Shown here: positions 1 through 64,000 of the stretch, piece after piece
Layout of the letters: every line of letters begins with the position of its first letter
Position numbering within the stretch: position 1 is the first letter of the stretch
Source: an uncultured bacterium
GTDB lineage: Bacteria > Verrucomicrobiota > Lentisphaeria > Victivallales > UBA1829
Reading direction: 5' to 3'
NCBI GenBank assembly: GCA_902778895.1
Contig: CACYZF010000008.1
Coordinates: forward strand, 186,001-250,000
DNA length: 64,000 nucleotides
Translations under genes and position numbers: made by a program
The notes under the pieces: model-generated
Told to the model about the DNA's origin: nothing
What the model saw: only the letters and a program-made list of their open reading frames with translations
Database searches by the model: none

Positions 1-28
1 TTTCCGCCGTTTTCACTGCCTCCGCCAT
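1..28 (-). CDS. Start of an unidentified gene, cut by the window edge
   Basis: An ATG at 28 reading leftward opens M-A-E-A-V-K-T-A-E and runs off the window. It begins 3 bases after the stop of the metal ATPase gene, and a GGAGAGGAATAAG stretch just upstream can serve as ribosome binding site. It is probably the fourth gene of the hflC-hflK-ATPase operon. Too little is visible to name a product. Confidence 0.45.
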
Positions 29-31
29 AGC

Positions 32-2134
32 TTATTCCTCTCCGCCGGATGTGGATTTCTGCGCGGTCACGCCGCTGTCCGAAGTCAGGTCTTCGCCCGT
101 GCGGACCAGACGCGCGCTGTTGAAGATGACGATGAGCGTGCTGACCGTGTGCAGGGCCGCGGCGGCGATCGGGTCCATGCGTCCGAAGACGGACAGGATG
201 ATGCCGCAGAGTACGAAGCTCAGACCGAACGCCAGGTTCTGGTACATGATCGCGCTCGTCTTGCGGGAGAGGACGATCAGGAACGGCACGCGGCGCAGGT
301 CGTTGGTCATCAGGGCGATACTGGCGCTATTGATGGCGATGTCGCTGCCGATGGCGCCCATGGCGATGCCGAGGTCGCCGGCGGCAAGCGCGGGCGCGTC
401 GTTCACGCCGTCGCCGACCACCGCCACGGTCGAAGTCTTCTTGACCTCTTCCACGTAGGCGACCTTCGTTTCCGGCAGGCAGTCGCTGCGGATGTCGTCG
501 ATGCTGAGCTGGGCCGCGATGGAGACGGCCACGCTGCCGCGGTCACCGGTCACCATGGCGCAACGGGTCACGCCGATGGCTTTGAGTTCGTTGATGGCGG
601 CGGCAGCCTCGGAACGGATCTTGTCCTTGAAGCCGATCCAGCCGATCACTTTGTCCTCGACCGCCACATACACCACGCTCATCGTCTCGGTTTCCTTCGA
701 ATCGAGCGCGGGCAGCGTCACGCCGACACTTTCCAGCCAGACAGCGCGTCCGACCAGAACGCGCTTGCCGTCCAGCATGGCGATGACGCCCTTGCCGGGG
801 ACTTCCTGGAACCCGGAGACCGGTTTCGCGGGGATGCCGACCTCGACGGCGAGGCGCTGGAGCGCCTGCGCGGTCGGATGGTTGCTGTGGGCTTCCAGAG
901 AGATCGCGGTCAGCAGGAGTTCGGCGGGCTCGACGCCCTCCGCCACGGGATTCAGGCGCGCCACGGAAAGCTCGCCCTCGGTCAGCGTGCCGGTCTTGTC
1001 GAACACGACCGTGCGGATCTTTCCGGCGAGTTCCAGGTGGTTGATGTTCTTGATGAGCACGCCCAGACGCGCTGCCGCGGCCACGGCGGCCACGATGGTC
1101 GTCGGAGTCGCCAGAACAACGGCGCACGGGCAGGAGATCACGAGAAGCGAGATCACACGGTCCATGCTCCCGCCGGGAAGCCACCACGTGATGATCGCCA
1201 GCATCAGGATCGTAGGCGTGTAGTAGCCCGCGTAACGGTCAATGATGCGCACGAACGGCGTCTTGTTGCGTTCCGCGGACCGGATCATCTGCTCGACCTT
1301 GCCGAGTGTGGTGTCCTTGCCGAGACGCGTCACGCGCACTTCGAGGCTGCCGGAGATGTTCAGCGTACCGGCGTAAACCTCGTCGCCCGCGTTCTTGTCC
1401 TCCGGCATGGATTCGCCGGTGATGGATGCCTGGTTCACAGCGCTTTCGCCGCGGACGATCACGCCGTCGACCGGGAAGTTTTCGCCGGGACGCACGCTGA
1501 TGATGTCGTTCAGAGCCAGGTCCTTTACGGAAACATCCGTTTCGCCGCCCTCGACGATCTTGTGCGCCGTGCGCGGCGTCAGGCGGATCAGTTCCTCGAT
1601 GGAACGCTGCGCGCCACTGGCGGTATGGGACTCGATGATGATCGTGATGAGCAGGAAGAACGCGACGATGCCCGCCGTGCGGAAATCGCCGGACGCGAAC
1701 GCGGCGAGAATCGCCAGCGCGACGAGTTCGTTCATATACACGCGGCCTTCGATCAGGTCGCGGATGGCCGTCACGACGATCGGCAGAGCCAGCGTGACCG
1801 CGCCGATCGCGGCGCTCAGGTTCGAGGCGAACGTTTCGTTCGGAAAAAGCCAGGACAGCAGATACGAGTTCACGATCAGGAAGCCGCCGACGAACGCGAA
1901 CGACGCCCGTCCCATGGAACGGGAGTGTCCGACGCCTTCGCCGATGGGCGCGCCGCAGGAAATGCAGCGGGTCGGCTCGTCGGGATCGAGGTCATGGCCG
2001 CAGCCGCAATCGCAGTCGTGGTCGTGATGATGTTCGTGTTCGTGATCGTGGTGGTCGTGGTCGTGATGATGACCGCACGCGCAGACTTCCTGCGCTTCCA
2101 CGGAAGGATTGTTCATTTTCAGTTCGTCAGCCAT
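32..2134 (-). CDS. Heavy-metal P1B-type ATPase (Zn/Cd/Co-like exporter)
   Basis: A 700-residue inner-membrane pump that should couple ATP hydrolysis to export of a soft or transition metal ion. The P-type signatures are all present: the actuator TGES near residue 240, the membrane CPC metal site near 332, the phosphorylation motif DKTGT near 376, an SNHP nucleotide-binding motif, and GDGVNDAP near 573. There is no classical N-terminal HMA ferredoxin-like domain. Instead residues 18-60 hold a dense His/Asp/Cys tract (HHHDHDHHDHEHEHHH, several Cys) followed by a CxxC pair (C57, C60). This suggests divalent Zn/Cd/Co rather than Cu(I), but the CPC motif alone does not settle the ion. It is the last complete gene of the hflC-hflK operon, starting 2 bases after the hflK stop. 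The association suggests a membrane complex with the SPFH proteins (inference). Confidence 0.9.
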   Translation of the reverse strand: MADELKMNNPSVEAQEVCACGHHHDHDHHDHEHEHHHDHDCDCGCGHDLDPDEPTRCISCGAPIGEGVGHSRSMGRASFAFVGGFLIVNSYLLSWLFPNETFASNLSAAIGAVTLALPIVVTAIRDLIEGRVYMNELVALAILAAFASGDFRTAGIVAFFLLITIIIESHTASGAQRSIEELIRLTPRTAHKIVEGGETDVSVKDLALNDIISVRPGENFPVDGVIVRGESAVNQASITGESMPEDKNAGDEVYAGTLNISGSLEVRVTRLGKDTTLGKVEQMIRSAERNKTPFVRIIDRYAGYYTPTILMLAIITWWLPGGSMDRVISLLVISCPCAVVLATPTTIVAAVAAAARLGVLIKNINHLELAGKIRTVVFDKTGTLTEGELSVARLNPVAEGVEPAELLLTAISLEAHSNHPTAQALQRLAVEVGIPAKPVSGFQEVPGKGVIAMLDGKRVLVGRAVWLESVGVTLPALDSKETETMSVVYVAVEDKVIGWIGFKDKIRSEAAAAINELKAIGVTRCAMVTGDRGSVAVSIAAQLSIDDIRSDCLPETKVAYVEEVKKTSTVAVVGDGVNDAPALAAGDLGIAMGAIGSDIAINSASIALMTNDLRRVPFLIVLSRKTSAIMYQNLAFGLSFVLCGIILSVFGRMDPIAAAALHTVSTLIVIFNSARLVRTGEDLTSDSGVTAQKSTSGGEE

Positions 2135-2136
2135 GA

Positions 2137-3321
2137 TTAATCCTCCTTCGCAGGACCGCCGCCCGCACCGGCGGGCGCGGATGCCGCACGCTGCTGCAGG
2201 GGTTCCTGATTGACCTTCAGCCAGAGTACGGACTGGCCGCCGCCCTTCACGTCCACGATGAACTTGTCCTGCACGGGAGCGATGGCTTCCGCCAGTGTAT
2301 CGGAGAAGAGCGACACGAGCGTCGCCTTTTTGTTCTTGCTGTACTGGGCGTAGATCTCATTGAAATACGACGCATCGGCGGCGACTTCCTTCACCACGCG
2401 GAGCTTGTACGCGCCGGCGTCCGCGAGGATCTTCGCGGATTCGGACTTCGCCAGGTTCTCCTGTTCCACGCTGTACGTCCGCGCCTCTTCGACCACGCGT
2501 TCGGCGTCGGTCTCGGAGAGCAGCAGCTCCTGGAACGACGGAATCGTGACGATCGGGGGCGCCGCGATCTTGAGCGTGAGGTTTTCGAGCGTGATGCCGA
2601 TGTCCATGGCCGCGATGCGGTCCACGAGCGCCTGCTTCACCGTCTGTTCGTACTTCGCACGGTCGTAGTAGGTCGTTTCCAGATTCTGCACGGCGCTGGC
2701 GGAGATCACCACGTCGTCGAGCAGGTTCTTCAGCATGATGCGCGCAGTGCCGAGCGAGGCAGTCTGGCCTTTGGACGAGTCGGACGCAGCGGGAGTTCCG
2801 GCCGCATCCGTGCTCAGACAGGTCAGGTAGAATTTCTGCGGATCGGTCACGCGGTAGGTCATCACCCATTCGCAGTGAAGAATCGAGTTGTTCCCGAGCA
2901 GCACATAGCCGTCGACGCCGGGGACGAGCTTCTCGTTCACTTCCGAGGGTTCGGTCCCATCGGCCTTCACGCCCTGATAGTACAGGAACTCAGCATCCAT
3001 CGGCATGAACGCGAGACTGGTGATCTCCTGCTTGTTGATCGGGATGCGGACGATGCGGTTCACCGGGGACGGCAGGAACCAGTGCCAGCCTTCCTTGCAC
3101 TCCTGTTTGAACTTGCCGAACTGGAGCACGATCACGCTCTCCGTGGTCGTATCCACGATGAACGAACCGCCGAAAATCAGGAACCATCCCAGCGACACAA
3201 TGATGAACGCCGCCAGGATGCCGAAAAACATCTTCAGCGCACGGGACAGGAAGTCCACGCCCGTCTTGAGCTGGCCTTCCCCCGGTCCGCCGGATGCCGT
3301 ATGTTTCAGTTCTTCTGCCAT
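2137..3321 (-). CDS. hflK: HflK-like SPFH/band 7 membrane protein
   Basis: A 394-residue SPFH protein. A short cytoplasmic N-terminus is followed by one membrane segment at about residues 31-53, then a band 7 domain with the typical opening (TTTESVIVLQFGKF, then EGWHWFLPSPV). A Glu/Ala-rich helical stretch around residues 265-320 should form the coiled coil through which HflK and HflC alternate in a ring. In other bacteria HflK and HflC form a cage around the FtsH protease; ftsH is present elsewhere in this window (41515). The C-terminus is Gln/Ala/Gly-rich. It sits 12 bases after hflC and 2 bases before the metal ATPase. Calling it HflK rather than a second HflC rests on gene order and on the longer, tailed form. 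Confidence 0.82.
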   Translation of the reverse strand: MAEELKHTASGGPGEGQLKTGVDFLSRALKMFFGILAAFIIVSLGWFLIFGGSFIVDTTTESVIVLQFGKFKQECKEGWHWFLPSPVNRIVRIPINKQEITSLAFMPMDAEFLYYQGVKADGTEPSEVNEKLVPGVDGYVLLGNNSILHCEWVMTYRVTDPQKFYLTCLSTDAAGTPAASDSSKGQTASLGTARIMLKNLLDDVVISASAVQNLETTYYDRAKYEQTVKQALVDRIAAMDIGITLENLTLKIAAPPIVTIPSFQELLLSETDAERVVEEARTYSVEQENLAKSESAKILADAGAYKLRVVKEVAADASYFNEIYAQYSKNKKATLVSLFSDTLAEAIAPVQDKFIVDVKGGGQSVLWLKVNQEPLQQRAASAPAGAGGGPAKED

Positions 3322-3333
3322 GCCGGGCGCTCC

Positions 3334-4272
3334 TTACTTCTTCTCCGCGGCGAACGAATCGGACGTGCCGTTCAGGACATCGAACGGCGCGGACTCGGTG
3401 CTGAGGATCAGCGTGGACTTCGAGGACAGGATCTTCTTCATGGCCTGAAGCTTGCGGAGGAACGTCGCGAGTTCGGGTTCCTTCGTGAACACGGCGTAGT
3501 AGGACGCCGCTTCGGCGTCGCCTTCGGCCATCAGGGCTTTCGCCTTGGCCTGCGCCTGCGTGATCATCTTGCTCTTCTCGGTGTTGGCGAGAGTGCGGAT
3601 CTCCTCCGCCTTCGTCTTGCCTTCGTCGCGCTTGCGGGCGGCTTCCGTCTCGCGTTCCTGTTTCATGCGGCTTGCGATGGCGGCAGCGGTCTTCTCCGGG
3701 ACGCCGATGGACGAGAACAGCACGTCGCTGACCTCAAGTCCGTATTTCTCCATCACATCGGGCGCGATCATTTCGAGGATCTCGGCACGCATCTGTTCGA
3801 TCTTCATCAGCTCGGGATCGGTGTTGATGAGCTGGTCGTAGTCGTACTTGCCGACGACCGCGGCCTTCGCCGTGCGCATGCGTCCGCCGAGATAGCCCAG
3901 CGCGGTTTCGAGTTTCGGAGCGGCTTCCTTGAAACGCTTCAGGTCCTTGATCCGGTAGATCACGTTCAGTCCGATCACGACCTGCTTCTGGTCGCGCGTG
4001 GTCGTCTCTTCGAGGTGGCCGATGTTGCCGTCAAACGGGCGTTTGCGGATATCGTAGCGGATCACCTGCTGGAAGGGAAGCGGCAGGCGCAGATGAAGCC
4101 CGGGCTCGGCCTCCTTCGTGATTTTGCCCATGGTCAGAACGAGGGCGCGCTCCGTGGCAGGCACCTGATAGGTGAAAATCGCCAGCAGGAATATGGCCGC
4201 CACGATAATTCCGAGGAGGATGGTGGGAAGATAGTAGCCTTTTTTCTTTTCAGGCTTCGGTGCATCTTTCAT
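3334..4272 (-). CDS. hflC: HflC-like SPFH/band 7 membrane protein
   Basis: A 312-residue protein with a membrane anchor at residues 13-34, then a band 7 domain with the HflC-type patterns (PATERALVLTMGK, EPGLHLRLPLPFQQV, DIRKRPFDG). A long charged helix follows (about 200-260: MKQERETEAARKRDEGKTKA and continuing), then a short C-terminal part (LRKLQAMKKILSSKSTLIL) that is characteristic of HflC. It should pair with the next gene product in a membrane ring that modulates FtsH. It is the first gene of the operon; a promoter lies about 105 bases upstream at 4377-4404, so the leader is fairly long. Confidence 0.86.
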   Translation of the reverse strand: MKDAPKPEKKKGYYLPTILLGIIVAAIFLLAIFTYQVPATERALVLTMGKITKEAEPGLHLRLPLPFQQVIRYDIRKRPFDGNIGHLEETTTRDQKQVVIGLNVIYRIKDLKRFKEAAPKLETALGYLGGRMRTAKAAVVGKYDYDQLINTDPELMKIEQMRAEILEMIAPDVMEKYGLEVSDVLFSSIGVPEKTAAAIASRMKQERETEAARKRDEGKTKAEEIRTLANTEKSKMITQAQAKAKALMAEGDAEAASYYAVFTKEPELATFLRKLQAMKKILSSKSTLILSTESAPFDVLNGTSDSFAAEKK

Positions 4273-4376
4273 GATCCGGTTCTCCGTTTCAAGTTGTTGT
4301 TATGTAATTAGTTGTAATTCAATTTGTCAATCCTGCACGCAGGCACAACACACCCGCGCACACGAATACATCCTAT

Positions 4377-4404
4377 ACTATAGCCCATTTTTCCTTTTTT
4401 TCAA
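4377..4404 (-). promoter_or_regulatory. Sigma-70-like promoter of the hflC operon
   Basis: Read leftward: -35 TTGAAA (complement of 4399-4404), 16-base spacer, -10 TATAGT (complement of 4377-4382). Confidence 0.7.
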
Positions 4405-4525
4405 CTTTTCACGTCTCTTTTTTTGGAAAAAAACGAAAGGAAAACACTTCAAACATGCCGCATTTTTGCATTCCGGATTACGAAGCGGATCAAAATATCT
4501 AATGCGAATGACGATATCTGAACAG

Positions 4526-4561
4526 AAAAGACGCCCCGCCGGATCGACCGGAACGGGGCGT
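4526..4561 (-). terminator. Rho-independent terminator of the 4627-5310 lipoprotein gene
   Basis: The inverted repeat ACGCCCCGCCGG / CCGGAACGGGGCGT is followed, leftward, by TTTT. It lies about 65 bases past the stop of the lipoprotein gene. The plus strand also has a short A-run after the stem, so it is mainly leftward. Confidence 0.7.
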
Positions 4562-4626
4562 AAAAACATCAATTCGAAAGCTTTTTCAGAAAGGTGGGAT
4601 GTTCCTCATGGAGAAGAGATGCTGCC

Positions 4627-5310
4627 TCATTTTGTCTGATACTTGAACATCGTTTTCGAAGTGATCTCATAATTCTTCGGATCCTTCAGCATTTCAAGGA
4701 TTTCTGCGGGCGGGTTCAGCACCGTGCCGTCCTTGTCGATCTGCGCTTTCTCGGCCACTTTCTTGACCTCAAGCCCTGTCGTGGCGAATTGCACGAATCC
4801 GACTTCCCAGCCTTCGTCGCCCTTAAATTCCGCCGAAAGGATGTACGAATACGGCCGCATCATGAAAATATACTCGGGATTGAGTTTGTACTTCTCAACG
4901 AGATACATCTGGTCGACCATGAGATAGAAATAGAGCTTGCCGGCATTGCGGAACGGCACGATCAGGACCGGCAGCCAGGTCTCTTCCTTTTCGGCCTTCT
5001 CCTTGTCGCCGTCGTCGATGATGGTCACATAGCCGCGGACCGCGCGCTTTTCGGAGCCGTCTTTCAGGGTGGAGGAAGCCGTCAGGATCACGTCGTCCTT
5101 GCATTCGCTGAATCTGACCCTCACGTTGCCGTCGTCCGATATGAGCGACCCGCTCAGCAGCTTGGCGCAGGCTTCGGGGTCGAACATCTCCTCAGGCGAC
5201 TTGTCGTCGATCGGCGGGTAATACAGCGGGGTAACCCCGCAGGACGTGAACAGGACAGTGCAGAGCGATGCGGCGAGCACGAGTCCGCCGCGGAAAAGAG
5301 ATTTCAGCAT
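4627..5310 (-). CDS. Predicted lipoprotein of unknown function
   Basis: A 227-residue protein from the ATG at 5310, chosen because it starts a clean lipoprotein signal (MLKSLFRGGLVLAASLCTVL, then FTSCGV with the lipobox Cys) and has AAAGG upstream; the frame is open further upstream. The mature part is acidic, mostly beta-like, and contains many aromatic residues (LYYPPIDDKSPEEMF, RPYSYILSAEFKGDEGWEVGF). I do not recognise a family. It appears to be a single-gene unit ending at the hairpin at 4531-4561. The location is presumably an outer or inner membrane leaflet facing the periplasm. Confidence 0.75.
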   Translation of the reverse strand: MLKSLFRGGLVLAASLCTVLFTSCGVTPLYYPPIDDKSPEEMFDPEACAKLLSGSLISDDGNVRVRFSECKDDVILTASSTLKDGSEKRAVRGYVTIIDDGDKEKAEKEETWLPVLIVPFRNAGKLYFYLMVDQMYLVEKYKLNPEYIFMMRPYSYILSAEFKGDEGWEVGFVQFATTGLEVKKVAEKAQIDKDGTVLNPPAEILEMLKDPKNYEITSKTMFKYQTK

Positions 5311-5481
5311 AGTCAAACCTTTCTCCTGAATGGGTTCAATACCGGGCGGAAAAGGAAGAGGATAAATCATTCCGCCGGATAAAGGATTAGACCATTGTCC
5401 GGAAAAAATGTTCCGTCTTTTCAGCGGATTTCCACGAAAAAACGGAACTTCAGTTCACAGGCGGAGGAAGAGGAAAAAGGA

Positions 5482-6363
5482 TCAGTATTCCTTCATGTTC
5501 AGTACCACCACCGGAGTCGCGACGCAGACCGACCAGTAGATGCACATCACGGAGAACGATTTGATGATGCTGTCCCAGTTGACGGCGTCGATGGTGAACA
5601 TCTGCGAATAACCGTCCATCACGCGCGTGATGAGGAACGGCCTGATGTCCTCGATGAGATCGGAAAACGCGAGCTGCATGATCAGGCTCACGAAAAAGAA
5701 CACAAGGCCGCCGGTCGCCGCCACGGTCATACGCTTCACGAAGACCGAGATCATGAACGACACCGAGCTGATCGCGGACATCGCGAACGCGGAATAAACC
5801 GTGGCGAGATAATAGGATGCGATGGCCTTCTTCGCACTGACCAGCCCCGCCGTGGGGAATTCTCCCGGAATCCCCATAAACAGCGTGATCTGCATCTTCG
5901 AGATACCGAAGAACACGATGCCGATCAGCATTGTCAGCGCCGCAAAAAGCATCGAATAGAACAGGATGACCAGAAACACGGCGATGAACTTCGCGATCAC
6001 GATCTGCGTACGCGAAAACCCGCGCGAGAGATACGCCCGCAGCGTACCGTCCTGCTGTTCGCACGCGATGGACTCGCCCGCGAACATGAACGCGAAAATG
6101 GGCATCACGACCCAGAACAGAATCTGGCAGGAAAAGCGCGCGAACATCAGTCCGTCGCAGAGCTTCATCGGATCCGGGACCATCATCTTCATAAGGGGCG
6201 ACATCCCGTTCACCATTCCTCCGGTCAGGTCTGAAAACCTGTTCTGGAATTTCCAGTAGACAAAGACCATCAGGACCATCAGGAACGCGAACCCGAGCAG
6301 CATGATGTAATGCTTCTTCTGGGACGCCATCTTCACGATTTCATGGTAAATCGACAGGATCAT
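5482..6363 (-). CDS. ABC-2 type transporter permease
   Basis: A 293-residue integral membrane protein with about six hydrophobic segments (near residues 20-36, 82-96, 123-150, 185-205, 218-240 and 270-288) and a conserved-looking cytoplasmic loop (ESIACEQQDGTLRAYLSRGF) typical of ABC-2 permeases of the NatB/CcmB-like kind. It is co-transcribed with the ATPase at 6360-7310; the two genes overlap in ATGA. Such pairs export peptides, drugs or ions or act in envelope stress; no substrate can be deduced here. Confidence 0.82.
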   Translation of the reverse strand: MILSIYHEIVKMASQKKHYIMLLGFAFLMVLMVFVYWKFQNRFSDLTGGMVNGMSPLMKMMVPDPMKLCDGLMFARFSCQILFWVVMPIFAFMFAGESIACEQQDGTLRAYLSRGFSRTQIVIAKFIAVFLVILFYSMLFAALTMLIGIVFFGISKMQITLFMGIPGEFPTAGLVSAKKAIASYYLATVYSAFAMSAISSVSFMISVFVKRMTVAATGGLVFFFVSLIMQLAFSDLIEDIRPFLITRVMDGYSQMFTIDAVNWDSIIKSFSVMCIYWSVCVATPVVVLNMKEY

Positions 6364-7310
6364 GAGCGCACCTCGTTTCTCACGCCGGAGTCCTTCCCGG
6401 TCAGCTCCAGGAAGAGGCGTTCCAGACGATCCGGCTCGTTCTCAAGCATGGAGACCGCGAATCCGTTCTTCACCAGCGTTTCGTTCAGTTCGGCGGCGCA
6501 TTCGGACTCCGTTTCCACGCGCAATACGCCGGGCGTATCCTCCGGCTGCCGGATGGACAGAATGCGCGGGCCAAACGTCTCCTTCAGGAGGGCTTCGGCG
6601 CGGTCGGGTTCTGTGGCGCGGATGAGCGTCACGGGCGAACGCCGCAGGATCTCCTCCATGGGCCCCTGCGCGGCGATCTTGCCGTGGTTCAGGATGGCGA
6701 TGCTCGAGCATATCTTTTCGATTTCGCCAAGCATGTGGCTGGTGACCAGCACGGTCTTGCCGAGGTCGGAACCGAGGTTGCGGATCAGGGTTCGGATGTC
6801 CACGATGCCGTTCGGGTCAAGCCCGTTCGTCGGCTCGTCCAGGATCACGAAATGCGAATCCGGAAGTAGCGCCAGCGTGATCGCCAGGCGCTGCTTCATG
6901 CCGAGCGAAAACTCGCGCACGCGATGGTTCAGCCAGCCCGCGATGCCGGTGTATTCCGCCAGCTCGGCGCGGCGCGCCTTGTACTTTTTGCCCGTGCCGC
7001 GCGACAGGATGTCGAGGTTCTGGCGCGCGGTCAGGTCGGGGTAGAACGCCGGGGAATCCACGATTGCCCCGGTCCCCTTCAGCGCCTTTTTCGGGTACGC
7101 CTCCACGTCGATGCCGTTGACCGTCACCTTCCCCGAATCCGGGTGCGCCAGCGAGGTCACGATGCGCAGAAGCGTACTTTTCCCGGCCCCGTTCGGGCCG
7201 ATGATGCCGAAGATGGTGCCTTTCGGGATGGAGAGCGACGCGCCGTCCAGCGCGCGGAACTTCCCGAACGACTTCACCACGTTTTCCACGGTTAGAATAT
7301 TATCGCTCAT
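6360..7310 (-). CDS. ABC transporter ATP-binding protein (ABC-2 exporter partner)
   Basis: A 316-residue ATPase: Walker A GPNGAGKST near residue 40, Q-loop region, signature-like FSLGMKQRLAIT near 140, Walker B HFVILDEPTNGLDPNG near 160 and the switch His in SHMLGE near 193. The last ~90 residues form an extra C-terminal domain common in this exporter ATPase class. It overlaps the permease gene by 4 bases and is preceded by the GyrI-like gene 13 bases upstream, forming one leftward unit. Confidence 0.88.
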   Translation of the reverse strand: MSDNILTVENVVKSFGKFRALDGASLSIPKGTIFGIIGPNGAGKSTLLRIVTSLAHPDSGKVTVNGIDVEAYPKKALKGTGAIVDSPAFYPDLTARQNLDILSRGTGKKYKARRAELAEYTGIAGWLNHRVREFSLGMKQRLAITLALLPDSHFVILDEPTNGLDPNGIVDIRTLIRNLGSDLGKTVLVTSHMLGEIEKICSSIAILNHGKIAAQGPMEEILRRSPVTLIRATEPDRAEALLKETFGPRILSIRQPEDTPGVLRVETESECAAELNETLVKNGFAVSMLENEPDRLERLFLELTGKDSGVRNEVRS

Positions 7311-7323
7311 TTCGATTGCTTTC

Positions 7324-8010
7324 TCAGCGTCCGGCGTTCTGCGCGCCCGGCGCCGCGTTCAAATGGAAAAACCGGAGAAGCGTCCGGTTCTTTTCAGGGG
7401 CGACCCGCCTGGGGTCGGAAAGATAGATTTCGCGATGCAGTTGCTCCGCCCGGACCAGCCCGTGCTCCTTCATAAAGGCATTCATGGCCGCGAACGTTTC
7501 CGGCTCCGTGTCGTACGGACCGATGTGCAGCATCTGGACGGACGGACCGTCCGTGAACGCCTCATACGAGGCGCGTTCGAGCAGATCGGCGGGCACCTTC
7601 TTCCGGGCGGACTCCATGGCGCGTTCGACAACTTCATCTGTCACGAACCACGGCTGGCGGATCATCAGGCGGTATTTGAGCTTTGTCTTGTCGAGCTCGC
7701 CGCCCTGCCAGGCCTCCGTATCCATCCGCCACACGCCTTCCAGCGGGAACACCGTGTATTCCTGATAACCGGGGGGCGTCCAGCCGCTTTTCGGCATCAT
7801 GCGGATGGTATAGGAGAGCGCGTACAGGAGACCGATCTGCGCATGAAACTCCTCGTCGGCGGGCGATCCGGCGCCGTCAACGACGAAGAAGTTCATCTCC
7901 GGCACGTCGATTCGGACCGGACCTTTTTCCTTCGGCAGATAAAACGCCTTTTCGGTCTTGCGCCACTCGTATTTCGCGGCGGCGGGCTTCTTTTCCGTTT
8001 GTTTCGGCAT
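7324..8010 (-). CDS. GyrI-like small-molecule-binding protein
   Basis: A 228-residue cytoplasmic protein resembling the GyrI-like/SOUL-type effector-binding fold found alone or attached to transcription factors. Supporting patterns are MNFFVVDGAGSPADEEFHAQ at the start of the domain, LYALSYTIRMMPK, and near the end VQMLHIGPYDTEPETFAAM followed by HGL and HREIYLSDPRR. It has no DNA-binding domain. It sits directly upstream of the ABC exporter genes, so it may bind the transported or inducing compound (inference). Confidence 0.75.
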   Translation of the reverse strand: MPKQTEKKPAAAKYEWRKTEKAFYLPKEKGPVRIDVPEMNFFVVDGAGSPADEEFHAQIGLLYALSYTIRMMPKSGWTPPGYQEYTVFPLEGVWRMDTEAWQGGELDKTKLKYRLMIRQPWFVTDEVVERAMESARKKVPADLLERASYEAFTDGPSVQMLHIGPYDTEPETFAAMNAFMKEHGLVRAEQLHREIYLSDPRRVAPEKNRTLLRFFHLNAAPGAQNAGR

Positions 8011-8035
8011 GGAAGTCTCTATGCTGAGGGAAGAA

Positions 8036-8635
8036 TCACTTTCTCGGGATCTTGAGCTTCTGCCCGATCTGGAGCATGTCGCTCTTCAGGTTGTTCGCCC
8101 TCTTGATGTCCTGCACGGACACCTCGTAGGCCTTCGCGATCACGGACAGCGTCGCGCCCTTCTGCACCTCGTAGATATCGTATTCGGCCTCGGTCGAAAC
8201 GGGCGTCGGGACGGTCACGGTCGGGGGCGGCATGGAAGCGAGCTTGTCGAGCTTGCTGTTGATGGCTTTCAGCTGCGCTTCGTGCGCGTCGGCGTCCGCG
8301 GCGGACTGGCGTTTCACGGCGGCGACCTCGTTCAGGAGCTTCTGGTTCGATTCCTGAAGCGCCGCGAGCTTGCGTTCCATTTCGATCAGGCGCGTTTCCA
8401 GCTCGGCATTCTCGTCCTGCACGGCACGGAGCTGTGCCGCCGTATTCCCCGCGAGCTCTTCCACGTAGGACACGATGTCGCGCCGGGTTCCGGTCGAAGC
8501 GGTCCGGGCCGCGGCGGCGGCAGTCGCGCCGGATGCGGCGGGCTGAGTCGCGGCTGTACTACCGGCACTCTGGGCGGAAACGAACGGCGCGGCGAGCACG
8601 GCCGCGACGAAAAGCGATATGACAGAAAATCTCAT
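8036..8635 (-). CDS. Secreted LysM protein with coiled coil
   Basis: A 199-residue protein with a cleavable signal peptide (MRFSVISLFVAAVLAAPFVSA), an Ala/Thr-rich linker, a coiled coil at about residues 60-120 (LRAVQDENAELETRLIEMER and on), a Pro/Val-rich spacer, and a C-terminal LysM domain at about 152-199 (YEVQKGATLSVIAKAYEVS, LKIPRK). LysM binds peptidoglycan, so it is probably a periplasmic cell-wall-bound protein, possibly acting in division or envelope integrity. A good ribosome binding site (AAGGAGC) precedes the ATG. It is 25 bases upstream of the GyrI-like gene and may be the first gene of that unit; a TATAGT box lies upstream near 8678-8684, without a convincing -35. Confidence 0.83.
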   Translation of the reverse strand: MRFSVISLFVAAVLAAPFVSAQSAGSTAATQPAASGATAAAAARTASTGTRRDIVSYVEELAGNTAAQLRAVQDENAELETRLIEMERKLAALQESNQKLLNEVAAVKRQSAADADAHEAQLKAINSKLDKLASMPPPTVTVPTPVSTEAEYDIYEVQKGATLSVIAKAYEVSVQDIKRANNLKSDMLQIGQKLKIPRK

Positions 8636-8750
8636 GGAAAAGCTCCTTCTGTTCGGGGGTAAGTCAATATTTATGCACTATACTTTAATACGGAAACGCG
8701 AGAATGCAACCTGTTTTTCGCTTTTTTCGGGCGTATTTTCGGAAAATGAT

Positions 8751-8778
8751 TTGATTTTCGCCGTTTTCGCGTTAAGGT
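8751..8778 (+). promoter_or_regulatory. Possible promoter of the thioesterase gene
   Basis: TTGATT (8751-8756), 16-base spacer, TAAGGT (8773-8778). It ends about 33 bases before the start codon. The -10 is weak. Confidence 0.35.
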
Positions 8779-8811
8779 AAATCACCGATTTTCACCAAGG
8801 AGACAGTGCTT

Positions 8812-9246
8812 ATGTACGACCGCACGATCAAATTCTTTAACGACAACGACCATTTCGCCAAGGAAAACGGCATGGTCATCACCCGCCTCGGCGAAGGCAC
8901 AAGCGAGGCCGTCCTGACCGCGTCCGAACGCCATTTCAACGGCATGGGCATCATCATGGGCGGCGCGCTCTTCACGCTCTCCGACTTCGCGTTCGCCGCC
9001 GCGATCCACACCTTCGGGTTCCGCGCCGTCGGCATGAACACCAGCACGGCGTTCCTGAAGCCCGGCAAGGGCGTCCCCGGCGCGAAGTTCACTGCCCGTG
9101 CCACACTCGTTTCGAAGACGCGCCGCACAGGTGTCTTCGACGTGAACGTCTACGACGAGGAAAACCGCCTGCTCGCCCACAGCCTCATGACCGGATTCAT
9201 CACCGAGACCCCGCTCTTCGACGATGAAGAAAAGTGTTCCAACTAG
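8812..9246 (+). CDS. Hotdog-fold acyl-CoA thioesterase (PaaI-like)
   Basis: A 144-residue single-domain hotdog protein. The PaaI/4HBT pattern is visible: HFNGMGIIMGGALFTLSDFAFA (the central helix with Asp), then NTSTAFLKPGKGVPGAKFTA and a final strand FDVNVYDEENRLLA. Such enzymes hydrolyse acyl- or aryl-CoA thioesters in the cytoplasm. I chose the ATG at 8812, 8 bases after AAGGAGA; a GTG two codons earlier is also open. Composition is GC-rich like the chromosome, and it marks the left edge of the AT-rich island that follows. Confidence 0.82.
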   Translation: MYDRTIKFFNDNDHFAKENGMVITRLGEGTSEAVLTASERHFNGMGIIMGGALFTLSDFAFAAAIHTFGFRAVGMNTSTAFLKPGKGVPGAKFTARATLVSKTRRTGVFDVNVYDEENRLLAHSLMTGFITETPLFDDEEKCSN

Positions 9247-9303
9247 TGCTGCCTAATACAGGTCTTCTTTTGTCTCGACCAGCCAAGTATAAGGAGAACA
9301 ATA

Positions 9304-9477
9304 ATGAAAAAAAGTATTGAAAAAATACTAATCAATGCAATTGACAAAATCAGCAAGACAGATACTTTTGTCTATGGAGAAAATGCGGAATATGCTCTCT
9401 GTAAAGTCGTAGATATCGCAATTCAAGCTAAACGCGATCTGGAAGAAGCTCGCGCCAAGGAACCCAAGGGCATATAA
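9304..9477 (+). CDS. Small unknown protein (57 residues) upstream of dpnI
   Basis: An ORF starting ATGAAAAAAAG with a textbook ribosome binding site (AAGGAGA at 9291-9297, 6 bases away) and ending in TAA at 9475-9477. The product is Lys/Ile-rich and helical (MKKSIEKILINAIDKISKTD..., ending EEARAKEPKGI), with one Cys. It is AT-rich, like the DpnI gene 91 bases downstream, so the two probably arrived together. I recognise no family. Confidence 0.6.
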   Translation: MKKSIEKILINAIDKISKTDTFVYGENAEYALCKVVDIAIQAKRDLEEARAKEPKGI

Positions 9478-9485
9478 TCATTTCT

Positions 9486-9502
9486 CCCCCCCCCAAAAAA
9501 AA
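9486..9502. repeat. C9-A8 homopolymer tract in the dpnI leader
   Basis: Nine C followed by eight A, between the small ORF and dpnI. Long homopolymers in leaders can vary in length by slippage; it is also a place where sequencing errors arise. Confidence 0.6.
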
Positions 9503-9568
9503 CAAACTAAATCATGACAGTGTTCACCAGATGACAGTTTTTTTCCATGAAAGAAAGAATATCCTTCC

Positions 9569-10330
9569 ATGAATCTTCTTTTTGATGCTGATGTTTCAAG
9601 ATACCATAGTCTCTCGCAAAGAGCCAGAGTCCTGACTGAAACCTGGACCGTGAAAAACAGTTATTGTCCTCGGTGCGGCAATCGTGTGCTTGAACATCTT
9701 CCGAACAACGCACCAGTGGGAGACTTTATCTGTCCGGCATGTCACGCACCCTATGAGCAAAAATCGAAAAATGGCGACTTTACTGCAACCGTCCTTGCCA
9801 GTAATTATCAAAAGATGATGGATGCTATCAGGAATAAAACTAATCCTGATTTCTTTTTTTTATCATACGATGCACCTACCCTGTCCGTGAAATCCTTTTT
9901 TGTGACGCCCAGGCATTTCTTTCATCCAGGCATCATTATTCCGAGAAAACCATTGCGGGCCGCGGCCCGACGCGCCGGATGGGTAGGATGTCAGATTCAG
10001 CTTTCTGAAATTCCGTACAATGGACGGATTTTCATCATAAAAAACGGGATGGAACAGGAAAAAGACTTCGTATTAAAACAGTATCATGACACATTGTTTC
10101 TCGAACAGCAAAGTATTTCTGCCAGGGGCTGGCTTCTTGACGTATGGAATTGTATCAATCAGCTTCCGGCAACCTTTACACTGAATGATGTTTACGCATT
10201 CGAGCAGCAACTTAGGAAAAAACATCCTGCAAACCAGCACATTAAAGATAAAATCCGCCAACAGCTTCAGGTTCTTCGGGACAAAAACATCCTCCAGTTC
10301 CATGGAAACGGTGTTTATTCAAAAACTTGA
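9569..10330 (+). CDS. dpnI: DpnI-like restriction endonuclease cleaving methylated GATC (Type IIM)
   Basis: A 253-residue protein that matches Streptococcus DpnI along its whole length from memory: SQRARVLTETW, SYCPRCGN, RRAGWVGCQIQLS, SARGWLLDVWNCI, and IKDKIRQQLQVLRDKNI near the C-terminus. The N-terminal PD-(D/E)xK nuclease has its catalytic residues at D52, E63 and K65 (DFICPACHAPYEQKSK), and the zinc site from C33xxC36 and C56xxC59. The C-terminal part (about 180-253) is the winged helix that also reads the methylated site. DpnI cuts GATC only when adenine is N6-methylated, needs no partner methyltransferase, and attacks Dam-modified incoming DNA; the host must leave GATC unmethylated. 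No methyltransferase is next to it. The gene is AT-rich with codon use unlike its neighbours, so it was probably acquired. The ATG at 9569 has only a weak ribosome binding site. Confidence 0.93.
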   Translation: MNLLFDADVSRYHSLSQRARVLTETWTVKNSYCPRCGNRVLEHLPNNAPVGDFICPACHAPYEQKSKNGDFTATVLASNYQKMMDAIRNKTNPDFFFLSYDAPTLSVKSFFVTPRHFFHPGIIIPRKPLRAAARRAGWVGCQIQLSEIPYNGRIFIIKNGMEQEKDFVLKQYHDTLFLEQQSISARGWLLDVWNCINQLPATFTLNDVYAFEQQLRKKHPANQHIKDKIRQQLQVLRDKNILQFHGNGVYSKT

Positions 10331-10382
10331 AGATGTTTTTGAATTGTTTTTAACGACATTTTAACAATACGGAGAAACAAAA

Positions 10383-11867
10383 ATGACGAAGAAAGAACTT
10401 GAACAAATGAAAGCAGAGGGCAAGTGCTGCCGCAACTGCTATAAATGCGATGATCCCGCTGTGCCTATCCCGTATTGCCACTTTTTTGACAGAGACCGCA
10501 ACGGGGATGATGTATGTGAATGCTGGATGGAACGCCTTCCAGAAACCGACGAACAAGTCAAAGACTTCGTGACTGAATTTAATTCTATGCACCCCGCCGA
10601 ACAGATCGTCGCCATCATGAACCGTATCTACGAAAACGGCATGACCACGACCAGCGGCGGCAACCTTTCCGTCCTCGACCCCGACGGCGACATGTGGATC
10701 AGCCCGTCCGGCATCGACAAGGGTTCGCTCCGCCCGTCCGACATCATGCGCGTGGACGCCTCCGGCTGCATCACCGGCCCGCACAAGCCATCCTGCGAAT
10801 ACCCGTTCCACAGCGGCATCTTCAAAATGTGCCGCGATGTGAAGGCGATCCTGCACGCGCATCCTCCGGCGCTCGTTTCATTCAGCATCGCCGGCGTCGT
10901 GCCGGACACCGCCGTCTTCCCTCACACGAAACGTCTCTGCGGCGACGTCGGGTTCGCGCCGTACGACGTGCCGGGCAGCGCCGCGCTCGGACAGAAGATC
11001 TCCGCCGTCTTCGCGCAGGGACCGCGCACGGTCGTGCTGGAAAACCACGGCGTTTGCCTCGGCGGCGAATCCCTGCTGGAGGCTTATCTGAGGTTCGAGA
11101 CGCTCGACTTCTGCGCGCGCACCATCTATCAGGCGTCGCTCCTCGGCGGCGCGAAACCGCTCACGGACGCACAGATTCAGGCGTACTCCGAAGACAAAAA
11201 CACCGCGTTCTCCGCGTTCACGCCGGGGCCGCGTTCCAGCGCCGAGCTCGAACTCCGCGCCACGACCGCCGCGCTCGTCCGCCGTTGCGTCCGGCAGAAA
11301 CTCTTCACCGGCGCATCCGGATCCTACGCGGTCCGGATCGAGGGAGACAAGTTCCTCGTCACGCCCGCGGACTGCGACCGCGCGAACCTTCAGCCCGGCG
11401 AACTCGTGCTGATCGACGGCACGAAGTTCGAGGCGGGGAAAACGCCCGATCCGCGCACGTGGTTCTTCAAGATGGTGTTCGACACCCAGCCCGGGGTCAA
11501 CGCCGTCTGCGCCGCGAATCCGCCCGCCATCGGGGCCTACCTGATCTCCCATGCCGAGTTCAATCCGCGCGTGATCCCGGAAAGCTTCATCCAGCTCCGC
11601 GAGACGCCCGCGTTTTCGTTCGACGACGCCCTCGCCGCGCCCGAATCGGTCGCGCGCACGCTCTCGGCGCGCCATCCGGTCGTGCTCGTGCATAACGACG
11701 CCGTGCTGACCTGCGGCAGCACCCCGCTGGAGGCGTTCGACCGCCTCGAAGTCACGGACTACAGCGCACAGGCGACCATCGCCGCGCAGTCGTTCGGCGG
11801 CCTCCGCCCGATCACCGATGCCCAGGTGGAAGACCTCGTGGAAGCCTTCAACCTGCCTCGGGAATAG
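10383..11867 (+). CDS. Tandem class II aldolase/adducin protein with Cys-rich N-terminus
   Basis: A 494-residue protein. Residues 1-68 form a Cys-rich segment (C15, C16, C19, C22, C32, C45, C47) encoded by AT-rich DNA. Residues ~70-270 form a class II aldolase domain with a glycine-rich phosphate region (TTTSGGNLSV), the metal ligands HAH (ILHAHPPAL) and a third His in ENHGV. Residues ~285-490 repeat the fold, but the HAH site is AAN (CAANPPAI) and the third His is replaced (HNDAVL), so the second half looks non-catalytic. Family members are sugar-phosphate aldolases such as L-fuculose- or L-ribulose-phosphate enzymes; the substrate is unknown. An internal ATG at 10588 (MHPAEQIV) begins exactly where the DNA turns GC-rich and may be the ancestral start. 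CGGAGAAAC precedes the ATG at 10383. Confidence 0.83.
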   Translation: MTKKELEQMKAEGKCCRNCYKCDDPAVPIPYCHFFDRDRNGDDVCECWMERLPETDEQVKDFVTEFNSMHPAEQIVAIMNRIYENGMTTTSGGNLSVLDPDGDMWISPSGIDKGSLRPSDIMRVDASGCITGPHKPSCEYPFHSGIFKMCRDVKAILHAHPPALVSFSIAGVVPDTAVFPHTKRLCGDVGFAPYDVPGSAALGQKISAVFAQGPRTVVLENHGVCLGGESLLEAYLRFETLDFCARTIYQASLLGGAKPLTDAQIQAYSEDKNTAFSAFTPGPRSSAELELRATTAALVRRCVRQKLFTGASGSYAVRIEGDKFLVTPADCDRANLQPGELVLIDGTKFEAGKTPDPRTWFFKMVFDTQPGVNAVCAANPPAIGAYLISHAEFNPRVIPESFIQLRETPAFSFDDALAAPESVARTLSARHPVVLVHNDAVLTCGSTPLEAFDRLEVTDYSAQATIAAQSFGGLRPITDAQVEDLVEAFNLPRE

Positions 11868-11879
11868 TACAAAAAAAAA

Positions 11880-11904
11880 GACCTATAGGTCCTATAAGTC
11901 CTAT
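11880..11904. repeat. GACCTATAGGTC-type short repeat after the aldolase gene
   Basis: Holds the palindrome GACCTATAGGTC followed by two imperfect GTCCTAT units. A related, more diverged version lies at 15035-15063. Confidence 0.5.
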
Positions 11905-11907
11905 TTC

Positions 11908-11954
11908 GTGCCGGAGCGTCAGCCCGGCACTACTGCCGTGGAGGGCTTGCCCTC
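11908..11954. repeat. Composite palindromic repeat, copy 1
   Basis: Three palindromes in a row: GTGCCGG-loop AGCGTCAGC-CCGGCAC (11908-11930), a degenerate ACTGCCG unit (11932-11941), and GAGGGC-TT-GCCCTC (11941-11954). It ends 2 bases before the stop codon of the leftward gene at 11957. The same order of elements occurs at 16849-16897 and 60735-60826. Confidence 0.75.
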
Positions 11955-11956
11955 CC

Positions 11957-12625
11957 CTATATCTTCCCCTTCCAGAAATCGTACGTGGTCGCGTCGTTCA
12001 GGATGAGGTCAATGTTATCTTCGATCACGGCAAGCGCTTTCTGATAATCGGAAGCAAATATCACAGTGCGTATCTTTTCGGGGGATAGCATCGCCATTTC
12101 CGTCGAGATATAGACGATCCATTGTGCGTGGACGAAATTCATGATTTCCTTCAGTTCGGAGAACAGTGCATCCGGGCGGAATTCGGGGTACGCCGGCGAC
12201 AGCCGGAACAGCGCATCGAGCACGGATTCCACCGAGGCGCAGGCGGCCGGATAGACGGCATGGTCGCCGTTGTATTCCAGGTCAAACGACGAAGTCGCCT
12301 TGCGGAAAAGAGCATGGAACGCGGAAACGACCGGATCGAGCAAGCCGTCCTCTTTCAGTCGTGCGTAGTTATCCTCGATCCAAATGGAAAAGTGTTCGAA
12401 GAAATTGCAGGCGTCGCGCCGATTTTCGATGTATATGCAGACCAGAGGGATATAATAGCGCACCTCCTCGTAGGTCCCGGCGGGCATCTTCCCGAAAAAG
12501 AGACGATCGAAATCCGCCCAGTCAAGGTCCGCATCGTCTTTTGACAGTATCTTCTTCAATTCCTCCGGCGAAAAATCGCCGCCGGGATCGCTTAAACGTG
12601 TCGGTTTTTCGTATTTCATTTTCAT
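11957..12625 (-). CDS. Unknown cytoplasmic protein
   Basis: A 222-residue soluble, largely helical and acidic protein (LSPAYPEFRPDALFSELKEI, NFFEHFSIWIEDNYARLKED). No signal peptide, membrane segment or familiar motif is visible. Two in-frame ATGs stand at the start (MKMK). It is the last gene of a leftward unit behind the Sel1/RDD gene (31 bases away). The composite palindromic repeat lies just beyond its stop. Confidence 0.68.
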   Translation of the reverse strand: MKMKYEKPTRLSDPGGDFSPEELKKILSKDDADLDWADFDRLFFGKMPAGTYEEVRYYIPLVCIYIENRRDACNFFEHFSIWIEDNYARLKEDGLLDPVVSAFHALFRKATSSFDLEYNGDHAVYPAACASVESVLDALFRLSPAYPEFRPDALFSELKEIMNFVHAQWIVYISTEMAMLSPEKIRTVIFASDYQKALAVIEDNIDLILNDATTYDFWKGKI

Positions 12626-12656
12626 TGTGATTTACCTCAATGCGGCAGGTAGTTTT

Positions 12657-14171
12657 CTATTTCCATGCCGGGAAGGAAAAAAGGAGGCCTCCAATCTTGG
12701 ACACGACGATGCCTGCCCCAATCATAAGGATGAAAACCAGGAATCCGAAAAACGTTTTCAGAGGACTGGCATGATACTCCACGGCATCCATATTCAGGCT
12801 TTCATCGTATGTGGCCTGGAGACCGTTGGATACTCTGTGATACTGAATGTACATCGTGATTATGTACAGAGGGGTCCCTGATGCCATGCCGCCCCAGAAG
12901 GCTCTTATATCGCGGACAAAGAAATCTTTGAACGAAAGGAGCTTATGGTCTTTCCGCATGATTTTGATGCCGAACAGCCACTTGCCAAGCGTTCCGCCGA
13001 AAGCCCAATGGATGACGCTGTCCAGAATGAAAGTAAGCAGTACGATCAGGCAACAACTGAAAACGAAACTTGTAATGCTGTCTTCTTCCGCCCAGAGTTT
13101 ACTCGACGCCAGGTATTCCTCCCAGAAAGAACTCATGCCCAGGAATAAGAAAACATATCCCCCAAGGACATTGACGATAGCAGTTTCGAAGAACAAATCG
13201 ATAAGCCGTGCGCCCCAGCGAAGGTCCGCGCGTGCCGGGGGAGCGTCGGGATCGACATCATCGACATCGCGGGGATGCCTCCATACGAGTTTTCCAAGCG
13301 TTTTCACGAAAAGGACCAGAAGGAAAACTCCGACGGCAAGATGAATGATTAGTCTCAGTCTGAACATATTGGCGGACAGAGGCTCGCCCAACGCCTTCTG
13401 CGCTTCGGGAACCCCCTGTTCCGCAGCCTTGCGATACCATTTTCTGGATTCCGCTCTGTTCTTTTTTACTCCAATGCCCTTTGCATAACAAACGCCGAGA
13501 CTGTATTGCGCCTCGGCAAGCCCCTGTTCCGCAGCCTTGCGAATCCAATTGACCGCTTCCGCATCGTTTTGCTTCGTCCCCAGCCCCTTTCCAGTGCAAA
13601 CGCCGAGATTGTATTGCGCTTCTGCATGTCCCTGTTCCGCCGATTTGTGGTACCAATAGACCGCTTCCGCATAGTCCTGCTCTATCCCCAGTCCCTGGTA
13701 AAAGCAAAGACCGAGATTGGATTGCGCCTCGGCAAGCCCCTGTTCCGCAGCCTTGCGGAACCATTTGACCGCTTCCGCATAGTCCTGTTCCGTTCCATGC
13801 CCTTGATAAAAGCAAAGACCGAGATTGAATTGTGCTTCAACAAGGCCCTGTTCCGCAGCCTTGCGGAACCATTTGACCGCTTCCGCATAGTCCTGTTCCA
13901 TTCCCAGCCCTTGATAAAAGCAATAGCCGAGTTTAAATTGCGCTTCCGCGTTCCCCTTTTCAGCCGCTTTTCTGAAATGCTTTATGGCGGACTCGTAAGA
14001 TTGTGCTTCGTATGCTTCGTTTCCCGCCGCAAGTTCGGTATCCCCGTCGTCGCCTGACACTGGACTGGTAAAGACCGTCAGAAGAACCGTCAGGCACAGA
14101 GCGGCAAGGCATGATGCCGTCCGCTTCATTCGAAGAGTGATGGAACGTTTTTTCTTTTTTGTCCGGTTCAT
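12657..14171 (-). CDS. Sel1-repeat protein fused to an RDD membrane domain
   Basis: A 504-residue protein from the ATG at 14171, chosen because it follows the upstream stop by 2 bases and opens a signal/anchor sequence (MNRTKKKKRSITLRMKRTAS then a hydrophobic run). Residues ~50-265 contain about six Sel1 repeats of 36 residues (AVKWFRKAAEQGLAEAQ...LGLCFYQGLG), superhelical protein-binding modules. One membrane segment follows at about 275-290. Then comes an RDD-family domain of three or more membrane segments (ADLRWGARLIDLFFE, FGGTLGKWLFGIKIM). The repeats are so alike in DNA (108-base period, about 13,390-14,010) that copy number could vary. The Sel1 part probably faces the periplasm. Function is unknown; the pairing suggests a membrane-anchored scaffold. 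Confidence 0.83.
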   Translation of the reverse strand: MNRTKKKKRSITLRMKRTASCLAALCLTVLLTVFTSPVSGDDGDTELAAGNEAYEAQSYESAIKHFRKAAEKGNAEAQFKLGYCFYQGLGMEQDYAEAVKWFRKAAEQGLVEAQFNLGLCFYQGHGTEQDYAEAVKWFRKAAEQGLAEAQSNLGLCFYQGLGIEQDYAEAVYWYHKSAEQGHAEAQYNLGVCTGKGLGTKQNDAEAVNWIRKAAEQGLAEAQYSLGVCYAKGIGVKKNRAESRKWYRKAAEQGVPEAQKALGEPLSANMFRLRLIIHLAVGVFLLVLFVKTLGKLVWRHPRDVDDVDPDAPPARADLRWGARLIDLFFETAIVNVLGGYVFLFLGMSSFWEEYLASSKLWAEEDSITSFVFSCCLIVLLTFILDSVIHWAFGGTLGKWLFGIKIMRKDHKLLSFKDFFVRDIRAFWGGMASGTPLYIITMYIQYHRVSNGLQATYDESLNMDAVEYHASPLKTFFGFLVFILMIGAGIVVSKIGGLLFSFPAWK

Positions 14172-14173
14172 GC

Positions 14174-14482
14174 TTATCCCGGATTTTGCGTTGCGGAAAT
14201 GATTACGAGTTTCGCGATCACATAGCCGATCATCGCGACAAGGACCAGAAAATCGTAGAAAAGCAGCAGAAAAAGTGAAGTCCTGCTTCGTTTTTTCAGA
14301 AAGAACCACAGATTGATTCCCAATGCCAGGAAGAGGTTGCAGACAAACAGGGAAACAACATGAAGCACGGATTTTTCAGGGGTCCGGACAAGCGGAATGA
14401 TCATCAGCCACACAAGCGCGAAACAAACGATGATCGACACCTTTTTCGAAATGGGTGTTTTGTTTTTTTCGATTTCATTCAT
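14174..14482 (-). CDS. Small multi-pass membrane protein
   Basis: A 102-residue protein with three hydrophobic segments at about 15-32, 40-60 and 68-95 and a short charged N-terminus (MNEIEKNKTPISKK). No family is recognised. It lies between another small membrane gene (55 bases upstream) and the Sel1/RDD gene (2 bases downstream), so it is likely part of the same membrane system. Confidence 0.68.
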   Translation of the reverse strand: MNEIEKNKTPISKKVSIIVCFALVWLMIIPLVRTPEKSVLHVVSLFVCNLFLALGINLWFFLKKRSRTSLFLLLFYDFLVLVAMIGYVIAKLVIISATQNPG

Positions 14483-14537
14483 TTTTCACCTCATTCTCGT
14501 TGCAATCCGGGTTAATGTGATTTGATGTTTCCGCGCT

Positions 14538-14888
14538 TTATCTCATTATCAGGCAGACAGCGAGTATCCAGGTCGAAATGGCGCCAGTGGCCCAGGACCA
14601 GTACAGGTCCTTTTCCGCACGGATCAGCTGTTCCGCTTTCTCTTTGTTATATTCCATGAGGACCTTGTTGCGTTTCTCAAGCTCCTCCGCGATCTTTCCG
14701 CGCCAGCCCCAGCATCCCTTGTAGTAGAAAAGCGGATATCTGGGGAGACAGTTGATGCAGTCCTTTTCGCAATCGGGCAGATTGTTCCAGAAATACTCTT
14801 TCGCGTCGATATGCCTGAAGATCGCCCGGACAAAGACGAAAACCGAAACACCAATAACAGGAACATACAGGATGACAAGCCAGATCAT
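14538..14888 (-). CDS. Small membrane protein with Cys-rich loop
   Basis: A 116-residue protein with hydrophobic segments at about residues 2-22 and 98-114. The connecting part has five Cys (CEKDCINCLPRYPLFYYKGC) followed by a charged coiled-coil-like helix (KIAEELEKRNKVLMEYNKEK). No family is recognised. It is the first gene behind the promoter at 14957-14984. Confidence 0.65.
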   Translation of the reverse strand: MIWLVILYVPVIGVSVFVFVRAIFRHIDAKEYFWNNLPDCEKDCINCLPRYPLFYYKGCWGWRGKIAEELEKRNKVLMEYNKEKAEQLIRAEKDLYWSWATGAISTWILAVCLIMR

Positions 14889-14956
14889 ATTTGTAATTGC
14901 TCCTTTCCGGCTGGCGTTCCGGGGTGTTTCGCAGGTGTGACAGACAACTTATCACT

Positions 14957-14984
14957 ACTATAGCATAGTTCGGGTGGATGTCAA
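14957..14984 (-). promoter_or_regulatory. Sigma-70 promoter of the Sel1/RDD operon
   Basis: Read leftward: perfect -35 TTGACA (complement of 14979-14984), 16-base spacer, -10 TATAGT (complement of 14957-14962) with TG immediately upstream of the box region (ATGCTATAGT). It is 69 bases from the first ATG. Confidence 0.75.
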
Positions 14985-15034
14985 GAAAACATGCTCTGTT
15001 TTTCATGGAGAAAACCGAAGAGGCCGGATGGAGG

Positions 15035-15063
15035 ATAGGTCATATACGACCTGTCGGTCCTAT
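15035..15063. repeat. Diverged ATAGGTC short repeat
   Basis: ATAGGTC...GACC...GGTCCTAT arrangement resembling 11880-11904. It is an imperfect inverted repeat and may form a weak hairpin. Confidence 0.35.
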
Positions 15064-15097
15064 TGTTTCCACCTCACGGAACGAGTTGTGCAGGCGT

Positions 15098-15133
15098 AAA
15101 AAGCCCGGAGCTCCGTTGAGGGGAACTCCGGGC
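15098..15133 (-). terminator. Rho-independent terminator of gdhA
   Basis: Stem CCCGGAGTTCC/GGAGCTCCGGG followed leftward by TTTTT, about 95 bases after the gdhA stop. Confidence 0.75.
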
Positions 15134-15226
15134 GGAAATCCGTTTCGGTCGGTGCGGTCGATTTTCCGACCGGCTGACCTTTCCAATCGAGCCGGTCTGC
15201 TGACCGTTTGACCGTCGGGCGTTCGA

Positions 15227-16591
<1,365 letters not shown>

Positions 16592-16628
16592 TTACTCCTG
16601 TATTGAATTTAGGATTAAGTTATCTAAT

Positions 16629-16657
16629 AATATACTACCGTTTTTCTCCATTTTCAA
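16629..16657 (-). promoter_or_regulatory. Sigma-70 promoter of gdhA
   Basis: Read leftward: -35 TTGAAA (complement of 16652-16657), 17-base spacer, -10 TATATT (complement of 16629-16634). About 35 bases from the likely start of transcription to the ATG. Confidence 0.75.
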
Positions 16658-16796
16658 AAAAAACAGCGCAAAAATCCGCAAAAAAACGCCGGAGATTCTG
16701 TTCCGGGCCGAAATTGTTTCCGATTCCGGAAAAACGAATCGGTATCCTCTATACTTATTAAAATGCATTTGCGCAATGACGCCGGATGACACCAAA

Positions 16797-16831
16797 GGAA
16801 AGCCCTCGCAACCATTTCCGATTGCGAGGGC
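16797..16831 (-). terminator. Probable terminator of the AIDA/FG-GAP gene
   Basis: Stem GCCCTCGCAA/TTGCGAGGGC followed leftward by TTTCCTTT. It lies beyond the palindromic repeat, about 65 bases past the stop. Confidence 0.6.
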
Positions 16832-16848
16832 CGAATTTATACTGATAC

Positions 16849-16897
16849 GTGCTCAAGCGTAGCTGTGAGCACAACTGCAGTTGAGGCTTTGCCTCAA
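16849..16897. repeat. Composite palindromic repeat, copy 2
   Basis: GTGCTCA-loop with AGCGTAGC-TGAGCAC (16849-16872), AACTGCAGTT (16873-16882), TTGAGGC-TTT-GCCTCAA (16881-16897). Same three-part order as copy 1 and copy 3. The last palindrome includes the TGA stop (16894-16896) of the AIDA gene. Confidence 0.78.
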
Positions 16898-19800
16898 GCG
16901 ATGACGGACCAGTTCATATCAACGCCGCGGCCGAGTTCGACCCACTGCTCCATGTCGCCGCTGGTGTAATACCCGAGCATGCCGGTCGAATTCTGACGGA
17001 CGAGGAGGTCGTCCTTCTCGTCGCCGTTGTAATCGCCTGCGCCGACGATGAACCAGTCGTTCTTGTCGAGCATGCCGAGCAGCGACCATTTGTTTGTTGC
17101 ATCACCGTCGCCCCACATCGCGACCAGACTGGCCGAGGCATTATAGGCGATGATGTCGTCCTTCCCGTCGCCGGAGAAGTCGCCGATCGCGCTGACTGTC
17201 CAGTTCGCGTCGGAGGACGTAAGCGGATTCGCCACGCCTTCGGCTCCGACAATGTCGACAGCATAGTACGCCGCACCCTGGAAGACCATCAGGACGCTGT
17301 CCTTGCCGTCGCCGTCGAAGTCGCCGCAACCGGCCATTTTCCAATCGGATTTGTAACCGATGCCCAGACTGACCCAGTTGTCGGTCCCGTCGGTCCATGC
17401 GCCGAGAACGCCCAGGTCGGTGGAATGCCAGACGATGGAATTCATACCCTGGTTGCCGGTCAGGTTGCCGACCGCGTTGTTCCAGACATTGTGGTCCGGA
17501 TTTCCGAGGTAGCTGATGTTCTGCCAGTTGGCATCAAGGTCGACGGAGTCGGTGTAGTAGCCGATCGCGTACATCGGAAGATCGGTTCCGCCGACGTCCA
17601 TGACGATGTTGCCGACGAGCACGGTGTCAGCATTGCCGTTGGCGTCCATGTCGTACGCGCCGAGGACCTTCCACGAATCGGTCGGATGCACCGCCATCTC
17701 ACTCTGCCACGTGTTCGTGCCGTCCAGCCAGAAGCCGATCTGGCCGAAGCCGTAGTCGCCCTTGACGAGCTGGAACATCACGTCGCTGACGCCGTTGCCG
17801 TTGATGTCGCTCTTCGCGATGTACGAGCCCGGAGTCGGAGCCGCGGCCGCGATCGTGACGGTCAGATTGTCGTAAGTATCCTGATTCAGCGTGTAGTCGA
17901 AATTACCGATGTTCGTGGTCTGTCCGACCGTGAGCGTGCCGAGCGCTTCTTTCGAGGTGTTCATCACCGTAACGGTCTTGTTGAAGCCGGAAGCGCCTTC
18001 GATGAGACTGTACGTTCCCACAGGCTGCGAGTCGCCGACCGAGAGCGTGCAGAGATAATATATCTTGTCACTGATGTGCATGTCTATGTTGGTGTACGAC
18101 TGCTCGTCAATGAGGAATTCGTCTCCCGGCACGTTATTCGAAATGTCGAGGTCGAGCGTGCCGCCGTAGAAGGTGAGTTCGGATGCTTCGCGCAGGACGC
18201 CGGTCAGGACGCCGCCCGCGCTAACATTGATATGCCGCACTATGCCGCCGGACTCCACGTTCAGGATGCCGCCGTCCTCCAGGTCCACACGGGAGACATG
18301 TGCGCCGTTGAACGCATAAACTTCTCCGTCGTTGACTCTGCCTGTCTCGAACGTGCCGTCGCTCAGCACGCTCACGCGGCCGCCTTCGGAGACGTACGCG
18401 CCTTCCAGATGGGCGCTTTCATGCACAATGACCTCACCGCCGTTCCTCACGACGGTGTTGCTGGACACCGCGTGTCCGTTTGACAGATGGTAGGCCCAGC
18501 CGTATTGTTCGAGGCTGAACATGCCGCCGTTGACGACCACGTTTTCTGCCATGACGTCTTCGAGGATGGACACGGAGCCGCCTTTTTCGATCGTAATGCC
18601 TCTGACTTTGCCGCCGGAGGAAACGACCATTTCACCGCCGAAGTTGACTATAGTGTTGCTTGCGATACCCCCGCTGAGGATGTACAGGAACCCGCTCTGG
18701 TTCACGGTCGCGCCGTACGCGGTCATGCCGGAGGTGATTTCCTTTGTTTTGCTGGTCACGGTACCCATGAAGACGTTTTCGGAACTGCCGTTCACGACCA
18801 GCACGCTCAGCGTTCCGTCGGTCAGCTTCAGCCCAAACATCTTGCCGCTGTATCCCACGGGATTTCCGTCGACTTTGATCGTGCCGAGTTCTGTCCCGGC
18901 AGAATCCTTCACCGTGATGGTCTTGTTGAACCCGGCTGCGCCGCCCGCGAGCTTATAGGACCCGATCGCCTGATTTGCGTCGACCGTGAGCGAGTAGTTC
19001 GGCGTGCCGCTTATGAGGGAGAGGTTGCTCAGCAGCGCGGCCGCGCCGGCCGAGGTCTGATGGAGGTCGAAGTCGACGGTCGCGCCTGCGGCGGCGGAGA
19101 CGACCGCGCCGTTCAGGATATTGTATCGTCCGGTGACGATGCCGCCAGAGGAAATCATGACCGATGCGCCGGAGCTGACGCGGACATGCCGGAGGACGCC
19201 CTTGACGTTCATGACGCCGCCGAAAAGAGACGCGGTGCCGACGGAGGCTTCCGCGCCGAGATTGAACGTTCCGCCGGTTTCGAGTATTTGGACAAAGTCG
19301 AGCCCGCCCGCGGAGACGTCCATGACGCCGCCATTGAGATATGTGAGGAGACGAGGACCAGAGACTTTGTTTACGGTGGCGGTTCCGCCGGAGTTCACCC
19401 AAAAACGACCGATGTCATCGGATAGGATTTCCGCATTTCCGGTGAAGGACCCGCCGTCGGAAATCGTAACACTTCCACCGATCAGCGTGCAGTCTTTCGC
19501 AGTTCCTCTCAGATCGATATCCCCGTGAAATTTCACGTCCGAAGCCATGCCGCCGGACGCGATGGCTTCGGAACCGTGGACGATACCTCCGTGCTGCGTG
19601 CCGCCATTGTCGACGACCAGGTAGCCGCCGTTCTCCCACACAACGACATCTTCGATACGTCCATTTTTCTGGACATTGAGATCATTGCGGATCGAGCCGT
19701 TTGAGATCAAGCCGCCTTCTTCAACCCAGACGACACCGGATCCGAAACCGAGGGTCAGATGTTTCACAACGCCGGGATTCAGGACGCTTTCGCCTCTGAT

Positions 19801-20358
19801 CAGCATACTGCCGCCGGACATTATGAGCGAGTCCACATAGCCGCTGTCCACCAGGATGTATCCGCCGTTCAGCGTGACGCCCGTCGCAGACGCACCGGAG
19901 GAAACGAACAGTTTGCCTCCGTTGATCGTCGTATCGCTGCAGGCGGCAAACTTTTCCAACGTCACAACGCCGCCGGAATTGATCGTCGTATCCTTCACGT
20001 AGCCTCGGGTGACCAGCCCGCTGATCTGATGGACATAGCCGGACAGGGCCATGCTGCCGCCGTTGTTGACGACAGCGGAATGAATGGACGCGCCGATTCC
20101 GCTGACGACGCCGCCGTTGAAAACCTGTGCCCTGTAGGATCGTCCGGTATTGACGTGCAGTCCGCCGCCGGAAGAGATTTGTGCGTCATAGTCCCAGCCG
20201 TTTGAGAGGACATACTCTTCGCCGCCGTCATGGATGGTCGCATTCGTCGCGGATCCCCCGCTGTTGACATACACTTTGCCGGTGTTCAGGATATCAGGAG
20301 AATTTAGTTTGTCTCCACTGTTGACGTAGACGGTTCCGCTGGAAATGACGGTTCCCAT
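16894..20358 (-). CDS. AIDA-repeat surface protein with FG-GAP-like C-terminal module
   Basis: A 1154-residue protein. Residues 1 to ~850 are a Gly/Ser/Val-rich beta-solenoid of short AIDA-type repeats (VYVNSGGSATNATIHDGG and many variants), interrupted by two domains with the pattern G-YKLAGGAAGFNKTITV / YSLIEGASGFNKTVTV (about 430-520 and 750-850). Residues ~848-1154 carry five Ca-loop-like repeats (DINGNGVSDVMFQ, DMDANGNADTV, GDFDGDGKDS, GDFSGDGKDD, GDYNGDEKDD) typical of FG-GAP/VCBS domains, ending NWSVIA. There is no N-terminal signal peptide and no autotransporter barrel, so export would have to use another route, perhaps a C-terminal signal (inference). The C-terminal ~300 residues are almost the same as in the protein at 61493. 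AAAGGATC precedes the ATG. Role is probably surface adhesion or layer formation. Confidence 0.85.
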   Translation of the reverse strand: MGTVISSGTVYVNSGDKLNSPDILNTGKVYVNSGGSATNATIHDGGEEYVLSNGWDYDAQISSGGGLHVNTGRSYRAQVFNGGVVSGIGASIHSAVVNNGGSMALSGYVHQISGLVTRGYVKDTTINSGGVVTLEKFAACSDTTINGGKLFVSSGASATGVTLNGGYILVDSGYVDSLIMSGGSMLIRGESVLNPGVVKHLTLGFGSGVVWVEEGGLISNGSIRNDLNVQKNGRIEDVVVWENGGYLVVDNGGTQHGGIVHGSEAIASGGMASDVKFHGDIDLRGTAKDCTLIGGSVTISDGGSFTGNAEILSDDIGRFWVNSGGTATVNKVSGPRLLTYLNGGVMDVSAGGLDFVQILETGGTFNLGAEASVGTASLFGGVMNVKGVLRHVRVSSGASVMISSGGIVTGRYNILNGAVVSAAAGATVDFDLHQTSAGAAALLSNLSLISGTPNYSLTVDANQAIGSYKLAGGAAGFNKTITVKDSAGTELGTIKVDGNPVGYSGKMFGLKLTDGTLSVLVVNGSSENVFMGTVTSKTKEITSGMTAYGATVNQSGFLYILSGGIASNTIVNFGGEMVVSSGGKVRGITIEKGGSVSILEDVMAENVVVNGGMFSLEQYGWAYHLSNGHAVSSNTVVRNGGEVIVHESAHLEGAYVSEGGRVSVLSDGTFETGRVNDGEVYAFNGAHVSRVDLEDGGILNVESGGIVRHINVSAGGVLTGVLREASELTFYGGTLDLDISNNVPGDEFLIDEQSYTNIDMHISDKIYYLCTLSVGDSQPVGTYSLIEGASGFNKTVTVMNTSKEALGTLTVGQTTNIGNFDYTLNQDTYDNLTVTIAAAAPTPGSYIAKSDINGNGVSDVMFQLVKGDYGFGQIGFWLDGTNTWQSEMAVHPTDSWKVLGAYDMDANGNADTVLVGNIVMDVGGTDLPMYAIGYYTDSVDLDANWQNISYLGNPDHNVWNNAVGNLTGNQGMNSIVWHSTDLGVLGAWTDGTDNWVSLGIGYKSDWKMAGCGDFDGDGKDSVLMVFQGAAYYAVDIVGAEGVANPLTSSDANWTVSAIGDFSGDGKDDIIAYNASASLVAMWGDGDATNKWSLLGMLDKNDWFIVGAGDYNGDEKDDLLVRQNSTGMLGYYTSGDMEQWVELGRGVDMNWSVIA

Positions 20359-20486
20359 GGTGTGATCCTTTCGTGTTGTTTTATTGATGGCGAGTTATGT
20401 GTTTGTTGAAAAAAGACGATAAAAGATTTCGAGGCCGGAAATGATTCCGGTTGTGTTTTTCGCTGACTTTTTGCATTTTACACCGT

Positions 20487-20514
20487 ACTATAGCATGGAT
20501 AAGAGAAAAAACAA
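20487..20514 (-). promoter_or_regulatory. Probable promoter of the AIDA/FG-GAP gene
   Basis: Read leftward: -35 TTGTTT (complement of 20509-20514), 16-base spacer, -10 TATAGT (complement of 20487-20492) within ATGCTATAGTA. Leader about 120 bases. Confidence 0.55.
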
Positions 20515-20576
20515 ACGGTTTTTCCTGAAAAAAAAGGAAAAAGGACGCAATCTTTCTTCTATTGATGCGCGCGCCC

Positions 20577-20605
20577 TTGAAATATCGCGGGAAACGTGGT
20601 ACATT
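20577..20605 (+). promoter_or_regulatory. Sigma-70 promoter of the aroF operon
   Basis: -35 TTGAAA (20577-20582), 17-base spacer, -10 TACATT (20600-20605) with extended TG. About 65 bases to the ATG. Confidence 0.7.
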
Positions 20606-20675
20606 ATCTTCGGATATTTATCAACAGCAAATCCGGGCCGCATTTCCGGCCCCCAACAGACAGGTTTTCCGTACC

Positions 20676-21695
20676 ATGATTATCATTTTGAAAGAAAACG
20701 CCGATGCGGCGCAGTTCGATGCACTGAAAGACTGGCTCACCAAACAGAACGTCACGCTCCACATCAGCGAAGGCATCCAGCAGACCATCATCGGCCTCAT
20801 CGGCGACACCTCGCACATCGACCTCGACATCATCAAGCAGTTCGACATCGTCGACGACGTGAAACGCATCCAGGAGCCGTTCAAGAACGCCAACCGCAAG
20901 TTCCACCCGCTCGACACGGTCGTGAAGGTCGGATCGGGCGGCGTGAAGGTCGGCGGCGGCGGATTTACGGTCATCGCGGGCCCCTGCTCCGTCGAGAACG
21001 AGGAACAGATCATCGGCATCGCGGAAAGCGTGAAGAAATCCGGCGCGAACATGCTCCGCGGCGGCGCGTTCAAGCCGCGCACGTCCCCCTACTCCTTCCA
21101 GGGCCTCCGCGCCGAAGGACTGAAACTGCTCCTGAAGGCGAAAAAGGCGACCGGACTCCCCATCGTGACCGAGCTGATGGACCTCTCCCAGCTCGACCTC
21201 TTCGCCGACGTGGACGTGATCCAGATCGGCGCGCGCAACATGCAGAACTTCGAGCTGCTGAAGCAGATCGGAAAATGCGACAAGCCCATCCTCCTGAAGC
21301 GCGGCCTCGCGAACACCTATCAGGAACTCCTCATGAGCGCCGAATACATCATGGCGTCCGGCAACAAGAATGTGATCCTCTGCGAACGCGGCATCCGCAC
21401 GTTCGAGACCTACACGCGCAACACGCTCGACATCTCCGCCATCCCGGCGCTGAAGACGCTCTCCCACCTGCCCGTGATCATCGACCCGAGCCACGCGGCG
21501 GGCATTGCGCGGTTCGTCGCGCCGCTCTCCCTCGCGGCCGCGGCCGCCGGAGCGGACGGCATCATCGTGGAAGTGCACAACAATCCCTCCTGCGCGCTGT
21601 GCGACGGCGCCCAATCCATCACGCCGCCGGTCTTCGACGACCTCATGGAGAAGATCCGCCACATCCTGCCGTTCCGCTGCCAGATCAAGGCCTGA
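20676..21695 (+). CDS. aroF: 3-deoxy-7-phosphoheptulonate synthase (DAHP synthase)
   Basis: A 339-residue enzyme of the AroF/KdsA-like type I-beta family. It condenses phosphoenolpyruvate and erythrose 4-phosphate, the first step of aromatic amino acid synthesis. Residues 1-~70 form a ferredoxin-like regulatory domain (MIIILKENADAAQFDAL...), and the barrel follows with VIAGPCSVENEEQ, RGGAFKPRTSPYSFQG, LTE-type VTELMD, ILLKRGLANT and IIDPSHAAG. The start at 20676 is chosen because the family begins with this beta strand and the promoter lies upstream of it. It is the first gene of an aro operon, with the mutase-kinase fusion 9 bases downstream. Confidence 0.94.
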   Translation: MIIILKENADAAQFDALKDWLTKQNVTLHISEGIQQTIIGLIGDTSHIDLDIIKQFDIVDDVKRIQEPFKNANRKFHPLDTVVKVGSGGVKVGGGGFTVIAGPCSVENEEQIIGIAESVKKSGANMLRGGAFKPRTSPYSFQGLRAEGLKLLLKAKKATGLPIVTELMDLSQLDLFADVDVIQIGARNMQNFELLKQIGKCDKPILLKRGLANTYQELLMSAEYIMASGNKNVILCERGIRTFETYTRNTLDISAIPALKTLSHLPVIIDPSHAAGIARFVAPLSLAAAAAGADGIIVEVHNNPSCALCDGAQSITPPVFDDLMEKIRHILPFRCQIKA

Positions 21696-21704
21696 GGCGG
21701 ATCC

Positions 21705-22538
21705 ATGTCAGACGATCCGCACAGTCCGGCACAGCTCGACACGCTCCGGGGCGAAATCGACGCGATCGACGCGGAACTGCTTCCGGCGTTCATCCGCCGC
21801 ATGGAGACTGCGGAACATATCGCCGACTTCAAGCTCGCCGCGAACACGCCTGTGAGCCGTCCCGGACGCGAACATATCATCCTCGACAGGATCCGCGCCT
21901 CGGTCCCGCCTGAATTCGGCGACGACGCCGAACGGTTTTTCCGCACGATCATCGCGATCAGCTGTTCGCGGCAGCGCATCCGCATCCTGAATACGAAACT
22001 CGACCGGCGAGTCGCGCTCTGCGGCATCAAGCACTGCGGCAAATCCTGTCTCGGGATCGCGCTTGCGAAAGCGCTCGGCGTGCCGTTCTTCGACACCGAC
22101 GAACAGCTGGAATCCGACGCTGGCAAACCCGTCCGCGCCCTCTACAAGGAGGTCGGCGAACAGCGTTTCCGCGAGCTTGAGGCGCAATCCGTCCGCAAGT
22201 TCATTGCATCCGCGCCGCAACGCGCGGTCGTCGCGCTCGGCGGCGGCGTGGCCTCCAATCCGTTCCTCACCCAGGACGACCTGCACGCGCTCGGCCTCAT
22301 CGTCTGGATGGACGTCCCCGTCCCCACGGCGTTCGAACGCATGGCCCGCGAGGGCTTCCCGCCGTTCCTGGCGGACAAAGCCGATCCGTTCGGCGAATTC
22401 AACCGCATCTGCGACGCCCGCCGTCCGGTTTTCCGCGCGGCCGCCGACGCCGTGCTCGAACTGCCGCAAGTCCTCCCCGTGGAGGAAGCGGTCGACCGCA
22501 TGCTTACCGTCCTCGAAACAAAAGTGAATGTAAAATGA
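21705..22538 (+). CDS. Fused chorismate mutase-shikimate kinase
   Basis: A 277-residue bifunctional protein. Residues 1-~95 resemble an AroQ chorismate mutase (LDTLRGEIDAIDAELLPAFIRRM, then AEHIADFKLAAN, SRPGREHIIL, SCSRQRI); the first Arg and Lys of the active site are in place. Residues ~102-277 form a shikimate kinase with Walker A GIKHCGKS, the shikimate-binding FFDTDEQLE, the RxxE pattern in FRELEAQSVRKF and GGG in ALGGGVASN. The two enzymes act on either side of chorismate synthase, whose gene overlaps this one in ATGA. The order of domains is unusual to me; both halves look intact. It should be cytoplasmic. The ribosome binding site is GAGGCGG. Confidence 0.88.
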   Translation: MSDDPHSPAQLDTLRGEIDAIDAELLPAFIRRMETAEHIADFKLAANTPVSRPGREHIILDRIRASVPPEFGDDAERFFRTIIAISCSRQRIRILNTKLDRRVALCGIKHCGKSCLGIALAKALGVPFFDTDEQLESDAGKPVRALYKEVGEQRFRELEAQSVRKFIASAPQRAVVALGGGVASNPFLTQDDLHALGLIVWMDVPVPTAFERMAREGFPPFLADKADPFGEFNRICDARRPVFRAAADAVLELPQVLPVEEAVDRMLTVLETKVNVK

Positions 22539-23596
22539 GCTCCAACACCTTCGGCACCCTGTTCCGCGTTACTACTTTCGGCGAATCCCACGGAGCCGCG
22601 CTCGGCTGCGTCGTCGACGGCGTACCGGCCGGGCTTCCGGTCGACTTCGACGCTCTCAAATCCGAACTCGCGCGCCGCAGGCCCGGCCAGTCCGGCATAA
22701 CCACGCCGCGCCAGGAAGCCGACGAACCCGAAATCCTTTCCGGCGTGCTGAACGGCGTCGCGACAGGCGCGCCGGTCGCCATCCTGTTCCGCAACACCAA
22801 TCAGCACAGCGCCGACTACGACGCCATCGCGAATCTGTTCCGCCCCGGCCACGCCGACTTCGCATGGGAAAGAAAGTTCGGATTCCGCGACGCGCGCGGA
22901 GGCGGACGCACCTCGGGCCGCGAAACCGTCGCACGGGTCGCCGCCGGAGCCATCGCGAAACAGCTTCTCGCCCGCAACGGCGTGACCGTCCGCGCCTGCG
23001 CGCTCGAGATCGCCGGGATCAGGGCGCAGAACATTGACTGGGACCAGGTCGAACGCAATCCCGTCCGCGCCCCGGACGCCGAAGCCGCGGTCCGCATGGC
23101 CGATGCGGTCAACGCCGCACGCGCCGACAACGACAGCGTCGGCGGGATCATCCTCTGCGAGACGTCCGGACTGCCTGCCGGACTCGGCGAACCCGTCTTC
23201 GACAAACTCGACGCGCTCACGGCACACGCCATCCTCTCCATCGGCGGCGTGAAGGGGATCGAGTTCGGCGCGGGGTTCGACGCGGCCGCCATGCGCGGCA
23301 GCGCACACAACGACCCGATCCTGCCCGGCGGCAAGTTCGCGTCCAACAACGCGGGCGGCGTGCTCGGCGGCATCTCCAACGGCGACGTCTTCACCTTCCG
23401 CTGCGCGGTCAAGCCGACAGCATCCATCAACCGCCCCCAGAAGACCGTCGACCGCGACGGCGCACCCGCCGAGATCTCCACGCCCGGACGGCACGACCCG
23501 TGCCTGGTCCCGCGCATGGTCCCGGTCGTCGAGGCCATGACCGCCATCGTCCTGGCCGATCTCCTGCTCCTCGCGAAAAACAGCCGTATCGGCTGA
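22535..23596 (+). CDS. aroC: Chorismate synthase
   Basis: A 353-residue enzyme that forms chorismate from EPSP with reduced FMN. Signatures: FGESHGAALGCVVDGVPAG at the start, RPGQSGITTPRQE, FRPGHADF, RDARGGGRTSGRET, GVKGIEFGAGF and the C-terminal RHDPCLVPRMVPVVEAM. Full length. It overlaps the upstream fusion gene by 4 bases, so translation is probably coupled. A weak hairpin (CCGGAA...TTTCCGG, around 23625-23641) follows and may end the operon. Confidence 0.96.
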   Translation: MSSNTFGTLFRVTTFGESHGAALGCVVDGVPAGLPVDFDALKSELARRRPGQSGITTPRQEADEPEILSGVLNGVATGAPVAILFRNTNQHSADYDAIANLFRPGHADFAWERKFGFRDARGGGRTSGRETVARVAAGAIAKQLLARNGVTVRACALEIAGIRAQNIDWDQVERNPVRAPDAEAAVRMADAVNAARADNDSVGGIILCETSGLPAGLGEPVFDKLDALTAHAILSIGGVKGIEFGAGFDAAAMRGSAHNDPILPGGKFASNNAGGVLGGISNGDVFTFRCAVKPTASINRPQKTVDRDGAPAEISTPGRHDPCLVPRMVPVVEAMTAIVLADLLLLAKNSRIG

Positions 23597-23711
23597 CATT
23601 TCGCGTCTTTTCCATTCCGCTTTTTCCGGAAGAGTATTTCCGGTGCATCCGGCGTTTTCATTTTCTAAAAAAAATTAACAGACAAATCGTCCGGAAAAGC
23701 CCGATTCATGC

Positions 23712-23739
23712 TTGAAAAAACGGGTCCGCGTGCTATAGT
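23712..23739 (+). promoter_or_regulatory. Sigma-70 promoter of the polysaccharide operon
   Basis: -35 TTGAAA (23712-23717), 16-base spacer, -10 TATAGT (23734-23739) preceded by extended TGC. Confidence 0.78.
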
Positions 23740-23784
23740 ATGATGTATTAGTTTATACTAGTGTTTTTTCACGCGCGGAAAAAC

Positions 23785-24756
23785 ATGTTCCGATATGACG
23801 TCCGCCGCGCAGAAAAACGGAAACCGCAGATCGAAACGAAACAAAACACGTCGCATCTGATGCGTCTTTTCAGGCGGCGCGTGTTTGTTTTTGGAGCAGA
23901 CGACACAGTGGAAGAGATATTCCGGGACATTCCCGTTTGGAAAACGCTGAACCCGTGGATGCCGGTGAATCTGGCGATCCGCCAGTACAGCCTGTTTTTC
24001 ATGATGGTGCGGAACAATATCCTGGCGAAGTTCCGGCACAGCATCCTCGGCTTTTTCTGGCTGTTCATCCCGCCGATGTGCGTCCTGCTGCTCTACGTGT
24101 ACATGTTCAGCGTGATCTTCAAGCTGAAATGGCCTGACGCCGACATCACGTCCCGCTGGAGCTTCGGCCTGGTGATCTATACGGGGATTATCCTGTATTC
24201 CGGGTTCAGCGAACCCCTGATGAGCAGCCTGAGCCTGCTGCTCTCGCGGACCGGCATCATCAAACGCGTGCCGTTCCCCCTGAACCTGCTGTCGCCGAGT
24301 CTGGCGCTGGCGAATTTCCTGATCATGTACACGGTCCTGCTCCTGATCTTTCTGATTTCGCAGTTCACGGACGGAGGCGGATCGTGGATGGCCGTTCTTT
24401 ATCTGCCGCTGACGACTCTGCCGCTGCTTCTCCTGACAACGGGCTGCAGCTGGGTCATTTCGGCCGCGGGATTGTTTTTCCGAGATCTGGGGAACCTGCT
24501 CGGCATCGTCATCCTGTTTCTGTTCTTCTCCGCGCCGGTTTTCTACGACGTGATCCAGATCCCGGAGGGATACCGGTGGGCGATCTACCTGAATCCGCTG
24601 ACTCCGGTCATCATCAACACCCGGACCATCCTGTTCAAGCCGAGCGCTCCGAACTGGAACCTGGTCGGCCTGTCCTGGCTGACGGGCCTGGTCGTTTTCC
24701 AGTTCGGGTTCTGCGTTTTCATGCGGCTGAGGAGGCGCTTTGCCGATGTCGTCTGA
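23785..24756 (+). CDS. wzm: Polysaccharide ABC exporter permease (Wzm-like)
   Basis: A 323-residue inner-membrane protein with six predicted membrane segments (first at about PPMCVLLLYVYMF, last at GLVVFQFGFCVFM). The N-terminal MVRNNILAKFRHSILGFFWLFIPP is typical of ABC-2 O-antigen/teichoic acid permeases: a K-R-H motif before the first segment. With the next gene it should move a lipid-linked polysaccharide across the inner membrane. A GTG at 23761 in the same frame is an alternative start; the ATG at 23785 has GCGGAAA upstream, and neither site is strong. The stop overlaps the start of the ATPase gene. Confidence 0.87.
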   Translation: MFRYDVRRAEKRKPQIETKQNTSHLMRLFRRRVFVFGADDTVEEIFRDIPVWKTLNPWMPVNLAIRQYSLFFMMVRNNILAKFRHSILGFFWLFIPPMCVLLLYVYMFSVIFKLKWPDADITSRWSFGLVIYTGIILYSGFSEPLMSSLSLLLSRTGIIKRVPFPLNLLSPSLALANFLIMYTVLLLIFLISQFTDGGGSWMAVLYLPLTTLPLLLLTTGCSWVISAAGLFFRDLGNLLGIVILFLFFSAPVFYDVIQIPEGYRWAIYLNPLTPVIINTRTILFKPSAPNWNLVGLSWLTGLVVFQFGFCVFMRLRRRFADVV

Positions 24757-26035
24757 TGAAATCGTGATCCGTCTGGAAGGCGTCGGCAAGGAGTATCCGC
24801 GGTTCTCGACGCGGAAGGAACTGCTCTGGAACCTGCTGTTCCCGTTCCGGTTCAAGAGCAACCGTTTTACCGCGCTGGAGCCGCTTTCCCTGGAAATCCG
24901 CAAAGGCGAATGCGTCGGCGTCATGGGCGTAAACGGCAGCGGAAAAAGCACGCTGCTGCAGATGATCGCCGGAACGCTGTATCCGACGAGCGGGAAAGTC
25001 TTCATCGAAGGGCGAGTGGCGTCCCTGCTGGAACTCGGCAGCTGGATCGATGCGTCCGACACGGGCAGACAGAACATCTACACGGCAGGGTATTCCCGCG
25101 GTCTGAAGAAACACGAGATCGAAGCCCAGGTCGGCGGCATCATCGAGTTCGCCGAGATCGGCGACTTCATCGACCAGCCGGTGTCCACGTATTCCACCGG
25201 CATGGTGATGCGCCTGGCGTTCGCCACATGCATCTATCTTCAGGCGGACATCCTGCTGCTGGACGAGATCTTCGCGGTCGGCGACTTCCATTTTGCGCAG
25301 AAATGCATCGCGTTCCTCCGCGAATACATCAGGGACAAGACCGTGCTGCTGGTCAGCCACGACTGCAATATCATCTCCATGCTCTGTTCCCGCGCGATCC
25401 TGCTGGACCATTCCAGACTGATCGCAGACGGCGCTCCGCGCGAAATCACCGAGCGCTATCTGGAGCTCTGCTACGGGGAAAAACAGGACGTCAAGATCAC
25501 CGGGAAGCAGGAATGGAATCCCGCCGGACCGGACTTCCGCGAGGGCGATCCGGTCGAGGCGACCGGATATCTCCCGGACGAACGCTCCTTCGGCGAAGGC
25601 GGCGCGAACATCCTGGAAACGGTTCTCATGTCGGATAACGGCGAGGAGATGAGCCAGGCGCGCGGCGGCGAAGCAATCAAGTTCAAAGTCCGGCTCCGGG
25701 CGCAGAAACGTCTTGAGATGCCCGCGGTCGGATTCCGCGTTCGTTCCCCCGAGGGAATCAACCTGTGGGGCGACACCAGCATCCCCGGCGCGATCCCCGT
25801 TCTGGAGGAAGGCGGCGAGATGGAGGTCGTGTTTCACTTCGTCCTGCCGCGCCTGGCGAACGGCACATATTCCGTCGGGGTGGCGGTTTCAACCGGAAAA
25901 CTGGAAGAACATCATATTCAGGTCTGGAACCACAACGCCATGACGTTCCAGATCAAATCAAGCTATCCGCTCCTGGGGGCCATGGTCGGCCTGCCAATGT
26001 CAGCGATCGAATGCCGCGAGGTTAAACAATCATGA
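24746..26035 (+). CDS. wzt: Polysaccharide ABC exporter ATPase with glycan-binding tail (Wzt-like)
   Basis: A 429-residue protein. The ATPase domain (about 1-240) has Walker A GVNGSGKST, signature STYSTGMVMRL and Walker B ILLLDEIFAVGD with the switch His in SHDCN. Residues ~280-425 resemble the Wzt C-terminal beta-sandwich that recognises the end of the glycan before export (ILETVLMSDNGEEMSQ, FRVRSPEGINLWGDTS, GTYSVGVAV). The ATG at 24746 is chosen because GGAGG (24731-24735) lies 10 bases upstream. It overlaps wzm and the next glycosyltransferase gene. Confidence 0.9.
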   Translation: MSSDEIVIRLEGVGKEYPRFSTRKELLWNLLFPFRFKSNRFTALEPLSLEIRKGECVGVMGVNGSGKSTLLQMIAGTLYPTSGKVFIEGRVASLLELGSWIDASDTGRQNIYTAGYSRGLKKHEIEAQVGGIIEFAEIGDFIDQPVSTYSTGMVMRLAFATCIYLQADILLLDEIFAVGDFHFAQKCIAFLREYIRDKTVLLVSHDCNIISMLCSRAILLDHSRLIADGAPREITERYLELCYGEKQDVKITGKQEWNPAGPDFREGDPVEATGYLPDERSFGEGGANILETVLMSDNGEEMSQARGGEAIKFKVRLRAQKRLEMPAVGFRVRSPEGINLWGDTSIPGAIPVLEEGGEMEVVFHFVLPRLANGTYSVGVAVSTGKLEEHHIQVWNHNAMTFQIKSSYPLLGAMVGLPMSAIECREVKQS

Positions 26036-29000
26036 GCCACAGAGAAGACGAGCTTCTGCGAATCTACAATCAGGGTATTCTTCCGGATTCGCTGGAGAAA
26101 ACCGACACACCGAAACGATTTCCTTCGTTCCCGCTTACATGCGCGCACGAAATGGAAAACTACTGCGCCGGACTTGAGCGCAATCTGATCCTGCTGCAGA
26201 AAGAAATCAATGACTTGCGGCTTCAGAGAGCGGATCTTTACCGGCAGGTCGGCGCGCTTAACGCCGATACGACACAATTCAGCATTGAACGCACGAATCT
26301 GCTGAACGAGATCGAAGCGCTCCGCTGGCAGGTGGAATACGACAAGCAGCTGATGCACGACATCCGCACATCCCGCGCATGGGGCATCGCGCGTCTTTTC
26401 CACTTCCTGTACGGATATCTGACGGTCAACCGCGAGATCATCAAGGAATCCAAAGCCTTTGTCGACGACATCACGGTCGCGCAGGGAAGCTCCGCCTCAA
26501 AATTCACCATGCTTGTCTACTACATGCTGAACGGCGCGGCGAAGACGGCAAAACGGTTCGGCATAGTCCAGACATCCGAATCCACGATAAACACGACGGA
26601 TTCCCTGCTCGACCAGATCACTTATCAGTCCTGCTATCAGGACGACGAACCCTTCCGCAAGATTCCGCACGACGTCAAGACCATTGCGTTCTATCTTCCT
26701 CAGTTCCACACCTTCCCCGAAAACGACGAATGGTGGGGGAAAGGGTTCACAGAGTGGACCAACACGAAAAAGGCCAAGCCTCGTTTCCCCGTCCACTACC
26801 AGCCCCGTACGCCGCACAAGGACATCGGCTACTACGATCTGTCCGACGTCGAAAACATCAAGAAGCAGGTGGCGCTCGCCAAGGCGCACGGCATTTCGGC
26901 GTTCTGCCTCTACTACTACTGGTTCGACGGCAAGAAACTCATGGAAAAGCCGCTTGAACTCATCATGGCGCATCCTGAGATCGATTTCAATTTCTGCCTC
27001 TGCTGGGCCAACGAGAACTGGACCCGCACGTGGGACGGTCAGCAGAATTCCGTCCTGATCAAGCAGAACTACTCCGACGAGAACGACATCAACTTCATCA
27101 AGGACCTGAAGCGCTACATCTCCGATCCCCGCTACCTGCGCTGCCAGGGCAAGCCCGTGATCCTGATTTACCACGCCAAGATACTGCCGAATCCCAACAA
27201 GACGTTCTCCACATGGCGCAAGTGGTGCCGGGAGAACGGCGTCGGCGAGATCCAGATCTGGTCCTGCCGCACATTCATCAAGAGCAAGGAGTTCAAGATA
27301 TTCGACGAGGTCGACCGCGAAGTCGAGTTCCCGCCCCACAGAGTCTCCGAACTGGAAACGTTCCCGCCGTCCAGGTTCCATCCTTTCAAGGAAGACGGCT
27401 ACTATTACAACTACCAGAAAATCATTTCCGATCTGTATCAGAAAAAGACGTTCGCCGACCTGTCCCCGTATCCGTTCTACCGATGCGCCATGCTCGGCTG
27501 GGACAATTCCAGCCGCCGCGAGACATGGTATTCCGTCTGGCAGTATTTCTCCCTCAACTCCTACCACTACTGGCTCAGGAACATTCTGGAATACACCCGC
27601 AAGAATTTCGTCGAGAAGGAGCGTTTCATCTTCATCAACGCCTGGAACGAATGGGCGGAGGGCACCTATCTGGAACCGGACGAATGCTACGGTTATGCCA
27701 GCATCAACACGACGACCCGCGCACTCTGCAATCTCCCGCCGCTCCCGGAATACGAAGTCCTCGCGCCCGCGAAAGAGCCTGTCGCACAGCCCGGGAAAGT
27801 TCTCCTTCACATTCATGTCTTCTATCCGGACCTCATGGACGAGATCATTCACTATCTGAATCAGATTCCGTTCAAATTCGACTGCGTCATCACGACGGAC
27901 AGCCGCCGCAAACGCACGGTGATCATGTCGAAGATGGAAGAAAAACCGGTCGCGAACTGCGAAAACTGTAACGTTACGGTCACCCACAACATCGGCCGCG
28001 ACGTTGCTCCGTTCTTCGCATCCTGCTCCGACCTGATCGACCAGTACGATTTTATCGGACACTTCCACACCAAGAAATCCATGACCGTCAACTGGGGCCA
28101 CGAATGGCGGCACTACCTCCTGGACCAGCTGCTCGGCTCCCCGGAGACGGTTTCCGCCATCTTCCGGCGTTTCGACCGCGACCCTCACATCGGGCTCTAC
28201 TTCCCCTCCCCGATCCCGACCATGCGACACTACATGAACTGGGAAAACAACCTCGCCCGCTGCGTGGATCTCCTCAATGCCATGGGGCTGCCCTCCTCGC
28301 TCCCGCCGAATCCGGAATTCCCCGTCGGACAGATGTTCTGGGCAAAAACAAAAGCCGTTGCGCCGCTCTTCCGCGAAGGCATCGTCGACCAGAACAAATT
28401 CGAAGAGGAAAACAATCAGATCACCGACACGCTGGCGCATGCCATCGAACGCATCTGGAAATACGTCGCGCTGGGAGCCGGATACACCGCGCTCTCGGCC
28501 GTCGTGCCGCCGACTGTCCAGCCTGAGAAACAGTCTGAACCGGGAGAAGAGAATGATTACGTGAAACGTCTCGCGATCTTCGTCCACTACTCGGCCGACC
28601 AGAAGATATCCAACGCGGATCTTCATCTGCTCGGCGAACTGAAGAAATGCGCCGACATCGTGTTCGTGAGCAACAGCGGCCTGGTCCAGGAGAGCATGAA
28701 AAAGGTCTCCCGCATCGCGACCAAGGTCATCACACGAAAGAACGTCGGCTACGACTTCGGCGCATGGCGCGATGCGCTTGAGGAAACCCGCCTCATCGGA
28801 TACGATGAGCTGATCCTCCTGAACAACAGCGTCTACGGCCCGATGTACTCCTTCCAGGAGATCTTCGCCCGTATGAGCTCGAACCCCGCCGATTTCTGGG
28901 GCATGACCGAGTTTCCGGAGACGAACAATCCGCGCCGCGAGGAGGCGAAATGGCTTCCGAACGGCATCATCCCGCGCCATATCCAGAGCTATTTCCTTGT

Positions 29001-29370
29001 TTTCCGTCAGCAGGTCTTCACTTCGGAGGCGTTCAAGAAATTCTGGCGGAACGTCAGGAACGAGACTTCCCTGCCCGCCGTCGTCGCGAACTACGAGACG
29101 CAACTCAGCAACCACATGGAAAAGGCCGGGTTCAAATCCGATGTCTATCTCCGCGCCTCCGCACGACTTCAGGAGATCGACTCGGTCACGCCGGAATTCA
29201 ACGCCCTCTACTGCAGGCCGCAGGACTTCCTCATCCTCGGATTCCCGTTCCTGAAAAAGAACATCTGCTACTACATGCAGCAGCCTGAAATCAACGAGAC
29301 GGTCCATCTGATCTCGCGTTTGTACCAGTATCCAACAAATTTCATCAAAATAACAGCTAGAACGAGGTGA
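26032..29370 (+). CDS. Giant glycan enzyme: WbsX (GH99-like) domain plus two RgpF-like domains
   Basis: A 1112-residue cytoplasmic protein. After a coiled-coil start (about 30-110), residues ~213-570 form a WbsX domain (VKTIAFYLPQFHTFPENDEWWGKGFTEWTN begins it; CWANENWTRTWDG and INAWNEWAEGTYLEPD follow), a family common in O-antigen clusters. Residues ~590-825 match the RgpF rhamnan-synthesis family (LLHIHVFYPDLMDEI, HNIGRDVAPFF, FHTKKS). Residues ~844-1095 form a second RgpF-like unit (AIFVHYSADQKI, RKNVGYDFGAWRDAL, LLNNSVYGPM). RgpF proteins are thought to act in side-chain addition to rhamnan. It overlaps wzt by 4 bases. Stacking three units in one chain suggests coupled glycan assembly; donor and acceptor are unknown. 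Confidence 0.87.
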   Translation: MSHREDELLRIYNQGILPDSLEKTDTPKRFPSFPLTCAHEMENYCAGLERNLILLQKEINDLRLQRADLYRQVGALNADTTQFSIERTNLLNEIEALRWQVEYDKQLMHDIRTSRAWGIARLFHFLYGYLTVNREIIKESKAFVDDITVAQGSSASKFTMLVYYMLNGAAKTAKRFGIVQTSESTINTTDSLLDQITYQSCYQDDEPFRKIPHDVKTIAFYLPQFHTFPENDEWWGKGFTEWTNTKKAKPRFPVHYQPRTPHKDIGYYDLSDVENIKKQVALAKAHGISAFCLYYYWFDGKKLMEKPLELIMAHPEIDFNFCLCWANENWTRTWDGQQNSVLIKQNYSDENDINFIKDLKRYISDPRYLRCQGKPVILIYHAKILPNPNKTFSTWRKWCRENGVGEIQIWSCRTFIKSKEFKIFDEVDREVEFPPHRVSELETFPPSRFHPFKEDGYYYNYQKIISDLYQKKTFADLSPYPFYRCAMLGWDNSSRRETWYSVWQYFSLNSYHYWLRNILEYTRKNFVEKERFIFINAWNEWAEGTYLEPDECYGYASINTTTRALCNLPPLPEYEVLAPAKEPVAQPGKVLLHIHVFYPDLMDEIIHYLNQIPFKFDCVITTDSRRKRTVIMSKMEEKPVANCENCNVTVTHNIGRDVAPFFASCSDLIDQYDFIGHFHTKKSMTVNWGHEWRHYLLDQLLGSPETVSAIFRRFDRDPHIGLYFPSPIPTMRHYMNWENNLARCVDLLNAMGLPSSLPPNPEFPVGQMFWAKTKAVAPLFREGIVDQNKFEEENNQITDTLAHAIERIWKYVALGAGYTALSAVVPPTVQPEKQSEPGEENDYVKRLAIFVHYSADQKISNADLHLLGELKKCADIVFVSNSGLVQESMKKVSRIATKVITRKNVGYDFGAWRDALEETRLIGYDELILLNNSVYGPMYSFQEIFARMSSNPADFWGMTEFPETNNPRREEAKWLPNGIIPRHIQSYFLVFRQQVFTSEAFKKFWRNVRNETSLPAVVANYETQLSNHMEKAGFKSDVYLRASARLQEIDSVTPEFNALYCRPQDFLILGFPFLKKNICYYMQQPEINETVHLISRLYQYPTNFIKITARTR

Positions 29371-29373
29371 AAC

Positions 29374-30714
29374 ATGAGCGACATCGAAAAAGACAACAAG
29401 CGTGACATCGTACGCAGAAAGATCTTCATGAAGAATGTTCCCGACTACGCGGAACTTTCCGGTCTTGAAATCGGCGCACTGTGCTCCCCGCTGCTCACCA
29501 AGGAAGAAACCAATGTCAAATTCTACGACATCTTCCCGAAGGAAACTCTGATCGAACACTTCCAGGAGTTCTACCCCGGCAGGACTTTCGTCGACGTCGA
29601 CTTCGTCGCCAAGACGCGCTCGCTTTCCGAAGTCCTCGGCAACAACAAGTTCGATTACTTCATCGCGAACCATGTCATCGAACACATCCCGGATTTCATC
29701 GGCTTCTTCAAGGCCGTCTATGAGAGCCTCAACGAGAGAGGCAAATTCTTCCTCGCCATTCCCGACCGCCGCTTCACCTTCGACGTCGACCGTCCCGAGA
29801 CCTCCGCCGGACACCTCGTCGTCGATTACGAGAACAACGGCAGCGTGGACGCCGCGGAACACATCCTCGATGCCCTGATCTACCATCAGGACAGAGCCCA
29901 TCTGAACATCTACTGGAGCGACATCGAGAGCCAGCGCTACAATTTCGTCCATCACCACCACGTTTTCAATTACGAAAACTTCCTGGAACGGATCATCCGC
30001 CCGCTGATCCGCATGCGCTATTTCCCCTTCTCCGTCCTCGACTGCCACTACGAGGAAGACCTCGACAACGAATTCGATATCGTCCTCGAAAAATGCACGG
30101 ACTGGGATGAAATCCATATCCTCGGCGAGAAGGTCCCCGTTCAGCCGCCGCAGGACGAATCCAGCGTGAACATCTACGATTTCAGGCTCCAGATGTCCCA
30201 GATCACGAAGTCCGGCTGGTTCGATCCCGTGTGGTATCTCACCTCGTATCCCACGGTCCGCATCAGCGGACTGAATCCCCTCAAGCACTACTATTTCTGG
30301 GGCGCGTACCACGGGTTCAATCCCTCCGAACGCTTCGATTCCAAGTATTACCTGGACACCAATCCCGACGTGCGTCAGGCCGGCCTGAACCCGCTTTGGC
30401 ATTACCTCCACAACGGCGCACAGGAAGGCCGTCAGCCCCTGCCCCCGAAGCCGGTTGCACCGGCTCAGGCGTTCGATCCGGGTTCTTCCCTTGGCAAAGA
30501 GGAAACGGAAGCAAAGGACGGACAGGACCTCGGCGCGGATAAGAACGACATCAGCGCGGCCGCTCCTGAGGAGGCCCCCGCTGAGGCCCATGTCAAAACA
30601 ACAGCTGAAGCTCCTGCCGAAGCAGCCGAAGCTCCTGCCGAAGCATCCGCCGAAGCTCCTGCTGAGTCCTCCGAAACGCAGGCTACGGAAAACGATTCCG
30701 ACACCAGGGAATAA
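29374..30714 (+). CDS. SAM-dependent methyltransferase with C-terminal repeat and low-complexity tail
   Basis: A 446-residue protein. Residues ~25-235 form a class I methyltransferase-like domain: LEIGALCSPL (motif I), YDIFPKETL, FDYFIANHVIEHIPDFIGF and FFLAIPDRR. Residues ~285-360 hold two copies of a short glycan-enzyme motif (GWFDPVWYLTSYPTVRISGLNPLKHY and FDSKYYLDTNPDVRQAGLNPLWHY). The last ~75 residues are Ala/Glu/Pro low complexity (APAEAAEAPAEASAEAPAES). It may methylate a glycan end, which in Wzm/Wzt systems often signals chain termination and Wzt recognition (inference). It starts 3 bases after the WbsX/RgpF gene. Confidence 0.8.
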   Translation: MSDIEKDNKRDIVRRKIFMKNVPDYAELSGLEIGALCSPLLTKEETNVKFYDIFPKETLIEHFQEFYPGRTFVDVDFVAKTRSLSEVLGNNKFDYFIANHVIEHIPDFIGFFKAVYESLNERGKFFLAIPDRRFTFDVDRPETSAGHLVVDYENNGSVDAAEHILDALIYHQDRAHLNIYWSDIESQRYNFVHHHHVFNYENFLERIIRPLIRMRYFPFSVLDCHYEEDLDNEFDIVLEKCTDWDEIHILGEKVPVQPPQDESSVNIYDFRLQMSQITKSGWFDPVWYLTSYPTVRISGLNPLKHYYFWGAYHGFNPSERFDSKYYLDTNPDVRQAGLNPLWHYLHNGAQEGRQPLPPKPVAPAQAFDPGSSLGKEETEAKDGQDLGADKNDISAAAPEEAPAEAHVKTTAEAPAEAAEAPAEASAEAPAESSETQATENDSDTRE

Positions 30715-30726
30715 CACTGCCACCTC

Positions 30727-31650
30727 ATGAGCAAGGCGCAAGTCAGCGTTCTTCTCTCCGTTCACGGAGACTCCATATTCCTGAAGGATTTCCTCGATTC
30801 GCTCGCGAATCAATCCTTCAGGGATTTTGTACTGGTGTGCCGTTTCGACGGTCCCCCGTCTCCCGCGATCCTATCGCTCGTTTCCGCTTTTCCGTCCGCG
30901 GTCGTTCTGCCGGATCAGACGCACTACAACGTCATCCCCTCATACCAGCGCCTTCTGGACGCCGCCGCGGAAACGGACACGCCATATCTCATGTTCGCGG
31001 ATCAGGACGATGTCTGGCATCCGGACAAGATCGCCCGGAGCGTTCAGGGTATTCAGGATGCCGAATCCACCCGCCCGGCGGGGACTCCGGTCCTCGTTCA
31101 CTCCGATTTATGCGTCGTGGACGAACATCTGAAACAGATCGCGCCGTCCATGATTCAATACCAGAGCCTGAATCCGGCTCGGGTTTCGCTCGCGGACCTC
31201 ATGATCCAGAACAACGTCACGGGATGCACGACGATCTTCAACCGCGCGCTTGCCTCGCTTACCCGGGTCCCGGACGAGGCGATCTGTCACGACTGGTATC
31301 TCGCGCTCACCGCGGCGGCATTCGGCGCGGTCGTCTTTCTCCCGGAAAGTCTGGTCGACTACCGCCAGCATGAGGACAACGTCTACGGCGCCGTCCCCCG
31401 CAAAGGCCTTCTCCGGCATTTCTTCCAGCGCCGGCATCTCCATGAGAGAGTCCGGCTGACCCAGCGCCAGGCGAATGCTTTTTTGAATCATTTCCGCGCG
31501 AATCTTTCCGCGGACCAGACCCGTATCCTGGAAGACTGGAGCTGCTGCCTGTCCGAGACATCATATTTCAAACGGCTCGGCACGGTCTGGCGGCACGGCT
31601 TCAGGAAGAACGACTGGCTCCGAACCCTCGGTCTCTGGTGGGCGGCATGA
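30727..31650 (+). CDS. Family 2 glycosyltransferase
   Basis: A 307-residue GT-A fold enzyme. The nucleotide-sugar site shows VSVLLSVHGDSIFLKDFLDSL, then CRFDGP and the metal-binding LMFADQDDVWHPDKI; later come NNVTGCTTIFNRAL and CHDWYLALTAAAFG, with DYRQHEDNVYG near the C-terminus, as in rhamnosyl- and galactosyltransferases of surface polysaccharides. The end overlaps the next gene in ATGA. Confidence 0.88.
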   Translation: MSKAQVSVLLSVHGDSIFLKDFLDSLANQSFRDFVLVCRFDGPPSPAILSLVSAFPSAVVLPDQTHYNVIPSYQRLLDAAAETDTPYLMFADQDDVWHPDKIARSVQGIQDAESTRPAGTPVLVHSDLCVVDEHLKQIAPSMIQYQSLNPARVSLADLMIQNNVTGCTTIFNRALASLTRVPDEAICHDWYLALTAAAFGAVVFLPESLVDYRQHEDNVYGAVPRKGLLRHFFQRRHLHERVRLTQRQANAFLNHFRANLSADQTRILEDWSCCLSETSYFKRLGTVWRHGFRKNDWLRTLGLWWAA

Positions 31651-34169
31651 AAACAGCGGTCGTCGTTCCCACGCTCAACGCCGTGAAACGCGGCTTCTGG
31701 TACGAACTGCTTCGCGCCATTGCGGAACAGCGCCTCAAAATCGACCTGAAGCTAATCGTCGACAGCGATTCCAACGACCAAACGGTCGAACTCGCCGCCG
31801 CGCTCGGCTGGAAATGTCTCCGGCACGACCGTCGGAACTTCAATCACGGCCTGACCCGCGCCCGTATCGTCCGCTATCTCGCATCAAAAGGGTTCGACAC
31901 GGTCATCTTTCTCTCGCAGGACGTCGTCCTGTCGGAACCCGACACGCTCAAAAAACTCACGGATTTCCTCTGGAATCACCCTGAAATCTCCGGCTGTTAC
32001 GGCAAGCAGATCAGTCTCCACGAAAAAACGCTCAACGCCTGGCAGCGGGAACGCTGTTACCCGAACGTTTCGAGGATAAGGACAGCCGCCGATATCCCGC
32101 GCGACGGACTGATGGCGGCCTTCTTCTCCAACGCTTTCGCCGCCTGGAAGATCCGGGATCTGATCCGGTTCGGGAATTTCCCGAAAACGGATTTCGGCGA
32201 AGACACGCTCCTCGCCGCGCACATCCTCAAAAGCGGCGGTTCCATCGGGTATTGCACGGAAGCGATCGCCATCCACGAACACTCCAACGCTCCGTTCGAG
32301 CTGTTCAGGCGCGGGTGGCAGATCGGCAATTTCCACCGCTTCAATCCCGATCTCCTGAGCAGTTTCAGGAATGCTTCCGTTAAGAAGATCGCGCGGAAGA
32401 ACATCCCCGCGGGCGTCGTCCTTCCTCTCGCAATCAAAGTCCTCGGGTATTGTTCGGCACGGTTCCGCGACATCGTGCTGCCTGCACTTCTGTTCCTTCT
32501 GCTCTGGCTTCTGCTCGCCCCATGCATTATCCTCGAGGATTACCCTCTCCCGGACGTCGCGATGCGTTACGCCCCCATGGCCGAGGCATTCGCCCGGCAT
32601 GACTGGCTTTTTGCGTTCCATCCGCGCATCACGCCGCTCCTTCCCGTTTCCGCGGGTCTGACCGCCTCCGTTCTCCATTGCGGCGGGTTCCTCGCATGCA
32701 AACTGGCATCCTCGCTCTTCCTCTCGTTGTCCATCTTCCCGCTCTATGCCGCGACGCGCCGTCTCTTCGGACGCCCGGTCGCGCTCTGCACCGCTCTGCT
32801 CTTCATCGTCTGCCCGTACATTCTCCGTTTCGGCTACTACGGGAGCCGCGAATCCGGCACGATCTTCGGGCTTCTGCTCTGCGTTTACGCCGCAGTGCTG
32901 CTTTCGCAAACGCAAAGTCCACGCAGATACGCTCCGTGGTGCTGGTTTGCACTGGGGGAAACGGTCATCCTCCTGAGCCGGGGCGACATGGCCCTGTTTG
33001 CCGCGCTTCTGTATGCCGGGCTCTTCATCTGGGACTGCATCCGGTTCCGTATTCCGTTCCGTAGCGTCCTGACCGGCTTCGCCGTCCTGATCCTCATCAC
33101 TCCCCTGCTCTGCTGCAACAGGCGCTTGACCGGTTATCCGGTTCTGGATACACGCCACGCGACCATTTTCAATCATGTTTCGGAGAAAATCCCGTCGCTG
33201 AAACAGCTTGTGTATTCCGATCCCGTTATGCCGGTCGACATTGTCACTCCGGCCCTCGAGACGGTTCCCGCGGAGATCGTCGAGCCTGCGAAAACAGAAA
33301 CGGAAACTGCCACTGCTGTCACACTGCCGCCTGCGCCGTCCGCGCCGGTTGAACCAATCGAACCGGAAACCGGAGTCTTCCATGAATTCCTGCGCACCAT
33401 CTGGGGCGGCATTTTCCCGTTCTTCCTCTTTTTCGCCGTAATCGGGATCATCGGACACATTCGCCGCCGGCTTTGGACCGGATTCGACACGCTTCTGATC
33501 CTGGCTTTCCTCGTGTTCGAACTTCTCGCGGCATTCCAGGTATGCATCTTTTACGGACTGCTCACGACTTCCAGACGATATCTTTTCATCGGCATCCCGC
33601 TTTATCTGCCATACACGGCGCTCGGATTCCGCGATTCCTGGCGTCTCCTCTCGAATCTCAAGTTCGGGAAAGCCGTTGCCGCGTTTCTCGCCGTCCTTCT
33701 CTGCACGGCGTTCTTCTACAAGCTTTATTCTCCGATCTTCACGGAATTCTTTCACGATTCCGGAAAAGGCATGGAACGCGATATCCATCTTGCCGCAGCG
33801 GAGTGGCTCCGTTCCGACTGGAACAAGCTCCCGGCATCACAGGAAGCCCCTGTACGGATCATGAAATGCGACCAGTATCAATCGGGGAAACGCCCCCTCG
33901 TCGAAACCTATACCGAATGGCCGCGCCTCGGCTTCTTTGCCGGGGGACAGAACTATCCGGATTTTCTCGTGGATTCGGGGATTCTCCCTGACTACATCGT
34001 CCTCCCCGCGGCATACTTCGCAGGAGACGATTCTGGCCGGGATATTCCGGATTCCATTGTTTTCGGAAGAAACGCCGGTTCGAAACAGTACCGGCAGGTG
34101 CATGTCGACACGGTCGACGGCATCACGTTTGCCGTTTTCAGAAACACCTCTTTGTCAGTCCGCGACTGA
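31647..34169 (+). CDS. Family 2 glycosyltransferase fused to a multi-pass membrane glycosyltransferase-like domain
   Basis: An 840-residue protein. Residues 1-~265 are a GT2 domain (AVVVPTLNAVKRGFW, IVDSDSNDQTVELA, DVVLSEPDTL, a DFGEDTLLA motif and EHSNAPFELFRRG), close to rhamnosyltransferases. From ~270 to 700 there are about ten hydrophobic segments; the first loop holds the acidic LEDYPLPDVAMRYAPMAEAFARHDW, like the Asp/Glu loop of PMT/ArnT-type GT39/GT83 enzymes. The last ~130 residues are soluble and probably periplasmic. The fusion would join cytoplasmic sugar transfer to a polyprenyl-phosphate-sugar-dependent step outside. The ATG at 31647 is chosen over the GTG at 31638 because of the ATGA overlap with the preceding gene. 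Confidence 0.84.
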   Translation: MKTAVVVPTLNAVKRGFWYELLRAIAEQRLKIDLKLIVDSDSNDQTVELAAALGWKCLRHDRRNFNHGLTRARIVRYLASKGFDTVIFLSQDVVLSEPDTLKKLTDFLWNHPEISGCYGKQISLHEKTLNAWQRERCYPNVSRIRTAADIPRDGLMAAFFSNAFAAWKIRDLIRFGNFPKTDFGEDTLLAAHILKSGGSIGYCTEAIAIHEHSNAPFELFRRGWQIGNFHRFNPDLLSSFRNASVKKIARKNIPAGVVLPLAIKVLGYCSARFRDIVLPALLFLLLWLLLAPCIILEDYPLPDVAMRYAPMAEAFARHDWLFAFHPRITPLLPVSAGLTASVLHCGGFLACKLASSLFLSLSIFPLYAATRRLFGRPVALCTALLFIVCPYILRFGYYGSRESGTIFGLLLCVYAAVLLSQTQSPRRYAPWCWFALGETVILLSRGDMALFAALLYAGLFIWDCIRFRIPFRSVLTGFAVLILITPLLCCNRRLTGYPVLDTRHATIFNHVSEKIPSLKQLVYSDPVMPVDIVTPALETVPAEIVEPAKTETETATAVTLPPAPSAPVEPIEPETGVFHEFLRTIWGGIFPFFLFFAVIGIIGHIRRRLWTGFDTLLILAFLVFELLAAFQVCIFYGLLTTSRRYLFIGIPLYLPYTALGFRDSWRLLSNLKFGKAVAAFLAVLLCTAFFYKLYSPIFTEFFHDSGKGMERDIHLAAAEWLRSDWNKLPASQEAPVRIMKCDQYQSGKRPLVETYTEWPRLGFFAGGQNYPDFLVDSGILPDYIVLPAAYFAGDDSGRDIPDSIVFGRNAGSKQYRQVHVDTVDGITFAVFRNTSLSVRD

Positions 34170-34210
34170 CGAAGAGTTCGTCCGTTCGGCGGGGAAAAGG
34201 GGGATGCCGG

Positions 34211-35104
34211 TCAGACTTTCACGACGCCGCAGAAGAACAGGATCAGCAGGATAGCGCCGAGGACGATCCGGTACCAGCCGAAGAGCTTGAAATCGTGTTT
34301 CTTCACGTAGTCCATGAACCATGCGATCACGCCCCACGCCACGAAGAACGCGGTCACGAAACCGATCGTGAGCGCAATCCACTGCGGCGCGGTCAGGTGC
34401 GCACCGCCCTTCACGAGCTTCAGGAGCGATGCCCCGAACATCGTCGGGATCGCCAGGAAGAACGAGAATTCGGCGGCGCAGGAACGGGAGCAGCCGAGGC
34501 ACATCGCACCGAGGATCGTCACGGCGGAACGCGAGGTCCCGGGGACCATCGCGAGGCACTGGAAGAATCCGACCGCGAGCGCTTTACCGTAGCTCATCTT
34601 CACGATCTCGGACGTGCCGGATTCACGCTGTTCAAGTTTTCCGCTGAACACAAGCGCCACGCCCCATACGATCAGCGCCACGGACACCACCACGATGTTG
34701 AAAAGGTGCGCCTCGATGAAGTCGTCGAGCAGGAATCCGATCACGGCAGCCGGGATCACGCCGACCACTACGCGCGACCACAGCGGGATCATCGCCTTGA
34801 ATCCGTCGATATTCCATTTCTGCGGGAAGATGGTCTTGTAGAAATACACCAGCACGGACAGGATCGCGCCGAGCTGGATCACGACCTCGAAAAGCTTGGC
34901 GAACGCCGCATCCTTCATCGGGAAGAAGCTGTCCACGATGATCATGTGGCCCGTGCTGCTGATCGGAAGGAACTCGGTCACGCCCTCCACGATGCCCTGC
35001 ACGAACGCCTGCAGGGAAAGGACCAGGTCCATGGTTGCGCCTTTGACCGCCAGAATACAGCACAAGATGATCGCGGCGACGGTGCTGACCGTTTTTGCTT
35101 TCAT
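34211..35104 (-). CDS. uppP: Undecaprenyl-diphosphatase
   Basis: A 297-residue integral membrane enzyme that dephosphorylates undecaprenyl diphosphate so the lipid carrier of cell-wall and glycan synthesis can be reused. The two active-site motifs are EGVTEFLPISSTGHM and MVPGTSRSAVTI. About eight membrane segments. The first ~24 residues are an extra hydrophobic stretch; a shorter start at MDLVLSLQ (35032) is possible, but GGAGGTCTCCT before 35104 supports the longer form. It is the last gene of the pdxJ-pilT-uppP unit and converges with the glycan operon that would use the same carrier. Confidence 0.93.
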   Translation of the reverse strand: MKAKTVSTVAAIILCCILAVKGATMDLVLSLQAFVQGIVEGVTEFLPISSTGHMIIVDSFFPMKDAAFAKLFEVVIQLGAILSVLVYFYKTIFPQKWNIDGFKAMIPLWSRVVVGVIPAAVIGFLLDDFIEAHLFNIVVVSVALIVWGVALVFSGKLEQRESGTSEIVKMSYGKALAVGFFQCLAMVPGTSRSAVTILGAMCLGCSRSCAAEFSFFLAIPTMFGASLLKLVKGGAHLTAPQWIALTIGFVTAFFVAWGVIAWFMDYVKKHDFKLFGWYRIVLGAILLILFFCGVVKV

Positions 35105-35170
35105 AGGAGACCTCCGGACCGGACCGCGGGGAACAAATGGAATGGCGGCCCGGACGATTCGGGAATGGGG

Positions 35171-36262
35171 TTATTTCGAGCTGTTCAGGAAGATGCCCTT
35201 CAGGTTCATCTTCAGGGCGGTGGGCGAACTGGACGCTGCGAGGCCGACTTCTTCGGTGATCTCGCCGTTGTTGATGCGGTCGAGGATCGCCATATTGAAC
35301 GTCTGCATGCCGGATTCGCGGGCGCTTTCCATCGCCTCGGGCAGCTTCTCGAACTCCTTCTTGGAGATGTAGCGCTGGACGACCGGGTCGCAGATCATGA
35401 CCTCGACGACCGGGACCACGCCCTTGCCGAGCGCCTTCGGGAGCAGACGCTGGGCGACGGTGGCCTTCAGGTTGGCGGCGAGCGCTTCGAGGATGGTGTC
35501 CTGTTCCTGGATCGGGTAAAGGTCGAGGATGCGCCCGACGACCTGGGACGCGTCGGCGGCGTGCACGGTACTTATGACCATGTGGCCGGTATCGGCGGCC
35601 TGAAGCGCGGCCTCGAAACTTTCCTTGTCGCGCATTTCACCGACCATGATGACGTCCGGTGCCTGGCGCATGGCGTGCGTGAGGGCGCTGTAGAACGACG
35701 GGCAGTCCAGCCCGACTTCGCGCTGTTCCACGAACGACTTGCCGTCGCGGAATTCGTATTCGATCGGGTCCTCGATCGTGATGATGTGTTTCGTGAAATG
35801 CTCGTTGATGTGCTGGATCATGGCCGCCAGCGTGGTCGATTTGCCGCTGCCGGTGGTGCCGCAGACCAGGATGATGCCGCGCGGAGTCTCCGCGATGGTG
35901 CGGAGCACGGGCGGAAGCGAAAGCTCCTCCATGGAGCTGATCTTGCTCTTCACATAGCGCAGCGTGATGCCGTGCATGCCGCGCTGCTTGTGCGCGTTGA
36001 TACGGAAACGCCCCAGCTCTTCCACGCAGTAGGAGAAGTCCGCGTCGCCGTTCTGCTCGTATTCCTTCTGCATGCGTTCGTCCATGATATTGTGCAGAAG
36101 CGTGTCGAGGAATTCGTGCGTCGTGACGAAGTCGACGGGATAGAGTGAGCCCGCGATACGGAGATTGGCGGGGGCGTCCTCCTTGAGCAGGACGTCCGAC
36201 GCGCCGTGTTCCACGCACTGTGCGAGGATCTGATGGAAGGTTTCGATGATCTCCGAGGCCAT
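35171..36262 (-). CDS. pilT: Type IV pilus retraction-type ATPase (PilT family)
   Basis: A 363-residue hexameric ATPase. Signatures: DVLLKEDAPANLRIAG near the N-terminus, Walker A GTTGSGKST near 130, Asp box ITIEDPIEYEF, Walker B VIMVGEMRDKESFEAALQAADTGH and the His box HAADASQVVGRI. PilT-like proteins power pilus retraction and twitching at the cytoplasmic face of the pilus base; a second role in secretion is possible. No other pilus gene is in the window. The C-terminus lacks the AIRTGK form I would expect of strict PilT, so a PilU/PilT2-like paralogue cannot be excluded. Confidence 0.85.
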   Translation of the reverse strand: MASEIIETFHQILAQCVEHGASDVLLKEDAPANLRIAGSLYPVDFVTTHEFLDTLLHNIMDERMQKEYEQNGDADFSYCVEELGRFRINAHKQRGMHGITLRYVKSKISSMEELSLPPVLRTIAETPRGIILVCGTTGSGKSTTLAAMIQHINEHFTKHIITIEDPIEYEFRDGKSFVEQREVGLDCPSFYSALTHAMRQAPDVIMVGEMRDKESFEAALQAADTGHMVISTVHAADASQVVGRILDLYPIQEQDTILEALAANLKATVAQRLLPKALGKGVVPVVEVMICDPVVQRYISKKEFEKLPEAMESARESGMQTFNMAILDRINNGEITEEVGLAASSSPTALKMNLKGIFLNSSK

Positions 36263-36302
36263 TTTTGAAATCCTTTCTGCTGGGGTAAAAATCTGAATGA
36301 GC

Positions 36303-37043
36303 TTATTCGCCCTTGTAATCCTTCATAAGTTCGAGCATGTCCACGACCGCCGCGCCAACACCCTTCATGATAGCACGCGCGATGATGCTGTGCCCGATGT
36401 TGAGTTCGTGCAGGTGGGGGACGGCGGCGAGAAGTGGCTTGATGTTTTCGTAGTCGATGCCGTGTCCGGCATTCACGCCGATGCCGAGCGAATGCGCGTA
36501 TTCAGCGCCCTTCGCCAGACGGTCGAGTTCGGCAGCCTGTTCGGACGCGGAAACGGCGTTGGCGAACGATCCGGTGTGGAGCTCGACGAACTCCGCGCCG
36601 CACTGTCGGGCGCAGTCGATCTGCGCGAAATCCGGCGCAATGAAGAGGCTGACGGCGATCCCGGCGTTCTTCAGCACGGGGACCCAGCGCAAGAGTTTGT
36701 CGAGGCTCGCGACGGCGTCGAGGCCGCCTTCGGTCGTGAGCTCCTGGCGCTTCTCCGGCACCAGGCAGCAGCTCTGCGGACGCACCAGCGTGCTGGCGAT
36801 GCGGACCATTTCTTCCGTCAGCGCCATTTCCATGTTGAGGCGGAGTCCCGCCTGCGAAAGCGCGATCACGTCCGCGTCCTGGATGTGGCGGCGGTCTTCG
36901 CGGAGGTGGGCGGTAATGCCATCCGCGCCGGCGGCAATGCAGAGCTGTGCGGCTTCGAGCGGGGACGGCTGGGAGGCGAGACGGGCCTGGCGGACCGTCG
37001 CGACGTGGTCAATATTGACACCAAGTTTCAAGGTTCTGGTCAT
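36303..37043 (-). CDS. pdxJ: Pyridoxine 5'-phosphate synthase
   Basis: A 246-residue TIM-barrel enzyme that joins 1-deoxyxylulose 5-phosphate with 3-amino-2-oxopropyl phosphate to make pyridoxine 5'-phosphate (vitamin B6). Signatures: LGVNIDHVATVRQAR at the start, GADGITAHLREDRRHI, VSLFIAPD, ELHTG and GVNAGHGIDYENI, and the C-terminal ELNIGHSIIARA. Its own promoter is at 37077-37105. It is followed 40 bases later by pilT. Confidence 0.95.
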   Translation of the reverse strand: MTRTLKLGVNIDHVATVRQARLASQPSPLEAAQLCIAAGADGITAHLREDRRHIQDADVIALSQAGLRLNMEMALTEEMVRIASTLVRPQSCCLVPEKRQELTTEGGLDAVASLDKLLRWVPVLKNAGIAVSLFIAPDFAQIDCARQCGAEFVELHTGSFANAVSASEQAAELDRLAKGAEYAHSLGIGVNAGHGIDYENIKPLLAAVPHLHELNIGHSIIARAIMKGVGAAVVDMLELMKDYKGE

Positions 37044-37076
37044 AGTACGATCTCCTGAAAAAAACAGTAATCTAAT

Positions 37077-37105
37077 ACTATAGCACAGTTCTATTCATTT
37101 CGCAA
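37077..37105 (-). promoter_or_regulatory. Sigma-70 promoter of pdxJ
   Basis: Read leftward: -35 TTGCGA (complement of 37100-37105), 17-base spacer, -10 TATAGT (complement of 37077-37082) with extended TG (GTGCTATAGT). The -35 lies inside the end of the preceding gene. Confidence 0.75.
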
Positions 37106-37906
37106 GTCCGAAATCATTTTTGCGAACAAATCCGACTCAGGAATCGCCATTCGGTTGCGGATCGAACGCGGACACAGCAGATATGGCCCGCGGAACAGAC
37201 GGCGTTCCAGCAGCTCCGCCCACGGTCTGAACTGCGCCGGAGCGATGTGGAGGCCGCTGTCGGCGTCATAGACCAGAACCGCCTGATGCGCCTCACATCC
37301 GAGCAGGCCGAGCAGTTCCGCCCTGTCCTCCTCCGGCTTCACCTCGAACGGATGAATCTCCAGGCTCAATTTTACGAACGGGCTGAGCGTGCCACGCATG
37401 AAACGGCCCATCAGCTGGGGCGACTGGATGTCGCGCTCGCTTTTGAACGGGACCCGGTACGGGATCAGGAGTTCGAAGTTTTCGCGGTACAGAACGGGGA
37501 CCATGCGGCGGACGATCTCCAGCGCGGCGGTTTCGGCCGCATCGTCGCCCAGGATCCGCCGCATATCAAGCCCGAGGAACGCCCCGGACGCGCCCGCCGC
37601 CTTGAGCGTGCGGACCATGATCGAAGCCTGGTCCACGTAGTCACGGCGGTAGTTGTCCGCCAGGAACGGTATTTCCCGCGTGAGGTCGGGCGCCATCAGA
37701 TGCCCGGCACGCACGTTTTTGAACTCGCAGGAGGTCAGTTTCCGTTGAAAATCCACGTCGCGGTGCAGGAAGCATTCCGTCGGGAGCTCGACGACGTCGA
37801 ACGTGCCCGGCGTGAGGAAGTCCGGCACGGACGCCGGATCCATGGCCGCATGGCCGAGCGCAAGCCCGAACTGGAGCGCCTTGTAGTCGATCTTTTCCGC
37901 CTCCAT
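37091..37906 (-). CDS. Unknown protein, third gene of the riboflavin operon
   Basis: A 271-residue soluble protein from the ATG at 37906, which overlaps the riboflavin synthase stop (ATGA); the frame is open further upstream inside ribE but that part is not credible. Patterns such as FDVVELPTECF, ASIMVRTLKAAGASGAFLGLDMRRIL and YRENFELLIPYRVPF are compatible with a xylose-isomerase-like TIM barrel, but I cannot assign a family. Translational coupling to ribE suggests a link with riboflavin or its sugar precursors, or merely shared control. Confidence 0.72.
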   Translation of the reverse strand: MEAEKIDYKALQFGLALGHAAMDPASVPDFLTPGTFDVVELPTECFLHRDVDFQRKLTSCEFKNVRAGHLMAPDLTREIPFLADNYRRDYVDQASIMVRTLKAAGASGAFLGLDMRRILGDDAAETAALEIVRRMVPVLYRENFELLIPYRVPFKSERDIQSPQLMGRFMRGTLSPFVKLSLEIHPFEVKPEEDRAELLGLLGCEAHQAVLVYDADSGLHIAPAQFRPWAELLERRLFRGPYLLCPRSIRNRMAIPESDLFAKMISDLRNE

Positions 37907-38565
37907 CAGAATCCGGCCTCCGTCAGGTCGCGCATGGAGATCGCTTTCGCGCTTTGCGAGGCTTGCGCGCCGCCGTCCATGTGCCGGAGCTGTTCGCAGA
38001 CATACTTGCCGATCAGGTCGGTCTCGATGTTCACGAGATCGCCCGGTTTCAGGCCGTCGAGGTTGGTCTCGCGCCGGGTCGTCGGGATCAGCCGCACCGC
38101 GAACGTCTCGTCTGTCACGTCCGTAAGCGTGAGGGAGACGCCGTTCACGCACACACTGCCTTTCGTCACGAAGAAAATACGCAGTTCCGGCGGCATTTCC
38201 ATCCTGAGTTCGTAATCATCGCCGATCTTCCCGAAGGAAACGACCTTCACCGCGGCATCGACGTGTCCGCTGACCAGATGCCCGCCGAGACGGCTGCCGA
38301 GGCTCAGAGCGCGCTCCAGGTTGACGCGCGCGCCGTTCTTCAGCTGTCCCAGGTTCGTCCGGTCCAGCGTCTCCTTCATCACGAAAAAAATCAGGTTCCC
38401 GCCCGATTCCTTTTCGAACGTTAGGCAGGCGCCGTTCACGGCAATGCTTTCGCCCTCTTCAAGATCAGTCCACGGGGTATCGGGCTTCACGGTCAGACGC
38501 CCGGCCTTCGCACCGGTTTCGCGCCCGGTCAGCACCCCGGTCTTTTCGATCAAACCTGTAAACAT
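37906..38565 (-). CDS. ribE: Riboflavin synthase, alpha subunit
   Basis: A 219-residue protein with the usual two lumazine-binding barrels (start MFTGLIEKTGVL; repeat boundary near residue 100). It converts two 6,7-dimethyl-8-ribityllumazine molecules to riboflavin. Signatures are GESIAVNGACLTF and GSVCVNGVSLTL, one per barrel, with SLGSRLGGHLVSGHVD in the middle. It is 21 bases after ribD and overlaps the unknown gene downstream. Confidence 0.95.
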   Translation of the reverse strand: MFTGLIEKTGVLTGRETGAKAGRLTVKPDTPWTDLEEGESIAVNGACLTFEKESGGNLIFFVMKETLDRTNLGQLKNGARVNLERALSLGSRLGGHLVSGHVDAAVKVVSFGKIGDDYELRMEMPPELRIFFVTKGSVCVNGVSLTLTDVTDETFAVRLIPTTRRETNLDGLKPGDLVNIETDLIGKYVCEQLRHMDGGAQASQSAKAISMRDLTEAGF

Positions 38566-38586
38566 CGTATTTTCTCCTCGATTATC

Positions 38587-39618
38587 TCATGATTCGGGGT
38601 ACAGCGGATACGCTTCGATCCGAAGGTCGCAGCCCAGCTCCGACGCGCGCAGACGGTCCAGCTGAACCGCCTCGGACAGCGAGGCGGGATCGGGGCCGCC
38701 CAGCACGGGACGGCTGCCGCGTCCGCCGAGCAGTTTCGGCGCGATATGAAATTCGATTTTATCGACGGCATGGGCCCGGATCGCCGACGCCGCCAGTTCG
38801 CCGCCGCCTTCGATCAGCAGCATGGTCACGTTTTCGCGTCCGAGCCGGGCAAGAAATTCCCGCCAGTCCTCCGGCGAGTCCAGCACGGCGGATTCCCAGC
38901 CTTCGCCCGCGCCGGAAAGGATTTCCGGGTGATGCGTGGCGATGATCCTGCGCGGCGTTTTCAGGACGGCGCCGTCCGAAGCGCGGGCGGTAAAACGGGG
39001 CGAATCGGTACGGAATGTCTCCGCGCCCGCGAGCACGGCATCCGAAAGCCGCCTCAGATACGCCACACGTTCCCGCGCGGTTTCCGAGGTGACCCATTTG
39101 GAATCCCCGTTCGCGGCGGCGATCTTCCCGTCAAGCGTCTCGGCCATCTTCAGCAGCACGAACGGACGGCCCGTCGTGATCCATTTGAAAAACGCCTCGT
39201 GATGAACGCGGCATTCCTCTTCCAGCACACCGGTTTCCACCTCGATCCCGGCGGCGCGCAGGATATCGACGCCGCGGCCCGCATGTTTCGGGTTCGGGTC
39301 GAGACAGCCGATGACTACGCGCCGGATTTTGTTCCGGAGGATCGCGTCGCAGCACGGCGGCGTACGGCCCGTTGTACTGCACGGTTCGAGCGTGACGAAC
39401 AGGTCCGCGCCCGCGGCGTCGGATTCGTGCGGCAGGCTCAGGAACGCTTCGATCTCGGCGTGCGGACCGCCGCAGCGCTTGTGGTGGCCGCGACCGATGA
39501 TCCGTCCGTCGCGCACGATGACCGCGCCGACCGCCGGATTCGGGCTGGTATAACCCGCGCCGAGTTCAGCCTCGCGCAACGCCTCGCGCATAAAAAACTG
39601 GTCGTTTCCGCCGTCCAC
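38587..39618 (-). CDS. ribD: Bifunctional riboflavin deaminase-reductase
   Basis: A 343-residue enzyme carrying out the second and third steps of riboflavin synthesis. The N-terminal deaminase (about 8-150) has the zinc site HAE (GGPHAEIEAF) and PCSTTGRTPPCC. The C-terminal reductase (about 155-340) has KMAETLDGKIA, DSKWVTSETARERV, DAVLAGAETFRTD and LLIEGGGELAASAI. The start is a GTG at 39618, supported by AAGGAG 8 bases upstream; an ATG nine codons later is weaker. Promoter at 39693-39720. The leader is too short for an FMN riboswitch. Confidence 0.93.
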   Translation of the reverse strand: MDGGNDQFFMREALREAELGAGYTSPNPAVGAVIVRDGRIIGRGHHKRCGGPHAEIEAFLSLPHESDAAGADLFVTLEPCSTTGRTPPCCDAILRNKIRRVVIGCLDPNPKHAGRGVDILRAAGIEVETGVLEEECRVHHEAFFKWITTGRPFVLLKMAETLDGKIAAANGDSKWVTSETARERVAYLRRLSDAVLAGAETFRTDSPRFTARASDGAVLKTPRRIIATHHPEILSGAGEGWESAVLDSPEDWREFLARLGRENVTMLLIEGGGELAASAIRAHAVDKIEFHIAPKLLGGRGSRPVLGGPDPASLSEAVQLDRLRASELGCDLRIEAYPLYPES

Positions 39619-39692
39619 GAAAATCGCTCCTTGCCGGTTCCATCAAGCGGACGGTCCGCCTGAGTCCATCATCAATAAAAATGTACCCCGAA

Positions 39693-39720
39693 AATATAGC
39701 TTCTTTTTTCCCGATTGCAA
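39693..39720 (-). promoter_or_regulatory. Sigma-70 promoter of the ribD operon
   Basis: Read leftward: -35 TTGCAA (complement of 39715-39720), 16-base spacer, -10 TATATT (complement of 39693-39698). It diverges from the promoter at 39751-39779. Confidence 0.7.
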
Positions 39721-39750
39721 GAGTTTTTCTCTCTTTTTTCCGCTTTGGAA

Positions 39751-39779
39751 TTGGTCTTTTCGTTTTTTCGTGCTACATT
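39751..39779 (+). promoter_or_regulatory. Probable promoter of the TSCPD gene
   Basis: -35 TTGGTC (39751-39756), 17-base spacer, -10 TACATT (39774-39779) preceded by TGC. About 37 bases to the start of translation. Confidence 0.6.
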
Positions 39780-39822
39780 ATGGAATCACAACTTTTTTCA
39801 CTCATCCCGAAAGGACTCGGCC

Positions 39823-40083
39823 ATGCACTACACCTACAAGACCAGCCAGCTCGTCTGCTCCTCCCAAATCGACATCGACATTGACAACGGCGTCATCACC
39901 AACGTGGCGTTCACGGGCGGCTGCCCCGGCAACCTCACAGCGATCGGCATCCTCGTGAAGGGCAAGACCCCGCAGGAAGTCATCAACATGCTCGAAGGCG
40001 TCGACTGCGGCGGCAAGGGCACGTCCTGCACCGACCAGCTCGCCAAGGCGCTGAAGGAAATCCTCGCGGGACGGCTCTCCTGA
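39823..40083 (+). CDS. TSCPD-domain protein
   Basis: An 86-residue protein made of one TSCPD domain: start MHYTYKTSQLVCSSQIDIDI, centre FTGGCPGNL, GILVKGKTP and end CGGKGTSCTDQLAKAL with the conserved Cys. The same domain is found at the end of some ribonucleotide reductases and as free-standing proteins of unknown function that may bind metal. The ATG at 39823 is chosen because an upstream extension crosses the promoter. The following gene starts 2 bases after the stop. Confidence 0.87.
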   Translation: MHYTYKTSQLVCSSQIDIDIDNGVITNVAFTGGCPGNLTAIGILVKGKTPQEVINMLEGVDCGGKGTSCTDQLAKALKEILAGRLS

Positions 40084-40085
40084 CT

Positions 40086-40700
40086 ATGCCCGCGGACAGA
40101 CATGGCATCCAGCGCGACATCGAGGCGTTCCAGAACGAGCTGGACAAGCTCTTCAAACGCCCCAACGAAGCGCCTGTCTACGACACGAAGCAGAAGCTCG
40201 AAGACGCCATCTCCGACAATCCCCGCTACTACCCGCCCGACCGCAGGCTTGAGCTCGCGGAGATCTTCTTCGGCATCCTCGACTTCGTCTACGAACGCGC
40301 CGGAAGCGACGACGATCCGGAAACATTCTGCAATCCGGTCCTGCCCGGCGCGGACCTCTCCCGCCTGCCGGAACCCGAAATGCTCTTCCGCTGCATGATG
40401 CCGCTGGCATGGTCGATCCGCGGGCGCTGGGTCTACCCGGAGATGAAACGTGTCACGGACGATTTCATTTCGTCCTTCTCGCACGAACAGGTCAAGCTCG
40501 TCTGGCAGATCCTGGATTTCCTGCTGGACCTCTTCCCGGACAAATCCGGGTCTCCGGCCTCCGCCGAGGTCCGTGCCTACTGGCGCGAACTCGCGGAAGC
40601 GCCCGAACGGTTCCATGTGGAAACACCGCCGGAGAAGTCGATCCTGCTCAAAGTCCTGCTGGAGGCGGCGCAGGACCACAAGATCATTCCGAAAGATTGA
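40086..40700 (+). CDS. Unknown helical protein
   Basis: A 204-residue soluble, acidic, mostly helical protein (IQRDIEAFQNELDKLFKRPN, LAEIFFGILDFVYERAG, QVKLVWQILDFLLDLFPDK). No signal, membrane segment or familiar motif. It lies 2 bases after the TSCPD gene, so the two are co-transcribed. Confidence 0.7.
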   Translation: MPADRHGIQRDIEAFQNELDKLFKRPNEAPVYDTKQKLEDAISDNPRYYPPDRRLELAEIFFGILDFVYERAGSDDDPETFCNPVLPGADLSRLPEPEMLFRCMMPLAWSIRGRWVYPEMKRVTDDFISSFSHEQVKLVWQILDFLLDLFPDKSGSPASAEVRAYWRELAEAPERFHVETPPEKSILLKVLLEAAQDHKIIPKD

Positions 40701-40821
40701 CTTTGCAGGCAGTGCCGATGAAGTACGCGCCTGCCGTTCGCGCACACGCCGCCGCGATGTTAAAGCGGTCTCATTTTTTAGGAATGTACACAAATAATCC
40801 CGAAATTCTTCGTTTCCGGAT

Positions 40822-40849
40822 TTGAAATCCCGCTTCTAAGCTATATATT
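40822..40849 (+). promoter_or_regulatory. Sigma-70 promoter of the FHA-ftsH operon
   Basis: -35 TTGAAA (40822-40827), 16-base spacer, -10 TATATT (40844-40849). Leader about 85 bases. Confidence 0.72.
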
Positions 40850-40941
40850 AAAAGACGTTTATCGACCCGAGTCAACAACTTCGCCTCCGCGCACCTCTTA
40901 CGGCGGACGCGATTCAATTCAAATCAGGAGTTTATCTGGAA

Positions 40942-41511
40942 ATGCCCGCTATTCCGAAATTCATCGTTCTCAGCGAACAGCTTCGCGGTCAGATGTTTGA
41001 ACTGAACCAGGATGAGATCACCGTCGGACGCTCCGACGAGCGCACCATCTGCCTGAAGGACCCCACCGTCAGTACGCTTCACTGCAAAATCACGCGCAAC
41101 AGCGGCAAGTTCATCATCGCCGACGCCGGTTCCACCAACGGCACCAAGGTCAACGGCAATCCGCTCACTGAGGAATACGAACTGCAGAACGGCGACATCG
41201 TCCGCATCGGCGCGTTCGAACTGCTCTTCGACACCGAAGACAAGACCATGACCATGTCGATCCAGAAAACGCAGACCGGCATCGACATCAACGCCGCCAG
41301 CACGACCCAGACCATCAAGTCCGTCACCAGCACCGGCTTCACCGAGCGCAAGCAGAGCAGCGGCCTCTCCAACAAGCTCATGATCATCATCGTCGTCCTC
41401 CTCGCGCTCATCTTCCTCGCCATCCTCGGACTCTTTGTGAAGAGCTTCATGGACAGCCAGAACGCGAGCGCCTTCATCCCCGCGCAGGACATCGTGACCC
41501 GGATTGTCTAA
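40942..41511 (+). CDS. Membrane-anchored FHA-domain protein
   Basis: A 189-residue protein. Residues ~8-100 form a forkhead-associated domain: ITVGRSDERTICLKDPTVSTLHCKI contains the phosphothreonine-binding GRS...S..H residues, then DAGSTNGTKVNGNPL. A Thr/Ser-rich linker (about 105-135) leads to one membrane segment at about 140-163 (IIIVVLLALIFLAILGLFVK), leaving a short tail outside. It should read phosphothreonine on a partner at the cytoplasmic membrane face. It is 3 bases upstream of ftsH, which points to FtsH or its clients as partner (inference); no Ser/Thr kinase is in the window. Confidence 0.88.
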   Translation: MPAIPKFIVLSEQLRGQMFELNQDEITVGRSDERTICLKDPTVSTLHCKITRNSGKFIIADAGSTNGTKVNGNPLTEEYELQNGDIVRIGAFELLFDTEDKTMTMSIQKTQTGIDINAASTTQTIKSVTSTGFTERKQSSGLSNKLMIIIVVLLALIFLAILGLFVKSFMDSQNASAFIPAQDIVTRIV

Positions 41512-41514
41512 TCC

Positions 41515-43653
41515 ATGAACGACAAGAAAGACCCACCGAAAAAAGCGCTTCCGGGCTCGAAGCGCAAGCCGCCTGCGTCCCTTTTCCTCTGGCTGCTGGC
41601 GTTCCTCGTCCTCGCATCCCTGATCGTCTTCCAGTCCTCGCCCTATTTCGCCGCCACGGAGGAATGGAGCGCGAACGAATTCCTGTCGCACCTTGAGAAG
41701 GGCGAGATCGTCACCGCCGAGATCATGCCGGAATCCGACAAGATCCTCGCGATCTCCGGCGAGTTCAAGAACGCGCCGAAAACCGACGCGAAAAAGGCGG
41801 ATACCGATGCGAAGAAAGACGAGGCGAAATCCTCCGCGCCGGAAATCGTCGAGAAAGACCTGACGAAACCCACCGAGAAGCCCGCCGAATCCGCAACCGC
41901 GGGCAAGAAGACCGCGCCGAAGCTCAAGCTGAAGTACACCACACGCATCTACGCCACCGATGCCATCATCAACAAACTGGACGAGAAGGGCGTGCAGACC
42001 ATCTACCTGGAACGCGACGCATGGTGGAAATCCCTGCTCCTGAACCTCGCGATCGCGGTTCCGATCCTGCTCGTCTTCTACTTCATCTTCACACGCCAGA
42101 TCCACGGCGCCGGCTCCGGCGCGATCCAGTTCGGCAAGAGCCGCGCACGCATGATCGACCCCAACGAAAACCACACCAAGTTCGACGACGTGGCAGGCTG
42201 TGACGAGGCGAAGGAAGAGATGAAGGAGATCGTGGAATATCTCCGCGATCCGCTCAAGTTCAAACTCCTCGGCGGCAAGATCCCGCGCGGCGCGCTCCTC
42301 ACCGGACCGCCGGGCACCGGCAAGACTCTCATGGCGAAAGCCGTCTCCGGCGAAGCCTCCGTGCCATTCTTCTCCATCAGCGGCTCCGACTTCGTCGAAA
42401 TGTTCGTCGGTGTCGGCGCGAGCCGCGTCCGCGACATGTTCCAGCAGGCGCGCAAGAACGCCCCCTGCCTCATCTTCATCGACGAGATCGACGCCGTGGG
42501 ACGCTCCCGTTTCTCCGGTATCGGCGGCGGACATGACGAACGCGAACAGACGCTGAACGCGCTCCTCGTGGAAATGGACGGCCTCGAGACGCAGGAAGGC
42601 GTGATCGTGATCGCCGCGACCAACCGCGTCGACGTGCTCGACCCCGCCCTGCTCCGTCCCGGCCGCTTCGACCGCCAGATCGTCATCGATCTGCCCGACA
42701 TCGTGGGCCGCCGGAAGATCCTCGCCGTCCACGCGAAAAACATCAAGCTCGCGAAGGACGTCGACCTTGACGCCGTCGCGAAGAGCACGCCCGGATTCAG
42801 CGGAGCCGACCTCGCGAACCTCATCAACGAGGCCGCGCTGCTCGCCGCCCGCAACAACCAGAGCGCCGCGACCCAGGCCGATCTGGAGGAAGCGCGCGAC
42901 AAGGTCTGCTTCGGACGCGAACGCCGCAGCCGTAAGATCCCGGAACGCGACCGCAAGCTCACCGCCTGGCACGAGGCCGGTCACGCCATCGTCAACCTCT
43001 TCCTCGAAAACAGCATCCCGCTGCACAAGGTCACGATCATCCCGCGCGGCCAGGCGCTCGGCCTGACCATGATGATGGAACACGAGGACCGCTATTCCCG
43101 CAGCCGTCTGGAGATGCTCGACATCATCACCACCGACCTCGGCGGCCGCGTGGCGGAGGAGATCGCGCTCGGCGACATCACCAGCGGCGCGTCGCAGGAC
43201 ATCGCGCACGCCACGAACCTCGCCCGCGCCATGGTCTGTTCCTACGGCATGAGCGACAAGCTCGGCACCGTCCAGTACGGCGAACGCGCCGACCACATCT
43301 ATCTCGGACGCGACATCACGCGCAACGAAGCCTGCAGCGAGCAGACCCAGCGCGAGATCGACGACGAAGTCAAGCGCATCATCGGCGAGTGCAAGGCGCG
43401 CGCCACGAAGATCGTCACCGAACAGCGTGAACGCCTCGACAAGCTCGCGAACGCCCTGCTTGAACGCGAGACCATCTCCGGCGCGGACATCCGCAAGCTG
43501 CTGGACCTCCCGCCCGAAGAAGAAAAGGCTCCCGTCCTTTCCGGCGACGAGTCCAAGCCCGCCGTGGATAACGGCGCTTCCGCTTCCGGCAGGAAGGACG
43601 ACGGCGGCGCCCCCCCCAAGTCCGGCGACGAAGTCTCCGTGAAAACGTTCTGA
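41515..43653 (+). CDS. ftsH: ATP-dependent membrane zinc protease FtsH
   Basis: A 712-residue AAA protease. Membrane segment 1 at about 20-40, a periplasmic part of ~135 residues, membrane segment 2 at about 175-193 ([15 protein letters not shown]). AAA domain: Walker A GPPGTGKT, Walker [13 protein letters not shown], the pore motif [15 protein letters not shown], second region of homology [20 protein letters not shown]. Protease: HEAGH zinc site near 488 and the downstream third-ligand region [14 protein letters not shown]. The periplasmic part contains an insert of Lys/Asp/Ala/Glu low complexity (about residues 85-130) not found in standard FtsH. The C-terminus is also extended and charged. 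HflC/HflK at the left end of the window are likely regulators. Confidence 0.95.
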
Positions 43654-43668
43654 TCCCGGAGCGTCCGC

Positions 43669-43971
43669 ATGACGGCCGAAACTCTCGCACCCCTGATCCG
43701 CATCAACGAATCGGGGGTGTTTTTGTCGTGCCACGTCCAGCCCGGCGCGAAACGAACCGCGGTCGCGGGCGTCTACGGCACGGCGTTGAAACTATCGCTG
43801 GCCGCGCCTCCGGTCGACGGCAAGGCAAACAAGGAACTGTGCGTATTTCTGGCGAAGAAGCTGAAACTGCCGAAAAGCGCCGTATCGCTGGTCTCCGGCC
43901 AGACCTCGCGCGACAAAGTGGTCTTCCTGCCGGGCGTCACGGCGGCCGCACTCGCCGCAGCATTGGAGTAA
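43669..43971 (+). CDS. DUF167/YggU-family protein
   Basis: A 100-residue protein with the family pattern: SCHVQPGAKRTAVAGVYG, LKLSLAAPPVDGKANKEL, SVVSGQTSRDKVV-like end. A widespread small cytoplasmic protein of unknown role. It lies 15 bases after ftsH and 3 bases before mnmA. Confidence 0.88.
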   Translation: MTAETLAPLIRINESGVFLSCHVQPGAKRTAVAGVYGTALKLSLAAPPVDGKANKELCVFLAKKLKLPKSAVSLVSGQTSRDKVVFLPGVTAAALAAALE

Positions 43972-43974
43972 ACC

Positions 43975-45060
43975 ATGCCGCAGAACGATTCCTACGCCCC
44001 CTTCCGGCGAGTTCCGCAGGGCTCCCGTATCCTGATGGCGTTCAGCGGCGGGGTCGATTCCGCCGTCGCCGCCGTCCTCGCTCTTCGCGCAGGGTATCAG
44101 GTCACCGGCGTTCACATGACGCTCCTCCCCTGTGGCGAAGATTCCCGGCGCAAAGCCGAAGAAACCGCCGCAAAGCTCGGAATCGAACTCATCCACGCGG
44201 ATTGCTCGAAAGAGTTCGAACGATCCGTCCTGCGTCCGAGCTGGGATATGTACAAATCCGGCTTCACGCCGAACCCGTGCGCGATCTGCAACCCGAAGGT
44301 CAAATTCGGCGCGCTCATGCCGCTGATGGAACAGCACGGCTGTACCGCGTTCGCCACGGGGCATTATGCGAAAGCGATCGACGCAGGAGATGGCAAAACC
44401 TCCCTCGCCCGCGGCTCGTTCCGCGAGAAGGACCAGTCGTATTTCCTTTTCGGGCTCTCGCAGGAACAGCTCGCGCGCATCGTCTTCCCGCTCGGCGGCA
44501 TGACGAAGCCCGAGGTGCGCGGGATCGCCCGCGAACTCGGCCTGCCGAACGCCGAATCGAAGGAAAGCCAGGACGCATGCTTCATGCCGCCGGACAGGAC
44601 CGCCGCCGAGTTCCTGCACGAATATTTCGGCGAACGCGTGCCCGGCGGAACGTTTGCCGCCGCACCCGACGGACGCATCCTCGGGCGGCACGACGGGATC
44701 TACGCGTACACGATCGGGCAACGGAAAGGCACGGGCGTGGCGATGGGCGTCCCGGCCTGGGTCAGCCGCATCGACGCAGGAGAAAACAAGGTCTGGCTCA
44801 CGACGAATCCGGACGACCTGCTGCGCGACGCGCTCGTGCTGCCGTGCGCCCAATGGATCACGAAACCCGCCGAAGCCGCGGAATTCCGCGCTCAGGTACA
44901 GATACGGTATCGTTCGCGCCCCGCGGACGCCTCGGTCCTGCTCTCGCCGAACGGCGTGGTCTTCATCAAGTTCGATACGCCCCAGCGGGCGGTCACGCCC
45001 GGACAAGCGGCGGTCATCTACGACGGGGAAACACTTCTTGGCGGCGGCTGGATCCCTTAA
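43975..45060 (+). CDS. mnmA: tRNA-specific 2-thiouridylase
   Basis: A 361-residue enzyme that thiolates the wobble uridine (U34) of Lys, Glu and Gln tRNAs. The PP-loop ATP site FSGGVDSAVAA is near residue 22. The first catalytic Cys is in PNPCAICNPKVKFG (about 100), the second in SKESQDACFMPP (about 200), followed by the IGQRKG loop and the C-terminal beta barrel. The length is normal. It closes the FHA-ftsH-DUF167-mnmA run and converges with the next gene. Confidence 0.92.
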   Translation: MPQNDSYAPFRRVPQGSRILMAFSGGVDSAVAAVLALRAGYQVTGVHMTLLPCGEDSRRKAEETAAKLGIELIHADCSKEFERSVLRPSWDMYKSGFTPNPCAICNPKVKFGALMPLMEQHGCTAFATGHYAKAIDAGDGKTSLARGSFREKDQSYFLFGLSQEQLARIVFPLGGMTKPEVRGIARELGLPNAESKESQDACFMPPDRTAAEFLHEYFGERVPGGTFAAAPDGRILGRHDGIYAYTIGQRKGTGVAMGVPAWVSRIDAGENKVWLTTNPDDLLRDALVLPCAQWITKPAEAAEFRAQVQIRYRSRPADASVLLSPNGVVFIKFDTPQRAVTPGQAAVIYDGETLLGGGWIP

Positions 45061-45122
45061 TGCGCTGAAATCCGGGCACAATACGCCCGTCCCCTCCACC
45101 GCTCAAAAAAGGGAAAAACGGA

Positions 45123-46802
45123 TTACGCCTGCGGTTTGGTTTCAGGGAAATCGCTGCTGACCGCGACCACGGCGGCACGTCCCAGAACATCCGACGGCGT
45201 GCGGGCCAGCACCACGACGCGGCGTTCTCCGTCGACCACGAATTCGCGTACGATCGTTCTGCCCGTATCGAACGCCTCGCGCACGGCCTTGCCCGCGTCG
45301 ATATCCTGAAGCCACGGCACGGAACTGATGTTCCTCCACGGGATTTCACCCGCCTGCTCCACCTCGCCGAACTGCATGTGGTAATCGATGATGCGGCCTT
45401 CGCGGTCCGTCACCAGCACACGCACCGGCAGAGAATCGTAAACGGCTTCCGACAGGTTGCGTCTTCTGCGGCGCGCACGGACGGAAAGCAGGGTAAACGC
45501 GGCCAGAACGAACAGCACGGCGGCGTTTGCCGCGAGCAGAGCGAATATGCGTTTTTTCGTCCAAGTGGGGTACACCCTCATCTGCGGCGCTTTTTTGGTG
45601 GTCGTATTCGCCACGATCACGTTCTCCGGGAAATCAGTCAGCAGATCGATGCCGTAGCGTTTCTGCGCCGCCTCGTTGATCCACAGGTCGTCGCTCTCCG
45701 CGATGGTCGCCGGAACGCTTTTCCTTGACAGAGCAAGCGAATCCTTGCTCAACTCTTCCAGCAGGTCGGCAGACTGAAGCGCAAGCTTGTTCATGGAGCG
45801 GCAGAACCCGCCGACCTCGTTTTTCCGAACGGGCGGCGTGTCTGAGAAGACAGGACACGCGTCGAAATTGTCCGGCAGCCATTCCACGGGGTCCCGGCCA
45901 TGCTCGATCGAGGAAAGCGACACGATGACCGTGTCCGGCTGGATCTCCGCCTTGAGGTCCGCCGCGAACTTGTTTTTCAGCTCCTTGATATCCGCCTCGG
46001 TCACGTCACGTATCGGGATTTCCGGAATCGGGATGGTCTTCAGCGTCTTTCCCGGGCCGAGCTTCGACAGATATGCGGTCTCCTGTTCTTCGTTCCAGAT
46101 ATTGCCGGGGACCAGCAGGACGACTTTCTTCGTCTTCGGGAACACCGACAGCGCGAGTTCCGTATTCGGCCACGGATCGACCGGATGCAGGATGGCGAAC
46201 GCATTGGGAAATAACGCGGGTTCGGTCTTGCCGTCTTTGGTCTGCGGCTCGCGGACCGATTCGTCGAACGACGACACCCCGGCGAACAGGATGACCATAT
46301 CGTCCCGTTTCGGTTCAACCATTCGGTTGTAGTTCCGGGCAAAGCTGTTTAACTCGGATGTTATTTTGTCCGAGGCGACCACGATCAGCGCTTCGAATCC
46401 CTGCCAGTTCTGTCCCCCAAGCAAGGGTAGAAGCTGCTCAAGGGCCCACGCGCGTTCGGATGTCGTGTTGTACAGTTGGCGGATCATCTGCACATCCACT
46501 GCTTCGAGGAACCACGGATTGTGGTAGAAACCGCGTTCGGAGGAAAACTTCGGCGATTTCCGGACGAGCTCGCGATAGTCCTGCTGATGACGGAGCCTCG
46601 CCTCTTCCAGCCCGTCGAGGAAGGCGTCGCGGTCCGCCTTCGAAGTCTCGGCGGAGAACAGCACCAGGACTTTCCCGAATCGTGGCGGAATCGGCTTCGA
46701 CTCCTGGGCACCGGCCAGCGTCCCGATGGAAAAAGACATCCATACCGTGCTCAGCACGGCCAATGTCAAGGTCAGTTTAAGAAACATGCGTTTCAAATCC
46801 AT
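45123..46802 (-). CDS. Periplasmic binding-protein-like sensor with membrane segment and PAS-like domain
   Basis: A 559-residue protein from the ATG at 46802; the ORF is open upstream but the promoter (46854-46882) lies inside that stretch. A signal peptide (MDLKRMFLKLTLTLAVLSTV...) precedes a ~390-residue periplasmic part resembling type 1 solute-binding folds (VLVLFSAETSKADRDAFLDG, KVVLLVPGNIW, PDTVIVSLSSIEH). One membrane segment (IFALLAANAAVLFVLAAFTLL) follows at about 430-450, then an Arg-rich stop and a PAS-like domain (SLPVRVLVTDREGRIIDYHM) to the end. No kinase, GGDEF or methyl-accepting domain follows, so the output is unknown; it may signal to a separate partner. Confidence 0.78.
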   Translation of the reverse strand: MDLKRMFLKLTLTLAVLSTVWMSFSIGTLAGAQESKPIPPRFGKVLVLFSAETSKADRDAFLDGLEEARLRHQQDYRELVRKSPKFSSERGFYHNPWFLEAVDVQMIRQLYNTTSERAWALEQLLPLLGGQNWQGFEALIVVASDKITSELNSFARNYNRMVEPKRDDMVILFAGVSSFDESVREPQTKDGKTEPALFPNAFAILHPVDPWPNTELALSVFPKTKKVVLLVPGNIWNEEQETAYLSKLGPGKTLKTIPIPEIPIRDVTEADIKELKNKFAADLKAEIQPDTVIVSLSSIEHGRDPVEWLPDNFDACPVFSDTPPVRKNEVGGFCRSMNKLALQSADLLEELSKDSLALSRKSVPATIAESDDLWINEAAQKRYGIDLLTDFPENVIVANTTTKKAPQMRVYPTWTKKRIFALLAANAAVLFVLAAFTLLSVRARRRRRNLSEAVYDSLPVRVLVTDREGRIIDYHMQFGEVEQAGEIPWRNISSVPWLQDIDAGKAVREAFDTGRTIVREFVVDGERRVVVLARTPSDVLGRAAVVAVSSDFPETKPQA

Positions 46803-46853
46803 TCTCCAGAACAGCATTCGGAATATCCGGTATTCCAGTTTAATCCAAAGAAT

Positions 46854-46882
46854 ATTATACAGCCGAATCCGTATAAAATCAA
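46854..46882 (-). promoter_or_regulatory. Sigma-70 promoter of the sensor-like gene
   Basis: Read leftward: -35 TTGATT (complement of 46877-46882), 17-base spacer, -10 TATAAT (complement of 46854-46859) preceded by TG. It fixes the start of translation at or after 46802. Confidence 0.78.
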
Positions 46883-46918
46883 GCTGAACGGACTTTTTTT
46901 TAGAAAAAAGGGGCGGGA

Positions 46919-47767
46919 TCAAAGCTCCACCGAGGTTTCCGGCTTTTTCTCTTCGGCTTTGTCTTTTGCCTCAGCCTTCTTCACGATGTAGATATCCTCC
47001 GCGTTCAGCGCGGCGTCCATCGGGGATATGTCGGACTCCCTGAAGAGCTCCGCGATCGGGAGCTTGTTCTGTTTCGCGAGCAGGGCGAACGCCTTCGCAT
47101 AGAACAGCGCGCCGCGGAAACAGATATGGCAGCGGTCGGACTTGCCCTCCGGGTAGTTCGGGTAGTCGCCGGGATTCAGCACCAGATACAGCGAAGTACC
47201 CTTCTTCTCCCCGGCGACGTTCAGCTCCTTGTCGGCGTATGCGTACAGGTCGACCAGATCGCACTTCGTCTCGGCGGCAACCTCGCGCGCGGATTTCAGG
47301 TACGGGTCGAGGAATCCGGCAGGCTTCAGGGAGCCGTTCTCCAGGTAGATGCCGAACGGAATGGACGTGGCGATCACGGGGATGCCGCCCGCCTTGCGCA
47401 CGTCCTCCACGAAACCCTTCATGTTCTCCTTGTATTCGGTCCGCGGGTCGGTGTAGCGTTCCGGCTTGTCCTTCGTGCCGTCGTTATGCCCGAACTGAAT
47501 GATCACAAAGTCGCCCTTCTTGACCTCGCGAAGTAGGCCCTCCCAGCGTTTCTCCGCCTTGAAGCTCTTCGTGGAACGCCCGCCGATCGCGCGGTTCTTC
47601 ACGGTCACGCCGTCCTTCACGAGCTCCTGCATGCGCTGCCCCCAGCCCTGCTGCGGGGCCACATTGCCGCGGTAGTTCATCATGGTGGAGTCGCCCGCCA
47701 TGTGGATATCGGCGGCGGCGAGCGTGAACACAGCGGAAGCGAAGACGGCGGCAAGCAGTTTTTTCAT
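46919..47767 (-). CDS. Secreted rhamnogalacturonan acetylesterase-like SGNH hydrolase (CE12 type)
   Basis: A 282-residue protein with a cleavable signal peptide (MKKLLAAVFASAVFTLAAA). SGNH blocks: GDSTMMNY (catalytic Ser), GRSTKSF, IQFGHNDGTKDKPERY (block III) and SDRCHICFRGA (the Asp-x-x-His end). These fit rhamnogalacturonan/pectin acetylesterases, which remove acetyl groups from pectin. The C-terminal tail is Lys/Glu-rich low complexity (AEAKDKAEEKKPET). The start at 47767 is chosen for the signal peptide. It lies after the transporter terminator and has its own likely promoter at 47809-47837. Confidence 0.86.
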   Translation of the reverse strand: MKKLLAAVFASAVFTLAAADIHMAGDSTMMNYRGNVAPQQGWGQRMQELVKDGVTVKNRAIGGRSTKSFKAEKRWEGLLREVKKGDFVIIQFGHNDGTKDKPERYTDPRTEYKENMKGFVEDVRKAGGIPVIATSIPFGIYLENGSLKPAGFLDPYLKSAREVAAETKCDLVDLYAYADKELNVAGEKKGTSLYLVLNPGDYPNYPEGKSDRCHICFRGALFYAKAFALLAKQNKLPIAELFRESDISPMDAALNAEDIYIVKKAEAKDKAEEKKPETSVEL

Positions 47768-47808
47768 GGTCTGAACTCCGGGAAATTGTATTTGACGATT
47801 GATCCGAT

Positions 47809-47837
47809 ACCATACACCGGAAACAAATGAAATACAA
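47809..47837 (-). promoter_or_regulatory. Probable promoter of the acetylesterase gene
   Basis: Read leftward: -35 TTGTAT (complement of 47832-47837), 17-base spacer, -10 TATGGT (complement of 47809-47814) with extended TG. Confidence 0.5.
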
Positions 47838-47861
47838 CCTCGAAACCGGAAAAAAGGCACG

Positions 47862-47894
47862 AAAAAACCGGGAAGGCACTGGGCCTTCCCGGTT
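47862..47894 (-). terminator. Rho-independent terminator of the ytf transporter operon
   Basis: Perfect 12-base stem AACCGGGAAGGC/GCCTTCCCGGTT followed leftward by TTTTTT, about 58 bases after the binding-protein gene. Confidence 0.85.
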
Positions 47895-47951
47895 CGGGAT
47901 CGAATCCGAAGAACCGGACAAAACCGGTTCGTTCAGGCAGTTTTCAGCCGA

Positions 47952-48956
47952 TCAATACTTGCGGCTGTCGACGATCTCCTGCGTGATCTTCTTGGTGACC
48001 ACGGGCTCTCTGTCGGTACCGACGTTGACGCCGCCGACGTTGTCATACACGCCTTCCACGGAGGGGATGCGGGAGGGAACGCTCTTGCCGGCGTGGATCT
48101 GCTCGACCACGTCGAAGAGCTGGGCACCGATGAGCGGGTTGCACTCGACGGTGCAGTTGGCCTTGCCGGCGAGGATCTGCTCGAACATGGTCTTGACGCC
48201 GTCGATGGAGATGATGATGATGTCCTTGCCGGGCTTCTTGCCGGCTTCTTCGATGGCCTGGATCGCGCCGAGGGCCATGTCGTCGTTGTGGGCGAAGAGG
48301 ACCTGGATCTGATCGGCTTCAGGAGACTTCAGGAACGATTCCATGACTTCCTTGCCTTTGGCGCGGGTGAAATCGCCGCTCTGGGACTTGATGATCTTGA
48401 TGCCGGGGTAATTGGAGATGATCTCTTCGAAGCCTTTCTTGCGGTCGATGGCGGGGGCGGAACCGACGGTGCCGACGAGCTCGGCGACGTTGGCGTTCTC
48501 GCCGACGTTCTTCAGGACCCAGCGGCCGGCGCGGCGGCCTTCTTCCACGAAGTCGGAGCCGATGAAGCTGACATAGAGACCGTCTTCGGAGACGTCGACG
48601 GCGCGGTCGAAGAGGACGACCGGGATCTCGGCTTCCTTGGCTTCCTTCAGGACGTCTTCAAAACCGGTGGCGACGACGGGGGAGAAGGAAATCACGTCCA
48701 CGCCCTTGCTGATGAAGTTGCGGATGGCCTTGATCTGGTTTTCCTGCTTCTGCTGGGCATCGGAGAACGTCAGATCGATGCTGGCGCGCTTTTCGGCCTC
48801 GCCCTTGATGGACTCGGTGCTGGCCTTGCGCCAGTCGGATTCCGCGCCGACCTGGGAGAAGCCGACTTTGATCTTGGAGCTGTCGCTCTTGGAGCATCCG
48901 GTGACGAGGAGCGTCGCGGCCGCGGCGGCCATGATGACGGTTGCAAACTTGTTCAT
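47952..48956 (-). CDS. ytfQ: Furanose ABC transporter substrate-binding lipoprotein (YtfQ-like)
   Basis: A 334-residue periplasmic-binding protein of the ribose/galactofuranose class. The signal ends in a lipobox (LLVTGC), so it is membrane-tethered. Family patterns: KVGFSQVGAESDWRKASTES, ISFSPVVATGFEDVLKEAK, VVLFDRAVD, GFEEIISNYPGIKI, FAHNDDMALGAIQAI and IISIDGVK. E. coli YtfQ binds galactofuranose and related sugars; with GH43 enzymes nearby, arabinofuranose is an equally good guess. It is the last gene of ytfR-ytfT-yjfF-ytfQ. Confidence 0.9.
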   Translation of the reverse strand: MNKFATVIMAAAAATLLVTGCSKSDSSKIKVGFSQVGAESDWRKASTESIKGEAEKRASIDLTFSDAQQKQENQIKAIRNFISKGVDVISFSPVVATGFEDVLKEAKEAEIPVVLFDRAVDVSEDGLYVSFIGSDFVEEGRRAGRWVLKNVGENANVAELVGTVGSAPAIDRKKGFEEIISNYPGIKIIKSQSGDFTRAKGKEVMESFLKSPEADQIQVLFAHNDDMALGAIQAIEEAGKKPGKDIIIISIDGVKTMFEQILAGKANCTVECNPLIGAQLFDVVEQIHAGKSVPSRIPSVEGVYDNVGGVNVGTDREPVVTKKITQEIVDSRKY

Positions 48957-48993
48957 GTTGCTTGCCTTTCTTTAGGTTGTTGTTAGGAAAAAG

Positions 48994-49980
48994 TTATTGG
49001 GATTTCGATTTGGATTTGGAGATCTTCGTGATCAGGTTCTGCATGAAGATGAACGCAAGAACGAGGAGACCGACGATGATGCGGGTCCACCAGGAGTTGA
49101 TGCGTCCGTCGAACACGATCAGCGTCTGGATCAGGCCGAGCACCAGCACGCCGAAGAGCGAGCCGAAGACGTAGCCGACGCCGCCGGTCAGCAGCGTGCC
49201 GCCGATCACGACTGCGGCGATGGCGTCCATTTCCAGGCCGACGCAGTTCAACGGGTTGCCTGCCTTCAGGTACACGGCGTAGACCACGCCCGCGAGCGCG
49301 GAGCAGAATCCGGCGATCGTGTAGGTCATGATCTTGGTGCGGCCGACCGGGATGCCCATCAGCGTCGCGGCGAGCTCGTTGTCGCCGATGGCGTAGATGC
49401 TGCGTCCGGAACGGGTGCGCTGGGAGAAGAAGATGGCCGCAATCAGCACGACGATGTACACGATCACGATGAAGCGGAGGTTCATTCCCTTGCCGAGCTT
49501 GATCGTGAGGTCGTTCTGGATGAAGTTGAACACCGGGTCGTTCTTGATGCCGATGGATTCCTCGCTCACGATGAAGCCGCAGCCGCGGATGAAGAACATC
49601 CCGGCGAGCGTCACGAGGAACGGCGGCAGGCTGAAGCAGTGGATCAGCCAGCCCTGGAGCATGCCGAACGCGATGCCGATCGCGAGCGCGAGGGCAATCG
49701 CGACGAGGGCGTTGCTGCCCGTAGCGATCATCTTCGCGATCAGGATGCTTGTGAAGGCGATGATGGAACCGACCGAGAGGTCAATGCCGCCTGTGAGGAT
49801 CACCAGCGCGGTGCCGATGGCGGCGATGCCGAGGTAGGCGTTGTCGACGAAGAGGTCGAGGAAGACCTTCGGGGAGCCGAAATTCTCAAAGGAGATGATG
49901 CCGATGAGGTAGACGATGAAGAAGACCAGGATCGTGGCCGAGATCGGCACATAGCGCATCGGGAATTTGAACTTTTTCAT
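48994..49980 (-). CDS. yjfF: Furanose ABC transporter permease (YjfF-like)
   Basis: A 328-residue inner-membrane protein with eight to ten membrane segments and the permease patterns IAAIGTALVILTGGIDLSVGS, LPPFLVTLAGMFFIRG, AIGDNELAATLMGIPV and IAAVVIGGTLLTGGVG. The ATG at 49980 overlaps the end of the other permease gene (4 bases); longer extensions are not credible. Forms the channel together with the YtfT-like protein. Confidence 0.9.
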   Translation of the reverse strand: MKKFKFPMRYVPISATILVFFIVYLIGIISFENFGSPKVFLDLFVDNAYLGIAAIGTALVILTGGIDLSVGSIIAFTSILIAKMIATGSNALVAIALALAIGIAFGMLQGWLIHCFSLPPFLVTLAGMFFIRGCGFIVSEESIGIKNDPVFNFIQNDLTIKLGKGMNLRFIVIVYIVVLIAAIFFSQRTRSGRSIYAIGDNELAATLMGIPVGRTKIMTYTIAGFCSALAGVVYAVYLKAGNPLNCVGLEMDAIAAVVIGGTLLTGGVGYVFGSLFGVLVLGLIQTLIVFDGRINSWWTRIIVGLLVLAFIFMQNLITKISKSKSKSQ

Positions 49981-51227
49981 TGGACGCCTCCTTTCGCGGC
50001 CTTCGAGGCGAAGATGGAAAGCACTTTCGCGCGGAAGACCGGCGACTGGAGCAGGCACACGATGATAACCACCATGGCTTTCGGCACCTGAACGATCGCC
50101 GGGCTCACGTTCTTCATATACATCGTAGTGGTCAGCGTCTGGATCAGGATCGCGCCGACCAGCGAGCCGGAGAGGAAGAACCGGCCGCCCGCCATGGAGG
50201 TGCCGCCGATCACGGTGGCGAGGATGGCGTCGAGTTCGAGGTAGAGGCCGGCGTTGTTGGAGTCGGCGCACTTGATGTTGGATGCGGCGAGAAGGCCCGC
50301 GACGCCCGCGCAGAATCCGCAGATCACGTAGGTGAGCCATTTGATGCGGCGCGCCTCGATGCCGGCATAGCGGCTGGCGCGTTCGTTGTTGCCGACGGAC
50401 TCGATGAAGAGCCCGAACGCGGTCTTGCGCGTGAGCAGACCGGCGATTACGTACATCGCGACCACGATCCACACCGAGAACGGCAGGAAGAGCGCGTGGC
50501 CGTTGCAGAGGAACACCAGTCCGGGGTTGTCGAACGTGATGATCTGGCCGTCAGTGATCAGCTGGGCGACGCCGCGTCCGGCGACCATCAGCACCAGCGT
50601 GGCGACCATCGGCTGGATGCCGAAGCCCGCGACCAGCATGCCGTTCCAGAACCCGGCGAGCGTGGAGAGCACGAGCGCGGCGGCGACCGGGATGATCCAG
50701 TACCAGGCGGGTCCCATGCCCGCGCCGACGCAGTTGCCCGCGTCAAGCATGGAAATGAGGAGCGCTGCAATCGCGCCCGCGATAGCCATGACCGCGCCGA
50801 CCGAAATATCGATGCCGCCCGTGGCGATCACGAGCGTCATGCCGATGGCGAGGACCATGACCTTGGAGCCCTGGTTCAGGATGTCGATCGGTGTGCCGTA
50901 GAGATAGTAGCCGAAAATGGAGACGCCTTTTTCATCCTTCTTCGGAGCCTGAGCCTCCTGTCCGGCAGATTCCTGCACAGTCTGCTTGGCGGCTTCGACT
51001 TCCTCTGCCGCGGCCTTCGCGGCGGCTTCAGTGGGGTCGACCGCACTCACGTTGTTTTCGGAGGGATTACCCGGAACGGACGGAGCCTGGACGGCCTGGG
51101 CGGAATCCTGTTTCTTGACTTCGATTTTAAAGAAGTTGTCGGTGAAAATCGCATTGAACAGCAGAAGCAAAGCGAGCGAGACAAGGGGCCATATGAGATG
51201 GCGGAATTTATTCGATGATTTATTCAT
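49977..51227 (-). CDS. ytfT: Furanose ABC transporter permease (YtfT-like) with extra periplasmic insert
   Basis: A 416-residue permease. After the first membrane segment (about 10-29) there is an ~80-residue Ala/Glu/Gln-rich stretch (about 38-105: PTEAAAKAAAEEVEAAKQTV and on) before the usual core begins at FGYYLYGTPIDILNQG. The core has VLAIGMTLVIATGGIDISVGA, NPGLVFLCNGHALFLP, VGNNERASRYAGIEARRI and ILATVIGGTSMAGG. YtfT homologues are normally ~330-340 residues, so the insert explains the extra length. It lies 12 bases after ytfR. Confidence 0.88.
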   Translation of the reverse strand: MNKSSNKFRHLIWPLVSLALLLLFNAIFTDNFFKIEVKKQDSAQAVQAPSVPGNPSENNVSAVDPTEAAAKAAAEEVEAAKQTVQESAGQEAQAPKKDEKGVSIFGYYLYGTPIDILNQGSKVMVLAIGMTLVIATGGIDISVGAVMAIAGAIAALLISMLDAGNCVGAGMGPAWYWIIPVAAALVLSTLAGFWNGMLVAGFGIQPMVATLVLMVAGRGVAQLITDGQIITFDNPGLVFLCNGHALFLPFSVWIVVAMYVIAGLLTRKTAFGLFIESVGNNERASRYAGIEARRIKWLTYVICGFCAGVAGLLAASNIKCADSNNAGLYLELDAILATVIGGTSMAGGRFFLSGSLVGAILIQTLTTTMYMKNVSPAIVQVPKAMVVIIVCLLQSPVFRAKVLSIFASKAAKGGVQ

Positions 51228-51239
51228 GTCGGGGGTCCC

Positions 51240-52733
51240 TTAACCTGCGATGAGTTTCATAACGTTCTTGAGGGAAATGTCGGACCCGGCGACCTCGCCG
51301 ACTTTCTTGCGGTCGCGGAGCACGATCACGCGATCGCAGTCGCGGACGACTTCCTCGAGTTCGGAGCTGATGAAGATGACGGCCATGCCCTCGCCGCAGA
51401 GCTGCTGGGTCAAGGCCTCGATCTCGGCCTTCGCGCCGACGTCGATGCCGCGCGTGGGCTCGTCGAGGATCAGGAGCTTCGGGTTAGTGGCGAGCCAGCG
51501 GGCGATCAGGACTTTCTGCTGGTTGCCGCCGCTCAGGTGCTTGATGAGCTGTTCGCCGCTCGGGGTCTTGATGCGGAGCAGTTTGATGTATTTCTCGGCC
51601 ATCTCTTCCTGCTGCTTCAGCGTCATGGTCTTCCAGATGCCTTTCGACGCCTGGAGCGCGAGCAAGATGTTTTCGCGGATGGTGAGGTCCGGGATGATGC
51701 CGGTCACTTTGCGGTCTTCGGCGATCAGGGCGACTTTCGCCTTGACGGCCTTCTGCGGGGAATTGAAGTTCACGGGCTTGCCGCACATGGTCATAGTGCC
51801 GGAGTCGTGCGGATCGACGCCGAAGATGATCTGCGCGATCTCGGAGCGTCCGGACCCGAGCAGGCCGGCGAGACCGAGCTGTTCGCCTTCACGGATGCTG
51901 ACATCGACCGGGCTGATGGTGCCGACGCGTCCGATGCCCTTCGCTTCGTACACGGTGTCGCCGAACTTGGTGTTCTTCACGATCCCGGCCTGCATCTGGT
52001 TGATCTCGTCCGGAGTCTTGCCGATCATCTTCGCGACCATTTCGATGCGCGGGAGGTCTTTCGCGTCGTAGGAGCCGACGAGCTGGCCGTCGCGCAAGAT
52101 GGTGATGCGGTCGCTGACTTCGTAGACCTGATCGAGGAAGTGCGTGATGAAGATGATCGCCATGCCTTCCTCGCGGAGCTTCTTCATGACTTTGAAGAGT
52201 TCCTTCACCTCGTTTTCGTCGAGGCTGGAGGTCGGTTCGTCGAGGATCAGGAGCTTGCAGTCCACGTCCAGTGCGCGGGCGATTGCCACGAGCTGCTGAA
52301 TGGCGACGGAATAGCTGGAAAGGTTCTCGCCGACATTGATGTCGATGTCGAGCCGGGCGAGCGCCTTGCGGGCCTGCACCTTGCGTTCCTTCTTGTCGAT
52401 GAACCCGAGCTTCGTGCGGGGTTCGCGGCCGATGCAGATGTTTTCGGCCACGGACAGATCGGGCAGCAGGTTCACTTCCTGGTACACGGTGCTGATGCCG
52501 GCGTGTTCGGCGTCCAGCGGGGAACGGAATTTGCACTCCTTCCCGTTGAAATAGACCGAACCCGCGGAAGCGGGATAAACGCCCGTAATGATCTTGATGA
52601 GAGTACTTTTCCCCGCGCCGTTTTCTCCCATGAGGGCATGGATTTCGCCGGCTTTCACCGCGAAATCGACGCCTTTGAGAGCCTTGACCCCGAGGAATTG
52701 CTTCTCAATGCCTTTGGTTTGCAGTAAATCCAT
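51240..52733 (-). CDS. ytfR: Furanose ABC transporter ATPase with two nucleotide-binding domains (YtfR-like)
   Basis: A 497-residue ATPase. First domain: Walker A GENGAGKST near 40, Walker B LLILDEPTSSLDENE, with a degenerate signature (SVAIQQLVAIARAL). Second domain: degenerate Walker A GLLGSGRSE near 290, intact signature HLSGGNQQKVLIARWL and Walker B LLILDEPTRGIDVGA. This alternation is usual for sugar importers of the RbsA/MglA type. It is the first gene of the leftward transporter operon, behind the promoter at 52788-52816. Confidence 0.93.
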   Translation of the reverse strand: MDLLQTKGIEKQFLGVKALKGVDFAVKAGEIHALMGENGAGKSTLIKIITGVYPASAGSVYFNGKECKFRSPLDAEHAGISTVYQEVNLLPDLSVAENICIGREPRTKLGFIDKKERKVQARKALARLDIDINVGENLSSYSVAIQQLVAIARALDVDCKLLILDEPTSSLDENEVKELFKVMKKLREEGMAIIFITHFLDQVYEVSDRITILRDGQLVGSYDAKDLPRIEMVAKMIGKTPDEINQMQAGIVKNTKFGDTVYEAKGIGRVGTISPVDVSIREGEQLGLAGLLGSGRSEIAQIIFGVDPHDSGTMTMCGKPVNFNSPQKAVKAKVALIAEDRKVTGIIPDLTIRENILLALQASKGIWKTMTLKQQEEMAEKYIKLLRIKTPSGEQLIKHLSGGNQQKVLIARWLATNPKLLILDEPTRGIDVGAKAEIEALTQQLCGEGMAVIFISSELEEVVRDCDRVIVLRDRKKVGEVAGSDISLKNVMKLIAG

Positions 52734-52770
52734 TCGTTTTTCCTGTGTGAGGGTGAGTGGACAGTCAATT

Positions 52771-52787
52771 TAGAATATGTTCTAGAA
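52771..52787. promoter_or_regulatory. Operator-like palindrome at the ytfR transcription start
   Basis: TAGAATATGTTCTA (52771-52784) is a perfect interrupted inverted repeat, and TTCTAGAA (52780-52787) is a second palindrome nested with it. Both abut the -10 box on the downstream side, where a repressor would block transcription. Confidence 0.55.
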
Positions 52788-52816
52788 AAGATAGCACACT
52801 TTCGGCGTTTTTTCAA
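52788..52816 (-). promoter_or_regulatory. Sigma-70 promoter of the ytf transporter operon
   Basis: Read leftward: -35 TTGAAA (complement of 52811-52816), 17-base spacer, -10 TATCTT (complement of 52788-52793) with extended TG. Confidence 0.72.
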
Positions 52817-52888
52817 TCTTGTTTTTCTTTTTTTCACGAATAATTTCTTTCGTTTTTCAAATTATATTTCCTTATCCTTATTTTTCTC

Positions 52889-52917
52889 TTGATTTTTTGC
52901 GGACGTTAAATTATATT
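52889..52917 (+). promoter_or_regulatory. Sigma-70 promoter of the redox/GH43 operon
   Basis: -35 TTGATT (52889-52894), 17-base spacer, -10 TATATT (52912-52917). It diverges from the transporter promoter, with about 70 bases between the -35 boxes. Confidence 0.7.
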
Positions 52918-52978
52918 ATGCCGAATCCGAACATATCAATTCCAACATCTTTTTTTGTGAAACGGAGGCTTCGTTTTT

Positions 52979-53734
52979 ATGGGTAAAACAGCCCTCATCA
53001 CGGGCGCGGGACGCGGCATCGGCGCCGCGATCGCCGAAAAACTCGCTTCGGAACACTGGGACGTCGCCATTTTCGCCCGGAAACCGCAGGCCGACGGCGA
53101 TGCACAGTGCGCGGAAATCGCGCGGAAATACGGCGTCGCCGCCCGCTACTATGTCTGCGACATCTCGAAGTCGGAAGACCGTGAAAAAACTGTCGGCGCG
53201 GTCATCCGGGATTTCGGCGGCATCGACGCGCTGGTGAACAACGCGGGCGTCGCTCCGAAAGTGCGCGCGGGCCTGCTCGAAATGAGCGAGGAAAGTTTCG
53301 ACTACGTGATGGGCATCAACCTGAAGGGCATGCTCTTCCTCTCCCAGCTCGTCGCGCGGCATTTCGCCGAAAGGAAAAGCGGCGCGATCGTGAACATCGG
53401 GAGCTGTTCGGCCACGGTCGTCAGCACGAACCGCGGCGAATACTGCATCTCGAAGGCCGGAGTCGCCATGGTGACCCAGCTCTTCGCCGTCGAAATGGCG
53501 AAGTACGGCGTGAACGTGTACGAGATCCGCCCCGGCGTGATCGCCACGGACATGACCGCCTGCGTGAAGGAGAAATACGACAAGCTCATCGCCGAAGGGC
53601 TCACGCTCCAGCCGCGCTGGGGCCAACCCGAGGACGTCGCGAAGGCAGTCGCCATGATGCTCCGCGGCGATATCGGGTACTCCACCGGACAGGTCGTGAA
53701 CGTGGGCGGAGGACTGGAGGTCGTGAGGCTGTGA
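52979..53734 (+). CDS. Short-chain dehydrogenase/reductase
   Basis: A 251-residue NAD(P)-dependent oxidoreductase of the classical SDR type: cofactor site TGAGRGIGAAIAEKLA, DISKSED, NNAGVAPKVRAG, catalytic Ser in VNIGSCSAT, and the YxxxK pair in EYCISKAGVAM. The C-terminus (GQVVNVGGGLEVVRL) is typical. Family members act on sugar alcohols, ketones or acyl carriers; the substrate is unknown. It starts the rightward operon and overlaps the next gene (GTGA). Confidence 0.9.
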   Translation: MGKTALITGAGRGIGAAIAEKLASEHWDVAIFARKPQADGDAQCAEIARKYGVAARYYVCDISKSEDREKTVGAVIRDFGGIDALVNNAGVAPKVRAGLLEMSEESFDYVMGINLKGMLFLSQLVARHFAERKSGAIVNIGSCSATVVSTNRGEYCISKAGVAMVTQLFAVEMAKYGVNVYEIRPGVIATDMTACVKEKYDKLIAEGLTLQPRWGQPEDVAKAVAMMLRGDIGYSTGQVVNVGGGLEVVRL

Positions 53735-55665
53735 ACACGCGCCGTGTCCATACGCTCGTGATCGGGAGCGGAGCCGCCGGGCTGTGCGCCGCCGTGCGCC
53801 TGCACGCGCTCGGCGTGACCGACGTCCTGATCTGTTCCGAAGGGCTCCGCATGGGGACCTCCGTCAATACCGGCAGCGACAAGCAGACCTATTACAAGCT
53901 CGGCATGTACGGCGCGGAACCGGATTCCCCTGCCCTGATGGCGCGCGATCTCTTCGCAGGCGGCGCGGTCCACGGCGACCTGGCGCTGACCGAGGCCGCC
54001 GTCTCCCAGCAGGCGTTCGCCCACCTCGCCTCGCTCGGCGTCCCCTTCCCCCACGACGAATTCGGCCAGTTCATCGGCTACAAGACCGATCACGACCCGA
54101 AACGCCGCGCCACGAGCTGCGGCCCGTACACCTCGCGCGACATGTGTCTGCGCCTCATCGACGCCGTACAATCGCGCGGCATCCCCGTGCTGGAGGACCG
54201 CGTGGTCTTCTCTCTGCTCTCGGCGCAGGAGGGCGACACGAAACGCTGTATCGGCGCGGCACTCGTGAATAGAAAAGCAGAAATTATTTCCGACTGCATC
54301 GAGTTCATCCGCGCGGAAAATGTGGTATTCGCGGCGGGCGGCCCCGGCGGTCTGTACGCCCGGAGCGTGTACCCGGCCGTCCACACGGGCGGCATCGGCG
54401 TGGCACTGGAGGCGGGCGCAGCGGCGCGCAATCTGCCTGAATCGCAGTTCGGGCTCGCCTCGCTGAAATTCCGCTGGAACGTCTCCGGCAGCTACATGCA
54501 GGTGCTCCCGCGGTTCATCTCCACGGACGCCGACGGCGGGGACGAACGCGAGTTCCTGCGCGAGTATTTCGACGACCTACGCACGCTGGAGGACGCCGTG
54601 TTCCTGAAGGGCTATCAATGGCCGTTCGCCGCCGTCCATGTGCCAGGCTCCTCGCTCGTCGATCTCATGGTCTACGTCGAGACTGAACTCCGAGGACGCC
54701 GCGTGTGGCTGGACTACCGCACCGACCCCGCCGACCTCGACATCGCCGCGCTCTCGCAGGAGACGCGCGACTATCTGCAAAAGAGCGGCTGCACCGGGCG
54801 CTCCCCGCTGGAACGCCTTCTGCAGATGAACGCGCCCGCCGCGGAACTGTACCGCGCGCACGGCATCGATTTGGTGAAGGAACCGCTTGAGATCGCCGTC
54901 TGCGCCCAGCACAACAACGGCGGGCTCGCCGCAAATCTCTGGTGGGAATCCGAGAATATCCGCCATCTCTTCCCCGTCGGCGAGGTCAACGGATCGCACG
55001 GCGTGATCCGGCCCGGAGGCTCCGCGCTGAACGCGGGCCAGGTCGGGGCGTTCCGCGCCGCCGAGTTCATCGCCGCGAAATATATGGAACCCGACGGTTC
55101 GTTCGACGCGTCGTTCCTCGCCGCCGCCGAAAAGATTGAGGAGGAGATCCTCGAAAAAGCAGGACGCGGCACGTTCTTCGACTGGAAGGAACAGCGCGCG
55201 ATCATGCAGGCGCGCATGAGCAAGTCCGGGGCGTTTTTGAGGGAGAAAGACGCGTTGAAGACCGCCTTACAGGAAACGCGCGACCAGCTCGCGAACCTCA
55301 AAAACGACGGCCTCGCATCCGCCACCGCCGCCGAACTCTCCGAACGCCTCCGCACCCGGAACCTCGTCTTCGCCGCCGCCGTTTACCTCGCCGCCATGCT
55401 CGAACAGGTCGAGGCGGGCGTGGGCTCGCGCGGCGGGTCGGTCGTGCTCACGCCGGACGGACGCCCCGTTCACGGCAAACTGCCGTTCAGGATCGCGGAC
55501 GAGGACCGTTCGTTCCGCGCCTCGGTCCAGGAGATCACCGCCGCGCCGGACGGCTCGACGGAGATTCGACGCGTCCCGTGCCGCCCGATCCCGGAGACGG
55601 ACGGCTGGTTCGAGACCGTCTGGAAAGCCTGCCGCGAACAACGCATTTACGACACAGGAGACTGA
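53731..55665 (+). CDS. Fumarate reductase/succinate dehydrogenase-like flavoprotein
   Basis: A 644-residue FAD enzyme. Dinucleotide-binding site VIGSGAAGLCAAVRLHALG at the start, NTGSDKQTYYKLGMYG for the flavin, then NVVFAAGGPGGLYARSVYP, CAQHNNGGLAANLWWES and VNGSHGVIRPGGSALNAGQVGAF. This fold includes fumarate, urocanate and cinnamate-type reductases and ketosteroid dehydrogenases, all acting on C=C bonds. It has no signal peptide, no heme domain and no covalent-FMN domain, so it is probably cytoplasmic. The start is a GTG overlapping the SDR stop. Substrate unknown. Confidence 0.85.
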   Translation: MNTRRVHTLVIGSGAAGLCAAVRLHALGVTDVLICSEGLRMGTSVNTGSDKQTYYKLGMYGAEPDSPALMARDLFAGGAVHGDLALTEAAVSQQAFAHLASLGVPFPHDEFGQFIGYKTDHDPKRRATSCGPYTSRDMCLRLIDAVQSRGIPVLEDRVVFSLLSAQEGDTKRCIGAALVNRKAEIISDCIEFIRAENVVFAAGGPGGLYARSVYPAVHTGGIGVALEAGAAARNLPESQFGLASLKFRWNVSGSYMQVLPRFISTDADGGDEREFLREYFDDLRTLEDAVFLKGYQWPFAAVHVPGSSLVDLMVYVETELRGRRVWLDYRTDPADLDIAALSQETRDYLQKSGCTGRSPLERLLQMNAPAAELYRAHGIDLVKEPLEIAVCAQHNNGGLAANLWWESENIRHLFPVGEVNGSHGVIRPGGSALNAGQVGAFRAAEFIAAKYMEPDGSFDASFLAAAEKIEEEILEKAGRGTFFDWKEQRAIMQARMSKSGAFLREKDALKTALQETRDQLANLKNDGLASATAAELSERLRTRNLVFAAAVYLAAMLEQVEAGVGSRGGSVVLTPDGRPVHGKLPFRIADEDRSFRASVQEITAAPDGSTEIRRVPCRPIPETDGWFETVWKACREQRIYDTGD

Positions 55666-55668
55666 CGC

Positions 55669-57096
55669 ATGGACTACCCGAAACCCGCCTCGTTCCGCAC
55701 GCTCGACGAATTCCGCGCGCACCTCGCCGCATCGGACATCCCCATCGGCCTCGCCGAACTCCCGCCTGCCGGTGGGTCCGCTCTCGCGAAGCCGCTGAAC
55801 GGGATCGGCAACCGCTGGGCGGTCCTGCCTATGGAGGGCTGGGACTGCGGACGCGACGGCGCGCCGTCCGAGTTCACGCGCCGCCGCTGGCTCCGGTTCG
55901 CTTCGAGCGGGGCGAAGCTCATCTACGGGACCGAGGCGGCCGCCGTGATGCACTCCGGGCGCAGCAACACGCGCCAGCTCCTCGTGGCCGACCACACCGC
56001 CGGCGCGCTGAAACGGCTCAACGCGGAAATGAGGCGGACGCACCGCGAACGCTTCGGCACGGATTCCGACCTGAAGATCGGGCTCCAGCTCACACACTCC
56101 GGGCGGTTCTCCCACCCGGACGACGACCGCGTGCTCGTCTCGAAGACCGCATACGCCCATCCGCTGCTCGACAAAAAGTTTCACAACGACGCCTCGAACG
56201 TGGTCACGGACGACGAGGTCGCGGACATCATCGCGCATTTCATCCGCGCCGCCGAGCTCGCGCAGGACGCCGGATTCGATTTCGTGGACGTAAAGCTCGC
56301 GCACGGCTACCTCGGGCACGAATTCCTCACCGCATACGACCGCCCCGGCGCGTTCGGCGGCTCCTTCGAGAACCGCACGCGTTTCTTCCGCGAGATCGCC
56401 GGGGGCATCCGCAAACGCTGCCCCGGCCTTGAACTCTCCTCGCGCGTCAGCATCTTCGACATCCGGCCGTTCGTGAAAGGCGCGGACGGCGTCGGCGTGC
56501 CGATGGACTGGTCCGGCCCCTACCCCTACGCGTTCGGCGGCGCGGGCGACGGCCTCACGATGGACCCGGATTTAAAAGACACGGTCGCGCTCGTCAAGCT
56601 CATGCGTTCGCTCGGCGTGAAGATGATCTGCGCCACGATCGGCAGCCCGTACTACTGCGTCCACATCCAGCGGCCCGCATTCTACCCGGTCTCCGACGGC
56701 TATCTGCCGCCGCACGACCCGCTCCGCAGCGTGTGGCTCCACATCGAGGCCGTACGCCGTCTGCGCGAGCTCTGCCCCGGCCTGCTCGTGGTCGGCTCCG
56801 GCTACACCGCGCTTCAGGAATACCTCCCGCACGCCGCCGAATACGCCGTAGCGAACGGCCTCACGGATTTCGTCGGGTTCGGGCGCATGGCGCTCTCCTA
56901 CCCCGATTTCTGCGCTGATATCCTCGCCGGACGCACTCTGCGCCGCGCCTGCATCTGTCGCACGTTCGGCGACTGCACGAACGCCCCGCGCGCCGGGCTC
57001 ATCTCCGGCTGCTACCCGCTCGACGAATGCTACAGGAACCGTCCCGAAGCAAAAACGCTCGCCGAACTCAAAAAGGCCGCAAAAAACAAATCCTGA
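55669..57096 (+). CDS. NADH:flavin oxidoreductase (Old Yellow Enzyme-like)
   Basis: A 475-residue TIM-barrel flavoprotein. Patterns: NRWAVLPMEGWDCGRDG near the N-terminus, LKIGLQLTHSGRFSHP, the active-site DVKLAHGYLGHEFLTAYDRPG and GGSFENRTRFFREI, and a C-terminal GFGRMALSYPDF. Near the end CICRTFGDC resembles the Cys cluster of the OYE/2,4-dienoyl-CoA reductase group, but the spacing is unusual. Such enzymes reduce activated C=C bonds with NADH or NADPH. It starts 3 bases after the flavoprotein gene. Confidence 0.85.
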   Translation: MDYPKPASFRTLDEFRAHLAASDIPIGLAELPPAGGSALAKPLNGIGNRWAVLPMEGWDCGRDGAPSEFTRRRWLRFASSGAKLIYGTEAAAVMHSGRSNTRQLLVADHTAGALKRLNAEMRRTHRERFGTDSDLKIGLQLTHSGRFSHPDDDRVLVSKTAYAHPLLDKKFHNDASNVVTDDEVADIIAHFIRAAELAQDAGFDFVDVKLAHGYLGHEFLTAYDRPGAFGGSFENRTRFFREIAGGIRKRCPGLELSSRVSIFDIRPFVKGADGVGVPMDWSGPYPYAFGGAGDGLTMDPDLKDTVALVKLMRSLGVKMICATIGSPYYCVHIQRPAFYPVSDGYLPPHDPLRSVWLHIEAVRRLRELCPGLLVVGSGYTALQEYLPHAAEYAVANGLTDFVGFGRMALSYPDFCADILAGRTLRRACICRTFGDCTNAPRAGLISGCYPLDECYRNRPEAKTLAELKKAAKNKS

Positions 57097-57135
57097 CTTT
57101 CAGTTCCACCATCCTATAAACGAAAGGTTTTCGCC

Positions 57136-58875
57136 ATGCTATCCAAAAACATTCTGACCGCCTCAATCCTCGCCGCCGCGCTCGTTTCCGCGTTCGCCGC
57201 GGAGCCCGTGCTCGAATTCAAGGTGAACAAGGATGCTCCGCGCACCGCCGGGATGTGCGGCCCCACGCACGACGAAGAGGTCATCTACGGCCTCGGCTCC
57301 GACGGCAAGCGGCATTATTTCGCGGTCGGCACGGACGTCCGCGGCTCCGGCATCACGATCTGGCAGTCGGAGGACATGGTGAACTGGAAGGACGTCGGGC
57401 GCGTCTTCACGCAGGCGAACAAGCCCGCGATCCTGGAGAACGGCGGCCGCGGCTTCGCCTACACGTTCCGCAACGTCGAGATCGGCGACGACGGCGCGTA
57501 CAAGCTCCTCGACACGCCCGCGCAGGGCAACAACCGCCTCGGCAACGCCTTCTGGGCGCCGTGCATCTACTACCACGTGTACGACCAGACTTATTACCTG
57601 TATTACTGCTGCTCGGCGTTCGGCGTCCGCAACTCGTTTATCGGCTGCGCGAAGAGCAAGACGCTCGACAAAGGCTGGGAGGACTGCGGACAACTCATCC
57701 ACACGCGCGTCGGCGACGGCAAGCGGTTCAACGCGATCGACCCGGCGGTCATTCACAACGACTTCCACACATGGATGGTCTACGGCTCGTACTTCGGCGG
57801 CATCGCCCTCGTCGAGCTCGACCCGAAGGATCCCTCGAAACTGCTTCACCCCGGCACGCACGGCAAGACCGTCGCCTCGCGCACCACGGACACCGTCTTC
57901 GACCTCAGTACGCTGGAGAAGGCGAAGGCCGCGCCGAAGAACGATCCGACCGCGGGCCAGGGCATCGAGGGCGCCAGCATCCTGTATCACAGGTATCTTT
58001 TCGACGGCTATTATTACCTGTTCGTCTCGCACGACAATCTGGAGTGGAGCTACAACTGCCGCGTCGGGCGCTCGAAAAACATCGAGGGGCCGTATCTGGA
58101 CTACAACGGCAAGCCGCTGATCTACGACCAGCGGAAGCTCGGCGAGGACACCGTGTACGGCACCAAGATCATCGGACCGTACCGCTGGAAATCCACCGGG
58201 ACCGGCTGGGCGGGGACCGGGCACACCACGGTCTTCGAGGTGCAGACGAAGGAGTGGGAACATGTCATGTTCGGAAGCAACAGCAAGTGGGAGGGAGTGC
58301 GCGGCTCGTATCTCGGACTGCGCCGGGTCTTCTGGTCGAAGGACGGCTGGCCCCTGCTTTCGCCCTGCCTGTACGCGGGCGAAGACATGGACATCGGAAG
58401 CGGCTCGAAATATGTCGATGGCGAACTGATCCCGTACAACACGGCCGTCAGAAAAGACGGCATCCTGAACTCCGGCGAGGCTGCGCAGTGGGATTTCATC
58501 GTCTTCAGCCAGTCGCAGGACCGCTCGAACCGACGCGTCGACGAATCTACAGTCTACACGCTCAAGGCGGACGGGACCATCGAGGGCGGCGGCAAGTGGC
58601 GGATCGGCACATGGAATTCGGACATGATGTTTTTGGACGGCAGAACAAATGATGGCAGAGGATGGGGTCAGCAAACATATTTGAACGGCGTTTCCATGCT
58701 GGTCGAGCTCCCCGGCGGCGTGAAGGCGGACGGCGTCTGCGCCTACGGCTGGGACCAGGACCGGAAATGCCAGACGGTGTTCTTCTCCGGGATGACCGAC
58801 AAGGGAATCACTGTTTGGGGACAGCGCATCCCGCCTGCCGCCGGAGATAAAAACGTTTCCACCTCGAATAATTGA
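57136..58875 (+). CDS. Secreted GH43 arabinanase-like enzyme, copy 1
   Basis: A 579-residue exported glycosidase (signal MLSKNILTASILAAALVSAF, cleaved after AFA). The five-bladed propeller shows the first acidic residue in GPTHDEEVIYG (D46), then FWAPCIYYHVYDQTYYLYY, NAIDPAV with the second Asp, and the general acid in GIEGASILYH. The last ~120 residues (AAQWDFIVFSQ..., CAYGWDQDRKCQTVFF) fit the C-terminal domain of bacterial endo-arabinanases. The expected activity is cleavage of alpha-1,5-arabinan or related pectin side chains. It is 39 bases after the OYE gene and 21 bases before its paralogue. Confidence 0.88.
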   Translation: MLSKNILTASILAAALVSAFAAEPVLEFKVNKDAPRTAGMCGPTHDEEVIYGLGSDGKRHYFAVGTDVRGSGITIWQSEDMVNWKDVGRVFTQANKPAILENGGRGFAYTFRNVEIGDDGAYKLLDTPAQGNNRLGNAFWAPCIYYHVYDQTYYLYYCCSAFGVRNSFIGCAKSKTLDKGWEDCGQLIHTRVGDGKRFNAIDPAVIHNDFHTWMVYGSYFGGIALVELDPKDPSKLLHPGTHGKTVASRTTDTVFDLSTLEKAKAAPKNDPTAGQGIEGASILYHRYLFDGYYYLFVSHDNLEWSYNCRVGRSKNIEGPYLDYNGKPLIYDQRKLGEDTVYGTKIIGPYRWKSTGTGWAGTGHTTVFEVQTKEWEHVMFGSNSKWEGVRGSYLGLRRVFWSKDGWPLLSPCLYAGEDMDIGSGSKYVDGELIPYNTAVRKDGILNSGEAAQWDFIVFSQSQDRSNRRVDESTVYTLKADGTIEGGGKWRIGTWNSDMMFLDGRTNDGRGWGQQTYLNGVSMLVELPGGVKADGVCAYGWDQDRKCQTVFFSGMTDKGITVWGQRIPPAAGDKNVSTSNN

Positions 58876-58896
58876 CCTCGAAACAATCTCGGAGGA

Positions 58897-60612
58897 ATGA
58901 ATATGAAACACAAATCGACCTGCATCTTCGCCGCCGCGGTCCTCGCCGCCACGCTCGTTTCCGCACTCTTCGCCGCGGAACCCGTCATTGAGTTCAAAGT
59001 GAACAAAGACGGCCCGCGCACCGCTGGAATGCTCGGGCCCTCGCACGACGAGGAAATGATCTACGGCCTCGGCTCCGATGGAAAACAGCACTATTTCGCG
59101 GTCGGCACGGACGTCCGCGGACCGGGCATCACGATCTGGCAATCCGAGGACCTCGTGAACTGGAAGGACGTCGGGAAGGTCTTCACGCAGGCGAACGCGC
59201 CGAAGATCCTGAACGCGGGGCCGCGCGGCTGGAGCTACGACTTCAACGCCGTGACCATCGACGACAAAGGCGAATACGGGTTCCTGACCGAACGCAAGCC
59301 CGGCGCGAACAACTACCGTCTCGGCGGCGGCCAGCCGTTCTGGGCCCCGTGCATCTACTTCAATGAACCGGACCAGACCTATTATCTGTACTATTCCTGC
59401 TCCGCCTACGGCACGCGCAATTCGTTCATCGGCTGCGCGAAGAGCAAGACGCTGGACAAGGGGTGGGAGGACTGCGGCCAGCTGATCCACACGCGCACCG
59501 GCGACGGAAAGAAGTACAACGCCATCGACCCGACGGTCTTCAGGGACGCCGACGGCAAACTGTGGATGATCTACGGTTCGTTCTTCGGCGGCATCGCCCT
59601 CGTGCAGCTGGACCCGAAGGACCCGTCGAAGCTCCTTCATCCCGGCACGCACGGCACGACCATCGCCTGCCGAGGCTATGAGAAAGTCTACGAACAGGAC
59701 GGATTCGAGGGCAAGCCGACCGTGAGCGTCGACGGACAGCGTTTCACCGCCTACGGCATCGAAGGCGCGAGCATCGTCTATAATCCCGAGACGAAGTATT
59801 ATTACCTCTTCGTCTCCTACGACCGCCTCGCCCTGACCTACCATGTGCGCGTCGGACGTTCGAAAGATATCGAGGGGCCGTATCTGGACTACAACGGCAA
59901 ACCGCTGGTCTACGATCAGGAGAAACAGGGCCCCGGGGACGTGAACGGGACCAAGCTCGTCGGGCCGTACCGCTGGAAATCGACCGGGGCGGGCTGGGTC
60001 GGGACCGGACACACCACGCTTTTCTACACCGCCGACAAGGAACTGATGTTCGGCAGCAACAGCAAGGACCGCGCCAACGGCGCGTCGTTCGTCGGCCTGC
60101 GCCGGGTCTTCTGGTCGGAGGACGGCTGGCCGCTGCTCTCGCCATGCATATATGGCGGCGAGGACCTGCTTTTCACAGAATTTGCAAGCGACAACGAGAA
60201 AGAAAGCAATCTCGTCACGGTAGACAGCATCCTGAATTCCGGCGAGTCTGCACAGTGGGATTTCATCGTCTTCAGCGTCACGGACGACACCACATTCCGG
60301 CGCATCGACGAATCGACCGTCTATACCCTCAAAAAAGACGGGACCATCGAGGGCGGCGGCAAGTGGAAGATCGGTTACTGGAATTCGGATATGGAAATCG
60401 GGGACGGCGTCACGAAAGACAGCAAAGGGTTCGAACAGATATTCCTCGAGAACGGTGTTTCCATGCTGGTCGAACTCCCCGGCGGCGTGAAGGCGGACGG
60501 CATTTGCGCCTACGGCTGGGACCAGGACCGCAAATGCCAGACCGTTTTCTTCACCGGCCTGACCGACAAGGGCGTACCCGTTTGGGGGGAGGCTGCGCCT
60601 CCACTGAAGTAG
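58897..60612 (+). CDS. Secreted GH43 arabinanase-like enzyme, copy 2
   Basis: A 571-residue paralogue of the preceding gene, with the same signal type (MKHKSTCIFAAAVLAATLVS, from the ATG at 58903; an ATG two codons earlier also fits) and the same blocks: GPSHDEEMIYG, FWAPCIYFNEPDQTYYLYY, NAIDPTV, GIEGASIVYN, and the C-terminal AYGWDQDRKCQTVFF. The two differ most in the middle loop around residues 230-270 and near the C-terminal junction, so substrate preference may have diverged. It is the last gene of the operon; the terminator is at 60668-60705. The TAG stop shares its G with a palindromic repeat. Confidence 0.88.
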   Translation: MNMKHKSTCIFAAAVLAATLVSALFAAEPVIEFKVNKDGPRTAGMLGPSHDEEMIYGLGSDGKQHYFAVGTDVRGPGITIWQSEDLVNWKDVGKVFTQANAPKILNAGPRGWSYDFNAVTIDDKGEYGFLTERKPGANNYRLGGGQPFWAPCIYFNEPDQTYYLYYSCSAYGTRNSFIGCAKSKTLDKGWEDCGQLIHTRTGDGKKYNAIDPTVFRDADGKLWMIYGSFFGGIALVQLDPKDPSKLLHPGTHGTTIACRGYEKVYEQDGFEGKPTVSVDGQRFTAYGIEGASIVYNPETKYYYLFVSYDRLALTYHVRVGRSKDIEGPYLDYNGKPLVYDQEKQGPGDVNGTKLVGPYRWKSTGAGWVGTGHTTLFYTADKELMFGSNSKDRANGASFVGLRRVFWSEDGWPLLSPCIYGGEDLLFTEFASDNEKESNLVTVDSILNSGESAQWDFIVFSVTDDTTFRRIDESTVYTLKKDGTIEGGGKWKIGYWNSDMEIGDGVTKDSKGFEQIFLENGVSMLVELPGGVKADGICAYGWDQDRKCQTVFFTGLTDKGVPVWGEAAPPLK

Positions 60613-60633
60613 TGCGTGGCTATGCTCACGCAC
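60612..60633. repeat. Single palindromic unit at the GH43 stop codon
   Basis: GTGCGTG-loop GCTATGCT-CACGCAC. The loop is close to the reverse complement (GCTACGCT) of the AGCGTAGC loop seen in the composite repeats, so it may be the first element in opposite orientation. Confidence 0.6.
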
Positions 60634-60667
60634 GGGACTGTTCCCCTGCCCTTCCCAAACACGAAAA

Positions 60668-60705
60668 GAGCCGTCCGGATCGCTCCGGGCGGCTCAAACA
60701 TTTTT
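60668..60705 (+). terminator. Rho-independent terminator of the redox/GH43 operon
   Basis: Stem GAGCCGTCCGG/CCGGGCGGCTC followed by AAACATTTTT, 56 bases after the last GH43 stop. Confidence 0.75.
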
Positions 60706-60734
60706 GACTGGAAATGAGGAAGAGAATCTGTCTC

Positions 60735-60826
60735 GTGCCCGAGCGTAGCCGGGCACTATATCATCACTGCTTGCAGTGTGCGCAAACGAAGCTGAGCGCA
60801 CTGCCGCAGTCAAGGGCTTGCCCTTG
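60735..60826. repeat. Composite palindromic repeat, copy 3 (expanded)
   Basis: GTGCCCG-AGCGTAGC-CGGGCAC (60735-60756), ACTGC-TT-GCAGT (60766-60777), GTGCGC-loop with ACGAAGC-GCGCAC (60778-60801), ACTGC-C-GCAGT (60800-60810), CAAGGGC-TT-GCCCTTG (60811-60826). It has the same order as copies 1 and 2, with the first two elements doubled. Confidence 0.8.
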
Positions 60827-60943
60827 TGCGCGTCTCGCGGTCACGAGAGAAACAACGCCAAGGCGCGCAGCGCCCCCAGCAAAGCGGCAAGTATTATCAT
60901 TAGGACGCTCCGCGTCCGGGGGGCGGCTCCGCCGCCTCGGAAA

Positions 60944-61055
60944 GCTCAGTTGCGCTCGACATTTTTCTTTTACCGCGAGCCGCGCCACACATTCGGAATG
61001 CTCGCTTGCGCTCGCCTATTTTCTTTTACCGCGAGTTGCGCCACACACATAGTGT
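60944..61055. repeat. 56-base tandem direct repeat, two units
   Basis: Unit A 60944-60999, unit B 61000-61055. Both contain GCTC-GTTGCGCTCG-like starts (GCTCAGTTGCGCTCG, GCTCGCTTGCGCTCG) and the shared block TTTTCTTTTACCGCGAG..GCGCCACACA. They differ at a few positions only. Confidence 0.75.
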
Positions 61056-61397
61056 ACTGAAGTAGCGCCATCCTCCGCCAGGACGTAGGGAGGACATATC
61101 GCGGGATCCGGCGATAAAATGAACTCAGGGCATATTCTGAGACGCAAATCGCCTTGCCCCCACACCGATCCGTTTTACCTGTTCCCCTGCCCTGAAACAG
61201 CCCCCGCGCGTTCTAAAACAAACGTCTTACCTCTTTCCCCTGCCCTTTTCTGTCGGGGAATCCCATTTCCCCATATAATCCCGCGCAGATTCTCAACCGT
61301 TTTCGCCGGGTTGAACGACATTTCAACAAAGAAGATGGTGCCGATGTAAAGCGGAGCATGTCCTAAATGAAGGACTTATCCTCCCGCGCAGGCACAG

Positions 61398-61433
61398 AAA
61401 AAGCCCCTGCACCCGTTTCCAGGTGCAGGGGCC
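61398..61433 (-). terminator. Rho-independent terminator of the second AIDA/FG-GAP gene
   Basis: Perfect 11-base stem GCCCCTGCACC/GGTGCAGGGGC followed leftward by TTTTT, about 60 bases after the stop. Confidence 0.85.
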
Positions 61434-61492
61434 GCTTGGTTCAGTTGAACCGTCCGGGTTCAGCGGACAGGACTGAATGTGTCACGCATAAC

Positions 61493-64000
61493 TTATGCAA
61501 TGACGTTCCAATCCGTGCTGACGCCGCGGCCGAGTTCGACCCACTGATCGAAGTCGCCAGTGCTGTAGTAGCCGAGCATACCGGTCGAATACTGACGGAC
61601 AAGGAGGTCGTCCTTCTTGTCGTTGTTGTAATCGCCGGCGCCGACGATGAACCAGTCACTGTCGAGCATGCCGAGCAGCTTCCACTGACCCACGGCATCG
61701 CCATCGCCCCACATTGCAACCAGGTTGGCCGCGCCGTTGTAGGCGATGATGTCGTCCTTGCCGTCGCCGGAGAAGTCGCCGATGGCACGGACGGTCCAGT
61801 TGGCGTCGGAGGTGGTGAGCAGAGTCGCCACGCCGTCGTCGCCAGCTTCGTTGATGTCGATGGTGTAGTAGGCGGCACCCATGAAGGACATCAGGACGCT
61901 GTCCTTGCCGTTGCCGTTGAAGTCGCCGCAGCCGACCATCGTCCAGTCATCCTTGTAGCCGATGCCGAGGCTGATCCAGTTGTCGGTTCCGTCGGTCCAG
62001 ACGCCGAGGACGCCCAGATCTTTGGAGTGCCAGACGATGGAGTTCATGCCCTGTTCACCGGTCAGGTTGCCGACCTGGTTTTCCCAGACGCTGAGGCCCG
62101 GGTTGCCGAGGTAGCTGATGTTCTGCCAGTTGGCATCGAGGTCGACGGAGTCGGTGTAGTAACCGATCGCGTACATCGGGAGATCGATGTCGCCGACCGG
62201 CAGGACGATGTTGCCGACGAGAACGGTATCGGCCTTGCCGTTGGCGTTCATATCGTACGCGCCGAGGACATTCCAGGTGTCCATCGGGTGCACGGCCATC
62301 TGGCTCTGCCACTCGTTCGTGCCGTCCAGCCAGAAACCGATCTGACCGAAGGCATAGTCGCCTTCGATGAGCTGGAACATCACGTCGGAGATGCCGTTGC
62401 CGTTGATGTCGCTCTTCGCGGGCTTCTCGGTCGGAGTCGGCGGAGTCGGCGGGACATACGTGGAGATCGTCAGAGCGAGCTCGTTGCCAGCGGTGATGCT
62501 GAGCGTGTAGTCGAGGGCTTCGTCAACCGTGACCGTTTCGCCGACCTTCAGCGTGTAGCTGCCGAAGGTGACATCGCCGGAGAACGAGGCGGCGTCGGAG
62601 GCGAGCAGGTAGGTGCCCGTAGCCGCAGCAGCATCGGTCAGCGTGTACTTCGCATCGCCGGAGACGAAGGAGAAGCCGCCGAACTGGGCCGCTTCAGCCG
62701 TCGCGATGGCAGTATCGAACGCGATGGTGCCGTCAACGGTGATGGCGGTCGCGAACGTGGCGCTGCCGACGAGCGTGGCGTTGGTGTTGATCAGAACGGT
62801 CTTGGCAATGTCGCCGGTGAAGGAGACCGTGCCGCCGAGGACTTCGACCTTGCCGTAGTCGACGACTGCCGCGATGGCATCGTCGCCGGTCGCGAACGCG
62901 TCGTAACCGATCTTGGCGGTGCCGCCGGCGATCGTAACGATCGAGTCGGCCGGGAGGGTAGCCCATTCGCTGTTCACGTAGGTGACTTCGATCGGGGCGA
63001 TGTAGACTTCTCTCGTCAGGGTCAGATTGCCTTCCGTGACATCCAGCGTGTAGAGGATGCCGCCGAAGTTTTCGGTCTTGCCGAGGGTCGTCAGGGTGCC
63101 GATTTCGGCGGAGGAGGTCTTCACGACAATATCGCTCATGGCGAACGCAGCAGCGCCGCCGGCGAGCGTGTAGGTACCGTCGGCCTGAGCCGCATCAATC
63201 GTGATCGTGTAGGTCGGCGTGCCGCCGATACCCGCGATGTTGTTCACGAGGGCTTCGTTGCCGGCCGCGATACCGGCCAGGTTGAAGTCGAACGTGCCGT
63301 TGACGGTGGCGGTGGATCCGTTGCCGAGAGCGAGCGTGCCGGTCAGGAGCGCGCCAGCGTCGACCGTCAGGGTGCCGCCCTTGCGGACGGTCATGTTGGC
63401 GGCGGATGCGCCTTCGCTGACCGTCAGGACACCCTGATCGTCGATGATCGTGGTGCTGACGTTGACGCCCGTGAGAGCGTTGACCGTGCAGGTCACCTTG
63501 TTGCTGAAGGCAACATCGCCGGCTTCGATCGTGATCGAGCCGCCGCCGAAGACGTTCGCCAGAGCAGCGTCGCCGGAAGCGAACGCGTCGATGCCGAGGG
63601 TGGCGGTGCCGCCGCCGATCAGCTCAACCACAGTACCGGCTTCCAGAGTGCTCCAGGAAGTGTTCACGAACACGTCGAGCTTGCGTTCGACGAAGTAGAG
63701 CGTGTTCTCTTCCTTGGTGAGGAGGTATCTGGTATCGCCGATGACCTTGTAGACGCCAGCGCCGGAGATGGTGCCGGCGGTGAGAGCGACGGTCTTGCCA
63801 CTGGACAGATCGAATCCATCCGTGGACATCGTCAGCGTGCCTTCGTTCACGAACGTATCGGTGATGGTGATCGCGACTCCGCCCTTGTAGGTCAGGGCCG
63901 CGCCGGCATCGATCGTGAGGTTGTTGGACGGCAGAGCAGTCGCAACTTCGAGGGCACCGCCGGTGACGTAGATCGTACCGTCGGCGGCCACGGCCGTGAG
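61493..64000 (-). CDS. Second AIDA-like/FG-GAP surface protein, 5' end outside the window
   Basis: At least 835 residues are visible; the frame is still open at the window edge (L-T-A-V-A-A-D-G...), so the start lies beyond 64000. Residues before the last ~310 form beta-rich repeats with units such as TWSTLEAGTVVELIGGGTATLGIDAFASGD and a near copy ATLPADSIVTIAGGTAKIGYDAFATGD, plus GTYTLAGGAAAFAM-type domains like those of the protein at 16894. A short Pro/Thr linker (PPTPPTPTEKPAKS) leads to the C-terminal module with five Ca-loop-like repeats (DINGNGISDVMFQ, DMNANGKADTV, GDFNGNGKDS, GDFSGDGKDD, GDYNNDKKDD), ending DWNVIA. Probably a cell-surface or secreted structural protein. Confidence 0.82.
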   Translation of the reverse strand, partial: LTAVAADGTIYVTGGALEVATALPSNNLTIDAGAALTYKGGVAITITDTFVNEGTLTMSTDGFDLSSGKTVALTAGTISGAGVYKVIGDTRYLLTKEENTLYFVERKLDVFVNTSWSTLEAGTVVELIGGGTATLGIDAFASGDAALANVFGGGSITIEAGDVAFSNKVTCTVNALTGVNVSTTIIDDQGVLTVSEGASAANMTVRKGGTLTVDAGALLTGTLALGNGSTATVNGTFDFNLAGIAAGNEALVNNIAGIGGTPTYTITIDAAQADGTYTLAGGAAAFAMSDIVVKTSSAEIGTLTTLGKTENFGGILYTLDVTEGNLTLTREVYIAPIEVTYVNSEWATLPADSIVTIAGGTAKIGYDAFATGDDAIAAVVDYGKVEVLGGTVSFTGDIAKTVLINTNATLVGSATFATAITVDGTIAFDTAIATAEAAQFGGFSFVSGDAKYTLTDAAAATGTYLLASDAASFSGDVTFGSYTLKVGETVTVDEALDYTLSITAGNELALTISTYVPPTPPTPTEKPAKSDINGNGISDVMFQLIEGDYAFGQIGFWLDGTNEWQSQMAVHPMDTWNVLGAYDMNANGKADTVLVGNIVLPVGDIDLPMYAIGYYTDSVDLDANWQNISYLGNPGLSVWENQVGNLTGEQGMNSIVWHSKDLGVLGVWTDGTDNWISLGIGYKDDWTMVGCGDFNGNGKDSVLMSFMGAAYYTIDINEAGDDGVATLLTTSDANWTVRAIGDFSGDGKDDIIAYNGAANLVAMWGDGDAVGQWKLLGMLDSDWFIVGAGDYNNDKKDDLLVRQYSTGMLGYYSTGDFDQWVELGRGVSTDWNVIA

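Follow-up and report, generated by a model that had tools for sequence, protein, structure and literature searches.

What does a stand-alone gene for a DpnI-like endonuclease do in the chromosome of an uncultured Victivallales bacterium, how did it come to lie between two conserved metabolic genes, and on what condition can its host live with it? The gene occupies positions 9569..10330 (+ strand) of the window, by which we mean the whole 64,000-nucleotide stretch of DNA analysed. Our answer is that it encodes a solitary Type IIM endonuclease of the DpnI kind, acquired horizontally and lodged in a gap of the type swapped between alleles at the dpn locus, a reading to which we would give a probability of roughly 85%.

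A protein of the DpnI family

The open reading frame begins with ATG, is intact and encodes 253 amino acids, a length typical of the family; it is the single DpnI-family gene of its genome. Two Pfam domains are matched far above their cut-offs and with near-complete coverage of the models, in the order seen in R.DpnI of Streptococcus pneumoniae (4ESJ, 4KYW): an N-terminal PD-(D/E)XK catalytic domain with zinc-type cysteine pairs (9569..10108, +; residues 1-180; PF06044, 214 bits, E=1.9e-63), followed by a C-terminal winged-helix domain of the m6A-sensing type (10121..10324, +; residues 185-252; PF17726, DpnI_C, 108 bits, E=2.6e-31). The PADLOC model mREase_II scores 315 bits. Resemblance to R.DpnI (4esj/4kyw) over the full length, claimed by an earlier, sequence-only reading of this DNA, is borne out by phmmer (residues 5-252, E=8e-77), and 115 of 247 aligned residues (46.6%) are identical to 4ESJ; gonococcal Drg is 42% identical. 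Judged by these matches, the protein is a Type IIM (methyl-directed) endonuclease of the DpnI family and of an already-known kind. A homologue outside the streptococci is not unusual: Drg is known from Neisseria (PMC4269198, PMC516771), and in the host's phylum 13 of 388 genomes contain a DpnI match above cut-off, so that the family is sporadic there, not rare.

At the level of individual residues, alignment with DpnI and its homologues places the catalytic D53, E64 and K66 of DpnI at D52, E63 and K65, and both cysteine pairs (C33/C36 and C55/C58) align with the DpnI cysteines, in agreement with the sequence-only reading. Comparison with the structure extends this agreement to sites that had not been named before. 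In the DpnI-DNA co-crystal, S17, Q18, N48 and R126 provide sequence readout, while L129, R135, W138 and G140 make up the methyl cleft, in which W138 is backed by G140 in the catalytic-domain complex, and a double mutant of K229 and R231 in the winged helix is impaired (PMC4117772). All 10 of these residues are identical in the window protein, comprising four for readout (S16, Q17, N47 and R126), four in the m6A cleft (L129, R135, W138 and G140) and two in the winged helix (K228 and R230). Two positions differ, Leu65 being replaced by Gln and Asp78 by Ala; both act through the main chain in DpnI, Leu65 by binding a metal and Asp78 by a contact from its carbonyl (PMC4117772). The DGAY loop of DpnI reads ASNY, resembling the GSNY or GANY of a clade, described below, in which the catalytic Glu64 has become Gln. 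The sequence predicts, then, an endonuclease dependent on Gm6ATC.

Methyltransferases of the host genome

A DpnI-like enzyme would be safe for this host only if its genome lacks a GATC adenine methyltransferase. A search for a dam-like methylase, suggested by the sequence-only reading, returned no match to the Dam-type profiles PF02086, TIGR00571 and PF05869 in the 94%-complete genome. That reading was also correct that no methyltransferase gene adjoins dpnI: a gene for a thioesterase (4HBT) lies on one side and one for a class II aldolase on the other. Elsewhere the genome contains six DNA methyltransferase-like genes, three matching PF01555 and three PF02384: a Type III Mod-like protein adjoining a helicase-like ORF, a ParB-methyltransferase fusion of a phage family, a solitary beta-class enzyme, a MAD2-like enzyme, an Eco57I/TaqI_C protein and a large ORF with a weak N6_Mtase match. 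None of the six resembles DpnM or Dam, and from their sequences none seems to be GATC-specific, though GATC methyltransferases of the beta class exist. The MAD2-like (methylation-associated defence) methyltransferase (L027 1225-3351, contig C3) scores 655.7 bits, below the cut-off of 720, and is adjoined by an ORF resembling a specificity subunit.

A low-GC insert between conserved genes

The dpnI gene lies within an insert of approximately 1.36 kb (9225..10590, +) that takes the place of some 60-80 bp of intergenic DNA, together with the gene ends, seen in congeners. Composition sets this segment apart: its GC content is 0.419 against 0.595 for the window (0.44 for dpnI itself), and GC3 is 0.43 in dpnI and 0.33 in a 57-aa ORF upstream of it (9304..9477, +; no family match), compared with 0.86-0.87 in the flanking thioesterase and aldolase genes. 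In nine congeners (G021, G022, G023, G024, G027, G028, G029, G030 and G031) the sequences equivalent to positions ~9224 and ~10588-10590 are joined by about 60-80 bp; no congener has a copy of dpnI, and among 36 genomes of the family both the insert DNA and an above-cut-off DpnI match are confined to the host. One of the nine, G022, carries the thioesterase-aldolase locus twice, in diverged copies (L033, L043) on different contigs of a single draft genome, which suggests a mixed bin.

Both neighbours bear traces of the event. On the left, the final codons of the 4HBT thioesterase gene (8806..9246, +) are altered by the insert. On the right, the class II aldolase/adducin-type gene (10569..11867, +) has a start codon matching that of the congeners, whose genes begin at the codon aligned with 10569-10571 (GTG in the window), and homology to the congeners starts at residue 61-63 of the 494-aa aldolase ORF, where GTGACTGAATTTAATTCTATG is aligned to ATGACACCGTTCGATTACCTT. 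The residues before this point come from a cysteine-rich stretch of 62 codons supplied by the insert (10383..10568, +), in frame with the aldolase and absent from congeners; this is either a read-through ORF or an N-terminal extension, and it is possible that the insertion extended a housekeeping enzyme in this way. We conclude that dpnI is an acquired, putative defence gene that arrived by horizontal transfer on a small low-GC cassette, with phages as its presumed target.

The source of the cassette was sought without success in several quarters. Phage records yielded no full-length match, and viral contigs gave fragments of the winged helix only; two full-length matches in a plasmid collection proved to be chromosome-sized N. 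gonorrhoeae records (2.17 Mb); and a tree placed the protein on a long branch, with good support for 3 of the 11 inner branches and no donor placed. A run of nine C residues followed by A8 lies between the 57-aa ORF and dpnI (9486-9494); considered as a slippage tract for phase variation, it is near chance expectation for the base composition.

An alternative occupant of the same gap

In one further congener (G026), the same gap, with the same flanking genes on one 50.7-kb contig, is occupied by a two-gene restriction-modification (R-M) system (L045 3193-5346). Its methyltransferase is a 280-aa protein of D12 type, scoring 298.5 bits with TIGR00571 against a cut-off of 114.85. The closest PDB chain is 2dpm (E=2e-67), DpnM, the GATC methyltransferase of the pneumococcal DpnII system; E. 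coli Dam is far behind at 2e-41. The enzyme probably makes Gm6ATC, the mark that the DpnI-like enzyme would target. Directly after it comes a restriction enzyme of 436 aa (PADLOC REase_II, 369 bits) with the Pfam domains DUF6996-DUF6997-DUF7226 and an IEID...FEAK motif. On a Megamonas plasmid the same two genes occur together, their proteins being 62.7% and 47.6% identical, and relatives of the nuclease, annotated as hypothetical or otherwise, occur on plasmids of Stanieria, Staphylococcus and Enterococcus. Across the genus, therefore, the gap is empty in nine genomes, filled by DpnI in one and by the DpnM-like R-M system in one, while the thioesterase-aldolase locus was not found in G020 and G025.

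This arrangement has analogues in other organisms. Pneumococci carry DpnI or DpnII 'at a common location' (PMC3573125), a site for which a third allele, DpnIII, has been described (PMC4263131), and the window locus likewise offers one site to DpnI or to a DpnM-type R-M system, albeit in another phylum and between other flanking genes. Whereas the pneumococcal DpnI locus includes dpnD, the window locus has the 57-aa ORF and the cysteine-rich stretch instead; the G026 nuclease is a DUF6996/DUF6997/DUF7226 protein, not DpnII (PF04556), and, unlike the pneumococcal locus, G026 lacks the single-stranded DNA methyltransferase DpnA. In Neisseria, drg replaces dam (PMC516771, PMC4269198). Drg, or NmeBII, the product of this 'dam replacing gene', is encoded like the window protein by low-GC, acquired DNA with conserved genes on either side (PMC4269198), but drg supplants an orphan dam at leuS, whereas the gap described here is vacant in most congeners and in the sister genome contains an R-M system of two genes. 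As outlined in PMC4269198, the minimal mobile elements of Neisseria (Saunders and Snyder 2002) are also R-M cassettes between conserved flanks; the window locus resembles them in that no mobility genes and no convincing target repeats were found at the insert ends.

We are therefore inclined, somewhat beyond an even chance, to regard the gap as an independently arisen dpn-type locus, in which incompatible alleles (DpnI and a DpnM-like R-M system) replace one another. Neisseria and the pneumococcus being the first two, this would be a third such lineage, and its partner nuclease is a different one. The alleles could only replace each other, presumably because DpnI is lethal in combination with GATC methylation. 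The protein family is known; what is new is that, in a third lineage, a single locus has these two alternative occupants, which makes the locus of greater interest than the gene. The finding points to a recurring arrangement in which DpnI and GATC R-M alleles are exchanged at a fixed site: being incompatible in one cell, they have to take each other's place and cannot coexist.

Proposed mechanism and its alternatives

In proposing how this system works, we suppose that the catalytic domain would read Gm6ATC by way of the Trp138/Leu129/Arg135 cleft and that its two-metal PD-(D/E)XK centre would cut within the site, while the winged-helix domain would sense Gm6ATC separately and so raise specificity. 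Phage and plasmid DNA that had been Dam-methylated in another host would be destroyed on entry, and this host would be expected to cut DNA prepared from ordinary Dam+ E. coli, a practical point for attempts at transformation. A small cassette would have entered the chromosomal gap by horizontal transfer; across the genus this gap stands empty, contains DpnI or contains a Dam-type R-M system, and it is the putative equivalent of the dpn locus in pneumococci and of dam/drg in Neisseria.

Three other explanations deserve consideration. The enzyme might serve mainly in regulation or as a barrier to gene exchange, and not in defence against phages, as has been proposed for gonococcal Drg, the loss of which altered the expression of 195 genes (PMC4269198). 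We consider this improbable as the main role here, given that the R-M system found in the same gap in G026 looks ordinary. Or the DpnI fold may have been turned to a different target or modification preference, such as m6A in another context or hemimethylated or unmethylated DNA. Identity to DpnI is, after all, below one half, the Leu65 and Asp78 positions are Gln and Ala, and the ASNY loop approaches that of the Glu64-to-Gln clade; yet every side chain named as contacting a target base or the methyl group in the catalytic-domain co-crystal is unchanged, the two substituted positions act via the main chain, and gonococcal Drg, about equally distant, keeps its GmATC specificity in vitro (PMC4269198), all of which renders a changed preference decidedly unlikely. 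The idea that dpnI came along by horizontal transfer as a passenger, and is now inert or decaying, has very little to commend it, since the ORF is intact, of family-typical length and complete in its functional residues, even if a homologue has decayed in another genome of the phylum (G131, L061) and a promoter scan found no strong promoter for dpnI and no score above that of shuffled sequence. An active, stand-alone DpnI-like endonuclease with a probable role against incoming DNA remains our preferred reading. GATC avoidance, considered as a trace of past methylation or selection, did not emerge (482 sites observed in the window against 508 expected), and that dpnI itself contains no GATC is within what synonymous shuffling gives by chance (P=0.38).

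DpnI and Dam elsewhere in the phylum

In another family of the same phylum (f25), the catalytic Glu64 has become Gln in every one of the 11 DpnI proteins, while nearly all the other named residues are kept. Seven of the 11 genes (in G351, G194, G553, G633, G468, G454 and G450) start 24-33 bp after a gene for a DpnA/LlaDCHI-like methyltransferase (loci L058 6057-7862, L060 5159-6958, L082, L083, L085, L086 and L087). The partner is a beta-class enzyme of 335-336 aa that shares 59% identity with an enzyme encoded by Lactococcus pSRQ700, the plasmid carrying LlaDCHI, a GATC system related to DpnII. Encoded in one operon with a probable GATC methyltransferase, a DpnI-like nuclease should kill its own cell. 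The pairing is paradoxical unless Gln64 inactivates the nuclease or shifts its preference, or unless the methyltransferase modifies some other sequence or, like DpnA, works on single-stranded DNA. Gonococcal drg, which is followed by a DpnIIB-like gene, is a precedent for pairing nuclease and methyltransferase (PMC4269198); it leaves the fixed Gln64 of this family unexplained.

Above-cut-off Dam proteins occur in 51 of the 388 phylum genomes, too few for a statistical statement on exclusion between DpnI and Dam. One genome (G344) combines an intact dpnI with an above-cut-off Dam-subfamily protein (L070 1253-3154), a D12-type protein of 633 aa with two matched stretches, on a 4.8-kb contig. Given this case, exclusion is not absolute in draft data; a binning error or another target for the protein would account for it. 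A further genus offers a second hint of incompatibility. Two of its genomes (G081 and G324) have an intact dpnI and no Dam match. In the third (G131), dpnI is reduced to a truncated remnant (L061 4744-5166) in which D53 has become Glu and the first cysteine pair is lost, while one flank still resembles that of G081, with acyltransferase-like and phosphatidylserine-synthase-like genes; elsewhere this same genome carries a DpnII-type operon (L071 2683-5340), made up of a D12 methyltransferase, a PF04556 DpnII and a DpnA-like methyltransferase split into two ORFs.
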